43,653 bases of DNA from Clostridia bacterium. Lineage in GTDB: Bacteria; Bacillota; Clostridia; Peptostreptococcales; JAAYPU01. Where the stretch lies: assembly GCA_016278615.1 (NCBI GenBank), contig JADQBM010000007.1, positions 15,890-59,542 on the forward strand, written 5' to 3'. Below the pieces are notes generated by a model. That model was not told the DNA's origin, made no database searches, and saw only the letters and a program-made list of their open reading frames with translations. The position numbers and the translations under genes are program-made. Below, in pieces: positions 1-43,653 of the stretch (positions within the stretch are counted from its first letter, which is position 1; each line of letters begins with the position of its first letter).

Positions 1-290
1 TATAAGTATAAGTATAAGTATAAGTATAAGTATAAGTATAAGTATAAGTATAAGTGTAAGTATGAGAAAGTGATAAAAGATAAAAGATAAAAGATAAAAG
101 ATAAAAGATAAAAGATAAAAGATAAGAGACAAAAGACAAGAGAAAACTGACGGGCACAGGGACCCTACAACTTAAACTTACCACTTGAACTTACACTTAA
201 ACTTCAACTTTCGGGCAGGCACAGGAACCAACCCTTAAACTTACACTTACACTTACACTTACACTTATACTATTTATTAAAGGATGGGAT
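1..290. repeat. Mixed 6-nt/7-nt tandem arrays with two REP-like hairpins
   Basis: This non-coding stretch before ispH starts with about ten copies of a 6-nt TATAAG unit (1-60). About eight copies of a 7-nt GATAAAA unit follow (72-130), decaying into GACAAAA/GACAAGA. From 168 to 270 there are inverted-sense 6-nt ACTTAA/ACTTAC units. Two GC-richer pieces (about 148-168 and 211-229, GGGCAGGCACAGGAACC type) interrupt the arrays; they are minus-strand versions of the REP-like hairpin also seen near 4936, 20799 and 43556. No open reading frame of note. The end of the array lies about 25 bases before the ispH start. Confidence 0.85.
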
Positions 291-294
291 TATT

Positions 295-2397
295 TTGGAA
301 ATTATTATTGCGGAGAACTCGGGATTTTGTTTTGGGGTAAAGGAAGCCATACGCAAAACTCAGGAAACGATTAAAGAATATAAAGGGACAGGGGCAAAAA
401 TTTATACTTATGGGCCGCTAATTCACAATCATCAAGTTACCAAGGAACTTGACGAACAAGGTGTTAAATCTATTGACACTTTAAACGAAGTGCAAGAGGG
501 ATCCATAATAATTGTCCGTTCCCACGGTGTACCCAAACTCTTTTATGAAGAAGCAGAGAAAAAGAATCTGAAAGTAATTGATGCCACCTGCCTGCATGTT
601 CGTAAAATTCAAAAAACTGCAAGAACATGTTTTGAAAAAGGCATGAAAGTCGTGATTGTTGGAAATAAAGACCATCCTGAAGTAATAGGTATTAATGGAT
701 GGTGTGACAATAGTGCCATAATCATTGAAAATGAAGAGGATGCTAAAGGAATACAATTAAATAATATTTGTATAGTTGCACAAACTACTATTACCAAAAA
801 ATTATGGAAAGATGTTATGGCTATTTTAGACAAGAAGTCTTTAATAATGGAAAAGCACAATACGATTTGTTCAGCAACTGAATCACGCCAGGAAAGTTGT
901 GAAGATACAGCAAAAAAAGTAGATGCTATGCTGATTATTGGAGGGAAACATAGTTCAAATACACAGAAATTATTCGCAATTTCTAAAAAAATATGTAAAT
1001 TTTCATATTTTATTGAAACAAAAGACGATTTACCATTGAATGATTTCAGAAAATATAATAAAATTGGAATCGCAGCAGGTGCATCTACACCTGAATGGAT
1101 TATTAAGGAGGTTATTACTGTTATGAATGAAACAAGCTTTCATGGAGAGACTGATACAACTAAAGAAAATGACTCAGAGAATCAAATGTATGACTTGATG
1201 GATGAAATCGAGAAATCCTTACGAATTCCCGGTAGAGGTGAAATCGTGAAGGGAACCATTATCCAAGTTAGAGATAATGAAATGGTTGTTAATTTGGGAT
1301 GTAAAAAAGATGGAATTATTACTAAAGATGAGATTATAACAAATGCAAATTCCTCATTGACAACTATGTACAGTGTTGGGGATGAAATTGAAGCTCAAGT
1401 ATTAAAAACAGATGATGGTGAAGGGAACCTATTATTATCTAACAGAAAACTAGCAGCGAATGAACATTGGAATGAAATTTCTCAGTTGTTTAGAGATAAA
1501 TCTACTATAGAAGTAAAAGTAAAAAATAAGGTGAGAGGCGGCGTTATTGCTATTTTCAAAGAGATTTCTGGGTTTATTCCAATTTCTCAACTATCCGATA
1601 AGTATATAGAAGATGTAGATGAATTTGTGGGCAGAGTATTGCCTGTTAAAATAACACAACTGGATAAAAAGAAGAATAAAATTATCTTTTCTCATAGAAC
1701 TTATTTAGATGCAGAAAAAGCTCAAAGTGTTGAAAAAGTCTGGAATAGCATCGCTCAGGGAGATGTTATTGAAGGTAAAGTAATGAGGTTCACCGATTAT
1801 GGTGCCTTTGTTGACATAGGTGGTATTGATGGACTTCTTCATATTTCGGAGATTTCTTGGGGGAAGATCAATCACCCTTCAGATATTCTAAAAATAGGAC
1901 AAATGATTCAAGTGAAAATACTTTCAATCGATAAAGAAAAAGAGAAAGTGTCATTAGGATTGAAGCAGACGACTTCTGAACCTTGGGATCAAGTTCAGGG
2001 TAAATTCAATGTAGGAGATATCATAGAAGGAAGAGTTGTACAAATAAAAGAATATGGCGTTTTTGTAGAAATAGAACCGGGTATGGATGGATTGGTTCAT
2101 ATTTCAGAGATGGCTCATAAGCATGTAGCAAATCCTGCAAGTGAGGTCAAAATAGGCCAGAAAGTGGAAGCGAAAATTCTTGATATTGATAAAGAAAATA
2201 AAAGAATCAGTTTAAGTATTAAAGAAACCATTGAAAAGCCAGAAACCGAAATTCAAGAGATGCCTAAAGAAGAAGTGCTCAAAGAAGAAGAGGCACCTAA
2301 AGAAGAAGAGGCACTCCAAAATGAAGAAACTAAAGAAGAAAGCTTAGAAGAAATTAAAGAAGAAACTGAACAGGAAACTGAAGAAGAACAGGAATAA
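295..2397 (+). CDS. ispH: IspH (HMB-PP reductase) fused to four S1 RNA-binding domains
   Basis: 700 aa. Residues 1-280 are IspH, the [4Fe-4S] enzyme that reduces HMB-PP to IPP/DMAPP in the last step of the MEP isoprenoid pathway. The three cluster cysteines are C12 (GFCFGVK), C99 (DATC) and C192 (TICSATESRQE). Residues about 316-645 hold four S1 domains; the last two are canonical (GDVIEGKV...GLLHISEIS, GDIIEGRV...GLVHISEMA), the first two divergent. Residues 655-700 are a Glu-rich tail built from near-repeats of KEEE. An IspH-S1 fusion is known in Clostridia, where the S1 part resembles ribosomal protein S1; what links the two halves is not established. I chose the TTG start at 295 because AAGGATGGG lies just upstream and the reading continues directly into the IspH N-terminus. 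Confidence 0.95.
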   Translation: MEIIIAENSGFCFGVKEAIRKTQETIKEYKGTGAKIYTYGPLIHNHQVTKELDEQGVKSIDTLNEVQEGSIIIVRSHGVPKLFYEEAEKKNLKVIDATCLHVRKIQKTARTCFEKGMKVVIVGNKDHPEVIGINGWCDNSAIIIENEEDAKGIQLNNICIVAQTTITKKLWKDVMAILDKKSLIMEKHNTICSATESRQESCEDTAKKVDAMLIIGGKHSSNTQKLFAISKKICKFSYFIETKDDLPLNDFRKYNKIGIAAGASTPEWIIKEVITVMNETSFHGETDTTKENDSENQMYDLMDEIEKSLRIPGRGEIVKGTIIQVRDNEMVVNLGCKKDGIITKDEIITNANSSLTTMYSVGDEIEAQVLKTDDGEGNLLLSNRKLAANEHWNEISQLFRDKSTIEVKVKNKVRGGVIAIFKEISGFIPISQLSDKYIEDVDEFVGRVLPVKITQLDKKKNKIIFSHRTYLDAEKAQSVEKVWNSIAQGDVIEGKVMRFTDYGAFVDIGGIDGLLHISEISWGKINHPSDILKIGQMIQVKILSIDKEKEKVSLGLKQTTSEPWDQVQGKFNVGDIIEGRVVQIKEYGVFVEIEPGMDGLVHISEMAHKHVANPASEVKIGQKVEAKILDIDKENKRISLSIKETIEKPETEIQEMPKEEVLKEEEAPKEEEALQNEETKEESLEEIKEETEQETEEEQE

Positions 2398-2400
2398 TTA

Positions 2401-2592
2401 TAATTAGATAAAAGATAATAGATAACAGATAATAGTTAAGGTGGAGATTTTGCTTTTGTAAGCAAAATCTCTATTTATATAATTGATCCCGTCTGCACAG
2501 CAGACGGGATCAATTGTTTAAAACACATCATGAAGATTTTGGAACAAAATCCACCACAACTGTTATCTATTATCTGTTATCTATTATCTATC
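2401..2592. repeat. Mirror-paired heptamer-array/hairpin element between ispH and recN
   Basis: The left unit has GATAATA/GATAACA heptamers (2405-2436) and then a hairpin GAGATTTTGC...GCAAAATCTC (2444-2471). The right unit is inverted: hairpin GATTTTG-gaa-CAAAATC (2535-2551), then CCACCACAACTG and heptamers TTATCTA/TTATCTG (2560-2592). The recN stop codon and last codons fall inside the right array. The two arms are reverse complements over most of their length, so the whole block could fold back on itself. Confidence 0.85.
2481..2515. terminator. Perfect 16-bp GC-rich hairpin between convergent genes
   Basis: AATTGATCCCGTCTGC, a 3-nt ACA loop, then its exact reverse complement. It lies midway between the convergent ispH and recN genes, inside the mirrored repeat. 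Neither side has a proper U-tract, so a bidirectional terminator is inferred from position and stem strength only. Confidence 0.5.
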
Positions 2593-4284
2593 CTTTAATT
2601 TCCCTGCTTGTCTCATCATGTCTTCAGCATTTTTAATGGCAGCATCTGAGATATTCTCGCCACCTAACATTCTTCCTATTTCTTTAATGGTTTCATTTGA
2701 GTTAAGTTTTTTTAGGATGGTTCGTGTTACGTCATTGCTGGATTCTTTGATAATCTGATAATTCGAGTCACCCATTGCAGCGATTTGGGGCAAATGGGTA
2801 ATGCATATAACTTGGTGATTGTTAGATATTTCAGAAAGTTTTTTTCCTACTATGCTGGCAGTGGACCCGCTGATGCCATTATCTATTTCATCAAAAATCA
2901 TTGTAGATATTTCATCGAAGTCTCCGATAATTCTTTTGAAAGCTAACATAATTCTTGAAATTTCGCCTCCAGAAGCGATTTTAGTTAAAGGTTTAAGAGG
3001 TTCCCCTTTATTGGTTGATATTAAGAATTCAACAATATCAATGCCATCAGAAGAATAAGCGGTTTTTCCGTTGAAGTCAGTAGCTGTTTTGAATTGAACA
3101 ACAAACTCAGAATGATTAAAATTTAACTCATTAAGTTCTTTGCTTATTTTTAGTTGTATTTCAGCAGCCGTTTTTTTTCTGATACAAGTTAGAGCTTCAG
3201 ATTGGACGCTAAGTTCTTTTTCAATTTCATGTATTTTTGATTTCAAATTTGCGATGGCTTCATCTGCATTTTCTATTGAATGGATCTCTTTTTCTATTTT
3301 TTCTTTGTATTGCAATATGGTTTCAATACTACTTCCATATTTCTTTTTGAGTAGGTTAATAGCTTCTAATCTTTCTTGGGTTTCGTTCAATTCATGAGTT
3401 GAAAATTGTATCTGTTCTTTATATTTTCGCATCTCTGAAGATAAATCTTCAAGTTGGAAAAGGTTATCAGAAATAATGGTCTCAAAAGTAGAAAGGGATT
3501 GGTCATATTCCATTATTTCCTTCATATTGACAGATATTTTTCCCAAACGGCTAAGGACAGCATCCGTATCAGATTGTAAGAGTTCATAAGAAGTGGATAA
3601 AGCATTAAATATTTTTTCGCTGTTTTGTAGAACCATGAGCTTTTGGTTTAATATTTGATCTTCTCCAAGCTGAAGAGATGCAGATGATATTTCTGCATGT
3701 TCATATTTTAAAAAATCTTTTTTTCTTTCTGAATCTTCTTTAGTTTTAAGAAGATTGTCCAATTGGTGCATATGGTGAATGTATTCTTTATAGGATTCTC
3801 TTACCGAAGTTTTGATAATAGATATTTCCGAAGCATTGTATAGATCTAAAAGATTCAGATGATTTTCGGAAGTTAGTAACGATTGATGATCATATTGACC
3901 ATGAATATCTACGATTCTTCTGCATATTTTGTTGAGTAAAGAAACCGTAACCATCTTGTCATTGATTTTACAAGTGCTTTTTCCCGTAGCATATATTTCA
4001 CGGGAAATCAAAATACTGTTGTTTTCCGTTGATATATCATTTTGTTGAAGAAGGGTGAGAATATCTGGATTCAGTATATCAAGGGTTAATTGTATAACAG
4101 ATTTATCTTTTCCTGTTCGAATAAAAGTAGTATCTGCACGGCTTCCCAAAGCCATATTAATCGCTTCAATTATGATGGACTTGCCAGCACCGGTTTCACC
4201 AGTTATTATATTAAGTCCATCATGAAAATCTGCATTTAAGGTATCGATTAACGCATAATCCTTAATGGATAGAAAAGAAATCAT
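2584..4284 (-). CDS. recN: DNA repair ATPase RecN
   Basis: SMC-like ATPase of double-strand break repair, about 566 aa, the usual RecN length. Visible features: N-terminal LSIKDYALID, Walker A GETGAGKS near residue 36, a long central coiled coil (about 150-360), the ABC signature-like ASGGEISRIMLAFKRI and Walker B MIFDEIDNGISG near the C-terminus. Two ATGs are possible. For the one at 4290 the GGGTGA ribosome-binding site would be directly abutting; for 4284 it sits 6 nt away, and the resulting MISFLSIKDYALID fits the family N-terminus, so I prefer 4284. It lies a few bases downstream of argR, presumably in the same transcript. The argR-recN pairing is typical of Firmicutes. The C-terminus (LKDR, stop) is encoded within a GATAATA-type repeat array. 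Confidence 0.96.
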   Translation of the reverse strand: MISFLSIKDYALIDTLNADFHDGLNIITGETGAGKSIIIEAINMALGSRADTTFIRTGKDKSVIQLTLDILNPDILTLLQQNDISTENNSILISREIYATGKSTCKINDKMVTVSLLNKICRRIVDIHGQYDHQSLLTSENHLNLLDLYNASEISIIKTSVRESYKEYIHHMHQLDNLLKTKEDSERKKDFLKYEHAEISSASLQLGEDQILNQKLMVLQNSEKIFNALSTSYELLQSDTDAVLSRLGKISVNMKEIMEYDQSLSTFETIISDNLFQLEDLSSEMRKYKEQIQFSTHELNETQERLEAINLLKKKYGSSIETILQYKEKIEKEIHSIENADEAIANLKSKIHEIEKELSVQSEALTCIRKKTAAEIQLKISKELNELNFNHSEFVVQFKTATDFNGKTAYSSDGIDIVEFLISTNKGEPLKPLTKIASGGEISRIMLAFKRIIGDFDEISTMIFDEIDNGISGSTASIVGKKLSEISNNHQVICITHLPQIAAMGDSNYQIIKESSNDVTRTILKKLNSNETIKEIGRMLGGENISDAAIKNAEDMMRQAGKLKDR

Positions 4285-4298
4285 ATTCATTCACCCGC

Positions 4299-4748
4299 TT
4301 ATTGTATTAAGTCATTAAATTGATGAACCAATTTGTTAACATTAATATTCTCATCAACTACAACAAAAATGGTATTATCACCCGCAATGGTTCCTAAAAT
4401 ATTATCTAAGTTGAGTGCATCAATTGCTTCACATGCTGCATTAGCACATCCTGTCAGGGTCTTAATGATAATAATATTATTAGAATAATTAACAGACAAA
4501 ATAGTATCTTTAAATATTTTAATAAATCTGTCCGTGATCGATTGGTAAGAATGAGTTTCAGCCGCATATTTAGATTTTCCAGTTGCAGTCTGTATTTTTA
4601 TTAGTTTTAGTTCCTTTATATCTCTTGAAATAGTAGCTTGGGTTACATTATATCCATTCTTTATAAGAAGCTTCGCGAGCTCCTCTTGTGTTTCAACCTC
4701 TTGTTTATGGATTAATTCAAGAATTTTATTGTGCCTTGAATATTTCAT
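4299..4748 (-). CDS. argR: Arginine repressor ArgR/AhrC
   Basis: 149 aa, normal family length. The N-terminal winged helix (residues 1-70) carries the family motif ATISRDIKELKLIKI. The C-terminal oligomerisation and arginine-binding domain follows, with GTIAGDNTIFVV near residues 118-130. In Firmicutes this hexameric regulator represses arginine biosynthesis and activates catabolism when arginine is bound. A strong site (CGGAGG) precedes the ATG. A minus-strand TATAAT lies at 4787-4792, but its -35 is poor. Several AT-rich imperfect palindromes between promoter and start could be ARG boxes; I cannot confirm one. Confidence 0.95.
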   Translation of the reverse strand: MKYSRHNKILELIHKQEVETQEELAKLLIKNGYNVTQATISRDIKELKLIKIQTATGKSKYAAETHSYQSITDRFIKIFKDTILSVNYSNNIIIIKTLTGCANAACEAIDALNLDNILGTIAGDNTIFVVVDENINVNKLVHQFNDLIQ

Positions 4749-4843
4749 GCAGACCTCCGAATAATTATTAATTTATTTTTATATTTATTATAACATAAGA
4801 AAAAGAATCTTAGGCAATAAAAATATTAAATAATTCCCACATA

Positions 4844-4852
4844 TGGTATAAT
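4844..4852 (+). promoter_or_regulatory. Extended -10 promoter candidate for ruvCAB
   Basis: TGGTATAAT is a perfect extended -10 element. No good -35 is visible, as expected for extended -10 promoters. It lies about 260 bases before ruvC, the only plus-strand gene it could serve, and the repeat block 4872-5095 would be in the leader. Confidence 0.45.
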
Positions 4853-4871
4853 ACATTAAGTAAAAATAACT

Positions 4872-5095
4872 AAAAAAAATATAAGTTGAAGTTGAAGTTT
4901 AAGTGAAAACGAAAAAAGAAGTTGTAAGTAGAAGTTGTAGGGGCTGGTCTTGTGCCTGCCCGATAAGGGAAGTTAAGTTTAAGTGTGAGTATTAGTATAA
5001 GTGTAAGTAGAAGTAGAAGTGTAAGTGAACTTACTATTTATTTTTTATTATTTAACTTAAACTAACTCCGAAGGAGTCAATTTATACTTAGTACT
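4872..5095 (+). repeat. 6-nt AAGTNN arrays flanking a REP-like hairpin, upstream of ruvC
   Basis: The argR-ruvC gap holds hexamer arrays of the form AAGTTG/AAGTTT/AAGTAG/AAGTGT. A GC-rich hairpin follows at 4936-4961 (GTAGGGGCTGG...CCTGCCCG), then more AAGTNN units (4970-5030). Near 5060-5095 come inverted ACTTAA units with an ACTCC-GAA-GGAGT hairpin, the same one that forms the 28051-28290 tandem array. No gene is visible. Confidence 0.8.
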
Positions 5096-5113
5096 TATAT
5101 TGTGGGAGAATGT

Positions 5114-5608
5114 ATGAGGATATTAGGAATTGATCCAGGCTTTGCTACGTTAGGGTATGGAATTATAGAACTTAATGGCAGTCGTTTTGAGACAATAAAG
5201 TATGGTGCTATTACGACACCCTCGCAAATGGAAATGCCAGAAAGACTCAGAATAATCTTTTCTGAATTAACGGAATTAATTATAAAATATGAGCCTCAGG
5301 AGGCTTCAGTGGAAGAGTTGTTTTTTAACAAAAACACAAAGACTGCGTTAAAGGTTGCCCAGGCAAGAGGCGCTATAATTTTAACTTGTGCAAACAATGA
5401 TTTGCAAATATTTGAGTACACACCTCTGCAGATTAAACAGGCGTTAGTAGGTTATGGGAGAGCAGATAAAAAGCAAATTCAAATAATGGTTAAAAACATT
5501 TTGAATTTAGATGCGATTCCTAAGCCGGATGACACAGCTGATGCTTTAGCAGCAGCTGTTTGTCATGGAAATTCAAGAAAATATCGAAAGCTATGTCTCG
5601 AAAAATAA
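5114..5608 (+). CDS. ruvC: Holliday junction endonuclease RuvC
   Basis: 164 aa. RuvC resolves Holliday junctions made during recombination and acts with the RuvAB branch-migration motor. The four acidic catalytic positions are visible: D7 (GIDPG), a Glu of VEELFF (67/68), and the C-terminal DDTADALAAAVCHG pair near 140 and 143. The ATG at 5114 has GGGAG five bases upstream; an in-frame GTG at 5102 overlaps that site and is less likely. It is first in the ruvC-ruvA-ruvB cluster and 13 bases from ruvA. Confidence 0.97.
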   Translation: MRILGIDPGFATLGYGIIELNGSRFETIKYGAITTPSQMEMPERLRIIFSELTELIIKYEPQEASVEELFFNKNTKTALKVAQARGAIILTCANNDLQIFEYTPLQIKQALVGYGRADKKQIQIMVKNILNLDAIPKPDDTADALAAAVCHGNSRKYRKLCLEK

Positions 5609-5621
5609 GGAGGAAAGCGCA

Positions 5622-6212
5622 TTGTTTCATTTTATAAAAGGAAAAGTTCATTCATTCTTTGAGAATGGTATTATTTTAGAAAATGGAGGTATTGGGTATG
5701 AAATCCATGTTCCTCAACTTTCTATAAATTATATAAAGGATAAAAAAGATGAAATTCTGATTTATACGGTTATGATGGTAAGAGAGGATGATGTTAGCTT
5801 ATATGGATTCGCTACAAAAGATGACATTGTTATGTTTAAGAAACTTTTAACAGTTAATGGAGTTGGCGCAAAAGCTGCACTATCTATTATGTCAACTTAC
5901 TTAACACCAGAGCTAAAAAAAATCATTGTTTTCGAAGATGTTACGACTCTTATTAAGGTTTCAGGAATTGGAAAAAAGACTGCTCAAAGAATCGTATTAG
6001 AGTTAAAAGACAAAATGGGAGATGTTGACGAATATGATGTGAAAAACATTTCTGTAAATAGAAAAAGCGGTAAAGACGAAGTAGTAGAAGCCTTAACAGG
6101 TTTAGGTTATACTAAAAGTGAAGCTTTTGAGGCAATAGGATTGATTACAAAAGAGACAGACAGTGTGGAAGAATTGATTAAATTGGCTCTCATTAATCTG
6201 AGTAGACAATGA
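5622..6212 (+). CDS. ruvA: Holliday junction DNA helicase subunit RuvA
   Basis: 196 aa, the usual size. RuvA binds the four-way junction and loads RuvB. The N-terminal OB domain starts FHFIKGKVHSFFENG. The helix-hairpin-helix region includes VNGVGAKAALSIM (about residues 84-97) and VSGIGKKTAQRIVLELKDK (about 120-138). The C-terminal RuvB-contacting domain ends EELIKLALINLSRQ. The start is TTG at 5622, with AAGGAGG eight bases upstream; a further-upstream in-frame ATG inside ruvC would put that site in the coding sequence. Confidence 0.96.
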   Translation: MFHFIKGKVHSFFENGIILENGGIGYEIHVPQLSINYIKDKKDEILIYTVMMVREDDVSLYGFATKDDIVMFKKLLTVNGVGAKAALSIMSTYLTPELKKIIVFEDVTTLIKVSGIGKKTAQRIVLELKDKMGDVDEYDVKNISVNRKSGKDEVVEALTGLGYTKSEAFEAIGLITKETDSVEELIKLALINLSRQ

Positions 6213-6218
6213 TGAACA

Positions 6219-6412
6219 TTTAAGATTTAGGATTTAGGATTTATGGTTTAAGATTTAAGATTGAAGGAAGGTTTTGTTTCACAAAACCAACGATACATAG
6301 TATATATTGATAATTCCAATTTGAACTTAATTATTGAAGATTTTACTTGGTAAAATCCTCCTTCAATCCTAAATCCTAAATCCTAAATCCTAAATCTTAA
6401 TTGCAAATTGTA
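6219..6412. repeat. Mirror-paired GATTTAG heptamer element between ruvA and ruvB
   Basis: The left array has 7-nt GATTTAG/GATTTAT/GATTTAA units (6219-6262), then the hairpin GGTTTTG-TTTCA-CAAAACC (about 6272-6290). The right side has a hairpin GATTTTAC-TTG-GTAAAATC (about 6339-6358) and inverted CTAAATC heptamers (6364-6402). Same plan as the GATAACA elements, but a different 7-nt unit. It splits ruvA from ruvB and ends just before the ruvB ribosome-binding site. Confidence 0.85.
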
Positions 6413-6431
6413 TTCTTAAGGAGAGCGTTTT

Positions 6432-7457
6432 ATGGAGGATCAAGAAAGAGTTACCACAGCACATTTAGCTGTAGAGGACACAGATACCGAGACCAGTTTA
6501 AGACCCAAGTTGTTACATGAATATATTGGTCAAAGAAATGTAACGGAAAATCTAAAAATTTTTATTGATGCTGCTCGCATGAGAGCAGAGCCTTTAGATC
6601 ATGTCTTGCTCTACGGACCGCCAGGACTGGGGAAAACAACTCTGGCTGGAATAATAGCAAATGAAATGAATGTAAGAATTAAGGTGACTTCTGGCCCTGC
6701 TATTGAAAGAGCTGGGGATTTAGCAGCAATCTTAACAAATTTAGAAGAAAACGATGTTTTGTTTATAGATGAAATACATAGATTAAACAGATCTGTTGAG
6801 GAAATACTATATTCTGCAATGGAAGACTATGTTTTAGATATTATTATTGGAAAAGGTCCCTCTGCCAGATCCATAAGACTTGATTTATCAAAATTCACTC
6901 TTGTTGGGGCGACCACAAGAGCAGGGAGTGTATCTCCACCTTTAAGAGATCGTTTTGGTGTTGTATCAAAGCTGGATTTATATCAAAATGAAGAGTTAGA
7001 ACAAATTATCAAAAGATCTGCAACGATTTTAAATATTGACATTGATGAATTATCAGCAAAAGAAATTGCTATGAGATCAAGAGGAACACCCAGGATTTCA
7101 AATCGTTTATTAAAAAGAGTGAGAGACTTTTCACAGGTTAAGGGATCAGGAAGTATTCATTTGGAAATTACCAATATAGCCTTAGATTCTTTAGGAATTG
7201 ACAAGATGGGATTAGAAAAATTAGATAGAGAAATATTGGACATAATCATCAATAAATTTAATGGTGGGCCAGTAGGAATCGATACCATTTCCGCAGCAGT
7301 TGGTGAAGAAAAAGTTACAATCGAAGATGTATATGAACCTTATCTACTGCAGGCGGGCTTTATCAATAGAACACAAAAAGGAAGAACAGCGGCAAAACAG
7401 GCTTATTTACACTTAGGCATTAACATACCAGAAGATGAACAATTTAGCTTTAAATGA
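6432..7457 (+). CDS. ruvB: Holliday junction DNA helicase subunit RuvB
   Basis: 341 aa AAA+ motor that drives branch migration with RuvA. Walker A is GPPGLGKTT (residues 62-70), Walker [10 protein letters not shown] near 110, sensor 1 in LVGATTRAG and the arginine-finger region PPLRDRFG. The C-terminal winged helix starts near 255 ([16 protein letters not shown]...QKGRTA). Strong site AGGAGAG before the ATG. The 219-base gap from ruvA is filled by a repeat element, unusual for genes that are normally tightly coupled. Confidence 0.97.
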
Positions 7458-7473
7458 TTTCGGGGGAATTAAT

Positions 7474-9108
7474 ATGATTAAAAAAATCATGGCTCTTGTA
7501 TTTATCCAAATAATTTTCATTTCTTTAAACTCATTTTCCTTTGGGCAGGATGATGTTGCTCAATCCATAAAGATAGGACTTCGTAGTGGTAGCAGTGCTG
7601 TTGCCAGTACATCATTAGCGTCTGAAAAAGGTCTTATTTTTGGTTATTATTCAGAAGGATGGATTCCTTTATTTGAACTTAATAATAAGATGATATATGT
7701 TCGAAAGGACAGTTATTACCTTAACATGAATGGATATTTTTTCGAATATGATTATGACAATAATAAGGATTCACATAATTCAGACATTATGGGACCAATA
7801 CATATTCAGTTAGGGGGAAGCTATGCTTCAAAATCTGAAGCATTAAAATTTGCAAATTATGTGAAAACCCTTGGAATAGAACCCTATTTAGCATTGGAGG
7901 GAAAGTGGAAAGTATGGGTTGGCACTTTTACAACCTATGACAGAGCGGAAGAGTATTTTGATGAATTGAAATCAATACTCAAAAATGTAGATATGACGGT
8001 TATTTCTAAGAACATTTCCAGAGTACAAGTTACGGATGATACAGGTGAAATTATTTTTATTTATAGTCCTTCTTATGGAGATTATCGCTTCGAACCTAAA
8101 GACGATGCTTTGATGAACATGGATAATAAATTATTCAGAGGAGGAATTATTTTAAAAAATGCAAGCAATGGGAATTTAACTGTAATTAATCAACTCGAAA
8201 TAGATGAATATCTGTATGGTGTATTGCCTAAAGAGATGTCTGCCACAGCACCTGAGGAAGCATTAAAAGCACAAGCAGTGGCGGCAAGAAATTATGCAGT
8301 GGTTAATCTTAATAAACACATTGATGAGGGATTTGATCTATGTGCTTCCACACATTGTCAAACTTACAGTGGCTTCTCGGCTGAGAAGGGCAGTACAAAT
8401 AATGCTGTAGATAATACGATAGGTTTGATTCTTACGCATAATGGAAACCCAATCTCTACTTTTTATCATATGGATAGCGGTGGACATACAGAAGATAGTG
8501 AAAACATTTGGGGAGGAGCTTACGGGTATATTAAAGGTGTTGAAGATAACTTTGGAGAGCCATATAAATGGGAATTAACGTTGAGTAAGAAGAATATTGC
8601 AGACGCATTGAATTCGTGGGGATATTCAGTGGGAGAGATAAAGGATGTATATGAAGGTCAGCGTTCTCAATTTGACAGTGTTCTAAAACTTGTCATAAAA
8701 GGCTCAGAAGGCACTGTAACCCTTGAAAAAGATAATATACGAAAAGTTTTAGGATATAATACTATTAAATCATTAAAGTTTCAGATTTTGAAAGATAATG
8801 TCATAATACTTCAAGGAAAGAATACGGACAGAAGAAGTGCATTATCAGGAAATTATGCTATAAATGGAACAAATAATATTTTTATGCTCCAGAACAATCA
8901 AAGCTATATTTTCAATGGAACAGAAAATAATCTCATAGAGAAAGATTCGATTTCCAATTCTGACACATACGTTTTTGCAGGGTCAGGTTATGGTCATGCT
9001 TTGGGAATGAGCCAAAAAGGTGCCATTGCAATGGCTAATTTAGGCTATTCTTATGATGAAATTCTCTATCATTATTACACGGATGTAGAATTAGTTGAAA
9101 ATGAGTAA
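7474..9108 (+). CDS. SPOR-domain and SpoIID/LytB-domain exported protein
   Basis: 544 aa. Residues 1-24 form a signal peptide ([17 protein letters not shown]...). A SPOR-like peptidoglycan-binding region lies around 110-175 ([19 protein letters not shown]...[17 protein letters not shown]). The SpoIID/LytB domain spans about 220-540: it includes [20 protein letters not shown], whose Glu is the expected lytic transglycosylase residue, then the conserved [12 protein letters not shown] and a terminal [15 protein letters not shown]. SpoIID trims denuded glycan strands during engulfment. This protein is longer than classical SpoIID and carries SPOR, so it is a paralogue of uncertain timing, vegetative or sporulation. 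Start at 7474 chosen for GGGGGAA upstream and the signal peptide. Confidence 0.9.
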
Positions 9109-9134
9109 AACTTTTATTAGAGTGGGAGTTCAAA

Positions 9135-10172
9135 ATGCTAATTGGCGAATTTGATTACAATTTACCAGAAGAACAAATTGCACAAAGACCATTGTCAGAA
9201 AGAGATTTATCAAAACTTATGGTTATTAATAGAAAGACAGGAATCATTGATCATAAAGTTTTTACAGATGTCCTGAAGGATCTTCATGAAGGAGATTGTT
9301 TGGTTCTCAATGATTCTCGTGTGATCCCTGCAAGACTTTATGGGTTAAAAGCATCAACGGGCGCTAAGATTGAATTTCTATTGACCAAGAGAATAGATAT
9401 CAAGACATGGCAGACAATGATAAGACCCGGAAAGAGATTGAAGCAGGGAGATAGGGTTCATTTTGGTTTAGAAAACGAGTTAACTGCTGAAGTTCTGGGG
9501 CATGGAGAAGAAGGAACACGTATCGTAAAGTTTTTTTATCAAGGGGTTTTCGAGGAAATCTTAGATAGACTGGGGCATGTTCCGCTTCCCCCCTATATTC
9601 GAAGAGAAAGTGACAAAGACGATAGAGAAAGGTATCAAACTGTATATTCTAAAAATGAAGGTTCCGTGGCTGCACCTACTGCTGGTTTGCATTTTACCGA
9701 TCGGCTATTAAAAGACGCAACTAACAAGGGGGTTCGATTGGCATATGTCACTTTGCATGTTGGAATCGGAACTTTTAGACCTGTAAAAAGCGAAAATATT
9801 TTAGAACATCATATGCACTTTGAGAATTATACCATAGATGAAAAAAATGCTAAAATTATTAATGACACAAAATCAAAGGGTGGAAGAATAATAGCAGTAG
9901 GGACAACTTCTACAAGAACCTTGGAGAGCGCATGCGATGAAAAGGGGATTCTAAGGAGTACCCATATGGCTGCAACAAATCTATTCATTTATCCAGGATA
10001 TCAATTTAAAATTGTGGATGGGATAATCACAAATTTTCACTTACCAAAATCAACATTGCTGATGTTGGTATCTGCTTTTTATAACAGAGAGGCAATACTA
10101 AAGGCTTATAATGATGCGGTAGCGTTAAACTATCGATTTTTTAGCTATGGGGACGCGATGTTTATCTACTGA
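9135..10172 (+). CDS. queA: S-adenosylmethionine:tRNA ribosyltransferase-isomerase QueA
   Basis: 345 aa. QueA moves the ribosyl part of SAM onto preQ1 in tRNA to give epoxyqueuosine, the penultimate step of queuosine synthesis at wobble G34 of His, Tyr, Asn and Asp tRNAs. Family marks: N-terminal [40 protein letters not shown] and the C-terminal [19 protein letters not shown]. It lies just upstream of tgt, the preceding enzyme of the pathway, though a 350-base repeat block now separates them. Confidence 0.97.
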
Positions 10173-10185
10173 TTGAAGAACAGAA

Positions 10186-10495
10186 AAGATAGATAATAGA
10201 TAACAGATAATAGATAAGAGTTGAGGTGGATTTTGTTTCACAAAATCTTCATTAGGTTAAATCTAAATATTCTGTTAGAAGAGTAAATAGAAAGATAAGA
10301 GATAACAAAACTGGAAAAGAGATAACTAAGAAAGATAACAGATAATAGATAAGAGTTTAGGATGATTTTGTTCCAAAATCTCCATTAGTGTTAAATCCAA
10401 ACAAGCTATAGTAGATTAATAAATAATAACGAGTTTTGCGCTTAGCAAAACTTTCCTTAACTATTATCTGTTATCTATTATCTTTTATCTAAAAT
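10186..10495. repeat. Three heptamer-array/hairpin units between queA and tgt
   Basis: The 350-base gap has no gene. It contains a forward unit (GATAATA/GATAACA heptamers about 10190-10222, hairpin GATTTTG-TTTCA-CAAAATC about 10231-10249) and a second forward unit (about 10330-10385, hairpin GATTTTG-TTC-CAAAATC). A third, inverted unit follows (hairpin AGTTTTGC-GCTTA-GCAAAACT about 10433-10452, then TTATCTG/TTATCTA heptamers 10459-10492). The inverted array stops about 20 bases before the tgt ribosome-binding site GGAGG. Confidence 0.85.
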
Positions 10496-10522
10496 TAATT
10501 TACTAATTACTGGAGGATCTAA

Positions 10523-11928
<1,406 letters not shown>

Positions 11929-11966
11929 TTAATAAGGAAATAATTGAAAGGTTCATTTCTTTTTGT

Positions 11967-11994
11967 TTGATTTTTTTGCATTTTATAGTATAAT
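11967..11994 (+). promoter_or_regulatory. Sigma-A promoter for yajC
   Basis: TTGATT at 11967-11972, a 16-base spacer and TATAAT at 11989-11994. It lies about 30 bases before the yajC ATG, so yajC can be transcribed independently of queA-tgt. Confidence 0.65.
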
Positions 11995-12023
11995 CTATCT
12001 TGAGTACTGAAAGGAGGGTTTTC

Positions 12024-12401
12024 ATGAACGGACAACAATTGTCATTATTATTCCCAATTCTACTTATATTTGTTTTTTATTTTCTCTTAATAAGACCACA
12101 GAAAAAACGAGAAAAAGAAGTTAAGGAAATGAGAAATAATCTTAGGATTGGTGATAGAATCATCACTATCGGAGGAATAAGCGGAAAGATTTTAAAGATA
12201 AAGGATGACAAAATTACGATAGAAATTGGATCAGACAAAACAAAATTAGACATGATGAGATGGGCGATATCATCATTGGATCAACCTTCAAAAGTCGCAC
12301 CTGAAAAAAGCAAGAAAAAAGTGGAAGACAAGCCTGAACTTGTTGAAGAAGATATCAACGAACCAGAAGATGCTTCCATAAACGATAAAAAAGAAGATTA
12401 A
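12024..12401 (+). CDS. yajC: Sec translocon accessory protein YajC
   Basis: 125 aa. One N-terminal transmembrane helix (about residues 5-23, LLFPILLIFVFYFLLI) is followed by the invariant IRPQKKREKEVKEMRNNL and the small conserved domain IGDRIITIGGISGKILKI. A Lys/Glu-rich C-terminal tail (about 90-125) follows. YajC associates with SecDF-SecYEG and aids protein export; secD and secF are about 3 kb downstream. ATG at 12024 chosen because AGGAGGG lies just upstream; a TTG at 12000 would put that site inside the gene. Confidence 0.93.
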   Translation: MNGQQLSLLFPILLIFVFYFLLIRPQKKREKEVKEMRNNLRIGDRIITIGGISGKILKIKDDKITIEIGSDKTKLDMMRWAISSLDQPSKVAPEKSKKKVEDKPELVEEDINEPEDASINDKKED

Positions 12402-12406
12402 ATAGG

Positions 12407-12433
12407 AAGAAGCTTTAATGGCTTCTTTTTTAT
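12407..12433 (+). terminator. Intrinsic terminator of yajC
   Basis: AAGAAGC, a 7-nt loop and GCTTCTT, running into a T-tract. It begins six bases after the yajC stop. Its T-tract is shared with the next palindrome (12425-12470). Confidence 0.85.
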
Positions 12434-12470
12434 TTAATAGGAAATATCGATTTTCTATTAAATAAAAAAG
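12425..12470. repeat. 21-bp inverted repeat (palindrome) with 4-nt loop
   Basis: C-T6-A-TTTAATAG... pairs with its mirror ...CTATTAAAT-A6-G around the loop ATCG: 21 consecutive pairs including one G-T. It begins in the yajC terminator T-tract and ends at the first G of the GGGGG run that opens the structured RNA. The right arm contains TATTAA (12456-12461) and the left arm TTTAAT (12433-12438), spaced 17 bases apart. They could serve as -10 and weak -35 of the RNA; this is an inference. Confidence 0.7.
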
Positions 12471-12729
12471 GGGGAGTGCAGAGGGGATTCCCCCTTGAAG
12501 CCCTAGCAGTAATCTCTGATTACGTAGCAGGTCTCATACAGAAACTCTCCAATCTTTGATTGGTAAAGAGTTTTTCAGTTGCCCAATTAAGGAGGGTGCA
12601 GTGCCGAAGGGAACCATAGCCTTTTTACCCCAAGCTTGCTTGGCTAGGTAAAACGGACAGCAGGGAGCGTAGCGAGTCGGAGGTGAAACCGATGGGTTCC
12701 CTAGCGGAGTGGCTATAGCCACTTTTTTT
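12467..12729 (+). ncRNA. Structured RNA of unassigned family ending in an intrinsic terminator
   Basis: About 260 bases with no credible reading frame, GC-richer than its surroundings. Helices by eye: AAGGGGGA/TCCCCCTT (12468-12475/12489-12496); GTAATC-TCT-GATTAC (12509-12523); AAACTCT/AGAGTTT enclosing CCAATC-TTT-GATTGG (12542-12573). A long-range GGGAACC/GGTTCCC helix (12609-12615/12695-12701) closes a branch holding TTTTACC/GGTAAAA with CCAAG-CTTG-CTTGG (12623-12653) and TCGG/CCGA (12677-12692). The terminator is AGTGGC-TATA-GCCACT plus T7 (12708-12729). It is either a stand-alone RNA or a leader of the TIGR04086 gene that starts 79 bases on. I could not match it to a riboswitch class. Confidence 0.7.
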
Positions 12730-12807
12730 ATTTGTCCATTTCTTAAGGTAATAATTTAATAACCAAGCAAATATAATATACCAAATACTAAATAATGGGG
12801 TGTTAGT

Positions 12808-13191
12808 TTGCTTGATAGAAATTATTTTAAAGAGCATGTAGGGGTATACATAAAATCACTCATCGCAGGATTGGCAATATGTCTTTTGCTCATGCTTCTT
12901 TTTAGCATGATTATGAGGTTTACACTAGTTTCAGAGAAATGGGTAGAGTACTATAGTTTAGGAATCGTGGCTTTTGCTTGTTTGTTTTCGGGGATTACTG
13001 CCGGATATTATAAGAAACGAATGGGCATTTTAAATGGTGTTATCCATTCGATTATTCTTATGTTAGCATTGTATGTTATTTATTTTTTTGCGGTAGAAAG
13101 CATTTCTCTATCCACAATGATTAATTTAAAACATTTGTTTTCTTTGGTATGCGGCGGAATTGGAGGAATGATTGGTGTTAATACTAAGTAA
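12808..13191 (+). CDS. TIGR04086 family four-helix membrane protein
   Basis: 127 aa with four predicted transmembrane helices (about residues 16-38, 49-67, 73-95 and 108-124) and a Gly-rich C-terminus GGIGGMIGVNTK. Size, topology and position between yajC and the SCIFF genes match the clostridial TIGR04086 family. Its function is unknown; recurring location beside SCIFF suggests, but does not prove, a role with that system. The start is TTG at 12808 with GGGGTG upstream. A TATAAT at 12772-12777 lacks a convincing -35. Confidence 0.8.
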   Translation: MLDRNYFKEHVGVYIKSLIAGLAICLLLMLLFSMIMRFTLVSEKWVEYYSLGIVAFACLFSGITAGYYKKRMGILNGVIHSIILMLALYVIYFFAVESISLSTMINLKHLFSLVCGGIGGMIGVNTK

Positions 13192-13238
13192 AAATTTAAG
13201 TCATGACTTGAGCTGTTATTAAGCAGTAACATCTTAGT

Positions 13239-13286
13239 ATAATAAAAAATCATGTTGTTGTATTTAGAAGCATGATTTTTTATTAT
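13239..13286. terminator. 16-bp stem bidirectional terminator
   Basis: ATAATAAAAAATCATG and its exact complement CATGATTTTTTATTAT around a 16-nt loop. The A-run and T-run in the arms allow termination on both strands. It isolates the membrane-protein gene from scfA. Confidence 0.75.
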
Positions 13287-13329
13287 GAAAAAAGGATGTT
13301 CTACCTAAAAGCCATCTAAGGTAAATGCT

Positions 13330-13357
13330 TTGACTTAAACCTTTTGTGTGATATAAT
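13330..13357 (+). promoter_or_regulatory. Strong sigma-A promoter of scfA
   Basis: TTGACT (13330-13335), a 16-base spacer and a perfect TATAAT (13352-13357). It is the best promoter match in the window and lies 34 bases before the scfA start, with an AGAGGAGG ribosome-binding site between. Confidence 0.8.
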
Positions 13358-13391
13358 TTTATCTGCATAATAATAAAGAGGAGGCAAATTA

Positions 13392-13535
13392 ATGAAACAT
13401 ATTAAGACAATATCTAAATCATCTTTGAATATTACCAATGGAAAGGGCTGTGGAGAATGTCAGACATCTTGTCAATCAGCTTGCAAAACTTCATGCACAG
13501 TAGCGAATCAGAAATGTGAGAATAATGATAAATGA
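13392..13535 (+). CDS. scfA: SCIFF ranthipeptide precursor
   Basis: 47 aa, shorter than a usual gene-finder cutoff. Sequence: MKHIKTISKSSLNI leader, then a core with six cysteines in the pattern CGEC..SC..AC..SC.....C. This is the "six cysteines in forty-five residues" peptide found almost universally in Clostridia. The adjacent radical SAM maturase installs thioether cross-links from Cys to a Thr residue; by analogy T37 or nearby Thr/Ser residues of the core are the likely acceptors here. Its role is not settled; quorum-like signalling has been proposed in some clostridia. It has a strong promoter and ribosome-binding site and is followed by a weak terminator that may limit read-through to scfB. 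Confidence 0.95.
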   Translation: MKHIKTISKSSLNITNGKGCGECQTSCQSACKTSCTVANQKCENNDK

Positions 13536-13568
13536 TATTCCAGCGGGAGATGTTTTCAGCTCCTTTAT

Positions 13569-13594
13569 TCTTCCAAAGCGGAAGACTTTTTTAT
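13569..13594 (+). terminator. Terminator or attenuator between scfA and scfB
   Basis: TCTTCC-AAAGC-GGAAGA followed by C and T6. The six-pair stem is short, so partial read-through is likely. A second imperfect hairpin (GGAGATG-TTTT-CAGCTCC) precedes it. This would yield more peptide mRNA than maturase mRNA. Confidence 0.65.
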
Positions 13595-13654
13595 TGTATT
13601 AGAAAATAAAGATATATACAATATATACGTTGAATGTATATTGGAGGAAAAAAT

Positions 13655-14995
13655 ATGTTTCACAAATATCTTTTCAAGGACAAGCATATTGTCTTGGATA
13701 TAAATAGTGGTGCTGTTCATGTGATTGATAAAATTGTATTTGACATATTGGATATCTATGAAGGTGATAATAAAAATGAAGTTTTTTCTGTATTAAGTAA
13801 TGAATACTCAAAAGATGAGATTTCAGAAGCTATTAGTGAATTGGATTACTTAAAATCCCAAGGTTTGCTTTTTTCTGATGATGTTTATATTTCCAATAAA
13901 GCTAAGGATCCGGTAGTAAAAGCTATTTGCTTACATGTGGCACATGATTGTAATATGAATTGTAAATATTGTTTTGGTTCTCAAGGTTCTTTTGAAGGCA
14001 TTAGAGAATTAATGTCCCTTGATACCGGTATCGCTGCAATTGATTTTCTTATTAAGAATTCAGGCAAAAGAAGAAATCTTGAAGTGGATTTTTTTGGTGG
14101 TGAACCTTTAATGAATTTTGATGTGATTAAAGAAATTGTATCTTATGGAAGAAAAGTAGAAATGAACAATAATAAGAAAATTCGATTCACCATTACGACC
14201 AATGGCATTCTTTTGGATGATGAGAAGATAAACTATATCAATGACAATATGGAAAATGTTATTCTCAGTATAGATGGAAGATTGGAAGTAAATGATAAAA
14301 TGAGACGTACATGGAATGACAAGGGAACTTATGAGTTAATAATCAATAATTATGAAAAATTCATTAATAAAAGAAATGATGGTTTATATTATATCCGAGG
14401 AACTTTTACTAAAGAAAATCTTGATTTCTCGGAGGATGTCAAACACCTCATAAACAAAGGCTTTAAAAATGTCTCTATTGAGCCTGTGGTTGTAAAAGAC
14501 CATGAGGATTATGCGATTAAAATTGAACATTTAGATGCTATTCTCAATGAATATGAAAAGTTGTCCGATCTCTACATAAATAATGCGAAGAATAATCAGA
14601 TGTTCGATTTTTTTCATTTTAATATCGATTTAGAACAGGGTCCCTGTGTCTTTAAAAGAATTTCAGGATGTGGTGCAGGAACGGAATATATGGCTGTTGC
14701 ACCCAATGGTGATTTGTATCCTTGTCATCAATTTGTAGGAAATAATGGTTTGAAAATTGGAAGTGTTTATGATGTGGATTATAGTAATGAGCTTTATGAT
14801 ATTTTTAATAATGCACATATTTATAATAAAGAAAAATGCAGAACCTGCTGGGCAAAGTTCTATTGTAGTGGAGGCTGCCATGCAAATGCCTATCACATGA
14901 ATGGAAATATGTTGGAACCATATGAAATAGGATGTGAAATGGAAAAAAAGAGGATAGAATGTGCCATAGGAATAAAGGCAGTGTTAAGTAAATGA
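13655..14995 (+). CDS. scfB: SCIFF radical SAM maturase with SPASM domain
   Basis: 446 aa, the family length. The N-terminal RiPP-recognition-like region (1-85) is followed by the radical SAM motif CNMNCKYC (C99, C103, C106). The C-terminal SPASM/twitch region holds auxiliary [4Fe-4S] ligands (SGCGAGTEYMAVAPNGDLYPC and CRTCWAKFYCSGGC). It forms sactionine/ranthionine-type thioether links in the scfA product. ATG at 13655 chosen because GGAGG sits seven bases upstream; an in-frame ATG at 13634 precedes that site. The TGA stop lies inside an AATGAAT heptamer array (14991 onwards), so a repeat supplies the end of the gene. Confidence 0.96.
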   Translation: MFHKYLFKDKHIVLDINSGAVHVIDKIVFDILDIYEGDNKNEVFSVLSNEYSKDEISEAISELDYLKSQGLLFSDDVYISNKAKDPVVKAICLHVAHDCNMNCKYCFGSQGSFEGIRELMSLDTGIAAIDFLIKNSGKRRNLEVDFFGGEPLMNFDVIKEIVSYGRKVEMNNNKKIRFTITTNGILLDDEKINYINDNMENVILSIDGRLEVNDKMRRTWNDKGTYELIINNYEKFINKRNDGLYYIRGTFTKENLDFSEDVKHLINKGFKNVSIEPVVVKDHEDYAIKIEHLDAILNEYEKLSDLYINNAKNNQMFDFFHFNIDLEQGPCVFKRISGCGAGTEYMAVAPNGDLYPCHQFVGNNGLKIGSVYDVDYSNELYDIFNNAHIYNKEKCRTCWAKFYCSGGCHANAYHMNGNMLEPYEIGCEMEKKRIECAIGIKAVLSK

Positions 14996-15222
14996 ATAAT
15001 GAATAATGAATAGTGAAGGAAGAAATCTTGCATTGCAAAATTTCCTTGATTGATATTAAGAACAATCATAACGGTTAGAGTTATCCTTATTATGCCGATT
15101 GAATGAGAAAGCTGTAAAAGTTGGTTTTGCTTATAGAATTATTATTCTTGTCACAATGTAGATTTTGCATTGCAAAATCATCCTGCATTATTCATTGTTC
15201 ATTATTAATTCTTAATTAAATA
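14990..15222. repeat. Mirror-paired GAATAAT heptamer element between scfB and the carbonic anhydrase gene
   Basis: The left array has AATGAAT/GAATAAT heptamers (14990-15016), then the hairpin ATCTTGCATTGCAAAAT (about 15025-15042). The right unit has hairpin GATTTTGC-ATT-GCAAAATC (about 15162-15180), then inverted ATTATTC/ATTGTTC heptamers (15186-15210). The middle 100 bases show nothing recognisable. Confidence 0.8.
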
Positions 15223-15233
15223 CGGAGGTTGAT

Positions 15234-15758
15234 ATGATAGTAGATGTTGAAGGTCTTGTTCCTCAACTTCAGGATTCTTGCTATATTGCGGATACTGCGG
15301 TAGTTGCGGGGAATGTATCAATGGGTGAACATACCAGTGTTTGGTTTAACACGGTTATTAGAGGGGATATCAATCACATAACCATTGGCAAAAACAGTAA
15401 CATTCAGGATAATTGTACGATTCACGTATCTGAAAAATTCCCTGCAATAATTGGTGATAAAGTAGTAGTAGGACACAATGCTACGATCCACGCCTGTACT
15501 ATTGGTGAACATGTTTTGGTAGGAATAGGGTCTATAATTTTGGATGGCGCCATTATTGGGGATCATGTTGTGATTGGAGCAGGAACGATTATCCCCCCTG
15601 GGAAAGTAATAGAAAGTAATACGGTTGTTATGGGGAACCCCTATAAAGTAATCAGATCATATAATATGAATGATGAAGAAATGATTCATGGTATTATTTC
15701 AAGATACTTAGAGTGGTCAAAAATATATAAAGATACTGCAAAGGAGGTAAAGAAATGA
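15234..15758 (+). CDS. Gamma-class carbonic anhydrase-like hexapeptide protein
   Basis: 174 aa, a left-handed beta-helix made of hexapeptide repeats (for example IGDKVVVGHNATIHACTIGE). Three histidines in the gamma-carbonic anhydrase metal positions are present: H64 (CTIHV), H81 (VGHN) and H86 (TIHAC). The family is YrdA/PaaY-like; many members bind zinc or iron, but not all have measurable carbonic anhydrase activity. Its TGA overlaps the secD ATG (ATGA), so translation of the two is coupled, though no functional link to export is known. The gene has its own ribosome-binding site, GGAGG. Confidence 0.88.
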   Translation: MIVDVEGLVPQLQDSCYIADTAVVAGNVSMGEHTSVWFNTVIRGDINHITIGKNSNIQDNCTIHVSEKFPAIIGDKVVVGHNATIHACTIGEHVLVGIGSIILDGAIIGDHVVIGAGTIIPPGKVIESNTVVMGNPYKVIRSYNMNDEEMIHGIISRYLEWSKIYKDTAKEVKK

Positions 15759-17005
15759 AAAGGACTATGGTGATATTGCTTATTTTAATTATCATCGTTG
15801 GCTGGACTGTGTCTGTGTCCGGATTATCTATAGGAAATCTCGCTATTGAGCCTATAAATAAACAAATAAAGTTGGGACTTGAGTTAAAGGGTGGGGTATA
15901 TGTGGTTATGGAAGCAGAAACAAATGCTTCAGGAGAAGAGTTAAGGGCACTTATGCAACAAACCCAACAGGTAATAGAAAGGCGCGTAAATGCAATGGGT
16001 CTTTCGGAACCAAATGTAATGGTTGAAGGAGAAAAACGAATTCGAGTTGAGCTTCCAGGTGTTAAAAATTCATCTGAAGCCATTGAGGCCATCGGGAAAA
16101 CGGCTCAATTAGAGTTTATGGATCATACAGGAAAAGTAATACTTACAGGAAAAGATGTTAAAAATGCAGGGGTTTCATATGATGAATACAACAAACCAGT
16201 AGTCTCTTTGGAGATGACTGGAAAGGGGGCAGATGCATTTTATGAGGCCACAAAGATTGCTGTCGCAGCAACGGGTGAGGCCAATATCATTTATATTGTC
16301 TTAGATGGTGAAGTGATATCAGCACCGACTGTAACTGAAGAAATACCCAGTGGGAAAGCTCAGATTACAGGGTCTTATTCTGTTGAAGAAGCTGCTACCC
16401 AGGCTGCGCTCATTAGAGGAGGCGCCCTCCCCGTCACGCTTCACGAAATAGAAACATCTATTACAGGACCGACTCTTGGACTGGAATCATTTAACAGAAG
16501 TGTTTTTGCAGGAGTTTTGGGAGTCGCCCTTATTCTTATTTTTATGTTGGCGTACTATCGATTACCAGGGATTGCAGCAGGGATTGCATTGCTCCTTTAT
16601 ATCCTTGTGGTGATTTGGGTTATGATTGGATTCAATGCTGTTCTTACGCTTCCAGGAGCTGCTGGTATTATACTCTCCATAGGGATGGCGGTAGATGCCA
16701 ATGTTATTATCTTTGAAAGGATAAAGGAAGAAATAAAGAACGGAAAGACCATAAGGGTATCGGTGAATTCCGGTTTTAGGAGAGCGTTAAAAACTATTAT
16801 GGACGCAAATATTACAACCCTTATTGCAGGAATTGTTTTATATCAATTTGGGTCTGGACCAGTGAAGGGATTTGCAGTCACTTTGATGATTGGTATTATT
16901 GTTAGTTTGTTAACGGCGGTTATCATCACAAGATTACTACTTTCTGTGCTGTCTGATATTAAAGGAACCAATAAAGCCATATTTTATGGTGTGAAGGAGG
17001 GCTGA
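15755..17005 (+). CDS. secD: Protein translocase subunit SecD
   Basis: 416 aa, six transmembrane helices expected (one at residues 5-27, five at about 255-405). SecD, with SecF, uses the proton-motive force to pull secreted proteins across the membrane. Family marks: KLGLELKGGVYVVMEAE at the start of the P1 domain, IRGGALPVTL before helix 2 and GMAVDANVIIFERIKEE in the conserved D4 region with its essential Asp. The P1 loop is shorter than in E. coli, as in other Firmicutes. The start overlaps the carbonic anhydrase stop; secF follows two bases later. Confidence 0.97.
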   Translation: MKRTMVILLILIIIVGWTVSVSGLSIGNLAIEPINKQIKLGLELKGGVYVVMEAETNASGEELRALMQQTQQVIERRVNAMGLSEPNVMVEGEKRIRVELPGVKNSSEAIEAIGKTAQLEFMDHTGKVILTGKDVKNAGVSYDEYNKPVVSLEMTGKGADAFYEATKIAVAATGEANIIYIVLDGEVISAPTVTEEIPSGKAQITGSYSVEEAATQAALIRGGALPVTLHEIETSITGPTLGLESFNRSVFAGVLGVALILIFMLAYYRLPGIAAGIALLLYILVVIWVMIGFNAVLTLPGAAGIILSIGMAVDANVIIFERIKEEIKNGKTIRVSVNSGFRRALKTIMDANITTLIAGIVLYQFGSGPVKGFAVTLMIGIIVSLLTAVIITRLLLSVLSDIKGTNKAIFYGVKEG

Positions 17006-17007
17006 AA

Positions 17008-17892
17008 ATGAAATTGGAGATTATTAAGAATAATAAAAGGTGGTACCTCATTTCATCTGTAATTATCATAATCGGCTTAACTTTTGGATTTTTGGGTGGA
17101 TTTGATTTAGGAATAGATTTTACAGGTGGAACCATGATGCATATTGATATGGAACAACATGTTTCCGTAGATGAAATTAGAAATATTACCCATAAATATG
17201 ATCTAAATGAGAGCATTGTACATATAGGTGCTGATAAAAATGAAATTATGCTAAAAACGAAGCAATCTCTTTCAAATGAAGAGAGAACAGAGATATATAA
17301 TGATATTTCACAAAAGTACAACTTAGAGAAGGAAAACCTTTTGGCTGTTGGTCAGTTTGGACCTTCTATTGGTGATGAAACCAAGAAAAAAGCAGTTATT
17401 TCTGTGCTGATTGCCAGCTTAGGGATGTTAGTATACATAGCTTTAAGATTTGAAATCATATTCGCTATGGCAGCGGTTATTGCGTTGTTACATGATATTT
17501 TAATGATGATTGCATTTTATGGTTTATTCAGAATTCCCATTAACGGACCCTTTATTGCAGCGATATTGATTACTGTAGGATATTCTATTAATGATACCAT
17601 TGTTGTTTTTGACAGAGTTCGAGAAAATGTTGAAATCGTTAAGAAAAAGAAATATGGTGAGATCGTTGACATGAGTATACGCCAAACCATTAGCAGATCC
17701 ATTAATACTTCAGTAACAACCTTGTTGGCCATTATCTGTTTATATATCTTTGGCGTTCAATCCATTAAAGAGTTTACTCTGCCGTTGATTGCGGGGATTG
17801 TATCGGGAACATATTCATCTATATTCATAGCGAGTCCCATATGGTATAATCTCAATATGATATTCAACAAGCCAAGGTATGTGGGTAAATAA
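17008..17892 (+). CDS. secF: Protein translocase subunit SecF
   Basis: 294 aa, six helices. Marks: FDLGIDFTGGTMMHI after the first helix, VGQFGPSIGDETKKKAVIS and the D4-type GYSINDTIVVFDRVREN. It forms the SecDF complex with the neighbouring product and YajC. The gap from secD is two bases, with the ribosome-binding site GGAGGG in the secD 3' end. Confidence 0.97.
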   Translation: MKLEIIKNNKRWYLISSVIIIIGLTFGFLGGFDLGIDFTGGTMMHIDMEQHVSVDEIRNITHKYDLNESIVHIGADKNEIMLKTKQSLSNEERTEIYNDISQKYNLEKENLLAVGQFGPSIGDETKKKAVISVLIASLGMLVYIALRFEIIFAMAAVIALLHDILMMIAFYGLFRIPINGPFIAAILITVGYSINDTIVVFDRVRENVEIVKKKKYGEIVDMSIRQTISRSINTSVTTLLAIICLYIFGVQSIKEFTLPLIAGIVSGTYSSIFIASPIWYNLNMIFNKPRYVGK

Positions 17893-17931
17893 ACAAGAAT
17901 GCATTATTAGATAATATGGGGGGGACCAACA

Positions 17932-18450
17932 TTGAAAATTAATTTGAAAGACAAAATACGTGATATTCAAGATTTTCCTGCTAAAGGAATTCTTTTCAGA
18001 GATATCACCACTTTGCTTCAAGATAAAGATGCTTTTATCACGGCAGTGGATGAAATGAAAAAAATGGTTGAGGGCTATGATTTTGAGTTAATTGTTGGCC
18101 CTGAATCAAGAGGTTTTATTGTCGGTACACCTTTGGCTTATGCTACAGGCAGAGGTTTTGTACCCATTAGAAAGCAAGGAAAGCTTCCATACAAAACCAT
18201 TCGCTATAAATATGACTTAGAATATGGAAGTGATACCTTAGAAATTCACATGGATGCCATTAAAGAAGGACAAAAGGTGATTATTGTTGACGATTTGCTG
18301 GCAACAGGTGGTACAATTCTATCCACAATCAAGTTGGTTGAACAATTAGGTGGAGAAGTGACAGGCGTTTTTGTCATGATAGAGCTTTTAGATTTGAAAG
18401 GAAGAGAGAAGTTAGCGGAATATAAAGTAAATTCTTTACTACAATACTAA
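17932..18450 (+). CDS. apt: Adenine phosphoribosyltransferase
   Basis: 172 aa. It salvages adenine to AMP using PRPP. N-terminal KDKIRDIQDFPAKGILFRDI is characteristic, LIVGPESRGFIVGTPLA forms the adenine-side loop and VIIVDDLLATGGT is the PRPP-binding motif. The start is TTG at 17932 preceded by a G-rich site. Apt next to rel is a classical Firmicute arrangement linking purine salvage to (p)ppGpp metabolism. Confidence 0.96.
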   Translation: MKINLKDKIRDIQDFPAKGILFRDITTLLQDKDAFITAVDEMKKMVEGYDFELIVGPESRGFIVGTPLAYATGRGFVPIRKQGKLPYKTIRYKYDLEYGSDTLEIHMDAIKEGQKVIIVDDLLATGGTILSTIKLVEQLGGEVTGVFVMIELLDLKGREKLAEYKVNSLLQY

Positions 18451-18472
18451 CAATTATGCTATGGGGGAAACG

Positions 18473-18500
18473 GAAGACGGGATAAACCTGTCTTCATTTT
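18473..18500 (+). terminator. Hairpin between apt and rel
   Basis: GAAGACGGG-ATAAA-CCTGTCTTC (nine pairs, one G-T), then A and a T-run of only four. It could attenuate transcription into rel, or just process the transcript. Confidence 0.5.
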
Positions 18501-18526
18501 AAACTCTGTTTCAGGGAGAAAATGAG

Positions 18527-20707
18527 ATGATGTTAGATTTTTTTATTGATGAGATAATTAAATATAATCCAAATACTGATTTGTTACTGATTGAAAAAGC
18601 GTACAATATATCAGAAAAAGCGCACTCAGGACAACTCAGACAATCCGGCGAAGAATATTTCAGTCATCCCATTGAAGTAACCAAAATACTCATTGAACTG
18701 GAAATGGATGATGCTACCATCGTTGCTGGGCTTCTTCATGATGTTTTGGAAGATACAGAGTACAAATATGAAGAATTAAAGCGTGATTTTGGTGAAGAGA
18801 TTGCAATGTTAGTCGAAGGAATCACAAAATTAGGAACTTTGGTCTATGAAAGCAAAGAAGAGCGACAAGCCGAGAACTTGAGAAAGATGTTTTTGGCAAT
18901 GTCAAAGGATATCCGAGTGCTCATTATCAAGCTTGCAGATCGCCTTCACAACATGCGGACCATCAACTATATGAATGAAAAAAAGATTCGCGAAAAGTGT
19001 CTTGAGACTCTTGAAATTTATGCGCCTTTAGCGCATCGATTAGGGATGTCTAAGATAAAATGGGAACTGGAGGATATTTCTTTCAGACATCTCGATCCCA
19101 AAGCGTATTATGAACTATATGAAAAAGTGAAGAAGAAACGTAAAGAAAGAGAAGCTATAATCAATGAAGTAATCGAAGAACTAAAGCCAGAAATAAAGCT
19201 TCATAACATTAGTTTCGAAATCACTGGAAGATCTAAACATTTTTATAGTATTTATAAGAAGATGAAGTATCAGAAAAAAGAATTTGATGAAATATTTGAT
19301 TTAATGGCAGTTAGAATCATTGTGGAATCCATTCGGGATTGTTATGCCGTTTTAGGTATTGTTCATACTTTGTGGAAGCCTATTCCAGGTAGATTCAAAG
19401 ATTATATCGCGATGCCTAAGCCTAACATGTATCAATCCATTCATACCACCGTTATTGGAAAAAATGGTGAACCTTTTGAAATACAAATGAGAACTATGGA
19501 AATGCATAAAATTGCTGAATTTGGGATTGCTGCGCATTGGAAATATAAAGAAGGCAAAAAAGCAACAGATGAATTTGACAATAAATTATCTTGGTTAAGA
19601 CAAATGATGGAATGGCAGAGAGACCTTAAAGACCCTAAAGAATTTATGGAGTCTCTAAAAGTCGATTTATTTTCCAATCAGGTGTTTGTTTTTACGCCAA
19701 AGGGTGAGGTTATTGAGCTTCCTTCTGGATCGACACCCATTGATTTTGCTTATAAAATACATTCAGAAGTAGGAAATCGATGTATAGGTGCCAGAGTTGA
19801 CGGTAAGATGGTTCCTATAGATTTTAAGCTTGCCAATGGGAACATAGTAGAAATCATTACTGCTAGCAATAGCAAAGGTCCCAGTATTGATTGGCTTAAA
19901 ATTGTCAAGAGCACTCAAGCAAAAAATAAAATCAAGCAGTCCCTAAAAAAAGAAGATAAAACAGAAAATATAGATAAAGGCAAAGAGTTGTTAGAGAAAT
20001 ACTTAAGAAGAAAGGGTTATGATACGCAGCAGATTATAAAGCCTCAATGGATAAATAAAGCTGCAAAGCAGTTTGGCCTTAATTCTTCCGAGAATCTTTA
20101 TGCTTCTATTGGGAATGGAAGTATCATGGTAAATAAAGTAGTTCCTAAGCTACAAGATTACTACCGAGAAGAGAAGCAACAAGAGTTGGGACAAAAAGAA
20201 AAATCCGTTTTTTCTGAACATTCCCCAAAACCAAAACGAAAAACAAATGAAACCAGTGGAATAAAAGTTCAAGACGGTGTGGATAATCTATTAATAAGAA
20301 TGTCCAAATGCTGTAATCCAGTACCCGGAGATGAGATTGTAGGGTTTATTACGAAAGGAAGAGGTCTTTCCATTCATAGAAAGGATTGCACCAATATTGT
20401 CAGTGAATACGATACCATTTATAATCGGTTGATAGATGTTGAATGGGATTCAAATAAAGAGGATATTTCATATGAGACAGAGATTAGTATTATAGCCGAA
20501 GATAGAAAAGGGTTTCTCGTAGAAATCACAAGGATTTTTGATGAATTAAACCTAACGGTTACGGGTATTAATGCAAAAAGTGGAAGAGATGTAATTGCTA
20601 CTGTGAATTTAACCATAGAAATAACCAATATTGGACAACTTGATAAAGTAATTAGAAAAATTAAGAATATTGAAGGCGTTATGGATGTTTATAGAGTCAT
20701 ATCATAA
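18527..20707 (+). CDS. relA: Bifunctional (p)ppGpp synthetase/hydrolase Rel
   Basis: 726 aa. The N-terminal HD hydrolase domain retains its ligands (H47, H71-D72, with ED at 75-76), so it should degrade (p)ppGpp. The synthetase domain has GRSKHFYSIYKKM (234-246), FDLMAVRII and the G-loop-like YQSIHTTV, with EIQMRT (318-323) also intact. A TGS domain (about 388-450) and the zinc-finger-like region with CCNPVPGDEIVGF follow, and an ACT domain (about 650-725) closes the protein. It is the stringent-response enzyme that senses uncharged tRNA on ribosomes. The product ends a few bases before a repeat block. Confidence 0.96.
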   Translation: MMLDFFIDEIIKYNPNTDLLLIEKAYNISEKAHSGQLRQSGEEYFSHPIEVTKILIELEMDDATIVAGLLHDVLEDTEYKYEELKRDFGEEIAMLVEGITKLGTLVYESKEERQAENLRKMFLAMSKDIRVLIIKLADRLHNMRTINYMNEKKIREKCLETLEIYAPLAHRLGMSKIKWELEDISFRHLDPKAYYELYEKVKKKRKEREAIINEVIEELKPEIKLHNISFEITGRSKHFYSIYKKMKYQKKEFDEIFDLMAVRIIVESIRDCYAVLGIVHTLWKPIPGRFKDYIAMPKPNMYQSIHTTVIGKNGEPFEIQMRTMEMHKIAEFGIAAHWKYKEGKKATDEFDNKLSWLRQMMEWQRDLKDPKEFMESLKVDLFSNQVFVFTPKGEVIELPSGSTPIDFAYKIHSEVGNRCIGARVDGKMVPIDFKLANGNIVEIITASNSKGPSIDWLKIVKSTQAKNKIKQSLKKEDKTENIDKGKELLEKYLRRKGYDTQQIIKPQWINKAAKQFGLNSSENLYASIGNGSIMVNKVVPKLQDYYREEKQQELGQKEKSVFSEHSPKPKRKTNETSGIKVQDGVDNLLIRMSKCCNPVPGDEIVGFITKGRGLSIHRKDCTNIVSEYDTIYNRLIDVEWDSNKEDISYETEISIIAEDRKGFLVEITRIFDELNLTVTGINAKSGRDVIATVNLTIEITNIGQLDKVIRKIKNIEGVMDVYRVIS

Positions 20708-21056
20708 AGAAAGATAAGAGATAACAGATAAGAGATAAAAGTTGAGGATGATTTTGTTAGCACAAAATCTTTCATTAGTAAAAAGAGATAAGAAAATGTG
20801 TAGGGACGACCCTTGCGGTTGTCCGTAAGACAGAGGACAGATAGAAAAACAGATAAGAGATAACAGACAGTAAAGAAAGATAAAAGACACAATAAAAGAA
20901 AGATAAGAGATAACAGATAAAAGTTAAGGATGATTTTGTTAGCACAAAATCTTCATTGTTAAGGATTGAAAGTTTTGCTTGGCAAAACTATTCCATAACT
21001 CTTATCTCTTATCTATTATCTATTATCTATTATCTCTTATCTCTTATCTAACCAAG
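20706..21056. repeat. Three heptamer-array/hairpin units plus a REP-like hairpin between rel and dtd
   Basis: The 370-base gap has no gene. Forward unit 1: GATAAGA/GATAACA heptamers (20710-20740), hairpin GATTTTG-TTAGCA-CAAAATC (about 20751-20769). REP-like hairpin GTAGGGACGACC...GGTTGTCC (about 20801-20824), then GGACAGA-type units. Forward unit 2: heptamers about 20900-20925, hairpin GATTTTG-TTAGCA-CAAAATC (about 20932-20951). Inverted unit 3: hairpin AGTTTTGC-TTG-GCAAAACT (about 20971-20989), then many TTATCTC/TTATCTA units to 21050. Units 1 and 2 are near-identical over about 50 bases, so they look like recent copies. Confidence 0.85.
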
Positions 21057-21076
21057 TATAATTTTTGGAGGCTATT

Positions 21077-21526
21077 ATGCGGGCAGTTGTACAGCGAGTG
21101 ACGGAGGCGGATGTAACCGTTGAAAGTCATGTGGTAGGACAAATAAAATCAGGACTAATGGTTCTTATTGGAATTGAAGAGACGGATACAGATAAAGATG
21201 TGACGTATCTGGTTGAAAAAATAGTCAATTTGAGAATTTTTGAAGATGAAGCGGGTAAAATGAATTTATCCCTTATGGATATCTCAGGGGATATTTTAGC
21301 TATTTCACAGTTTACTCTGTTAGGGGATTGTAGAAAAGGTAGAAGACCAAGCTTTATTCAAGCTGCAAAACCTGAAAAAGCAGTTCTTCTATACGAATCA
21401 TTTGTTCATAAGTGCAGAGAAATGGGTATCAAAACGGAGACAGGTGTTTTTCAAGCTGAAATGAAAGTCACATTATGCAATGATGGCCCTGTTACGATAC
21501 TTGTAGACAGTAATAAAATATTTTAG
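21077..21526 (+). CDS. dtd: D-aminoacyl-tRNA deacylase
   Basis: 149 aa, exact family size. It hydrolyses D-aminoacyl-tRNA (and Gly-tRNA-Ala), protecting translation. Catalytic marks: [17 protein letters not shown] near residue 78 and the cross-subunit NDGPVTI near 138 (Gly-Pro cis motif). ATG at 21077 chosen because GGAGG lies five bases upstream; a TTG at 21065 overlaps it. Dtd next to rel is common in Firmicutes. Confidence 0.96.
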
Positions 21527-21537
21527 GAGTGTTGATT

Positions 21538-22164
21538 ATGAAGATTAAGAAGTTTACCCTTGGTATGTACCAAGAGAATTGTTATGTTGTCTCTTGTAGT
21601 GATACAAAAAGTGCATTTGTTGTAGATCCGGGCGTTTATAACCCTAATATGGTGAACTATATTGAAGAAAATCATTTAAACATAGAATCTATAATACTGA
21701 CCCATGCTCATGGCGATCATATCTGTGGTTTAATGGAAACGGCTAAGAAGTTTAATGCACCGATTTATATTCATAAGAGTGAAGCCTCAGTTTTAAATGA
21801 TGGGAAAAAGAATTTCTCTGAAGAAATATGCGGGTGTAAAATTGAGATTGAAGCAGATCGTCTTTTAAAAGATGGGAAAATCATACAAATAGGAAAAATG
21901 GAAGTTAAAATCATTCACACACCAGGACATACGCCTGGAGGCATTTGTATTCATGTAGGAGATGTTCTTATAAGCGGGGATACTTTATTTGAAGAGTCTA
22001 TTGGTAGGACGGATTTCAAGTATTCTTCTACTGATGCATTGGTGAATGCTATCAAGGAAAAACTATATCTTTTGCCTGATCATACAAGAGTCTATCCCGG
22101 TCATGGAATGGATACGACCATAGGCCATGAGAAAAAGAGAAACCCTTTTGTGAAAGGGCAATAG
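21538..22164 (+). CDS. Metallo-beta-lactamase-fold hydrolase (glyoxalase II-like)
   Basis: 208 aa. Zinc ligands: THAHGDH (HxHxDH) near residue 58, HTPGHTPGG near 130, the Asp of ISGDTLFEESIGRTD and a final GHG near 187. The fold and motifs match the YcbL/YqgX-like glyoxalase II subgroup, which lacks the C-terminal domain of true glyoxalase II; the substrate is unknown. ATG at 21538 has AGGAG eight bases upstream. It lies 11 bases downstream of dtd in a conserved rel-dtd-hydrolase-hemZ order. Confidence 0.9.
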   Translation: MKIKKFTLGMYQENCYVVSCSDTKSAFVVDPGVYNPNMVNYIEENHLNIESIILTHAHGDHICGLMETAKKFNAPIYIHKSEASVLNDGKKNFSEEICGCKIEIEADRLLKDGKIIQIGKMEVKIIHTPGHTPGGICIHVGDVLISGDTLFEESIGRTDFKYSSTDALVNAIKEKLYLLPDHTRVYPGHGMDTTIGHEKKRNPFVKGQ

Positions 22165-22169
22165 AATCA

Positions 22170-22235
22170 ATGAATAATGAATAATGAATAATGAATAATG
22201 AAGGTGGATTTTGTTTCTCAAAATCTTCATTAAAC
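22170..22235 (+). repeat. Single GAATAAT heptamer array with GATTTTG hairpin
   Basis: Four near-perfect GAATAAT units (22170-22199), then GAAGGTG and the hairpin GATTTTG-TTTCT-CAAAATC (about 22207-22225) and TTCATTA. Here there is no inverted partner; the esterase ribosome-binding site follows directly. Confidence 0.85.
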
Positions 22236-22261
22236 CATAAACCATATTGGGAGGAAGTATT

Positions 22262-22825
22262 TTGAAGTTCGTTTGTATTGGAGACAGCCTGACTTATGGA
22301 TATAAGGTTCGGCGTTCAGAAACATGGACCCATCTATTTTCTGAAAAATATCAAGTGGAAGTAATAAACAAAGGCATCAATGGAGATTCCACTGGAGGTA
22401 TGCTTTCAAGATTTTATAATGATGTGGTAAGTAATAAACCAAGCCATGTTTTAATAATGGGTGGCACTAATGATTACATAATGGGTGCAACGTTGAATAT
22501 GGTAAGACTGAACATTTCGACAATGGCACATCAAGCTTTAAGTTACAATATTATACCAATTATTGGCATTCAGATTTTAACGGATGCGGCTATGGCAAAA
22601 ATACATTGGTCAAACATTACTGACTTTCAGATTGTGAATAATGAAATCACAAATTACCGTGAATGGGTTTTTAAATTTGCCAAGATTTTCAATGTAAGTG
22701 TCATTGATTTTTATGAACATTTCAATGATCATCTTGAAAAAAGTAGTAGCAATTCACTATATCTTGACGGTCTTCACCCAACCATAAGAGGGCAAGAGAT
22801 TATGGCAGAGAGCATAACTTTATAA
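22262..22825 (+). CDS. SGNH/GDSL-family esterase
   Basis: 187 aa. Block I GDSLTYG contains the nucleophile S9, block III is GGTNDY (about residues 71-76) and block V YLDGLHPT supplies the Asp and His of the triad near 170. No signal peptide, so probably cytoplasmic. Acyl-hydrolase or lysophospholipase-like activity is expected from the family; the natural substrate is unknown. The start is TTG at 22262 with GGGAGG seven bases upstream; the TTG at 22247 overlaps that site. Confidence 0.88.
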   Translation: MKFVCIGDSLTYGYKVRRSETWTHLFSEKYQVEVINKGINGDSTGGMLSRFYNDVVSNKPSHVLIMGGTNDYIMGATLNMVRLNISTMAHQALSYNIIPIIGIQILTDAAMAKIHWSNITDFQIVNNEITNYREWVFKFAKIFNVSVIDFYEHFNDHLEKSSSNSLYLDGLHPTIRGQEIMAESITL

Positions 22826-22831
22826 TTTGGT

Positions 22832-22950
22832 TAAGATAAGAGATAAGAGTTAGTTTTGCTAAGCAAAACTTTCACTCCTTATCAATGTAGATTTTGTGAT
22901 AACAAAATCATCCTCAACTGTTATCTATTATCTGTTATCTATTATCTTTC
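22832..22950. repeat. Mirror-paired heptamer element before hemZ
   Basis: Short forward unit (GATAAGA, then hairpin AGTTTTGC-TAA-GCAAAACT, about 22850-22870). The inverted unit has hairpin GATTTTGT-GAT-AACAAAATC (about 22890-22909), then CTCAACTG and TTATCTA/TTATCTG heptamers to 22948. Thereafter CTGTCTGTCCCCTG (about 22956-22970) resembles the inverted GGGACAG units seen at 43507. Confidence 0.8.
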
Positions 22951-22994
22951 TTTTTCTGTCTGTCCCCTGTAACCTGAACGAAAAGAGGCATGTT

Positions 22995-24500
22995 ATGCTG
23001 TATGTATATATCAATGAGAGTGGATTCAGATATGAAGTTGAGGAATTGATTAAGCTGTTCATTCCCTGGTCTGATTTTGAATTTATTGAACAAGAAGAAG
23101 GAATTCAGAATAAAAGCTTTTTATTAAGCAGTTTCATTTCCTATGATAAGGGAAATGTTGGAATTTCTTCAGAACTCACTAAAGATGGCAAAAAAATTGA
23201 CTATGTTTCAACACCACAAGTGATGGACCATTGTGAAAATGTCACCAGGAAAGAAATTAAGGAGGGCGTTAAGAGGTCAGTTTTTTTAATACTTCGGCGG
23301 TTATATGATTATACACCACCTTGGGGAATTTTGACTGGTGTAAGACCCACAAAAATTGTCAATGAAATGATAGAAGCAAAGTTTTCACATGAAGAAATCC
23401 GAAAGAAACTTAATGGATTGTATTATATTGATTCGGAAAAAATCAATCTGTTGTTTAATGTGTGTAACAATGAGAAAGATATTTTATCGACGGGATCTGT
23501 TAAAGAGATCAGTTTGTATATTGGCATACCCTTTTGCCCTACAAAGTGTACTTATTGTTCCTTTACTTCATATCCTGCCCAAATAGATCGTATGAACCAG
23601 TATCTCGAAGCTTTAATTCAAGAAATTATTTTTGTGGGCAATGAACTCATAAACACTGAATTAAAAATTGAGACTCTTTACATTGGTGGAGGGACCCCAA
23701 CGGCTTTGACAGTAAATCAATTAAATAGGTTACTAATTCAGGCAAGAGAATCCTTTGAGCTAAACGATTTAAAAGAATATACTGTGGAATGTGGGCGGCC
23801 GGATACCATTACAAGTGAAAAACTAAAGATTATGAAGTCCTTCGGAGTTAATCGTATTAGCATTAACCCTCAATCCATGAATGAAAAAACCCTGGTTGAA
23901 ATAGGTCGAAATCATACACCTGAGGAAATTAAGGAGGCTTTCTATTTAGCTCGAAAATATGGATTCCATAATATAAATATGGATTTGATTGCGGGATTAC
24001 CCAATGAAACACCAGTGGATTTTAATTACTCAATAAATGCTTTGATTCAGATGGAACCGGAAAATATTACAGTACATACGTTAGCCATAAAAAGAGCGTC
24101 TAAATTGAAGAAAATAAGGGAAGAATACAGTTATTATATAGGGGAAGAGGCAATATCGGATATGCTTGAAATATCCTCATCACTTTTACATCAGTACTCA
24201 TATGAACCCTATTACATGTATCGGCAAAAATATATGTCTGGAAACTATGAAAATGTGGGTTATTGTAAGAATGCGACCCAGTGTATTTATAATATTCGTA
24301 TTATGGAAGAGAAGCAAACCATAATCGCCTTAGGTGCCGGTGGCATTTCAAAAGTTTTCTATCCTTTGGAAAATAGGTTGGAGCGTGTCCCAAATGTATC
24401 CAATTATGAGGTTTACATTGAAAGAATTCAAGAAATGATAGAGCGTAAAAAGAATTTGATTTTTGCAAATATTGACAACAAAATTAGTAATACATTATAA
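22995..24500 (+). CDS. hemZ: HemZ, radical SAM coproporphyrinogen III dehydrogenase-like protein
   Basis: 501 aa. The N-terminal clostridial/bacillar extension (1-165) includes TPPWGILTGVRPTKIV, typical of HemZ. The radical SAM motif CPTKCTYCSF gives C181, C185 and C188, followed by the GGGTPT SAM-binding motif and the HemN_C-type region near the C-terminus. HemN enzymes convert coproporphyrinogen III to protoporphyrinogen IX without oxygen, but whether HemZ does so is uncertain, and many of its carriers are poor in heme genes. ATG at 22995 has AGAGG upstream. A longer in-frame ATG at 22896 would translate the repeat array and is rejected. Confidence 0.93.
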   Translation: MLYVYINESGFRYEVEELIKLFIPWSDFEFIEQEEGIQNKSFLLSSFISYDKGNVGISSELTKDGKKIDYVSTPQVMDHCENVTRKEIKEGVKRSVFLILRRLYDYTPPWGILTGVRPTKIVNEMIEAKFSHEEIRKKLNGLYYIDSEKINLLFNVCNNEKDILSTGSVKEISLYIGIPFCPTKCTYCSFTSYPAQIDRMNQYLEALIQEIIFVGNELINTELKIETLYIGGGTPTALTVNQLNRLLIQARESFELNDLKEYTVECGRPDTITSEKLKIMKSFGVNRISINPQSMNEKTLVEIGRNHTPEEIKEAFYLARKYGFHNINMDLIAGLPNETPVDFNYSINALIQMEPENITVHTLAIKRASKLKKIREEYSYYIGEEAISDMLEISSSLLHQYSYEPYYMYRQKYMSGNYENVGYCKNATQCIYNIRIMEEKQTIIALGAGGISKVFYPLENRLERVPNVSNYEVYIERIQEMIERKKNLIFANIDNKISNTL

Positions 24501-24550
24501 TTAAATGGTATACTTAAAATAACGGTTATATAAAAGTGTAATAATCCAAT

Positions 24551-24603
24551 AGGGCGGCACGATCATACTTCTTGTCCCTGACTACGGGATGTAGAAGTTT
24601 TTG
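24551..24603 (+). promoter_or_regulatory. T-box-like antiterminator/terminator remnant upstream of hisS
   Basis: AGGGCGGCAC (24551-24560) resembles the T-box core AGGGTGGNAC. A distal TCCCT (24575-24579) could pair with AGGG as in an antiterminator. The same TCCC alternatively pairs with GGGA in ACTTCT-TGTCCC...GGGATGT-AGAAGT (24567-24598), followed by five Ts, a T-box-type terminator. But only about 50 bases separate it from the hemZ stop, too few for Stem I and its specifier loop. The tRNA-pairing TGGN is changed to CGGC. I read it as a decayed, 5'-truncated T-box. Confidence 0.45.
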
Positions 24604-24862
24604 TATTTAGCAGTAGAAATTTACAAATACAAGATTTGTGATTTCCTTGCATAAGTTCGCTTACAATTTGTTTCACAAATTGAGCGAGCTAGTAGCAGTA
24701 GAAATCTACAAATACAAGATTTGGTCGGCTACGTAATCTAAATCAAAGATTTAGACTACGCGACATCTGACCTACGACACAATCGAAGATTGTTGTTAGG
24801 TCATTATGATTTCTTTGCATAAGTTCACCATCTATTTATTTCATAAATTTGGTGAGCTAATA
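24601..24862 (+). repeat. Hairpin-rich leader region of hisS with duplicated modules
   Basis: No gene. Module A (GCAGTAGAAAT[T/C]TACAAATACAAGATTT) occurs at about 24610 and 24695. Module B (TGATTTC[C/T]TTGCATAAGTTC, an AT hairpin, then GAGCTA) occurs at about 24638-24691 and 24809-24860. The B hairpins differ in sequence but both fold: CAATTTG-TTTCA-CAAATTG and TTCACC...ATTTAT-TTC-ATAAAT...GGTGA. Between the copies are TCTAAATC-AAA-GATTTAGA (24738-24756) and GACCTA...ACAATC-GAA-GATTGT...TAGGTC (24770-24803). The second B copy ends just before the hisS ribosome-binding site. Confidence 0.75.
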
Positions 24863-24879
24863 AACAGGAGGGACTTAAT

Positions 24880-26139
24880 ATGCTTACACAGGCACCAAGA
24901 GGAACCCGGGATATACTCCCAGAACAAGTTAGCAAGTGGATTTATGTTGAAAATAAGTTTAGAGATATATGTGCAAAATATGGCTTTGAGGAAATTCGAA
25001 CGCCATTATTTGAGCATACAGAATTATTTAAACGTGGGGTAGGGGAAACAACTGATATTGTAGAGAAACAGATGTATTCTTTTGATGATAATGGTGGAAG
25101 AAATATTACTCTAAAAGCGGAAGGGACAGCTCCAGTCGTACGGGCATATGTGGAAAACAAATTATATGCGAATCCTCAACCTTTAAAATTGTATTACATA
25201 ACACCGTGTTATCGTTATGAAAGACCCCAAGCAGGAAGGTTAAGGGAGTTTCATCAATTTGGAGTTGAAGTCTTCGGGACCAACAACCCTCTGGCAGATG
25301 CAGAGGTCATTGGTGTTGCTGTGGACCTTTTTGACGAATTGGGCGTTAAAAACCTTGAAGTTAGAATCAATAGTATTGGGTGCCCTGATTGTAGAAAGGA
25401 ACATAGAAAAGCATTAACGGAGTTTCTAACAGATAAACTTGATTTGTTGTGTGAAACCTGTAAAGGCAGGTTTGATCGAAATCCCATGAGGATATTGGAC
25501 TGTAAAAATGAAAGCTGTCAGGCGAATGTTATAAATGCTCCGAGAATGATGGAATATCTATGTGAATCATGTGCCAGTGATTTTGATGTTTTGCAAAGAA
25601 ATCTCAAGGCTATGGAAATAGATTATATAATAGATCCTGATATTGTAAGAGGTTTAGATTATTATACTAAAACTGCTTTTGAAATTGTTTCGAAAGAAAT
25701 AGGGGCACAGGGCACCGTTTGTGGTGGTGGGCGATATGATAATTTAGTTGAAGAAATTGGTGGGCCATCCACACCAGGCGTTGGCTTTGGGTTGGGAATT
25801 GAAAGACTTTTGCTTTCTCTTGAAAATAATGACGTTGAGATAGAAAAAAGAGATTCAACAGATGTATTTATAGCTGTCTTAGGGGAAGAACCTGAGAAAG
25901 TAGCCATTAAGTTATTAAGGGATTTAAGATGTATTGGTATAAAAGGACAGATGGATTTATTGGGTAGAAGTCTAAAATCACAATTCAAATATGCAGATAA
26001 GCTAAAAGCGCCTTTTACAATTGTAATAGGCGAAGATGAATTAAAAGAGAATTGTGTAGTGTTAAAAGATATGAAGAACTCGGAACAAAAGAAGATTGAA
26101 ATTAATAATGTTATTCAAGAGGTAAAAACAAGGCTTTGA
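24880..26139 (+). CDS. hisS: Histidyl-tRNA synthetase
   Basis: 419 aa class II synthetase. Marks: N-terminal PRGTRDILPEQ, motif 1 near residue 40-60, motif 2 CYRYERPQAGRLREFHQFGVE (as two parts around residue 110-130), the HisA motif GLDYYTKTAFE near 262 and motif 3 GFGLGIERLLLSL. A Cys-rich insert (CPDC, CETC, CESC, about 167-235) typical of clostridial HisRS is present and may bind metal. Strong ribosome-binding site AGGAGGG. It is followed by aspS after 20 bases; hisS-aspS is a standard Firmicute operon, often T-box controlled. Confidence 0.97.
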   Translation: MLTQAPRGTRDILPEQVSKWIYVENKFRDICAKYGFEEIRTPLFEHTELFKRGVGETTDIVEKQMYSFDDNGGRNITLKAEGTAPVVRAYVENKLYANPQPLKLYYITPCYRYERPQAGRLREFHQFGVEVFGTNNPLADAEVIGVAVDLFDELGVKNLEVRINSIGCPDCRKEHRKALTEFLTDKLDLLCETCKGRFDRNPMRILDCKNESCQANVINAPRMMEYLCESCASDFDVLQRNLKAMEIDYIIDPDIVRGLDYYTKTAFEIVSKEIGAQGTVCGGGRYDNLVEEIGGPSTPGVGFGLGIERLLLSLENNDVEIEKRDSTDVFIAVLGEEPEKVAIKLLRDLRCIGIKGQMDLLGRSLKSQFKYADKLKAPFTIVIGEDELKENCVVLKDMKNSEQKKIEINNVIQEVKTRL

Positions 26140-26159
26140 GCATGAAAGGATGAAAATAG

Positions 26160-27932
26160 ATGAGCAATATTTTTCGAAGGACGCATATGTGCGGACAATT
26201 GAGAAGTGAACATATAGGAGAAACAGTTGCATTAAATGGTTGGGTCCAAAGAAAGAGGAATCTCGGAGGGCTAATTTTTGTAGACCTAAGAGATAAAACT
26301 GGACTTGTTCAAATTGTATTTGACAAAGATATTTCTGCAGAAGCGTTATATACATCCGATAAAATTAGAAGTGAATATGTTATTGGAATAAAAGGGATTA
26401 TAAAAGAAAGAGAATCAAAGAACAGTGATTTGCCTTCTGGAGACATTGAGGTATTTGTGGAGAAGTTAATCATATATTCTGAAGCAGATACACCCCCTAT
26501 TTACATAAAGGACAATGATGATGTGGCTGAAAGTTTAAGATTGAAATATAGATATCTAGATTTGAGAAAACCAACTATGCAGAAAAACATGGCGTTTCGT
26601 CATAAAATTACTCAATTAACAAGACGTTTTTTCGATGAGGAAGGCTATATAGATGTGGAAACACCTATGTTGATTAAGCCGACCCCTGAAGGTGCAAGAG
26701 ATTATCTTGTTCCAAGTAGAGTAAACCCGGGGAATTTTTATGCTTTGCCACAGTCCCCACAAATATACAAGCAACTATTGATGCTAACGGGTTTAGAAAA
26801 ATACTATCAAATTATCAAATGTTTTCGAGATGAGGATTTAAGAGCAGATCGACAACCTGAATTCACACAGATTGATATGGAAATGTCTTTTGTTGATGTG
26901 GACGATGTGATAGAGATTAATGAAAGGTATTTAAAAAAACTTTTCAATGAAGTTAAAGGAATAGATTTAGAACTTCCATTAACCCGATTGTCTTATTCGG
27001 AGGCTATGGAACGATACGGGAGTGATAAGCCAGATATACGATTTGGTTTTGAACTTAAATGTTTGAATGATATCGTTGCCAGTTGTAATTTTAAGGTTTT
27101 TCGTAATGTGTTAGAGGATAAAGGGGATATCCGAGGCATCAATGTTAAAGGCTGCAGCGATCAAATTAGCAGAAAAAATATTGATAAATTACAAGACTAT
27201 ATAAAAACTTACGGAGCTAAAGGATTGGCTTGGATACGTGTCAATGAATCAGAGATTCAATCGCCCATATCCAAATTTTTTACTGAAGAAGAAATGTCAA
27301 TGATTATTCAGCGTTTTGAAGCCCAACCTGGGGATTTGATTTTAATCATTGGGGATAAACCCGCTGTTGTATTTGATTCCTTAGGTCATCTCAGAAATGA
27401 AGTAGCTCGACAACTTGGTATTCTAAATGATAATGAATATAAGTTGCTTTGGGTGACTGATTTTCCTCTTTTAGAATATGATGAGGAAGAAAAACGTTAT
27501 ACATCTGTCCATCATGCTTTTACAGCGCCAAAAGATGAAGATCTTGAATTGCTTCAATCTGCTCCACAAAAAGTGAGAGCCAAAGCTTATGATATTATTT
27601 TAAATGGGGTGGAAATAGGCGGAGGAAGTATTAGAATCCATAATAGTAGACTTCAAAAGAAAATTTTTGATGCAATTGGTTTATCTGATGAGGAGGCTGA
27701 AAGGAAATTTGGCTTTTTTCTTGAAGCATTTAAATATGGGGCACCCCCTCATGGAGGGCTTGCTTATGGATTAGATAGACTCGTTATGCTCTTGAGCGGA
27801 AATGCAAACATAAGAGAAGTTATCGCTTTTCCGAAAACTCAGAATGCCATATGTCTACTCAGTGGAGCCCCAGGAATCGCAGAAGACAACCAACTTGAAG
27901 AGCTTGGGATTAAGTTGGTAGAGAAAGAATAG
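26160..27932 (+). CDS. aspS: Aspartyl-tRNA synthetase
   Basis: 590 aa bacterial-type AspRS. It has an N-terminal OB anticodon-binding domain (about 1-105, GWVQRKRNLGGLIFVDLRD), the catalytic core with FRDEDLRADRQPEFTQ (motif 2), an inserted GAD domain (about 290-400) and motif 3 GLAYGLDRLVMLL. Whether it is discriminating or also makes Asp-tRNA-Asn cannot be decided from this window. Weak site AAAGGA; probably translated from the hisS transcript. Confidence 0.97.
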   Translation: MSNIFRRTHMCGQLRSEHIGETVALNGWVQRKRNLGGLIFVDLRDKTGLVQIVFDKDISAEALYTSDKIRSEYVIGIKGIIKERESKNSDLPSGDIEVFVEKLIIYSEADTPPIYIKDNDDVAESLRLKYRYLDLRKPTMQKNMAFRHKITQLTRRFFDEEGYIDVETPMLIKPTPEGARDYLVPSRVNPGNFYALPQSPQIYKQLLMLTGLEKYYQIIKCFRDEDLRADRQPEFTQIDMEMSFVDVDDVIEINERYLKKLFNEVKGIDLELPLTRLSYSEAMERYGSDKPDIRFGFELKCLNDIVASCNFKVFRNVLEDKGDIRGINVKGCSDQISRKNIDKLQDYIKTYGAKGLAWIRVNESEIQSPISKFFTEEEMSMIIQRFEAQPGDLILIIGDKPAVVFDSLGHLRNEVARQLGILNDNEYKLLWVTDFPLLEYDEEEKRYTSVHHAFTAPKDEDLELLQSAPQKVRAKAYDIILNGVEIGGGSIRIHNSRLQKKIFDAIGLSDEEAERKFGFFLEAFKYGAPPHGGLAYGLDRLVMLLSGNANIREVIAFPKTQNAICLLSGAPGIAEDNQLEELGIKLVEKE

Positions 27933-27940
27933 AAAGAGTA

Positions 27941-28046
27941 AGTTGAAGTTTAAGTATGAGTATAAGGGTAAGTAAAAGATAACAGATAAAAGATAATAGA
28001 TAATAGTTATGGTGGATTTCGTTTCACAAAATCTTCAATTTAAACT
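27941..28046 (+). repeat. Mixed hexamer and heptamer array with hairpin after aspS
   Basis: AAGTNN hexamers (27941-27972) pass directly into GATAACA/GATAAAA/GATAATA heptamers (27976-28003), then GTGGATTTCG-TTTCA-CAAAATC, a hairpin with one mismatch (about 28012-28032). This block joins the hexamer and heptamer classes in one array, suggesting that they belong to the same system. Confidence 0.8.
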
Positions 28047-28050
28047 TAAA

Positions 28051-28290
28051 CTACTCCGAAGGAGTACATTTAAACTTAATACTTTGATTACTACTCCGAA
28101 GGAGTCCACTCAAACTTAACACTTAAATACTACTCCGAAGGAGTCCACTCAAACTTAACACTTAAATACTACTCCGAAGGAGTCCACTTAAACTTAACAC
28201 TTAATCACTACTCCAAAGGAGTCCACTTAAACTTGACACTTTGATCACTACTCCGAAGGAGTCTACTCAAACTTAACACTTGAATTAATG
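28051..28290 (+). repeat. Six tandem copies of a 39-40 bp minisatellite upstream of nadD
   Basis: Copies begin at 28051, 28091, 28130, 28169, 28208 and 28248. Each contains CTACTCCGAAGGAGT (a 5-bp stem with GAA loop) and then an ACTTAA-type hexamer stretch (CACTCAAACTTAACACTT). The intervals are near-identical between copies, so it is a tandem repeat and not a CRISPR. The same hairpin occurs once near 5064. The array ends about 12 bases before the nadD start; the run GGTGGTGG is the likely ribosome-binding site. Confidence 0.9.
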
Positions 28291-28301
28291 GTGGTGGAAT
28301 C

Positions 28302-28928
28302 ATGAAAAATAGAATCGGTGTGATGGGTGGGACATTTGACCCGATACACTATGGGCATTTGGTCCTTGCGGAGCAAGTAAGAAGTGAATTGTCTCTTGAT
28401 CGTATTATTTTTGTTCCTGCTGGCATACCGCCTCATAAAAAGGAACTTTCAATCAGCAACAATATTCATCGACATTTTATGACAGTACTTGCCACAATTG
28501 ATAATCCGAATTTTATTGTCTCTGATATTGAAGTGCATGCCCAAAAAGTTTCTTATACAATTGATACTTTGCACCGATTAAAGGAATTATATGGAAACGA
28601 CCATTCGATCTTTTTCATTACTGGCGCTGATGCTATATTAGACATTGAATCTTGGAAGGATTCCAAAACTCTTTTGAAGACCTTTAAATTTATAGCTGGA
28701 ACGAGACCGGGGCATCAGAATGATGATTTGGAACGAAAGATAAGTCTTTTAAAAAAGCAATATGACGCAGATATACATTTGTTAGAAGTGCCTGCATTAG
28801 CCATATCTTCTACAGATATCCGAAATAGAGTGGGAATGGGAAAATCCATCAAGTATCTTATTCCTGAGGCAGTGGAGCAGTATATTTATAAAAACAGGTT
28901 GTATGAGAGAGGTGTTTCAGGTGAATGA
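28302..28928 (+). CDS. nadD: Nicotinate-nucleotide adenylyltransferase NadD
   Basis: 208 aa. It adenylates nicotinate mononucleotide to deamido-NAD. The nucleotidyltransferase signature GGTFDPIHYGHL is at residues 8-19 and the C-terminal ISSTDIRNRV motif near 170. Probably the first gene of nadD-yqeK-rsfS-leuS; yqeK starts inside its 3' end. The leader is a 39-bp tandem repeat, which would form a ladder of hairpins in the transcript if the promoter lies upstream. Confidence 0.96.
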   Translation: MKNRIGVMGGTFDPIHYGHLVLAEQVRSELSLDRIIFVPAGIPPHKKELSISNNIHRHFMTVLATIDNPNFIVSDIEVHAQKVSYTIDTLHRLKELYGNDHSIFFITGADAILDIESWKDSKTLLKTFKFIAGTRPGHQNDDLERKISLLKKQYDADIHLLEVPALAISSTDIRNRVGMGKSIKYLIPEAVEQYIYKNRLYERGVSGE

Positions 28929-29511
28929 AGCAGCTTTGATTGAGCAAGTAAGGAAAAGATTGAAGGATAAAAGGTTTAAACATACGATTTCGGTACAACA
29001 GGAGGCTTTACGGCTTTCTCGACTGTATCATTGCAACATTGAGAATGCATCTACTGCTGCAATCCTTCATGACCTGTGTCGGGATGACTCTATTGAAACT
29101 CTAAATTCATATGTAAAAAAATTCAATTTGGATAATATATATTTAAATAACAAATCCCTGTCCCACGCAAAAGTGGCTGCATTGATTATTCAGGCGGAAT
29201 TAAATATTTCACATACAGAAGTGATCAATGCCATAGCCTTTCATACTACAGGTAGAGCAAACATGTCTCTTCTGGAGAAAATTATTTTTTTATCGGATAT
29301 GATTGAGGAGAATAGAAAATTTGATGGGATAAATGAATTAAGAGAATTGGCCTATAAGGATATAGATTCTGCCTGTTTGATGGCCTTGGATCACACCATT
29401 AAGTATGTCATTGAAAAAAAGGAATATCTTCATATAGATACTCTATTAGCCAGAAATAATCTTATAATAAACAAAGGAGGTAACGATGAGCATAAAAGCA
29501 AATGCAATTAA
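28921..29511 (+). CDS. yqeK: HD-domain phosphohydrolase YqeK (Ap4A hydrolase family)
   Basis: 196 aa. HD motif: KHTISVQQEALRL supplies the first His, AAILHDLCRD the HD pair, with later conserved HTTGRANMSLLEKIIFLSDMIEE. YqeK proteins symmetrically hydrolyse diadenosine tetraphosphate to ADP using iron. I favour the GTG start at 28921, overlapping the nadD stop by eight bases, because an AGAGAGG site is upstream; an ATG at 28903 is the alternative. Confidence 0.92.
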   Translation: MNEAALIEQVRKRLKDKRFKHTISVQQEALRLSRLYHCNIENASTAAILHDLCRDDSIETLNSYVKKFNLDNIYLNNKSLSHAKVAALIIQAELNISHTEVINAIAFHTTGRANMSLLEKIIFLSDMIEENRKFDGINELRELAYKDIDSACLMALDHTIKYVIEKKEYLHIDTLLARNNLIINKGGNDEHKSKCN

Positions 29512-29839
29512 GGCTGCTGAACTAATTGATGAGAAAAAGGGTGAAGATATTGTGATTTTGGATGTCTCAAAAATCTCAAGCTTTGCGGATTTTTTTGTTA
29601 TTGCACATGGGAATTCTGATAGGCAGCTAAAAGCTTTAGCAGATGAAGTTGAAAAGGGTATGGGTGATACAGGTATTTCATTGTATCATAAAGAAGGTAA
29701 AGAAACTTCAGGTTGGATATTACTTGATTTTGGAGATATTATAGTTCACTTATTCTTAACCCAGCAAAGACAGCATTATAATATTGAAAAGCTGTGGAAT
29801 GATGGTGAACAAATTCCTTTTGAAGGGTCGGAGGCTTAA
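29486..29839 (+). CDS. rsfS: Ribosome silencing factor RsfS
   Basis: 117 aa. RsfS binds ribosomal protein L14 and blocks subunit joining when nutrients are short. Family marks: ILDVSKISSFADFFVIAHGNSDRQ (in two halves around residues 24-47) and GWILLDFGDIIVHLF near 76-90. Overlaps the end of yqeK by 26 bases; strong AAGGAGG site. Confidence 0.95.
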   Translation: MSIKANAIKAAELIDEKKGEDIVILDVSKISSFADFFVIAHGNSDRQLKALADEVEKGMGDTGISLYHKEGKETSGWILLDFGDIIVHLFLTQQRQHYNIEKLWNDGEQIPFEGSEA

Positions 29840-29877
29840 GTATTAGATGAACTTATTATAAATCTGGAGGAAATGAA

Positions 29878-32325
29878 ATGACAGTTTATGATTATAAATT
29901 AATTGAAAATAAATGGCAGAAAAAATGGGAAGCAACAGAAATTTATAAGTTTGATAAAGAAGATATAGAAAACAAGCTATACTGCCTTGAAATGTTTTCT
30001 TACCCATCAGGTGCAAACCTGCATGTTGGTCACTGGTATAATTATGGACTGACAGATTCATGGGCACGCATGAAGCGTATGCAAGGTTATAATGTATTTC
30101 ATCCTCAGGGATTTGATGCTTTTGGCCTTCCAGCAGAAAACTATGCCATAAAAACAGGCATTCATCCAAAGGATTCGACTTATAAGAATATAGAAACAAT
30201 GGAAAATCAATTAAAAAGCATGGGAGCAACTTTTGATTGGGATTATGAAGTAGTTACTTGCAATCCAGAGTACTACAAATGGACACAATGGATTTTTTTA
30301 AAGCTTTACGAAAATGGCCTTGCATATCGTAAAAATGCACCTGTCAATTGGTGCCCAAGCTGTAAAACTGTATTAGCAAATGAGCAAGTAATTGATGGTA
30401 GCTGTGAACGATGTAAAGATGTTGTGACTAAGAGAGATTTAACTCAGTGGTTTTTTAAAATTACGGAATATGCACAGGAGTTGTTAGATTTTTTACCACA
30501 AATTGATTGGCCCGAAAAAACAAAAAAAATTCAGAATAATTGGATTGGACGATCTGAGGGGGCTGAAATAGAATTCAACATTGATGGAAGCGATTTGTGT
30601 TTCAAGGTATTTACCACAAGAGCCGACACTCTTTATGGGGTGACGTATATGGTACTGGCCCCTGAAAGTGAGCTTGTTGATAAAATAACATGTAGCGAAT
30701 ATCAGGAAAAAGTAAATGAGTATAAGGAAATATCTCAAAAGCAGTCTGACATTGAAAGAATGTCTACTGTCCGTGAAAAGACAGGCGTTTTTACCGGTGC
30801 ATATGCCATAAATCCTGTTAATGGAGAAAAGATACCCATTTGGATTGCGGATTACGTTTTAGCAAATTATGGAACAGGGTGTGTCATGGCAGTTCCCGGT
30901 CATGATGAAAGAGATTTTGAATTTGCCATGAAATATAATCTTCCAATCAAAAGAGTTATTAAAGGAGATGCCTCAGCTGAGGATCAACTTCCTTTTACAG
31001 AATATGGTCAATTGGTAGATAGCATGGATTTTTCAGGACAGTCTTCTGATGATGCGAAAAATAACATTGTAGAAAAATTGAAACAACAAAAAAAGGGAGA
31101 ACTTAAGGTTAATTTCAGACTTAGAGATTGGCTGGTTTCTCGACAAAGATATTGGGGAACCCCTATTCCTATGATACATTGTGAGAAATGCGGCATCGTT
31201 CCGGTGCCAGAAAAAGATTTGCCTGTGGAATTGCCATACAATGTAGAGTTTACACCGGATGGGGAATCCCCATTGGCGAAAAGTGAAGAATTCTCCAATG
31301 TTACCTGTCCAAAATGTGGTGAAAAGGCAAAACGAGATCCAGATACTTTAGATACTTTTGTTTGTTCTTCGTGGTATTTTTTGCGTTATCCCGATAATAG
31401 AAATGAATCGGAAGTTTTTAACAAAGAATGGATTAATAAGATGCTGCCAGTAGATAAGTATGTGGGTGGCGCAGAACATGCTGCATTGCATCTTCTTTAC
31501 GCACGTTTTTTCACAAAAGCATTGAGAGATATGGGTTATCTTGACTTTGACGAACCCTTTCTTTCCCTTGTGCATCAAGGAACCATATTGGGACCTGATG
31601 GCAATAGAATGAGTAAGTCAAAAGGCAATACCATTTCGCCGGATACGTATATTAACGAATATGGATCCGATGTTTTTCGACTTTATCTTGCTTTTGGGTT
31701 TGCGTACACAGAAGGAGGACCCTGGAATGATGATGGTATAAAAGCCATTGCTAAATTCTCTAATAGAATTGAACGCATTGTGGAAAAATTCATGAGTGAA
31801 AAAGTCAATAGTGGGAAAAGCACATTAGAGAATGAAGAAAAGGAATTAAACTTTGTTCGTCATACAGCCATAAAAGGGGTAACGGAAGACGCAGAAAAAT
31901 TTCAGTTTAATACATCTGTTGCTCGGCTCATGGAATTGGTAAATGCTTTATATAAGTATGATGCAATAGAAAACAAAAATCTTCAGGTGCTTGAAGGAAC
32001 AATAAAAGACTTGTTGCTACTATTGGCCCCCTTTGCACCTCATTTTGCAGAAGAAATGTGGGAGCAAATGGGATACAACTACTCAATTTTTAATCAAAAA
32101 TGGCCGCAGTTTGACCCGAATGCTTTGGTATTAGATACTGTAGAGATTGTGATTCAGATTAATGGAAAAGTAAAAGATAAGATGGAGGTTCCCTTAGACT
32201 TGGCTAAAAACGATGTGGAAAAGATGGCGTTAGGCAATACACGAATTTTACAGATTATAGAGGATAAAAAAGTTGTAAAGGTGATCTTTGTTCCCAATAA
32301 GCTCATGAACATCGTTGTAAAATAA
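29878..32325 (+). CDS. leuS: Leucyl-tRNA synthetase
   Basis: 815 aa class I synthetase of bacterial type. HIGH-like motif in [17 protein letters not shown] (about residues 41-57), a zinc-finger-like CPSC...CERC (about 159-182), the CP1 editing domain (about 220-400) with [10 protein letters not shown] and [13 protein letters not shown], and KMSKS as RMSKSKGN near 577. The anticodon-binding domain and short C-terminal domain complete it. No T-box is visible in the 38-base gap after rsfS. Strong ribosome-binding site GGAGG. Confidence 0.97.
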
Positions 32326-32414
32326 ATCATAGCTAAGAATTTAAATCTTACTGATGAAGGCGCGGAGAACGCGTAATAAAATAGAAAAGTTACAATATGA
32401 AGGAGGAATATTTT

Positions 32415-34085
32415 TTGACTAAAGAAACAGATGTTTTAAAAGTAATACCCTTAGGGGGATTAAACGAGATTGGTAAAAATATTACAGTATTGGAATATAA
32501 GAATGATATCATGATTATAGATTGTGGGTTGTCATTTCCAGATGATGAAATGTTTGGGATTGATATCGTCATTCCTGATTTTACGTATTTGCTAAAAAAT
32601 AGGAGTCGAATAAAAGGAATGGTGTTGACCCACGGACATGAAGATCATATTGGGGGAATCCCATATTTATTAAAGGAAATTGACATTCCCATTTATGGAA
32701 CAAAATTAACCCTTGGCTTGGTAGGAAATAAGTTAAAAGAGCATTCTTTAAATAGCCCTGCAACATTAAATGTGGTTAAACCGGGGGATACCGTAAAATT
32801 AGGTGCTTTTTCTGCTGAATTCATACGGACAAATCATTCCATTGCAGATGCTGTTGCTTTGGCTATTAGTACCCCTGTAGGGATGGTGTTTCATACAGGA
32901 GATTATAAAGTAGATTTCACGCCCATAGATGGAGAAATCATTGATTTTCATAAGCACGCAGAGATTGGAAAAAAAGGTGTGCTTCTGCTTCTGGCGGACA
33001 GCACAAATTCTGAAAGAAAAGGATATACAATTTCAGAAAAAACCGTTGGAATTGCCTTGGATAACGTTTTTGCAAATGCACAAAATAGAATTATTATTGC
33101 GACATTTGCTTCTAATGTTCACAGGGTTCAACGAATTATAGATGCTGCGGATAAATGTGATCGAAAGGTTGCCATATCGGGAAGAAGCATGGTGAATGTT
33201 GTTAATGTTGCCACAGAGCTGGGCTATCTAAAAATGCCACCTAATATTTTAGTGGATCTCAACAAGATAAAATCTATGGATGAAAATAAAATTGTTGTCA
33301 TTACAACTGGCACTCAGGGAGAGCCAATGTCTGCCCTTTCTCGTATGGCTGTATCAGAACATAGATCCATTCAAATAAAAAAGGGAGATACCATTATTCT
33401 TTCATCAAGCATTATTCCGGGAAATGAAAAAACCATATCCAATGTGGTGAACAAATTGTTTGAAAAAGGCGCAGATGTTATATACTCTGACTTAGCAGAT
33501 ATTCATGTGTCCGGACATGCTTGTGAAGAAGAAATAAAGCTCATGCATTCCCTCATAAGACCAAAATTTTTCATGCCGGTCCATGGGGAATATAGGCACC
33601 TAAGGCAGCATGGTCTCATTGCAGAAAATTTAGGAATGCAAAAAGAGGATATTTTCATACTGGAGACAGGCCAGGTGTTAGAGTTGACTCCAAATAGTGC
33701 AAAATTAGCACCAAAATCCGTGCCAGCAGGAAAAACATTAGTAGATGGTCTGGGAGTTGGAGATGTTGGAAATATTGTATTGCGTGACAGAAGGCTTCTT
33801 TCAGAAAGTGGATTGATGATTATTGTTGTAGCTTTGGATAGAGCATCAGGACAAATATGCTCGGGCCCGGACTTGATTTCAAGAGGTTTTGTATATGTGA
33901 GAGAATCTGAAGATTTGATGGAGTCTGCAAAACAAGTTGTTAAAGACACTTTAGAAAAATGTCAATCAGAGGGTGTTAGAGAATGGTCTGCACTTAAAAA
34001 CTCCGTAAAAGATGAGTTGAGAGAATTTATTTATACAAAAACAAAAAGAAACCCCGTTATACTGCCTATTATTATGGAAGTATAG
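32415..34085 (+). CDS. rnj: Ribonuclease J
   Basis: 556 aa. Metallo-beta-lactamase/beta-CASP nuclease with 5'-3' exo- and endonuclease activity, central to mRNA decay and rRNA maturation in Firmicutes. Marks: N-terminal VIPLGGLNEIGKN, zinc motif THGHEDHIGG (H73, H75, D77, H78), FHTGDYKVD, the beta-CASP region and C-terminal FMPVHGEYRHLRQH. I chose TTG at 32415 because AGGAGG lies eight bases upstream; an in-frame ATG at 32397 would place that site inside the gene. A YlbF-family gene follows after 19 bases. Confidence 0.95.
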   Translation: MTKETDVLKVIPLGGLNEIGKNITVLEYKNDIMIIDCGLSFPDDEMFGIDIVIPDFTYLLKNRSRIKGMVLTHGHEDHIGGIPYLLKEIDIPIYGTKLTLGLVGNKLKEHSLNSPATLNVVKPGDTVKLGAFSAEFIRTNHSIADAVALAISTPVGMVFHTGDYKVDFTPIDGEIIDFHKHAEIGKKGVLLLLADSTNSERKGYTISEKTVGIALDNVFANAQNRIIIATFASNVHRVQRIIDAADKCDRKVAISGRSMVNVVNVATELGYLKMPPNILVDLNKIKSMDENKIVVITTGTQGEPMSALSRMAVSEHRSIQIKKGDTIILSSSIIPGNEKTISNVVNKLFEKGADVIYSDLADIHVSGHACEEEIKLMHSLIRPKFFMPVHGEYRHLRQHGLIAENLGMQKEDIFILETGQVLELTPNSAKLAPKSVPAGKTLVDGLGVGDVGNIVLRDRRLLSESGLMIIVVALDRASGQICSGPDLISRGFVYVRESEDLMESAKQVVKDTLEKCQSEGVREWSALKNSVKDELREFIYTKTKRNPVILPIIMEV

Positions 34086-34104
34086 GAAAAAAGGAGGTCC
34101 AACC

Positions 34105-34434
34105 ATGAATGTCTATGATAGTGCACATCAATTGGCAAGGGCTCTAAAGGATTCTGAGGAATTTAAAAATTTCAATAGAATCAAGGAAGAAATTTCAAGC
34201 AATACAGAATTAAAGGAAATGCTAGACGATTTTCAACAAAAACAACTTGAAATCCAAACCCAACAACTTTTTGGGAATGAAATAGAGGAGGACAAGATGC
34301 AGCAAATTCAGCAGCTTTATGAAATCATGGGTAGAGATCCCAAAGCTGCGGAGTATTTACAAGCTGAAATGGTCTTATCAAAAATGATGGCAGATATATA
34401 TGGCATTTTGGGAGAAGTGATAAAAATTGCATAG
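34105..34434 (+). CDS. YlbF/YmcA family protein
   Basis: 109 aa, all-helical. Contains VYDSAHQLARALKDSEEF and the coiled-coil centre ELKEMLDDFQQKQLEIQ typical of the YlbF/YmcA (Com_YlbF) family. In Bacillus, YlbF with YmcA and YaaT modulates RNase Y-dependent mRNA processing, competence and sporulation. Here it is directly downstream of RNase J with a strong AAAGGAGG site, and its stop is overlapped by the next gene. Whether it acts on RNase J, RNase Y or neither cannot be told from sequence. Confidence 0.85.
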   Translation: MNVYDSAHQLARALKDSEEFKNFNRIKEEISSNTELKEMLDDFQQKQLEIQTQQLFGNEIEEDKMQQIQQLYEIMGRDPKAAEYLQAEMVLSKMMADIYGILGEVIKIA

Positions 34435-35503
34435 CCCAGACTTTGAGAGAAGACTTTCTAATACAAAAATAAAAATGAAAGATAAAAACATAGAAGTATT
34501 ATTAGTAACAAAGCCTGAAGATAAATATTATCTATCGGGCTTTGAGTCGTCTCACTTTTTCATTGTACTAACGGAAGATTCAAATTTTTTGTTAACAGAT
34601 TTTCGCTATGTCGAGGCGGCACTAGAAAAGACATGGCCGTTTGAAGTGGTGAAAATAGATTCAAATCATTCAATATTTGATTTTTTAGCAAAATACGATA
34701 AAATGAATATAGGAATTGAAGAACAACATTTAACAGTGGATCATTATAAATCATTGGAAAAAATATTTACTTCTAAGAAAATTATTTTCGCTCAAGATAT
34801 ATTTAACACCCAACGGATGATTAAAGATGCTTATGAAATTCGTTGCATACAACGCGCTGCAGAAATTGCGGACCATGGATTTGCGCAACTATTAAATGCC
34901 ATTGGTCCAGGCATATCTGAAAGAGAACTGGCATCAAAATTAGAAGAACTTATGAAAAAAGAAGGGGCGAACAAAATATCCTTCGAGACAATAGCAGCTT
35001 CTGGGGAAAGGTCTTCTTTGCCTCACGGTACAGCCTCTGACAGAATTATTCAAAAAGGTGATTTTCTAACTTTGGATTTTGGATGCGTGGTGGAGCACTA
35101 TTGTTCAGATATGACAAGGACTGTTGCCATTGGAAAAATATCGGATAAGATGAAAAATGTCTATGAGAGTGTACAAGTAGTGCAACAAGAAGTATTAGAA
35201 AAAATAGCGCCTGGTTTATCAGCGTCAAATGTTGACAAAATTGCAAGAGATAAGATTAGAAATGCTGGCTATGGAGAATTTTTTGGACATGGATTAGGAC
35301 ATGGTGTAGGGCTTGAAGTTCATGAAGCGCCAAGGCTTAGTCCCACCTGCCAGATAGAGCTTTCAGCAGGTATGGTGGTAACAGTGGAACCAGGCATCTA
35401 TATACCCAATAGCTTTGGTGTCCGCATAGAAGATTTAGTTGTGATTACAGATCATGGTATGTGTAATTTTACTCTATCCAATAAAGAACTCATCATATTG
35501 TGA
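34427..35503 (+). CDS. M24B metallopeptidase, Xaa-Pro aminopeptidase-like
   Basis: 358 aa with creatinase-type N-terminal domain (1-125) and pita-bread catalytic domain. Metal ligands visible: LDFGCVV and CSDMTRT (two Asp), FGHGLGHGVGLEVHE (His), EPGIYIP (Glu) and RIEDLV (Glu). It trims peptides with proline in position 2. The TTG start at 34427 overlaps the YlbF stop; GGGAG is somewhat distant, so the start is less certain. Position just before efp is widely conserved, and both deal with proline-containing chains at different stages. Confidence 0.92.
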   Translation: MHSPDFERRLSNTKIKMKDKNIEVLLVTKPEDKYYLSGFESSHFFIVLTEDSNFLLTDFRYVEAALEKTWPFEVVKIDSNHSIFDFLAKYDKMNIGIEEQHLTVDHYKSLEKIFTSKKIIFAQDIFNTQRMIKDAYEIRCIQRAAEIADHGFAQLLNAIGPGISERELASKLEELMKKEGANKISFETIAASGERSSLPHGTASDRIIQKGDFLTLDFGCVVEHYCSDMTRTVAIGKISDKMKNVYESVQVVQQEVLEKIAPGLSASNVDKIARDKIRNAGYGEFFGHGLGHGVGLEVHEAPRLSPTCQIELSAGMVVTVEPGIYIPNSFGVRIEDLVVITDHGMCNFTLSNKELIIL

Positions 35504-35600
35504 AATAAATAAATTGAGTAAAAAGAAAGAATAGAGACATAAGAGTAATTTCAAATTGTTTTTGAAAATTGCTGTTAGGTCATAAAGGAGGGTCAATGAT

Positions 35601-36167
35601 ATGATTTATGCTAGTGAATTCAGAAAGGGAAACACTTTTGAAATTAATGGAGAACCCCATGTCGTGGTGGATTTCCAACATGTTAAGCCTGGGAAAGGCG
35701 CAGCTTTTGTAAGAACAAAGTATAAAAATATTCTCTCAGGGGCTACCAGAGAAGAAGCCTTCAATCCCAATGATAAATTTCCAAAAGCACATATTGAGAC
35801 AAAACAGATGCAATACTTGTATAATGATGGACAACTTTATTATTTTATGGATCAGGAAACCTACGAGCAAATACCCCTTACAATGGATACGGTGGAAGAT
35901 GCCATTCAGTATATAAGAGAAAATGATATGGCTACCATTAAGTTTTATAAGGACAAAGCTTTTCTTGTAGAAGCACCTAACTTTGTAGAATTAAAGGTTA
36001 CAGCAACAGAACCTGGAGTAAAGGGTGATACAGCAACAAATGCCACAAAAGCCGCAACAGTTGAAACAGGAGCGACTGTTCAAGTGCCGTTCTTCATTGA
36101 AGAAGGGGAAGTCATTAAAATTGATACAAGGTCATGCGAATACTTGTCCAGAGCAGCGAAAGAATAA
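35601..36167 (+). CDS. efp: Translation elongation factor P
   Basis: 188 aa, three beta-barrel domains. EF-P relieves ribosome stalling at polyproline. The tip loop is [14 protein letters not shown] with lysine at position 32, the residue modified in other bacteria (beta-lysylated or 5-aminopentanolylated); the modifying enzymes are not in this window. C-terminal domain ends [14 protein letters not shown]. Good site AAGGAGGG. Confidence 0.97.
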
Positions 36168-36171
36168 TGAA

Positions 36172-36248
36172 TTGATTTAATATTTAGGATTTAAAATTTA
36201 TGGTAGATTTTGCATAGGCAAAATTCCTAGTCTCTAATCTCTAATAAC
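36172..36248. repeat. Short heptamer/hairpin element before mltG
   Basis: GATTTAA/TATTTAG/GATTTAA heptamers (36174-36196), a hairpin GATTTTGC-ATAG-GCAAAAT (about 36206-36226) and two inverted TAATCTC-like units (about 36233-36247). A reduced version of the 6219-6412 element, and it ends at the mltG ribosome-binding site. Confidence 0.7.
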
Positions 36249-36259
36249 TGGGGGAAGAC

Positions 36260-37273
36260 ATGAAAAAAATTACATTGTTTGCAGTCATGTTTGCTATATT
36301 AATCTTTAGCTACATTATTTTTGATAATGTAGTACAAGGTATGACATCCGCAATTGATACGGAAAGTAATGAATATATTACGGTTGAGATTCCTTCTGGA
36401 AGTACTACCAATGACATCTCAGAAATTTTAGTGCAACATGGTCTTATACGTAACAATTTCGTGTTTAAGTATATGAGTAAAAAATTAGACTATGAGGGTA
36501 GATATCAGGCAGGAACTTATATGCTTGGATACAGCATGACTATGACGGACATTATGAGTATCATGTACAAAGGGAGCACATCTGATGAAAAAACCCTTCG
36601 TATTACAATTCCTGAAGGTTATACAATAGTACAGATTGCAGAAGTTTTTCAAAGTAGTGGACTTATGGATGTAGACACTTTTTTATATGAAGCAGAAAAT
36701 GGTGTGTTCTCATATGATTTTATGAATGAACTTCCAAAAGGGCCTAATCGATTAGAGGGTTTTCTTTTCCCCGATACTTATGAAGTATATAAAAATGCAA
36801 CACCTCATGAAGTCATCAATAAAATGCTATCAAGGTTTGATGAACTTTTTTTAGACGAATACTATGACCGCGCACAAGAACTTGGGTATTCTATTAAAGA
36901 CATGATTACTTTAGCTTCTATCATTGAAAGAGAAGCCTTATTTGATAATGAAAGGATCATTGTTTCCAGTGTTTTTCATAATAGACTTAATATTGATATG
37001 GCACTTCAATCTTGTGCAACAGTACAATATATTCTTGGTGAAGTAAAACCAAATTTGAGTATTGCGGATACTCAGATAGAGTCTCCCTATAATACGTATA
37101 TTTATAAAGGACTGCCTCCGGGACCTATTGCATCTCCAGGGTTAGAGTCTATTAAAGCAGCCCTTTACCCCGCAGAGACACAATATATGTATTTTATGGC
37201 AAAAGGGGATGGGTCCCATGCATTCGCAGTTTCTTATGATGAGTTTCTAAGGTATAAAAAACAATACAGGTGA
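36260..37273 (+). CDS. mltG: Endolytic murein transglycosylase MltG
   Basis: 337 aa. One N-terminal transmembrane helix (about 4-27), a LysM-like domain (about 40-105) and the YceG catalytic domain with ASIIEREA, where E223 is the expected catalytic Glu. C-terminal YNTYIYKGLPPGPIASPG is diagnostic. It cuts nascent glycan strands and sets their length. The order mltG-trmR-trhP matches yrrL-yrrM-yrrN in Bacillus. Confidence 0.95.
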   Translation: MKKITLFAVMFAILIFSYIIFDNVVQGMTSAIDTESNEYITVEIPSGSTTNDISEILVQHGLIRNNFVFKYMSKKLDYEGRYQAGTYMLGYSMTMTDIMSIMYKGSTSDEKTLRITIPEGYTIVQIAEVFQSSGLMDVDTFLYEAENGVFSYDFMNELPKGPNRLEGFLFPDTYEVYKNATPHEVINKMLSRFDELFLDEYYDRAQELGYSIKDMITLASIIEREALFDNERIIVSSVFHNRLNIDMALQSCATVQYILGEVKPNLSIADTQIESPYNTYIYKGLPPGPIASPGLESIKAALYPAETQYMYFMAKGDGSHAFAVSYDEFLRYKKQYR

Positions 37274-37276
37274 AAA

Positions 37277-37927
37277 ATGAGTATAATTGTAAATGATTTA
37301 GTTGAATCATATATTAACGAGTTGTATAATAGTCGAAATGATTTTTTGAGAAAACTAAGGGATGATGCTGAAGAAGAAGGCGTGCCCATTATAACAAAAG
37401 ATACGGAAGGCTTTATGTCCGTACTCCTTACGATCCATAAACCCAAAAAAATCCTTGAGATTGGAACGGCTATTGGTTACTCAGGCATTTTTTTTGCTTC
37501 CTTAATTCCAAAAACCCAAGTGGTTTCAATTGAAATGGATGATAATATGTACTTAAGAGCCAGAGAAAACATAAAAAAATCTGGCATGACAGATCATATA
37601 ACGGACTTAAAGGGAGACGCAAGAAATATTATTGCTGATTTAGATGAAACCTTTGATATGATCTTTATTGATGCAGCAAAAGGTCATTACACATCTTTTT
37701 TTAAAGAGAGTCTTAGACTTCTAAAACCAGAAGGTGTTATCGTTTCAGATAATGTTTTATACAGAGGAATGACAGCATCCAATGCATTTTTAATTAAGAG
37801 AAAAAGAACCATTGTAAAAAGGATGAGAGAATATTTGGCATATATTTCAAATCATCCAGAATTTGAAACAGCAGTGCTTTCCATAGGGGATGGCATTGCT
37901 GTAAGTGCTAGAAAGGTAGAAGAGTAA
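37277..37927 (+). CDS. trmR: tRNA 5-hydroxyuridine methyltransferase TrmR (O-methyltransferase)
   Basis: 216 aa class I SAM-dependent O-methyltransferase. SAM-binding motif I is ILEIGTAIGYSGIF (about residues 55-68), acidic motif VVSIEMDD and FDMIFIDAAKGHY near 130. In Bacillus the orthologous position (yrrM) encodes TrmR, which methylates 5-hydroxyuridine at tRNA position 34 to 5-methoxyuridine. The assignment rests on family and on the next gene, a U32 protein of the kind that makes the 5-hydroxyuridine. It starts four bases after mltG. Confidence 0.85.
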   Translation: MSIIVNDLVESYINELYNSRNDFLRKLRDDAEEEGVPIITKDTEGFMSVLLTIHKPKKILEIGTAIGYSGIFFASLIPKTQVVSIEMDDNMYLRARENIKKSGMTDHITDLKGDARNIIADLDETFDMIFIDAAKGHYTSFFKESLRLLKPEGVIVSDNVLYRGMTASNAFLIKRKRTIVKRMREYLAYISNHPEFETAVLSIGDGIAVSARKVEE

Positions 37928-37930
37928 TAT

Positions 37931-39175
37931 ATGAAGAAAGTTGAACTATTAGCACCCGCAGGAGATTTTGAAAAACTTAAAATTGCAATTGAATATGGTG
38001 CCGACGCTGTTTATTTTGGTGGTGAAAGCTTTGGGTTGCGTGCTGCTTCAAAAAACTTTTCTATCGATGAAATGAGAAGAGGGGTTCAATACATCCATGA
38101 TAAAGGAAAACGTGCCTATCTCACTTTAAATATTTTTGCCCATAATGAGGATATTGATGAATTGTTGGATTATTTAAAAAAAATAAAAGACATCTCTTTT
38201 GATGCTCTTATTATTTCTGACCCTGGAATCATTCAAGTGGTTAAGGAATGGATACCCAATACCCCTATTCACCTAAGCACACAAGCCAATACCACAAATT
38301 ACAAAAGCGCAGAGTTTTGGTACAAGCAAGGCATTAAGCGTATCGTCTTAGCCCGAGAATTATCATTAAAAGAAATTAGAGAAGTCAGAGAAAAGGTCAC
38401 AGAGGATTTAGAACTGGAAGCATTTATTCATGGGGCTATGTGTATCTCCTACTCTGGAAGGTGCTTGTTAAGCAATTACATGACGGGAAGAGATGCCAAT
38501 AGAGGTGCATGTGCCCATCCTTGCAGGTGGAATTATTATTTAGTTGAAGAAAAAAGACCAGGAGAATATATTCCTGTAAACGAAGATGAAAGAGGCACCT
38601 ATTTCTTTAATTCCAAAGACTTATGCCTTATTGAGCACATCCCTGAATTAATGGAATCAGGTATTATGAGTATGAAAATAGAGGGACGCATGAAAAGTAT
38701 CTTTTATGTTGCGGTGATCGTAGGTGCCTATCGTAAGGCCATAGATACCTATTATAAAGACCCTGAGAATTACCAATATAAACCTGAATGGTTAGAAGAA
38801 CTTAAAAAGGTTAGTCATAGAAATTTTACTACCGGTTTTTACTTCCATAAGCCCGAATCGGAGGATCTTAATTATGATACCAGCAGCTATACAAGGGATT
38901 ATGACTTTTTAGGTTTGGTAAAATTCTATGATGAAAAAACAGGATTTGCAACCATTGAGCAAAGAAACAAGATATGTAAGGGTGATTCAGTTGAAATCAT
39001 AGGTCCTTATGTAGATTTTTTTACCCAAAAGATTGATCTTATTCTTGACGAGGAGAATCAGCCAATAGAATCTGCTCCTCATGCTCAGCAGATCATTAAG
39101 ATAAAGATGGAAAAACCAGTAATTGAGAATTATATGTTGCGAAGCAAAAGAACCAATACCTTTTCAGATATTTGA
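37931..39175 (+). CDS. trhP: Peptidase U32 family protein, TrhP-type tRNA hydroxylation enzyme
   Basis: 414 aa. N-terminal VELLAPAGDFEKLKIAIEYGADAVYFGG is diagnostic of U32. Four conserved cysteines at 171, 178, 194 and 198 (GAMCISYSGRC, ACAHPC) are expected to hold an iron-sulfur cluster. TrhP uses prephenate to hydroxylate uridine 34 in tRNA. Bacillus has two U32 genes after trmR (yrrN, yrrO); here there is one full-length gene, so a single enzyme may suffice. Three bases after trmR. Confidence 0.87.
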   Translation: MKKVELLAPAGDFEKLKIAIEYGADAVYFGGESFGLRAASKNFSIDEMRRGVQYIHDKGKRAYLTLNIFAHNEDIDELLDYLKKIKDISFDALIISDPGIIQVVKEWIPNTPIHLSTQANTTNYKSAEFWYKQGIKRIVLARELSLKEIREVREKVTEDLELEAFIHGAMCISYSGRCLLSNYMTGRDANRGACAHPCRWNYYLVEEKRPGEYIPVNEDERGTYFFNSKDLCLIEHIPELMESGIMSMKIEGRMKSIFYVAVIVGAYRKAIDTYYKDPENYQYKPEWLEELKKVSHRNFTTGFYFHKPESEDLNYDTSSYTRDYDFLGLVKFYDEKTGFATIEQRNKICKGDSVEIIGPYVDFFTQKIDLILDEENQPIESAPHAQQIIKIKMEKPVIENYMLRSKRTNTFSDI

Positions 39176-39205
39176 TAAAAAATCTAATTTAAATTAAGGA
39201 AGGGT

Positions 39206-39445
39206 TTATTTCACTTTTTCCAATGCTTTAGCCAATTGATCTGGGCAAGATGTGGGTTTTCCTGAACAGCGTATGCCCTTTAAACAGGTGATCACTTTAT
39301 TTATAGGCATACCTTCTACTAAAGAGGATATACCTTTCAGGTTTCCATCGCACCCATGGGTAAATTTTAATTTTCTTATTGTGTTCTTTTCGATTTCAAA
39401 TTCTATTTTTTCTGAACAGACACCACGGGGAAAAAAAGTATGCAT
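39206..39445 (-). CDS. TSCPD domain protein
   Basis: 79 aa. The C-terminal TSCPDQLAKALEKV names the domain; upstream are cysteines in GVCSEKI, GCDGN, TCLKG and RCSGK. The domain is related to the C-terminus of class II ribonucleotide reductases and occurs as stand-alone small proteins in anaerobes; function unknown. The Cys pattern suggests metal binding. It lies 51 bases downstream of the Crp/Fnr gene on the same strand and may share its transcript. Confidence 0.82.
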   Translation of the reverse strand: MHTFFPRGVCSEKIEFEIEKNTIRKLKFTHGCDGNLKGISSLVEGMPINKVITCLKGIRCSGKPTSCPDQLAKALEKVK

Positions 39446-39496
39446 CTCTAAGAAGTCCTTTCTTTTAAAGGTAAGTTATCCAATTAATTTAAGACT

Positions 39497-40192
39497 TTAT
39501 TTATACAAATCTGCAGCAAGTTGCTTTAGTCTGTGCGCATCTATCACCTCGTAACAATTCTTTTTCTTATTTAGAACCCCTTTGCTACTGAGCGTATACA
39601 ATGTCCTAAGTAAATGCCTGTAGCTTGTTCCTAAAAGTTCAGCGATTTCTGATAGATTTTCATTAAATATGAATCGTGTTTTTCCATAGGAAGTTACCGT
39701 ATGTCCTGTCGAAGCAATATAGCTGGCTAATTTGTTTTCAAGAGGATAAAGTTGGTTTATGGAGCTATTAATGGTAATTCGATTGAGTTTTTCAGAAAGA
39801 AGGCGTGATATATTGCGTAAAAAGATTGAATCATCAAGTAAAATCTCACGAACAATTTTTATGGGAATACCAATACAATAGACATCGTCAATTGCCTGAG
39901 CATTTGTTGTAAAATCATCTGAACTGAAAAGTTCAACTTCACCAAGAATATTAAGACCATCATAAAAGCACAACAATAATGCTTTTCCGTTGCTTAAGGA
40001 TTTATATATTTTTGCTTTCCCTTCAACGAAAAAATAAAAGTGGGAATAGGATTCGCCTGATTTAAAGATATATTCATTTCTCTTAAAGTGATAAAGGTTC
40101 ATATGCTCTGAAATATCTTTAGTAAAGAAATCAGAAATATGATATTTTTTTATATAGCAATCGAGTTTATTAGGATCATTTATTAATTCCAT
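39497..40192 (-). CDS. Crp/Fnr family regulator, YeiL-like
   Basis: 231 aa. N-terminal cyclic-nucleotide-binding-like domain (about 25-125, KRNEYIFKSGESYSHFYFFVEGKAKIYK), dimer helix (about 125-160) and a C-terminal winged helix with LSEIAELLGTSYRHLLRTLYTL as the recognition unit (about 185-206). No N-terminal Cys cluster like Fnr. Ligand unknown. Divergent from a small DMT transporter, with a perfect 22-bp palindrome between them that is a good candidate for its operator. Start supported by GGGAG upstream of the ATG. Confidence 0.88.
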   Translation of the reverse strand: MELINDPNKLDCYIKKYHISDFFTKDISEHMNLYHFKRNEYIFKSGESYSHFYFFVEGKAKIYKSLSNGKALLLCFYDGLNILGEVELFSSDDFTTNAQAIDDVYCIGIPIKIVREILLDDSIFLRNISRLLSEKLNRITINSSINQLYPLENKLASYIASTGHTVTSYGKTRFIFNENLSEIAELLGTSYRHLLRTLYTLSSKGVLNKKKNCYEVIDAHRLKQLAADLYK

Positions 40193-40210
40193 TTTTTTCT
40201 CCCTGGGTTG

Positions 40211-40239
40211 ATTATATTATTAATTATGACATATGTCAT
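40211..40239 (-). promoter_or_regulatory. Promoter of the Crp/Fnr regulator gene
   Basis: Minus strand: ATGACA (40239-40234), a 17-base spacer and TATAAT (40216-40211). The -35 lies inside one arm of the palindrome at 40222-40243, so a bound regulator would block it. Confidence 0.6.
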
Positions 40240-40243
40240 AATT
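40222..40243. promoter_or_regulatory. Perfect 22-bp palindrome, candidate Crp/Fnr operator
   Basis: AATTATGACAT followed immediately by its exact reverse complement ATGTCATAATT. The core TGACAT-ATGTCA has the two-fold form of Crp/Fnr sites. Its centre is about 42 bases before the predicted transporter start site and about 28 before that of the regulator. Confidence 0.75.
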
Positions 40244-40262
40244 CAACACAATCCCTTTATGT

Positions 40263-40268
40263 TATAAT
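40263..40268 (+). promoter_or_regulatory. -10 element of the DMT transporter gene
   Basis: TATAAT with no good -35 at the right distance, as expected for an activator-dependent promoter. The palindrome sits where a class II Crp/Fnr activator binds (near -41.5). Confidence 0.55.
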
Positions 40269-40307
40269 ATTTTTGCTAATGAAGTATGAAACAAGGAGAG
40301 AAATATT

Positions 40308-40739
40308 ATGGCAGGAATTATTTTTTCAATTATTGCAGGTGTTTTTATAAGTTTTCAAGGTGTTTTTAATACACGTGTCAGTGATAAAATCGGATTATGG
40401 GAAGCCAACACAGTGGTTATGGGGACTGGTTTTATTGTAGCTACAGTACTCATGATGATATTTGGAAAAGGAAACTTTGAGAACCTTGGAGAGATAAATA
40501 AGCTTTATCTTATAGGAGGGGCTTTAGGTGTTGGGATTGTTTTTTCAGTTATGAAAGGCATTTCTGCTTTAGGTGCAACCTATGCCATAGCCATTATCAT
40601 CATTGTCCAGCTTATTTTGTGTACCGTTATTGATACTTTTGGACTTTTTGAAAACCCTCAAATCAAATTTGATTTTACTAAACCTCTTGGGGTAGCCATT
40701 ATGATTTTTGGATTGATCATATTTAAATTAAGAGGATAG
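40308..40739 (+). CDS. DMT-superfamily small transporter (DUF606/YdcZ)
   Basis: 143 aa, about five transmembrane helices. N-terminal GIIFSIIAGVFISFQGVFNTRVSDKIGLWEA (in family order, residues 3-33) and central GALGVGIVFSVMKGISALGA match the YdcZ/DUF606 family. Such half-size DMT proteins act as dimers or in pairs; the substrate is unknown. Only a single copy is present here. Divergent pairing with a Crp/Fnr regulator suggests regulated export or import of the compound the regulator senses. Confidence 0.85.
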   Translation: MAGIIFSIIAGVFISFQGVFNTRVSDKIGLWEANTVVMGTGFIVATVLMMIFGKGNFENLGEINKLYLIGGALGVGIVFSVMKGISALGATYAIAIIIIVQLILCTVIDTFGLFENPQIKFDFTKPLGVAIMIFGLIIFKLRG

Positions 40740-40876
40740 TAATAGACATTAGGAACAGGCGTTTTTATATATTCCTTAGTAAGTAAATGTCAAAATCATA
40801 AGGATAAGGCATCTAAAATATGGTAAAATAAGATTATACATCTTAAATAAAGCTATGACTGTTTGGAGGTTATCAA

Positions 40877-41635
40877 ATGAATACAGATATGCTTTACCAT
40901 ACGATTTTCAAGAGAAAATCTATCAGAAAGTATGACGAATCACCATTAGGGGAGTCTATGCTTTCTGAGATTTCTAATTTTATGTTGGAATTGGAACCTA
41001 TGCATGATCATATAAAGACTGAAATAAAGATTGTATCTCGTTATGATATTAAAAATCTAACGCCCATTAAAGCACCCCATTATATGATTGTCTTTTCTGA
41101 AAACAAAAAAGATTATCTTACAAATGCCGGATTTATGTTGCAACAAATGGATTTATTTCTTTCTTCCAAAGGAATCGGAAGTTGTTGGATAGGGATGGCT
41201 AAGCCAAACAAGGGCGCACTAAAAAGCTCAGAACTTGAATTTGTGATTATGTTAGCTTTTGGAAAACCCATTGAATCATTACACAGGGCACATGTTTCTG
41301 AATTTAAAAGAAAAAATCTTAATGAAATTACAAATATCATGGGCATGGATGAATTATTTGAGACGGCTCGTTTGGCACCATCCGCTACCAATAGTCAACC
41401 ATGGTTCTTTATAAAAGATAACCACAAGATACATGTATATTGTGTAAAGACCAACGCTATCAAAGCTGTCATCTATGAGAAAGTCAACAAGATTGATATG
41501 GGAATAGCAATATGCCATTTGTGGATTGCCGCTGCACATCTTGGGAAAAGGCTACAGTGGGAATATAATGAATCAGCAGTTGAGCATAGTCCCAAAGGAT
41601 TTTACTATATTTCAACATTACATATAACAGCATAA
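40877..41635 (+). CDS. Nitroreductase-family protein
   Basis: 252 aa. N-terminal FKRKSIRKYDESPL is the usual FMN-binding start of the family; ARLAPSATNSQPWFF (about 162-176) is the second conserved block, and GIAICHLWIAAAHLG follows. The arrangement, with two halves each resembling a nitroreductase, matches the larger subfamily often annotated as putative nitroreductase TM1586-like. Flavin use is likely; the substrate is unknown. The GGAGG site precedes the ATG. A weak extended -10 (TGGTAAAAT, 40821-40829) may be its promoter. Confidence 0.85.
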   Translation: MNTDMLYHTIFKRKSIRKYDESPLGESMLSEISNFMLELEPMHDHIKTEIKIVSRYDIKNLTPIKAPHYMIVFSENKKDYLTNAGFMLQQMDLFLSSKGIGSCWIGMAKPNKGALKSSELEFVIMLAFGKPIESLHRAHVSEFKRKNLNEITNIMGMDELFETARLAPSATNSQPWFFIKDNHKIHVYCVKTNAIKAVIYEKVNKIDMGIAICHLWIAAAHLGKRLQWEYNESAVEHSPKGFYYISTLHITA

Positions 41636-41670
41636 ATCAATTGATGGAATTTCCATATAAAAATGTACTA

Positions 41671-41707
41671 AAAAATGAACCAAACAAAATTTGTTTGGTT
41701 CATTTTT
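41671..41707. terminator. 17-bp terminator hairpin before spoIIIAA
   Basis: AAAAATGAACCAAACAA pairs perfectly with TTGTTTGGTTCATTTTT around an AAT loop. A-tract and T-tract on opposite sides permit bidirectional termination. It insulates the sporulation operon. Confidence 0.85.
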
Positions 41708-41762
41708 ATTTATGAATAAATGTAGGGACTTTGAATATTATTTTAAAAAGGAGGACAGGCAA

Positions 41763-42707
41763 ATGACAAACAGCATTGAATATATTTTTAAGAAATTCCC
41801 TGATGAAATTAAAAGGGCTCTGTTTTCAGTGCCAGATTATGTAAAATCATCTATTGAAGAAATACGCATAAAAGTTAATGGATCAATGGTGATATATGCT
41901 TCTGAAAAAGAATATTTCTTGAGTAGGGATAACAAATTTACTACAGACAGAAAAAATAGTCGGTTAATTACCAATAAAGAACTTCAAAATATTTTTAATT
42001 CCGTATTAAATTACTCTGTATATGCACATGAGGAAGAGTTATCAAATGGCTATGTAACCATTCAAGGAGGACACCGAGTTGGTGTGTGTGGAAAGGTTGT
42101 AATGGATGAAGAAAAAGTGAAAACAATTAAAGATATTTCCTCTCTTAATATCAGAAGAAGTCGAGAGATAATAGGCATATCTGAGAAAATTATTCAATAT
42201 ATATTTAGAGATAGCAAGTCCATCTACAACACATTGATTGTCTCCCCTCCTAAATGTGGTAAAACCACATTGTTAAGAGACATAGTAAGGAATTTAAGTG
42301 ATAGGGGCTTTAAAATAGGGGTTGTAGATGAAAGGTCTGAGATTGCCGGCATGTTTGGTGGTTTTCCCCAGAACAATCTGGGATTAAGAACTGATGTGTT
42401 AGATGGTTGTCCAAAAGAGAAAGGCATTATTATGATGATCCGATCCATGTCACCGGATATTATTGCAACAGATGAAATAGGAAAAGAAGCAGATGTTTAT
42501 GCAGTTGAATCTGCTTTGACTGCAGGAATAAATCTTATTACCACCATTCATGGGTACACTTTTAATGACTTGGAGAATTCAAATATAAAAAAATTAGTAA
42601 AAGAAAGAGTATTTGATCGAATACTGTTCATGTCAAATATTCCTTCAGTAGGACATATTAAATCAATAGTTAATAGCAAAAATGAAATAATTATTAAACA
42701 GGAGTAA
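41763..42707 (+). CDS. spoIIIAA: Stage III sporulation protein SpoIIIAA
   Basis: 314 aa secretion-type ATPase of the mother-cell/forespore channel (SpoIIIA-SpoIIQ). Walker A SPPKCGKTTLL (residues 161-171), then VVDERSEIAGMFGG and the Walker-B-like DIIATDEIGKEAD, LTTIHG region. Mother-cell sigma-E would be expected to drive it, but I could not find a convincing sigma-E promoter. ATG at 41763 chosen because AAGGAGGACAGG is just upstream; an ATG at 41691 lies inside the terminator. Confidence 0.96.
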   Translation: MTNSIEYIFKKFPDEIKRALFSVPDYVKSSIEEIRIKVNGSMVIYASEKEYFLSRDNKFTTDRKNSRLITNKELQNIFNSVLNYSVYAHEEELSNGYVTIQGGHRVGVCGKVVMDEEKVKTIKDISSLNIRRSREIIGISEKIIQYIFRDSKSIYNTLIVSPPKCGKTTLLRDIVRNLSDRGFKIGVVDERSEIAGMFGGFPQNNLGLRTDVLDGCPKEKGIIMMIRSMSPDIIATDEIGKEADVYAVESALTAGINLITTIHGYTFNDLENSNIKKLVKERVFDRILFMSNIPSVGHIKSIVNSKNEIIIKQE

Positions 42708-42713
42708 ACTATT

Positions 42714-43235
42714 ATGATAATTAAAGGAATCCTTTCTATTGCAATTATCGGATTATCCACCCTTATAGGCTATTTGATTTCTATGAACTATGAATATCGA
42801 ATTAAACAACTTTCTGCTTTTATCTATTCCATTAAGATAATGGAAGCAGAAATGAATTATTCAAAGAATTTTCTCATGGATATTATTAAAAAACTGTCTT
42901 CAAGCAATGAGAAAGTGGTCAGTTGCTTTTATAGTAATATGGAGGACTTATTAAGACAAAGTTATGGAAATGATTTTTCAACTTTATGGAGTGCGTCTGT
43001 TGATCTATCTTTTGAAACAAGCGCTTTATCCAATTCAGATATAAAGATTATTAAAGATTTTGGAAAAAATTTAGGAAAAATAGATTTAGAGAATCAACAG
43101 AAAATCTTTGATTATTTTTATAAAAGATTGGATTTCCAGATGGAAGAAGCGATTAATGAAAAGGCCCAAAAGAGTCGTGTCTATAAAAATATTGGAGTCT
43201 CTGTTGGCATTATGATCGTAGTGGTTCTCATTTAA
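42714..43235 (+). CDS. spoIIIAB: Stage III sporulation protein SpoIIIAB
   Basis: 173 aa with an N-terminal helix (about 3-22), a soluble middle domain (RIKQLSAFIYSIKIMEAEMNY is the family signature region) and a C-terminal helix GVSVGIMIVVVLI. It resembles type II secretion membrane components and works with SpoIIIAA. Starts six bases after spoIIIAA. Confidence 0.95.
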   Translation: MIIKGILSIAIIGLSTLIGYLISMNYEYRIKQLSAFIYSIKIMEAEMNYSKNFLMDIIKKLSSSNEKVVSCFYSNMEDLLRQSYGNDFSTLWSASVDLSFETSALSNSDIKIIKDFGKNLGKIDLENQQKIFDYFYKRLDFQMEEAINEKAQKSRVYKNIGVSVGIMIVVVLI

Positions 43236-43300
43236 TGATAATTTTCAATTTTATACAGTGCTTAGCATAAGACAAAAGAAAAAAATGGAGGTTATAAAAA

Positions 43301-43501
43301 ATGAACATGGATGTGGATCTAATATTTAAAATAGCAACCATTGGCATATTGGTTTCTGTACTAAATCAAGTATTGCTCCGCGCAGGAAGAGAAGAGCAAG
43401 CAATGATGACAACCTTAGCTGGTATCATTGTGGTGCTTTTTATGATTATTCAACTTATTAATAATTTTTTTACAACAGTAAAAACCATGTTTCAATTGTA
43501 A
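43301..43501 (+). CDS. spoIIIAC: Stage III sporulation protein SpoIIIAC
   Basis: 66 aa with two transmembrane helices (about 7-24 and 36-58). The sequence LIFKIATIGILVSVLNQVL and GREEQAMMTTLAGIIVVLF is characteristic. GGAGG lies nine bases before the ATG. spoIIIAD would normally follow within a few bases; instead a repeat block fills the remaining 150 bases of the window. Confidence 0.95.
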   Translation: MNMDVDLIFKIATIGILVSVLNQVLLRAGREEQAMMTTLAGIIVVLFMIIQLINNFFTTVKTMFQL

Positions 43502-43506
43502 AATTA

Positions 43507-43653
43507 GGGACAGGGAACAGGTGACAGGTGACAGGGGACAGAAAAGATTAGAGATGTGTAGGGACGACCCTTGCGGTTGTCCTCGAGAAGGGATTAGCGA
43601 TTAGAGATGTGTAGGGACGACCCTTGCGGTTGTCCTCGAGAAGGGATTAGCGA
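43507..43653 (+). repeat. GGTGACA heptamers and a 53-bp tandem duplication after spoIIIAC
   Basis: Five 7-nt units GGGACAG, GGAACAG, GTGACAG, GTGACAG, GGGACAG (43507-43541). Then two copies of a 53-bp unit (from 43546 and 43599), each with GATTAGA/GATTAGC heptamers and the REP-like hairpin GTAGGGACGACC-CTTGC-GGTTGTCC. The second copy runs off the window end, so more may follow. Confidence 0.85.

Follow-up and report, generated by a model that had tools for sequence, protein, structure and literature searches.

What are the short tandem arrays, each followed by a link and a small hairpin, that recur between genes along this clostridial DNA (hereafter the window, meaning the whole stretch of 43,653 nucleotides that was analyzed)? 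The original prediction proposed either an RNA-processing or transcript-stability element or a non-autonomous element mobilized in trans. The array, link and hairpin are present at all nine places listed in that prediction, and together they form one half of a larger inverted unit, in which a heptamer arm is followed by a TTRAGG-type link and a hairpin and then, past a spacer, by a second hairpin, a second link and an arm in inverted orientation. The copies in the window, placed with a covariance model of half-units, are the following.

2406–2589, unstranded: complete unit between convergent ORFs, its spacer a 35-bp terminator-like hairpin (2481–2515).
6218–6396, unstranded: complete unit, GATTTAR class.
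10187–10256, plus strand: half-unit, GATAAN class.
10333–10490, unstranded: complete unit, GATAAN class.
14991–15217, unstranded: complete unit, TGAANAA class, left hairpin imperfect.
20712–20773, plus strand: half-unit with GATAAN arm, link AGTTGAGG and hairpin GATTTTG..CAAAATC (model E 2.5e-11).
20901–21049, unstranded: complete unit with arms at 20901–20929 and 20993–21049 and hairpins at 20932–20951 and 20971–20989 (model E 4.2e-13 and 7.6e-11).
22169–22225, plus strand: half-unit, TGAANAA class.
22834–22947, unstranded: complete unit, GATAAN class.
27977–28033, plus strand: half-unit, GATAAN class, with the imperfect stem GATTTCG/CAAAATC.
36174–36245, plus strand: degenerate unit with a GATTTAR-like left arm.

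With a cut-off of E<1e-6 the model returned 17 rows across the window, and with E<=0.1 it returned 25, counts that come from a model trained partly on window copies and whose weaker rows include opposite-strand overlaps. Window copies are intergenic and none lies within 23S rRNA; no unit encloses an ORF of at least 100 aa, no copy holds a gene of the 23S_rRNA_IVP family (IVP, discussed below), and Rfam at gathering score yielded zero matches in the window. Predicted RNA folds of two complete units are strong, at -42.9 kcal/mol (z -5.8) for 20887–21051 and -90.6 kcal/mol (z -16.2) for 2405–2591. The stems named at the outset, GATTTTG, GGTTTTG, AGTTTTGC and GATTTTAC, are confirmed in the window, with the exception of CAATTTG/CAAATTG, which was seen as a short hairpin solely at 24664–24682, in a gap without a visible heptamer array, and belongs to another repeat.

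The inverted layout was characterized in a 1.165-Mb sample of G000, the 3.5-Mb genome that contains the window, and compared with G001 and G002, two other genomes of the same bacterial family (three genera in all). Neighboring half-units within 200 bp of each other mostly face inward (56 pairs, against 6 facing outward and 4 and 1 in tandem on the plus and minus strands), and the two arms of a facing pair carry the same heptamer class in 52 of 56 cases, where shuffling gives a mean of 27.9 and a maximum of 40 in 10,000 trials. In the first 410 kb of G000, where classes were assigned by eye and 5 of 77 sites had been removed as spurious before pairing, agreement is complete (25/25). The heptamer word thus varies from element to element and agrees within one element. 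Arms mostly comprise three to six heptamers, mainly the words GATAANA (GATAAN class), AATGAAN (TGAANAA class) and GATTTAR, and because the arm period is seven, the stop codons that these words contain fall in all three frames when read from outside to inside (by eye). No target site duplication was noticed at the units by eye.

Heptamers of the GATAAN class have one almost free position, the other six being 87–99% conserved, and neighboring heptamers do not share the variable base (56/180, against 28% expected), whereas neighbors share it above expectation in the TGAANAA class (44/89 versus 35%) and the GATTTAR class (20/32 versus 49%). In-register pairing of the variable base from arm to arm was found neither for GATAAN (18/68 against a null mean of 34%, p 0.95) nor for TGAANAA (12/32 against 34%, p 0.33). 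At the foot of the hairpin, half-units lack a fixed tetranucleotide of the GTAG/GGAG type, the bases after AGG being variable (9 of 65 half-units were left out before this inspection). Period seven predominates: the G000 sample holds 77 inverted period-7 pairs spaced 10–400 bp apart, compared with 14 at period 5, 5 at period 6 and none at each of periods 8–11, and the G001 sample holds 16 at period 7, 2 at period 5 and none at the remaining periods. Two Nostoc plasmids, 50 kb of each, contain 2 and 4 inverted period-7 pairs and none at other periods; one of these six pairs encloses an annotated four-helix-bundle gene.

Other repeats share the window with these units. Hexamer arrays (TATAAG, CTTACA, AAGTGT) at 1–271 and 4883–5085 face each other around G+C-rich hairpins and are possibly a period-6 counterpart, to be set beside the five inverted period-6 pairs of the G000 sample. 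Six copies of a 39-bp tandem unit, containing an ACTCCGAAGGAGT hairpin and ACTTAA-like words, occupy 28050–28285, at the place expected of a right arm. The REP-like repeat GTAGGGACGACCCTTGCGGTTGTCC has three copies, at 20800–20824 and 43546–43653, and also flanks a short gene for a REP-associated tyrosine transposase (RAYT) at another locus (L035); the window closes with a perfect tandem repeat of 53 bp, which makes up its last 108 bases. Another dispersed repeat, distinct from the units and containing pieces like CAATTTGTTTCACAAATTG and TTTCCTTGCATAAGTTCGC, lies at 24490–24890, and a relative of it, CTATTTG/CAAATAG, was seen in a gap of G002.

Association of array and hairpin is well above chance. 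In 410 kb of sequence, 78 of 113 array ends, chosen blind to the hairpin, have a stem of 6 bp or more in the 32 nt that follow; the rate is about 5.5% after the bases are shuffled and 4.7% for 32-mers drawn at random from the genome. A reversed-sequence control informs on the AGG motif only (77 versus 2); because reversal keeps the periodicity, it is silent on the association itself. Covariation was examined in 56 aligned half-units that had been picked for possessing a stem. Cells with a double change number 62 against 21.6 in shuffles, and the covariation score is 0.330 against 0.171, neither being reached in 500 shuffles, but two other counts are unexceptional, that of pairs showing a double change (5 versus 3.5, with 59/500 shuffles as high) and that of further pair types (10 versus 10.3, with 385/500 as high). 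The original prediction that compensatory change implies selection is only partly borne out: two of the measures are unexceptional, a few stem families dominate the half-units and unrelated stems also occur, a pattern that fits copying and replacement as well, and stem covariation is in part copying of founder stems. Between copies the compensation is genuine, although the count of independent events is uncertain.

The repeats extend far beyond the window: half-units are found in the G000 sample and in G001 and G002, at a density of 165/Mb in the G000 sample, which extrapolates to about 580 in the whole genome, and 45/Mb in the G001 sample. The covariance model matched 99 times in G000 (the number scored) and 80 and 93 times in the two relatives, compared with a single weak match (E 0.006) among 57 other genomes of the order. 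An exact-pattern search returned nothing from viral contigs and two loci from named genomes; one of the two (L087) lies in a coding region and, judged by eye, matches by chance. The copied unit ends mostly near the ends of the arms. In the G000 sample, 471 pairs of elements, drawn from 54 of the 56 elements, can be aligned through both hairpins, and their similarity continues beyond the hairpins for a median of 41 and 42 bp on the two sides (90th percentiles 68 and 65), approximately the length of link plus arm; it runs more than 80 bp past a hairpin on one side in 22 of the 471.

A search for genes lying between facing arms gave three candidates, one of them convincing: at G000:C77:6409–6858 an IVP gene (PF05635, E 1.6e-27) is enclosed by a complete unit that includes link and hairpins. 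Relatives of the window units enclose IVP on two G000 contigs, C77 and C37, and by eye all ten IVP matches in the three family genomes sit among heptamer arms. In a scripted test that compares the left flank with the reverse complement of the right flank and requires at least 17 matches in 21, nine of the ten pass and the tenth, a fragment (L238), scores 15. Control ORFs of 300–600 nt lie in matched arms in 3 of 147 cases in G000 and 0 of 143 in G001, no IVP locus passed when the test was run with periods 5, 6 and 8–11, and flanks mismatched between different IVP loci pass in 26/812 and 14/182 combinations. Inward-facing matches of the half-unit model flank IVP on both sides at three loci (L229, L234, L236) and more weakly at two (L233, L231); they flank it on one side only at three (L235, L237, L238), and at E<0.05 on neither side at L230 and L232. 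At L234 (G000:C101) the IVP gene is flanked by two complete, similar TGAANAA-class units. The IVP of L229 matches two solved structures, 2gsc (E 3.8e-19) and 2rld (E 1.8e-8), both deposited as uncharacterized. We know of no enzyme activity for IVP, which is probably related to Avd, a protein of diversity-generating retroelements.

Around IVP genes, arms of this type were seen in four phyla. Elsewhere in the phylum, in other families, 14 of 29 IVP loci pass the scripted test, 18 reach at least 16 matches and 11 are without inverted arms in that test, these 29 being the top loci from 29 genomes that scored high among the 56 with a match. On named plasmids from three other phyla, 12 of 14 loci pass (14 of 29 matched records were examined), comprising 10 of 12 cyanobacterial loci together with those of Riemerella and Azospirillum; the two that fail are Stanieria, with a score of 16, and Picosynechococcus, with 0. 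Some loci in these counts are non-independent, Trichormus and Scytonema being nearly identical and L252 and L254 coming from genomes of one genus. On three cyanobacterial plasmids (L268, L272, L278) IVP lies between cas6 and cas4 (two records) or between cas10 and a Cmr3-family gene (one record). Three of the elements are inserts in structural RNA genes: IVP elements interrupt the 23S rRNA gene at L256 and in Azospirillum (L281), and the RNase P RNA gene at L265, and at L256 and L265 the arms sit at the borders of the inserted element (by eye, in the latter case with an RNase P RNA alignment). It could be argued that such arms are generic and that IVP genes inserted into them; however, at the rRNA and RNase P RNA genes the insert contains both the arms and the IVP gene. 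By eye, the small hairpin was noticed as a regular part only in the family of G000, and the trait shared elsewhere is the inverted heptamer arms.

Terminal arms shared with a gene-bearing element were seen for two window classes, TGAANAA (L234) and GATTTAR (L235, L236), whereas GATAAN arms, which are the most frequent in the window and the ones present in the focal stretch (20706–21056), stand beside none of the ten IVP loci of the family. The connection of GATAAN units to IVP is thus made through the link, hairpin and layout that the three classes have in common. With this in mind, we regard the repeats as ORF-less, MITE-like relatives of the IVP-encoding mobile elements known as intervening sequences (IVSs) in rRNA, a reading to which we assign a probability of roughly 0.65. 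The earlier statement that no named family fits does not hold, since in kind the arms match those of IVS/IVP elements. The idea of a non-autonomous mobile element is well supported by the abundance of half-units, by similarity that ends near the arms and by the gene-bearing relatives in rRNA and RNase P RNA, and mobilization by IVP, the candidate partner, is what we infer from the association. A role in RNA processing is plausible by analogy with the removal of IVSs by RNase III.

Gene-bearing members consist of arms enclosing a 23S_rRNA_IVP gene, and members of the window kind of arms enclosing no more than a short spacer with, in this bacterial family, the TTRAGG-type link and the small hairpin next to each arm. 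In the mechanism that we propose, the arms, once transcribed, would zip into a stem of very roughly 20–40 bp, long enough for RNase III, which can cut stems of that size, and the element may thereby be cut out or tolerated. IVP, or something travelling with it, might recognize the folded arms and spread both forms. Removal from the transcript would make insertion tolerable, which is in line with the distribution of units in G000, where divergent gaps are under-used (5 of 109 placed units versus 21% of intergenic bases) and convergent gaps over-used (28 of 109 versus 15%). A total absence from divergent gaps (0/41), seen at first, was overturned by the larger G000 sample that gave these figures.

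This distribution, together with the two strong folds, would also be expected of an RNA element at transcript 3' ends that the host uses for stability or processing, and that is selected rather than primarily mobile. Conservation of position can be read in the same way: among 251 gaps between adjacent orthologs of G000 and G001, 28 carry arrays in both genomes, 16 in G000 only, 8 in G001 only and 199 in neither (p 7e-19), and when both gaps are at least 40 bp the counts are 28, 14, 8 and 53 (p 4e-8), an association confounded by gap length and insertion tolerance. In the gap between relA and dtd, a GATAA-type unit is visible by eye in all three family genomes. However, the best heptamer class is identical in only 11 of the 28 shared gaps (manual count), and divergent gaps are hardly avoided in G001 (6 of 38 placed units versus 20% of bases). 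Insertion tolerance at transcript ends also accounts for the pattern, and a host-used element does not predict the link to IVP; we consider such an element unlikely. Far less credible still is that neutral slippage produced arrays that lie beside hairpins by chance. Heptamer over-representation has been attributed to polymerase slippage in the available part of a report on Xanthomonas and Nostoc heptamers (PMC4692102), and the sharing of the variable base between neighboring heptamers makes slippage partly compatible with the TGAANAA and GATTTAR classes, but it is unsupported for the GATAAN class, whose neighbors do not share that base while the other six positions are conserved. Nor does it account for matched inverted arms, the predominance of period seven or the recurrent link and hairpin.

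The remaining alternative is that the units are REPIN/BIME-like elements moved by a RAYT, with the heptamers as accessory arms. Topology speaks for this, as inverted hairpin doublets with compensatory change are described for REPINs in the available part of PMC3116915, and G000 has six Y1_Tnp matches, two of these genes being flanked by GTAGGG-type REPs (by eye). One such locus, L036 (G000:C101), lies near degenerate arms; its short RAYT gene is flanked on either side by GTAGGG-type REPs and itself contains a REP-like hairpin (by eye). Against it, the REPs that adjoin RAYTs in G000 differ in sequence from the units, the units lack the fixed GTAG/GGAG tetranucleotide of REPINs, and none of the 14 RAYT loci (Y1_Tnp matches) in the three family genomes is bracketed by matched inverted heptamer arms, on which grounds the RAYT was rejected as main mobilizer and a REPIN-like origin appears improbable. 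A reverse transcriptase acting in trans was likewise discarded: G000 and G002 have one RVT_1 match each and G001 has none, so that an RNA route via a host reverse transcriptase would not be general.

Returning to the IVS/IVP relationship, we propose more tentatively, and at rather less than even odds, that inverted arms of degenerate heptamers define a single mobile-element superfamily that lacks a known transposase and whose signature gene is IVP. If so, it would include rRNA IVSs, RNase P RNA inserts, dispersed gene-less copies, and the heptamer arrays, long without an explanation, of cyanobacteria and other bacteria. If arms mark the ends of elements, copies could be delimited by computer and gene-less copies counted, and mobility could be tested in laboratory cyanobacteria or by comparison of strains; intergenic heptamer arrays would also gain an explanation other than slippage.

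Several known systems resemble the units in part. The small dispersed repeats of Nostoc, reportedly characterized by Elhai et al. in 2008, are said to be small covarying hairpins inside tandem heptamers; they differ from the present units in belonging to another phylum and are not known to have been linked to IVP. Degenerate heptamers also make up the GGGANTN-type arrays of Xanthomonas and Nostoc (PMC4692102), which in Xanthomonas come mostly in fours and are in part inverted, and the TDNGATT/NNTGAGT repeats of Nostoc trnL P6b (PMC4476775); in the available portions of these two papers, the heptamers are treated as G-quadruplex repeats or intron-stem repeats, not as element ends. In the literature searched, of which subscription journals formed little part, no paper was found tying dispersed heptamer arrays to IVP. 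With REPIN/BIME repeats and their RAYTs, as far as the accessible text of PMC3116915 and PMC3733652 describes them, the units have in common an inverted doublet of small hairpins, many extragenic copies and compensatory stem changes; they differ in their heptamer arms, in having no fixed tetranucleotide, and in that they bracket none of the 14 RAYT loci.

The closest likeness is to IVSs of 23S rRNA with IVP/S23p. According to the accessible text of PMC4990558, the 5' end of the Coxiella IVS carries three tandem heptamers and a degenerate fourth, with variation between strains, its terminal stem measures 28 bp, and RNase III excises it; function and origin were in 2016 described there as still unclear after more than 25 years, with a mobile-element hypothesis quoted. 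IVSs without an ORF have been described as well (PMC2672173, in the part available). Window copies differ from these IVSs in being intergenic rather than in 23S rRNA, in lacking an IVP/S23p gene or other ORF, in numbering hundreds (by extrapolation) and in having an extra link and hairpin at the inner ends of the arms. They share with them terminal inverted arms that can form a stem and that consist of tandem heptamers, and the gene-bearing relatives of the window units, in the same genome, encode IVP.
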